Position numbers and translations under genes: made by a program
Source: Gemmatimonadota bacterium
GTDB lineage: Bacteria > Latescibacterota > UBA2968 > UBA8231
Direction of reading: 5' to 3'
DNA: 6,631 nucleotides
Assembly: GCA_002712305.1 (NCBI GenBank)
Contig: PATE01000099.1
Span: 1-6,631, forward strand
Shown: one piece after another, positions 1 through 6,631 of the stretch
Position numbering within the stretch: the stretch's first letter is position 1
Layout: each line of letters starts with the position of its first letter
Notes under the pieces: generated by a model
Databases searched by the model: none
Seen by the model: the letters and a program-made list of their open reading frames with translations, nothing else
What the model was told of the DNA's origin: nothing

Positions 1-476
1 TCGATGGCATGAACCTGCGAATATCCGATCAATTTCCGCGCCTTTGACAGATTCGGTGTCTTCCACGGAATGTGGCGATGGAAGTCACCCGACGGCAGTC
101 GGTCGTAGGAGATGTGAGTCACCGACGAGTCGCTGCGCGTGGCCGCTTTCACCAGGTCGGCCAATTCCAGCAAACTGTGTTCGCTGCGGGTGCCGATGTT
201 GACGATCTCGCCGCAAGTCTGTGGGATCGTTGCTACCAAGTGATAGACGACGTCAGCGTCAGCCACGAGTCGATCCATCGACTGATCATCACAGATATCA
301 CCAATCACCAGTTCACACTGTGGATCGTCGAGCAAGTGGGAAACGTTGCTGCGACTTCCCACACTGAGATCGTCCACGATGGTGACGTGATGACCTCGAG
401 TTACGAAGATCTCGGCCAGATGAGAGCCGATGAATCCGGCACCACCCGTGATCAGAGCCCTGTAGCCCTCGCCCAT
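1..476 (-). pseudogene. NAD-dependent epimerase/dehydratase (extended SDR) with internal deletion, runs off left edge
   Basis: The frame is open from ATG 476-474 to the window edge (158 residues visible). The N-terminal part is a clear Rossmann half: TGGAGFIGSHL at residues 10-20 binds NAD, acidic D35-D36 lies at the end of beta 2, GDI at 59-61 binds adenine, and DVVYHL is at 75-80. Directly after VVYHLVAT the frame continues with GEIVNIG (89-95), a helix ELADLVKAA, then a PNLSKARKLIGY segment. In UDP-glucuronate decarboxylase or UDP-glucose epimerase-like enzymes these belong to the C-terminal domain. The central stretch with the catalytic Ser/Thr and YxxxK, roughly 150 or more residues in the family, is absent, so the product should be inactive. 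An in-frame ATG at 563-561 would add 29 residues (after an in-frame TGA upstream). I prefer 476 because the family usually begins a few residues before the glycine motif. It lies about 210 bp downstream of the zinc-ribbon fragment on the same strand. It could be a real minimal protein or an assembly collapse. Confidence 0.75.
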
Positions 477-610
477 GTCGACACTCTTGCGAGCGACGGC
501 GTCCTGCAGTCGCCTGCCAGCTCGAGAAGCCAAATTCGCGAGCGACCACGAGCTGAGCGTCATGTAGAGATGTACATCGAGGGTGGGTACGACCCTTCAC
601 GCGGACCGTG

Positions 611-652
611 GGCTCCCCCCAAGGAGCCTGCTCCAGGGCTACCAAAGCAGGC
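611..652. other. Two overlapping, mutually exclusive hairpins in a short intergenic gap
   Basis: Between the zinc-ribbon fragment and the SDR gene, GGCTCC (611-616) pairs perfectly with GGAGCC (623-628) around a 6-base loop. GCCTGCT (626-632) pairs with AGCAGGC (646-652) around a 13-base loop. The two stems share bases 626-628, so only one can form at a time. Neither is followed by a T-run on either strand, so a classical terminator is not supported. An attenuator-like or chance structure is possible. Confidence 0.25.
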
Positions 653-685
653 GGTCTCTGGCAAGCGAAGGGCAGGGCCCTCGTC

Positions 686-886
686 TCAGGCCTGGCTGCA
701 CGTTGCTCGTTCGTCCAACAACTGACGGATGCTCTCGGTCGTTCCCTCGATGAATGCTGGAGCCAGCGCTCCGCGACCGTGCAGCGCCTGGATCAGCAAG
801 TCGATCTGCATCACTCGTGCCGGCGTGGTCTGGCTGGCGGCCCAGGACTCAAGGAAATCGGCAGCAGCGGCGGCGTTACCCGTCAC
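686..886 (-). pseudogene. Displaced C-terminal region of the zinc-ribbon protein (GTGA-overlapping fragment)
   Basis: This 66-codon frame opens with GTG at 886-884, overlapping the TGA (885-883) of the zinc-ribbon gene as GTGA. The peptide TGNAAAAADFLESW...TPARVMQIDLLIQALHG...FIEGTTESIRQLLDE looks like the helical tail I recall following the last zinc ribbon in this family (GG/GN-rich start, a TPxxxMxxIDxLIxxFH segment, then an IEGxxxxxxxFLD helix). Reading back in this frame gives CQQVV just before the GTG, after a TAG at 901-899. A single-base loss between about 899 and 910 would therefore separate one ancestral gene into two frames. Seen: the overlap and the reading frames. Inferred: the shared origin. 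Alternatives are a sequencing error, or a truly split, translationally coupled pair. I see no slippery heptamer that would argue for programmed frameshifting. Confidence 0.6.
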
Positions 887-1467
887 GACTTGCTGGCACT
901 ACGTCGCCATTCCTGCCAGCGGAACGAGTGATCGCAGCCTCCACAGGACAGTTCTTCATCGCGACGTTTCATCGACTTCTTGAAGGAGCGCCACTGCACC
1001 TGGTGTCTACAGGATGCGCATACGAGCAGCGCACCCGATCGCTCCATGTGTCCTCGGCATTTGGAGCACTGATAGGTCGGCGGCTCCACTTTCGGGTCGG
1101 CTTCATGGTGCTGCACCTCGAACACGGGCCGACGGAGTCGCTGCCGGCAATGCGGACAGGGCAGCAGCTGTCGGTGGCTCACCGATGCGCGGTATTTCTC
1201 ACGGCTCCAGGAGACACCGCATTCACACGTCCATTTTGCCCCGGACTTTCTCAGCAGGCGGTCGCAGTCGAAACATCTGGGTGCGCGACATTCGCGGCAT
1301 GCCACCTCGCCGAGACGCAATCCCGTCACGGCCGTGACAAAGTCCTGACAGCGGGCGTGAAGGGTCCAACCCACATCGAGCAGGACGGCCTCGTCGCAGT
1401 GTCCGGTTCGAAGAGATCGATAGAGTCTGCGGATCCTCTGTGCCTTGACGCGCGGGGCCCAGTTCAT
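883..1467 (-). CDS. Multi-zinc-ribbon protein, function unknown, probably C-terminally frameshifted
   Basis: This 194-residue protein begins MNWAPRVKAQRIRRLY. The N-terminal helical region (about 1-50) has a DEAVLLDVGW...RCQDF pattern that I recall from a family of uncharacterised zinc-ribbon proteins in large-genome bacteria. Cysteines follow in order at residues 57/60, 65/68, 81/83, 104/107, 134/137, 150/153 and 175/178, enough for several zinc sites. The C-terminal half looks like a repeated unit: a CxxC pair, a WxxxKxSxxxxxxL-type linker, another CxxC, then FRWQEWRRS. The start at 1467 is preferred over GTG/ATG options further upstream because MNW is the usual family beginning and it leaves an 8-bp gap after the enolase-family stop at 1476; an upstream start at 1515 would overlap that gene. 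No strong Shine-Dalgarno is visible, so coupling to the upstream gene is likely. The protein stops right after WRRSASKS, where the family normally continues into a helical tail that is found in the next frame. The molecular role is unknown; nucleic-acid or protein binding is only a guess from the ribbons. Confidence 0.75.
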   Translation of the reverse strand: MNWAPRVKAQRIRRLYRSLRTGHCDEAVLLDVGWTLHARCQDFVTAVTGLRLGEVACRECRAPRCFDCDRLLRKSGAKWTCECGVSWSREKYRASVSHRQLLPCPHCRQRLRRPVFEVQHHEADPKVEPPTYQCSKCRGHMERSGALLVCASCRHQVQWRSFKKSMKRRDEELSCGGCDHSFRWQEWRRSASKS

Positions 1468-1475
1468 CGCGGTGT

Positions 1476-2621
1476 TTAGATGTATCCCGTCGACCCGTCG
1501 GGTCGCACCGGACACGTGCGTTGCCAGTGGATGAAGTCGTGGCCCGAGATGGCCTCTTCGTTGACCTCGATGCCAAGACCGGGACGGTCCGGTCGAATCT
1601 CCAGGTAGCCGTCTTTGGGTACGTAGGGTTCATCGACCCAATCGGCCCAATCCGCGTCGGTAGGCAGATAGTATTCGAGAATCGTGAAGTTGTGACTCGC
1701 AGCAGCGAAATGAACGTTCACGGCCGTCGAGATGGGGCCCATCGGATTGTGGGGCGCGACACTCACGTAGTGCGCCTCGGCGATGGCGGCGATCTTTCGC
1801 ATCTCGAGCAATCCTCCACAGATGCAGACATCCGGCTGGATGATGTCGGCACCCTGGGCCGCAATCAGATCGAGAAACTCGAAACGTCCGAACAGACTCT
1901 CACCCGTGGCGAGAGGGACACGCATCTGTCTCCGCAGTCGTCCCCACTGGGGAATGTGCTCCGGGCGAAGCGGTTCCTCGTAGAACATGGGATCGTAGGG
2001 GGCCAAGGCATCGGCCAACTGCAAGGCTCGGATGGGTTCGAAGATCTTGGCGTGCGGGTCGAAGGCGAATTCCCACTCGTGGGGTGTGTGTTTGCGGATG
2101 TCCTCGAAGTAGGTCGCCGCCTCGCTGCACACCCGTCCCCATCGGGACGCGTCAGGGTCGATCATATAGGGTCCGGTCTTGAAGGCCGTGAATCCGTGTG
2201 ATTCGTGCAGCTTGTGGGCCGCCTCTGCCGTTTCCTTGCCGTTGCGCCCACCCGCTCCCCTGTAGACGCGAATGCGGTCACGCACGGCACCGCCCAGAAG
2301 CATATACACGGGCAGACCTGCGGCTTTGCCCGAAATATCCCACAGGGCGTGGTCGAGGGCAGAGATCGCCGGCAAGCCCACGCCGCCCGGTGGGAAACGA
2401 AACTCCTGCATCAACTTCATCATGATGAACTCGATGCGTCGCGGATCTTCGCCACCTATCAGCTTGAACAGATAGTCGGCGACGGGTTCGACAGAAAGAT
2501 CGGGACCGGTCGAATAGGCCTCACCCCACCCGTACAACCCCTCGTCGGTCTCTACCTTGAGCAGGGCGCGACTGAAGCTGCCGGCATTCGTGACAAAGGT
2601 CTTGATGGCTGTAATCTTCAT
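1476..2621 (-). CDS. Mandelate racemase/muconate lactonizing family enzyme, D-galactonate-dehydratase-like
   Basis: This 381-residue member of the enolase superfamily probably performs syn-dehydration of a sugar acid (galactonate or a related aldonate) to a 2-keto-3-deoxy acid in the cytoplasm. The N-terminal capping domain covers about 1-115 (MKITAIKTFV, GWGEAY, then SALDHALWDISGKAAGLPVY). The TIM barrel follows. Visible landmarks are FK at 147-148, metal ligands D188 (in FDPH, with H190 two residues later as in galactonate dehydratase), E215 or E216 in YEEP and E241 in TGES, D264 in IQPD, and H291 in APHNPMGP, which would form the Asp-His catalytic pair. Length and the PGLGIEV C-terminal region are normal, so the gene looks intact. 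The frame stays open to 2768, but the extra 49 residues are low-complexity and cross the 2758-2798 inverted repeat. The homologous start is M at 2621, with GAGG a few bases upstream. It probably heads a transcript with the zinc-ribbon gene 8 bp downstream. Substrate is not determined; gluconate, arabinonate, rhamnonate or mannonate are alternatives. Confidence 0.9.
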   Translation of the reverse strand: MKITAIKTFVTNAGSFSRALLKVETDEGLYGWGEAYSTGPDLSVEPVADYLFKLIGGEDPRRIEFIMMKLMQEFRFPPGGVGLPAISALDHALWDISGKAAGLPVYMLLGGAVRDRIRVYRGAGGRNGKETAEAAHKLHESHGFTAFKTGPYMIDPDASRWGRVCSEAATYFEDIRKHTPHEWEFAFDPHAKIFEPIRALQLADALAPYDPMFYEEPLRPEHIPQWGRLRRQMRVPLATGESLFGRFEFLDLIAAQGADIIQPDVCICGGLLEMRKIAAIAEAHYVSVAPHNPMGPISTAVNVHFAAASHNFTILEYYLPTDADWADWVDEPYVPKDGYLEIRPDRPGLGIEVNEEAISGHDFIHWQRTCPVRPDGSTGYI

Positions 2622-2849
2622 GGGCCTCGCACACAGAGAAATGGGTAGTGGCCTGGGTCCTGGCAGCGCAAACGCCATCAAGTGTCTGAAGGACAACGAT
2701 GCCGAGCAACGGCCACGACGACTGGCCGTGATCGAAGCACTGGTTCCGGGCGGTGCGACGCCGGCCACCGCTCTCGATGGGCGGACGGTGGCCGGCGTAG
2801 TCGCCGCGAGCGGGGACGAGGATCTACGGCGTTCGATCGAAGGATAGGA
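2622..2849. other. Non-coding gap upstream of the enolase-family gene
   Basis: No convincing gene is seen in these 228 bases. Open frames here have arginine/proline-rich, unstructured translations typical of GC-rich shadows. The gap holds two inverted repeats: a 13-bp one at 2758-2798, listed separately, and a 7-bp one (ACGGCCA 2709-2715 with TGGCCGT 2723-2729, 7-base loop). It should also contain the promoter for the minus-strand enolase-family gene, but I cannot pick out a good -35/-10 pair. Confidence 0.4.
2758..2798. repeat. 13-bp perfect inverted repeat (hairpin)
   Basis: ACGCCGGCCACCG (2758-2770) and CGGTGGCCGGCGT (2786-2798) are perfectly complementary across a 15-base spacer, giving a very GC-rich stem. 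There is no T-run on either side, so intrinsic termination is not clearly supported. Its place, between the receiver-domain remnant and the enolase-family gene (both minus strand), would suit an mRNA-stabilising or Rho-type 3' structure for the remnant, or an operator upstream of the enolase-family gene. Confidence 0.5.
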
Positions 2850-3158
2850 CTATTCAGGTGCGCCCATCTCACGCAACCGATCGATCTCATGATCCGTCAC
2901 TAAGGGCCGGTGCGTGCCGTTAGGCGGCATGCGACCGGCACGTCGTTGCAAGCAAACCCAGCGGTGCGAGATCTTCGAAACCCGGCTGAGCAGTTCGAGA
3001 CCGATCGGCTTGGCCAGGTAGCCATCGGCTCCCAGGGCCCGGACGATGTCCTCGTAGGCGCCGGGACCAGCAACCCCGCCCCCGGAAATCACGAGGACCT
3101 TCAGAGGGTGATTCTGTTTGATCTCTCTGAGCGTCTCGATTGCGGTACCTCGACCCAG
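2850..3158 (-). pseudogene. Response-regulator receiver (REC/CheY-like) domain, C-terminal half only
   Basis: The frame follows a TAG at 3161-3159 and codes 102 residues. AIETLREIKQNHPLKVLVISGGG matches alpha 3 to beta 4 of receiver domains, including the conserved Ser/Thr (S25 in VISGGG). RALGADGYLAKPIGLELL matches alpha 4 to beta 5 with the conserved Lys-Pro, and SRVSKI starts alpha 5. The first half of the fold, which carries the acidic pair and the phospho-accepting Asp, should lie just upstream, but the sequence there hits the stop and no receiver-like residues appear in any minus-strand frame up to about 3350. The only candidate start codons are internal (GTG at 3092-3090 falls in beta 4), so no functional domain can be made. 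A 38-residue tail with an Arg/Cys-rich stretch and TDHEIDRLREMGAPE ends at TAG 2852-2850. This is most simply a remnant of a two-component or chemotaxis-type regulator gene. Confidence 0.7.
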
Positions 3159-3240
3159 CTAGAATAGGGGCCGCCTCGACTCAACGCCTGTCGGTGATAG
3201 TACGGATATCGCGATTCGCACCTGTATGGCACGGGATGTT

Positions 3241-3269
3241 TTGCCCGCCAGCGTCCGGAATGCTACGCT
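3241..3269 (+). promoter_or_regulatory. Weak candidate sigma70-type promoter for the plus-strand operon
   Basis: TTGCCC (3241-3246) and TACGCT (3264-3269) are 17 bp apart and match the -35 and -10 consensus at about half their positions. They sit some 75 bp ahead of the first start codon of the operon. The match is poor enough to be chance in GC-rich DNA. Confidence 0.2.
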
Positions 3270-3327
3270 TCGGCGCTGTCACATCCCGTCAGGACAGGCA
3301 AGGAGCTGGCTGCAGATACTGAGCGGC

Positions 3328-3334
3328 AGAAGGA
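3328..3334 (+). promoter_or_regulatory. Ribosome binding site deciding the aminotransferase start
   Basis: AGAAGGA lies 10 bases ahead of the ATG at 3345. The ATG at 3334 overlapping its end reads only four codons before a stop, so the site supports 3345 as the true start. Confidence 0.5.
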
Positions 3335-3344
3335 TGAATGAGCC

Positions 3345-4607
3345 ATGACATCTGATGCGACCCCATCGCAACGCGAGCGGGCACGCTTCGGCGCCGAATC
3401 ACAGAAGGGTCTTGGAGGCGATCTGCCGCAGCCCTTCCCCCGACAGATCGGCCCCAGGGCGATGGAGTATCTGGCCGAGGTCGTCGAATCGGGTCTCACG
3501 TGCGACATGGTGGGACGCTTCGAGCAAGCCTTTGCCGCGTCCCATGGCGTGAAGCATTGCATCGCCACACCCGGTTGCACACCGGCCCTGGCGGTGCTGG
3601 CGGCCGCTTTCGACTTCGAGCCAGGGGATGAGGTCATCGTCAGCTCGGTCACGGACTTCGGTACCGTGCAGGGGCTGATCAACGCCGGATACATCCCCGT
3701 CTTTGCCGACACACAGCCCGGCACCATCAACATCGGTCCCGATACGATCGAAGCCTGTATCTCGGATCGCACTCGTGCGATCCTGATCGTGCACATGACG
3801 GGGCTGATCTGCGACATGGACCCGATCACCGAGCTGGCCCGGCGGCACGACCTGGTGGTGTACGAGGATGCCTGCCAGGCCATCTTCGGTCGCTACAAGG
3901 GCCGCTGGGCGGGGAGCCTGTCGACGGCGGGTGCGTTCTCCTTCGATTCGGAGAAGACGATGGGCTCCGACGTGGGGGGCTGCATTCTCACCGATGACGA
4001 TGAGCTGGCCGAGCGTGCTCGCTTCGTCGGTCAGAGCCGCGGTGGCGAGATGGTCGAGCACTTCGGCCGTGTCCACCGGGTCAACGGATTCGCTCACCGT
4101 ATGACGCAGTCCACGGCGGCGATCACACTGGCGCAGCTCGACATCATCCAGCCGCAGGTGGCCCACATCGACCGGATGATCCGCCTGCTGCATCAGCTGC
4201 TCGACGAGATCCCCGGCATTTCGGCTCTGCCGATCCCCGACACGGTGGATGTCTATTCCTGTTGGATGGCCGGCTTTCTGATCGATCCGGAGCAGTTTTC
4301 CTGTGACACCGAGCAATTCGCGGCGCGCGTGGCGGCCGCCGGTATACCCGGCGCCGGGCAGGCGCGCTACTACCTGTTGCCGGCTGCTCTGCCCTATCTC
4401 AGCGAGGCGGCTCAACAGCTCAGATTTCCCTACTCGCAGCCACCGGCAACACGCACGTATCGATACGACGGCGATAGTTGCCCTGAAGCTCAGGCGTTGC
4501 TGGAACGCTACATCCGGTGGAGCACCTTCTGCGAGCGATACGAGCCCCATCACTGCGAACAGGCGGCTCACATCGTGAGAGCCGTGGCAGAGCAGGTGAG
4601 GCGATGA
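3345..4607 (+). CDS. DegT/DnrJ/EryC1/StrS-family PLP-dependent aminotransferase
   Basis: This 420-residue fold-type I aminotransferase transfers an amino group, usually from glutamate or glutamine, to a keto or aldehyde carbon of a sugar, cyclitol or similar compound. Landmarks: the phosphate-binding turn ATPGCTPAL (74-82), GDEVIVSS (94-101), VFADTQPGTINI (119-130), the cofactor-binding Asp in YEDACQA (173-179, D175), and the Schiff-base Lys K204 in SFDSEKTMGSDVGG. The usual GEGG after the lysine is replaced by SDVGG. The EDACQA...YKG...FSFD..KT spacing resembles, from memory, the branch containing 8-amino-3,8-dideoxyoctulosonate transaminase (KdnA) more than the TDP-sugar branch, but no kdnB or nucleotide-sugar gene is visible nearby. 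The length is normal, with a long C-terminal region (about 340-420) containing CERYEPHHCEQ. It is the first gene of the operon, and its TGA (4605-4607) overlaps the ATG of the next gene. The specific substrate is unknown. Confidence 0.9.
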   Translation: MTSDATPSQRERARFGAESQKGLGGDLPQPFPRQIGPRAMEYLAEVVESGLTCDMVGRFEQAFAASHGVKHCIATPGCTPALAVLAAAFDFEPGDEVIVSSVTDFGTVQGLINAGYIPVFADTQPGTINIGPDTIEACISDRTRAILIVHMTGLICDMDPITELARRHDLVVYEDACQAIFGRYKGRWAGSLSTAGAFSFDSEKTMGSDVGGCILTDDDELAERARFVGQSRGGEMVEHFGRVHRVNGFAHRMTQSTAAITLAQLDIIQPQVAHIDRMIRLLHQLLDEIPGISALPIPDTVDVYSCWMAGFLIDPEQFSCDTEQFAARVAAAGIPGAGQARYYLLPAALPYLSEAAQQLRFPYSQPPATRTYRYDGDSCPEAQALLERYIRWSTFCERYEPHHCEQAAHIVRAVAEQVRR

Positions 4608-5404
4608 GCGCTGGAGGAAACCCGGCGGAGGACGCGGTGATCTGCCTGCCGTCCCGGTACTACAGGGCCCTGCCGATCGATGATCCGGGCTACGAAGAGG
4701 AGACGCTGGAGCTGCCGCTGGCCTCGACAGCACTGGTGGGAATGCACTGCTGGAACATCGGCTGCCCGGATGGCCCGGCCATCGATGTCGACTTCTGCGT
4801 CGGGGCGGGGTGGCCTCAGTCCACGCGGGAGGCGGCCCGCATCATGGCTGAGGTGGTCCGCCCGTCGATGGATCTGGCGCGGCGCGTCGGCCTGCGGATC
4901 GTCCACGTGGAAACCGACTGGATGGACACACAGTATCCGCACGTGGAGTCTCGGCGATCCTCGGCGCCGGCGGAGATGCACCCGCACCAGCGTGCCATGC
5001 TGGAGCGGGCCCACGGTATCGACTACATGACTCGGTCGCCGCTGGCGAGCATGCGGCGTGCCGAGCTGGTGTCACCGCAAGGGGAGGAGCCCCTCTTCTT
5101 CTACTCCGACACGCTGGACGAGGATCTGCGGCGCCACGGTATCGGTACCCTCATCTACATGGGCTTCATGACCGACATGTGCATTCTAGCGGCAGAGGGG
5201 GGAGCCCGCCAGATGGTGGCCCGTGGCTACCGCTGCGTCCTCATGCGCGACGCGACGGTGGGGGTGGAAACGCCCGAATCCTACCCCGATCGTCTGGCCA
5301 CTCGCTATGGCACCCACATCTTCGAGTGGAGTCTCGGACACAGCACCCGTTTCGAGCAGTTTCAGGCGGCGATCGCCGCAACCCGGGAGCGAGACCCGTC
5401 ATGA
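4604..5404 (+). CDS. Isochorismatase-fold (cysteine hydrolase superfamily) protein with atypical active site
   Basis: This 266-residue protein has the alpha/beta isochorismatase-like fold, shared with nicotinamidases, N-carbamoylsarcosine amidases, RutB and biuret hydrolases. Landmarks: first strand TALVGMHCWN (42-51), GLRIVHVETDW (96-106), TLDEDLRRHGIGTLIYMGFMTDMC (170-193) with nucleophile C193, then ARGYRCVLMRDATVG (206-220). The normal catalytic triad is Asp-Lys-Cys. By position the Asp of the usual DxQ motif is replaced by H48, and no lysine is seen in the stretch before FFYSDTLDED where the Lys normally sits. So either chemistry differs or it binds rather than cleaves. A 40-residue N-terminal extension precedes the first strand. 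The start at 4604 (ATGA overlap with the aminotransferase stop, AGGTGAGG just upstream) is preferred over the open frame back to 4517, which lies inside the aminotransferase gene. Its own TGA overlaps the next start. Amidase-type hydrolysis of a small molecule is the family-based guess. Confidence 0.85.
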   Translation: MSAGGNPAEDAVICLPSRYYRALPIDDPGYEEETLELPLASTALVGMHCWNIGCPDGPAIDVDFCVGAGWPQSTREAARIMAEVVRPSMDLARRVGLRIVHVETDWMDTQYPHVESRRSSAPAEMHPHQRAMLERAHGIDYMTRSPLASMRRAELVSPQGEEPLFFYSDTLDEDLRRHGIGTLIYMGFMTDMCILAAEGGARQMVARGYRCVLMRDATVGVETPESYPDRLATRYGTHIFEWSLGHSTRFEQFQAAIAATRERDPS

Positions 5405-6432
5405 GTCAGGACATGAGCCCGAGGGCAGGTCTGACCGTCTGCCCCTGGAAGTACGGCAAGCGCTGGGTCTACTCGATCACCTACGACGAGGCGCTGGCCG
5501 ATCTGAATCGCTTCGCCCTTCCGCTCCACGAGGAGTTCGCCATCCCCGGGCACGTGGAGCTGCTGGTGGGGCAGATGGGGCAGATACGCCAGGCCGGCAA
5601 TTCCAGCTACAATGGCATGCGCCACATGAATGCTCAGGAGCTGCGCGATCTGCTGGCGCTAGGCTGGGGGGTCGGCAATCACTCGTGGACGCATCAGGTC
5701 ATCACGCCCGAGATGGTCGAAGAGGAAATTGGCCATGCCAAGCGCGTGTTGGAGGAAGCCATCGGCGAGCCGATCATCCTCTTCTGCTCGCCGGGGGACA
5801 ACACGAATATGGCCCAGCACGTCCTTGAGGCGTGTCGGGCCCACGGATACCTGGGCGCGATGAGTCTGACGGACGCCCTCAATCGGCCGACAGACGAGCT
5901 CTTCTGGATCAACCGCACCGCGTTGCACGAGCAGTACTACGCGCCCTTCTTCAGCGAATACGATCCCTACCGCAACCTCCGTCAGGCCCACCAGGTGCAG
6001 GGCTGGCTTATAGACTACTGCCACTGTCCGCTGGAGACAGCCGTACACCCGAACAAGGACTGCACCCAGGCACAGTTGCGGCAGCGCTTCGAGACGGTGT
6101 TGTCGGAGGGTGGTGATGCAGTCTGGTGCGCGGTGCCCGAAGAAGTGCTCAGCTATCACCTGATGCGACGCCATGCCCAGATCGAAATACTCGATGAGTC
6201 CACCGACGAGCACCGCTACCGGATCGACCTGCCCCACCTGCCGGAGCAGGTGCCCTATCGTGCGCTCACCCTCGAGCTTCACGTGCCGGCCGCCTGGTGT
6301 CGCGATCCGCTGGTCGAGATCGGGGCGCAGTCGGTGCCGGCAGAGCTGGTGCGACCGGGTGTCGTGCGGGTGACCTCGCAGGTGACGGACGGTACGTGTG
6401 TGCGGGTGGCGGCCACGCCCCGTCGAGTCTGA
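5401..6432 (+). CDS. Polysaccharide deacetylase-like (NodB/CE4 fold) protein with variant motifs
   Basis: This 343-residue NodB-homology protein resembles carbohydrate esterase 4 enzymes, which remove N- or O-acyl groups using a divalent metal; the same fold includes PuuE-type allantoinases. Motif 1 appears as SITYDEALAD (25-34): D29 is the expected base, and E30 replaces the usual metal-binding Asp. Motif 2 is intact as NHSWTH (93-98, H94 and H98 as ligands). Motif 3 is FCSPGDNTN (128-136) instead of an Arg-Pro-Pro-Tyr type. A late histidine, H208 in DYCHCPLE, fits motif 5. A WCAVPEEVLSYHLMRR segment (242-257) closes the barrel, and residues about 260-343 form a beta-rich C-terminal domain. 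There is no signal peptide or membrane segment, so it is probably cytoplasmic, unlike cell-wall deacetylases. The start at 5401 gives an ATGA overlap with the preceding stop, with GGGAG 11 bases upstream; M5 at 5413 is an alternative. It is the last gene of the operon. A cytoplasmic small-molecule amidase is as likely as a polysaccharide enzyme. Confidence 0.85.
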   Translation: MSQDMSPRAGLTVCPWKYGKRWVYSITYDEALADLNRFALPLHEEFAIPGHVELLVGQMGQIRQAGNSSYNGMRHMNAQELRDLLALGWGVGNHSWTHQVITPEMVEEEIGHAKRVLEEAIGEPIILFCSPGDNTNMAQHVLEACRAHGYLGAMSLTDALNRPTDELFWINRTALHEQYYAPFFSEYDPYRNLRQAHQVQGWLIDYCHCPLETAVHPNKDCTQAQLRQRFETVLSEGGDAVWCAVPEEVLSYHLMRRHAQIEILDESTDEHRYRIDLPHLPEQVPYRALTLELHVPAAWCRDPLVEIGAQSVPAELVRPGVVRVTSQVTDGTCVRVAATPRRV

Positions 6433-6442
6433 TCGGATGAGT

Positions 6443-6631
6443 CTACCGTGGCCGGAGGATCGCCGGCCCCGTGCGGGTCACGCCGAAGACCAGATCGTGG
6501 CCCGCGCGACGCACCAGGAGTTCGTCGTCGCCTGACTCGACCCGCGCGCTGCGCTGGCCGACGGCGATCACCAGGACGTCGTCTTCGGTGGTGGCTACCA
6601 CGCGTGTGGCTGCACGACCTCCTCCGGGGAT
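6443..6631 (-). CDS. C-terminal part of an unidentified protein, runs off right edge
   Basis: On the minus strand a frame is open from the window edge to TAG 6445-6443, giving 62 residues without a start in view. The peptide (for example ATTEDDVLVIAVGQRSARVES, DDELLVRRAGHDLVFGVTRTG) alternates charged and hydrophobic residues, which suggests beta strands, as in the C-terminal sandwich of some polysaccharide lyases or hydrolases. I do not recognise the family. It would end 10 bp from the stop of the deacetylase gene, convergently. A 32-codon plus-strand frame from ATG 6437 overlaps it but is shorter and less protein-like. Confidence 0.5.
   Translation of the reverse strand: MPGGGRAATRVVATTEDDVLVIAVGQRSARVESGDDELLVRRAGHDLVFGVTRTGPAILRPR
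6450..6468. terminator. Weak hairpin at the convergent gene ends
   Basis: GGCCGG (6450-6455) pairs with CCGGCC (6463-6468) around a 7-base loop, just past the plus-strand operon end and inside the last codons of the minus-strand gene. No T-run follows, so a role in ending both transcripts is only positional inference. Confidence 0.2.

Follow-up and report, generated by a model that had tools for sequence, protein, structure and literature searches.

The known pairing of a DegT aminotransferase with a NodB-fold enzyme is that of ArnB and ArnD, encoded in the arn (pmr) operon. DegT enzymes are known mainly from biosynthesis, and their usual substrates are sugars or cyclitols. NIT2, a carbon-nitrogen hydrolase, is an omega-amidase. 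NodB-fold deacetylases of family CE4 are defined by three motifs: a tandem Asp (MT1), a His pair (MT2), and an Arg (MT3) (PMC10967932). The structures 3rxz, 1z7a, 3qbu, and 3s6o belong to the NodB1.2 subclass and have been compared with PuuE (3cl6); PuuE and HP0310 were described as acting on small substrates, and the class has been argued to lie partly outside the polysaccharide deacetylases (PMC10967932, PMC3084791). In PuuE, the metal motif is no longer present (PMC10967932).

We analyzed a stretch of 6,631 bases (the window; bases 1 to 6631 of an 11,888-base contig in a 4.77-Mb draft genome) in which genes for a DegT aminotransferase, an isochorismatase-fold protein (Isoc), and a NodB-fold protein follow one another (Table 1). 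Relatives of the window genome are labelled Candidatus Latescibacterota or, by other naming, Gemmatimonadetes.

Table 1. Features of the trio, with positions in the window
Feature	Position	Strand	Details
DegT/DnrJ/EryC1/StrS-family PLP aminotransferase gene	3345..4607	+	420 aa; PF01041; core of module
Isochorismatase-fold (Isoc) cysteine hydrolase gene	4604..5404	+	266 aa; PF00857; fills amidase slot
NodB-fold amidohydrolase/de-N-acylase gene	5401..6432	+	343 aa; PF01522; core of module
DegT>Isoc ATGA stop/start overlap	4604..4607	+	read from sequence
Isoc>NodB ATGA stop/start overlap	5401..5404	+	read from sequence

A DegT-NodB core with an exchangeable amidase slot

The preliminary description of the window had claimed a three-gene cassette with two ATGA junctions, and its coordinates, families, and overlaps were all confirmed. 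It further took the two 4-base overlaps to imply strict co-expression and perhaps equal protein amounts, neither of which follows from them. ATGA overlaps vary among relatives: a spacing of -4 was found at 18 of 42 junctions between DegT and Isoc and at 9 of 43 between Isoc and NodB, and at most of the remaining junctions the spacing was ≤20 bases. Tight coupling of the trio is conserved, and the -4 overlap is frequent, not fixed. Since ATGA overlaps are common without being universal, equal protein amounts cannot be concluded.

Some 30 of 40 related genomes keep adjacent orthologues in the order DegT-Isoc-NodB. One variant group of relatives has two hydrolase genes inserted between DegT and Isoc, one of the C45 family and one acetyl-xylan-esterase-like; another has a protein without a Pfam match between Isoc and NodB, and one lineage carries two tandem NodB genes. 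A genome-collection scan with a NodB alignment as the query gave 118 matches; the best 80 of these and the window make up the 81 loci referred to below, a set that under-represents more distant loci, which perhaps lack DegT. Open reading frames were called with a codon-model caller seeded on the trio (one locus, L035, was placed by tblastn coordinates), and most genomes compared are metagenome assemblies. By NCBI labels, the 81 loci come from Latescibacterota, Gemmatimonadota, Handelsmaniibacteriota, Zixiibacteriota, Armatimonadota, Chloroflexota, Hydrogenedentota, Omnitrophota, Planctomycetota, Verrucomicrobiota, Fidelibacterota, and Bacillota; those labelled Gemmatimonadota are probably mislabelled Latescibacterota.

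DegT and NodB occur together at 72 of the 81 loci (window plus best 80 of 118 matches). DegT is accompanied by Isoc at 50 loci, by a nitrilase-superfamily carbon-nitrogen hydrolase (CNH) at 20, and by neither at 2; without DegT, CNH is found at 4 loci and Isoc at 3, and the last 2 have none of them. The third place is thus filled by Isoc in 53/81 and by CNH in 24/81, and no locus among these 81 has both. This mutual exclusion follows phylogeny in part, but the NodB tree requires at least four changes between Isoc and CNH, and both states occur inside Armatimonadota and likewise inside Latescibacterota. Of 120 Anaerolineae genomes, 5 encode the specific DegT and 6 encode NodB, with all five DegT genomes among those six (Fisher p 3e-8, n = 120, phylogeny ignored). 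One locus without DegT (L121) belongs to a genome that has a DegT gene elsewhere, and an Opitutaceae genome (L100) encodes a natural NodB-DegT fusion, a single protein of 735 residues.

The linkage of the three genes far exceeds chance, given the adjacency in relatives and the 72 loci that pair DegT with NodB. From the locus counts, the Anaerolineae co-occurrence, L121, and the L100 fusion, we conclude that the module is built around NodB and DegT and that its amidase place is interchangeable. The trio had been expected to stay together in other genomes, and it does so in about 30/40 relatives and at 50/81 loci. The conserved unit is nevertheless not confined to the three families proposed: it consists of DegT and NodB plus an exchangeable amidase slot.

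Folds and active sites of the module proteins

The NodB-fold protein matched PF01522 weakly (29.9 bits; Pfam cut-off, 23.1) and belongs to that superfamily; its AlphaFold model (mean pLDDT, 91.3) matches NodB structures, supporting the fold. It is built of a catalytic domain of ~255 aa and a C-terminal beta domain, the latter absent from short orthologues. By inspection, the N-terminus (MSQDMSPRAGLTVCPWKYGK...) shows no hydrophobic signal peptide, in line with the earlier claim of a NodB deacetylase without a secretion signal. Invariant in 35/35 sequences are T27-[YF]28-D29-E30, R63, H94, H98, and R172, followed by D205-Y206, H208-C209-P210, H216, and K219-D220 (DYCHCP...H..KD motif). Measured against the canonical CE4 motifs, the MT1 tandem Asp corresponds to D29-E30 in all 35 sequences and the MT2 His pair is kept (H94xxxH98), whereas the PGxN stretch has no MT3 Arg, which might come from elsewhere; NodB therefore lacks the complete MT1-MT2-MT3 set of a canonical CE4 deacetylase.

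With structural matches within 1 Z unit treated as tied, the closest structure overall to the NodB model was a haloarchaeal virus turret protein (Z 21.5), followed by 3rxz, 4dwe, 1z7a, PuuE 3cl6, HP0310 3qbu, and 3s6o (Z 19.0 to 20.2). Among characterised proteins, the model is nearest to the small-molecule NodB1.2 structures (3rxz, 1z7a, 3cl6, 3qbu, and 3s6o; matches over 208 to 219 residues) and further from most CE4 enzymes (Z 15 to 17.6) and ArnD (Z 16.9), distances to ArnD, PuuE, and CE4 enzymes being Z-scores from a predicted model. NodB had no NCBIfam match, and the window locus was absent from the matches of the PuuE allantoinase model TIGR03212. A reading of NodB as a polysaccharide deacetylase was dropped, as the protein has a NodB1.2-like fold and, by inspection, no signal peptide.

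Isoc is likewise a weak but sufficient match to its superfamily (PF00857, 41.9 bits; Pfam cut-off, 27), and its AlphaFold model (mean pLDDT, 93.4) supports the assignment. The nearest structures are RutB (Z 22.2 to 23.0; at best, rmsd 2.7 over 196 residues), BiuH, and TrtA (Z about 20 to 23). In an alignment to BiuH (6xjm), the catalytic Asp position is His48 and the nucleophile position is Cys193, each kept in 29/29 orthologues, and the position of the BiuH lysine is a variable residue with no catalytic Lys; the window protein has no lysine along its whole length. H101, E162, and W50 are also invariant. Isochorismatase-fold paralogues in the window's own genome have Asp at the H48 position, and an Anaerolineae genome (L131) with two diverged Isoc copies adjoining DegT has His in both. 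Two of the three residues of the canonical isochorismatase-like Asp-Lys-Cys triad are gone, so activity is not to be assumed, and to judge from these residues Isoc may catalyse something different from amide hydrolysis. It stays far below the NCBIfam equivalog models for biuret hydrolase (27 versus 370 bits) and RutB (25 versus 378 bits). The His/Cys active site appears to be previously undescribed and poses a clear enzymology question.

CNH belongs to PF00795, whose nitrilase fold is unrelated to Isoc. Its Glu-Lys-Cys triad is intact (E46-K112-C148 in 24/24), and its best PDB match is NIT2 (E 2.4e-28). Against NCBIfam it scores with deaminated-glutathione amidase, far below all equivalog cut-offs. 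A swap of two unrelated amidases makes their functions comparable without knowing the substrate.

DegT is a clear member of its family (PF01041, 233 bits; Pfam cut-off, 19.8). The PLP lysine is K204 in FSFDSEKT, and E174-D175 is present; orthologues are 55 to 81% identical, with K204, D175, and Q178 invariant among the 13 aligned. No cut-off of the named NCBIfam equivalogs tried (ArnB, WecE, PseC, LegC family) was reached: the best score was 151 bits versus 375, and the ArnB model gave 141 bits versus 631. Some PDB relatives of DegT are glutamine-dependent.

A putative catabolic or salvage route and its rivals

The genes around the loci offer hints at the substrate, which are weak because the neighbourhood beyond the trio varies greatly. 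Carbohydrate ABC permeases, together with solute-binding proteins, adjoin 15 of the 24 CNH loci (window plus best 80 of 118 matches) in several phyla. The preliminary description had reported no transporter genes between the three; transporters are indeed absent locally, but not from the flanks of these 15 DegT-NodB-nitrilase-type loci. Gfo/Idh-type dehydrogenases, APH-like kinases, and a LacI-type regulator (by sequence) also recur, as do amide hydrolases and related enzymes (creatininase-family, C45, M55, M20, and an AXE1-like esterase). A DUF4962/heparinase-like gene is convergent to NodB at 15 loci of Latescibacterota, including that of the window genome; one lineage (g4) has nucleotidyltransferase and GHMP kinase genes upstream; and Caldilineaceae loci have an extra M20 peptidase and class-V aminotransferase. 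Because of these Caldilineaceae extras, purine (allantoin) catabolism was considered, and it was dropped: by NCBIfam, they are not allantoate amidohydrolase or ureidoglycine aminotransferase, the M20 protein being nearer to DapE/ArgE deacylases and the aminotransferase nearer to cysteine-desulfurase-like enzymes. Taken together, the neighbours suggest that an amide derived from a glycan or a sugar is imported and degraded, with differences among lineages.

The best explanation of the trio is a co-transcribed cytoplasmic pathway module. We propose, with a probability of roughly 40%, a catabolic or salvage pathway, patchily distributed over many phyla, in which a NodB metal amidohydrolase would act before DegT and the amidase step would be taken by two unrelated folds, Isoc using a Cys-His pair for Asp-Lys-Cys. 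On this cytoplasmic route, an imported amino sugar or aminocyclitol would lose its N-acyl or amide groups as well as an amine, a substrate and direction that we infer. The compound taken up, in several lineages by a sugar ABC transporter, would be small and N-acylated or carbamoylated. NodB, with its metal on D29/E30, H94, and H98, would remove an N-acyl group or open a cyclic amide; the amidase would cut a second amide or carbamoyl bond, in Isoc via Cys193 activated by His48. DegT, with PLP on K204, would pass the freed amine to 2-oxoglutarate, and the keto compound left over would go to general sugar oxidoreductases. A cytoplasmic small-molecule amide/amine route had been suggested before, and it fits the structural neighbours RutB, BiuH, and the PuuE group.

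Several lines of evidence argue for this pathway: the pairing of DegT and NodB at 72/81 loci, the exclusive use of Isoc or CNH at those loci (window plus best 80 of 118) with its repeated switches, the L100 fusion, and the Anaerolineae co-occurrence; the nearness of NodB to NodB1.2 and of Isoc to RutB, BiuH, and TrtA; the intact triad and NIT2 match of CNH; and the recurrence of permeases, solute-binding proteins, dehydrogenases, and amide hydrolases. Against it, sugar transporters are found mainly next to CNH-type loci and not next to the trio of the window itself; DegT enzymes have their main record in biosynthesis, which the g4 nucleotidyltransferase and GHMP kinase would also fit; Isoc without Asp and Lys may not hydrolyse amides; and the evidence comes mostly from metagenome assemblies with varying neighbourhoods.

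The main rival, somewhat unlikely in our estimate, is biosynthetic amination. DegT would use glutamine as the donor, as some of its PDB relatives do, and release 2-oxoglutaramate; the amidase would be an omega-amidase pulling the reaction forward, and deacetylation by NodB would unmask another amine, yielding an amino or diamino sugar or cyclitol. An unrelated amidase could therefore occupy the slot or be missing, in keeping with the interchange of two unrelated folds, and the NIT2 and deaminated-glutathione amidase affinities of CNH and the g4 genes are as this scheme would have them. However, CNH scores far under every equivalog cut-off, Isoc resembles ureido hydrolases and not omega-amidases, and no glycosyltransferase or NDP-sugar pathway has been retained across lineages, whereas importers do recur.

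By analogy with reductive pyrimidine catabolism, the module might instead break down a cyclic ureide or imide: NodB would open the ring as PuuE does, Isoc or CNH would remove the carbamoyl group, and the aminotransferase would take the amine. Neighbours by structure or sequence include ring-opening PuuE and the carbamoyl-removing RutB, BiuH, TrtA, carbamoylputrescine amidase, and ureidopropionase. We regard this as improbable, since NodB keeps the metal ligands that PuuE is without (PMC10967932) and leaves the PuuE model unmatched, sugars or cyclitols are the normal substrates of DegT enzymes, and the genes recognised near the loci include none for purines or pyrimidines.

Far less probable still is a pathway resembling arn, with DegT forming an amino sugar in the manner of ArnB and NodB deformylating or deacylating the product in the manner of ArnD. 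The precedent of that pair and the presence of ArnD among the structural matches of NodB are outweighed by the low DegT score on the ArnB model, by the greater distance of ArnD than of the PuuE group from NodB, and by the neighbourhoods examined, in which no ArnA, ArnC, or ArnT was recognised. Chance adjacency of three unrelated genes, conceivable in densely packed bacterial genomes, is refuted: the neighbourhood is conserved over many phyla, two of the genes are fused in one genome, and the two amidases replace each other without sharing any of the 81 loci.

Comparison with known systems

The folds and families are known, and the module of DegT, NodB, and an exchangeable amidase appears to be undescribed. 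The earlier remark that no named pathway was known to consist of exactly these three families stands: no characterised operon matched in open-licence full-text literature, and no pathway of this gene composition was found there, which is weak evidence of absence; the module proteins were missed by all specific family models tested. The current labels "polysaccharide deacetylase," "isochorismatase," and "sugar aminotransferase" are contradicted or unsupported by the evidence here. The module gives three poorly annotated families a shared, testable context, in part in the little-studied Latescibacterota, Hydrogenedentota, and Caldilineaceae.

Like the arn operon, the module couples a DegT aminotransferase to a NodB-fold de-N-acylase in one pathway. 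However, arn also needs ArnA, ArnC, and ArnT and is without an amidase slot, and the module DegT falls far below the ArnB model. NIT2-type C-N hydrolases (omega-amidase and deaminated glutathione amidase) resemble CNH in fold and intact Glu-Lys-Cys but are not homologous to Isoc, and CNH remains below all their equivalog cut-offs. Isoc shares its fold and nucleophile Cys with RutB, BiuH, and TrtA (Z about 20 to 23) at about 15 to 21% identity; unlike them, it has His for Asp and no catalytic Lys, and it misses the RutB and biuret hydrolase cut-offs more than tenfold in bits. PuuE, HP0310, and the NodB1.2 proteins share the NodB fold and the lack of a signal peptide with the module NodB (Z about 19 to 20; identity about 11 to 18%). 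The module NodB differs from them in its extra C-terminal domain and, unlike PuuE, whose family model it does not match, keeps the metal motif D-E...HxxxH.

Genes around the trio

Convergent with NodB lies a gene for a DUF4962/heparinase-like protein, an adjacency kept in 15 loci; at L006, the locus where its gene reaches into the window end, this protein contains a laminin-G-like region, and the contig sequence of its gene includes ambiguous bases. Upstream of the trio, the dehydratase scored 281 bits against the galactonate dehydratase cut-off of 311, near the threshold yet under it, and the CheY-like frame, judged by eye, is possibly a gene remnant. Nearer the contig start, a family search with the cysteine-rich protein returned nothing significant, with the EDR4 zinc ribbon as a weak match only. 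In the epimerase-like frame, the N-terminal Rossmann part apparently runs straight into the C-terminal part, as if the middle portion had been deleted.

Coordinates of the neighbouring and related genes
Feature	Location	Strand	Remark
NAD-dependent epimerase-like frame	window 3-563	-	at contig start
Cysteine-rich zinc-ribbon-like protein	window 883-1515	-	
Sugar-acid dehydratase, enolase superfamily	window 1476-2621	-	
Short frame like C-terminal piece of CheY-like receiver domain	window 2850-3092	-	by eye
DUF4962/heparinase-like protein	L006 6443-8920	-	reaches into window end
Isochorismatase-fold paralogues	L007 8748-10661; L008 8791-9555		window genome
Natural NodB-DegT fusion protein, 735 codons	L100 9995-12199		Opitutaceae genome

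Paralogues and variants of the trio genes

The further isochorismatase-fold paralogues have the catalytic Asp, and an obvious Lys is likewise absent; one small gene separates one pair of them. Several Latescibacterota (loci L045 and L086-L095) carry a diverged second trio copy whose two NodB genes stand in tandem, and the Opitutaceae genome encodes NodB and DegT as one protein.
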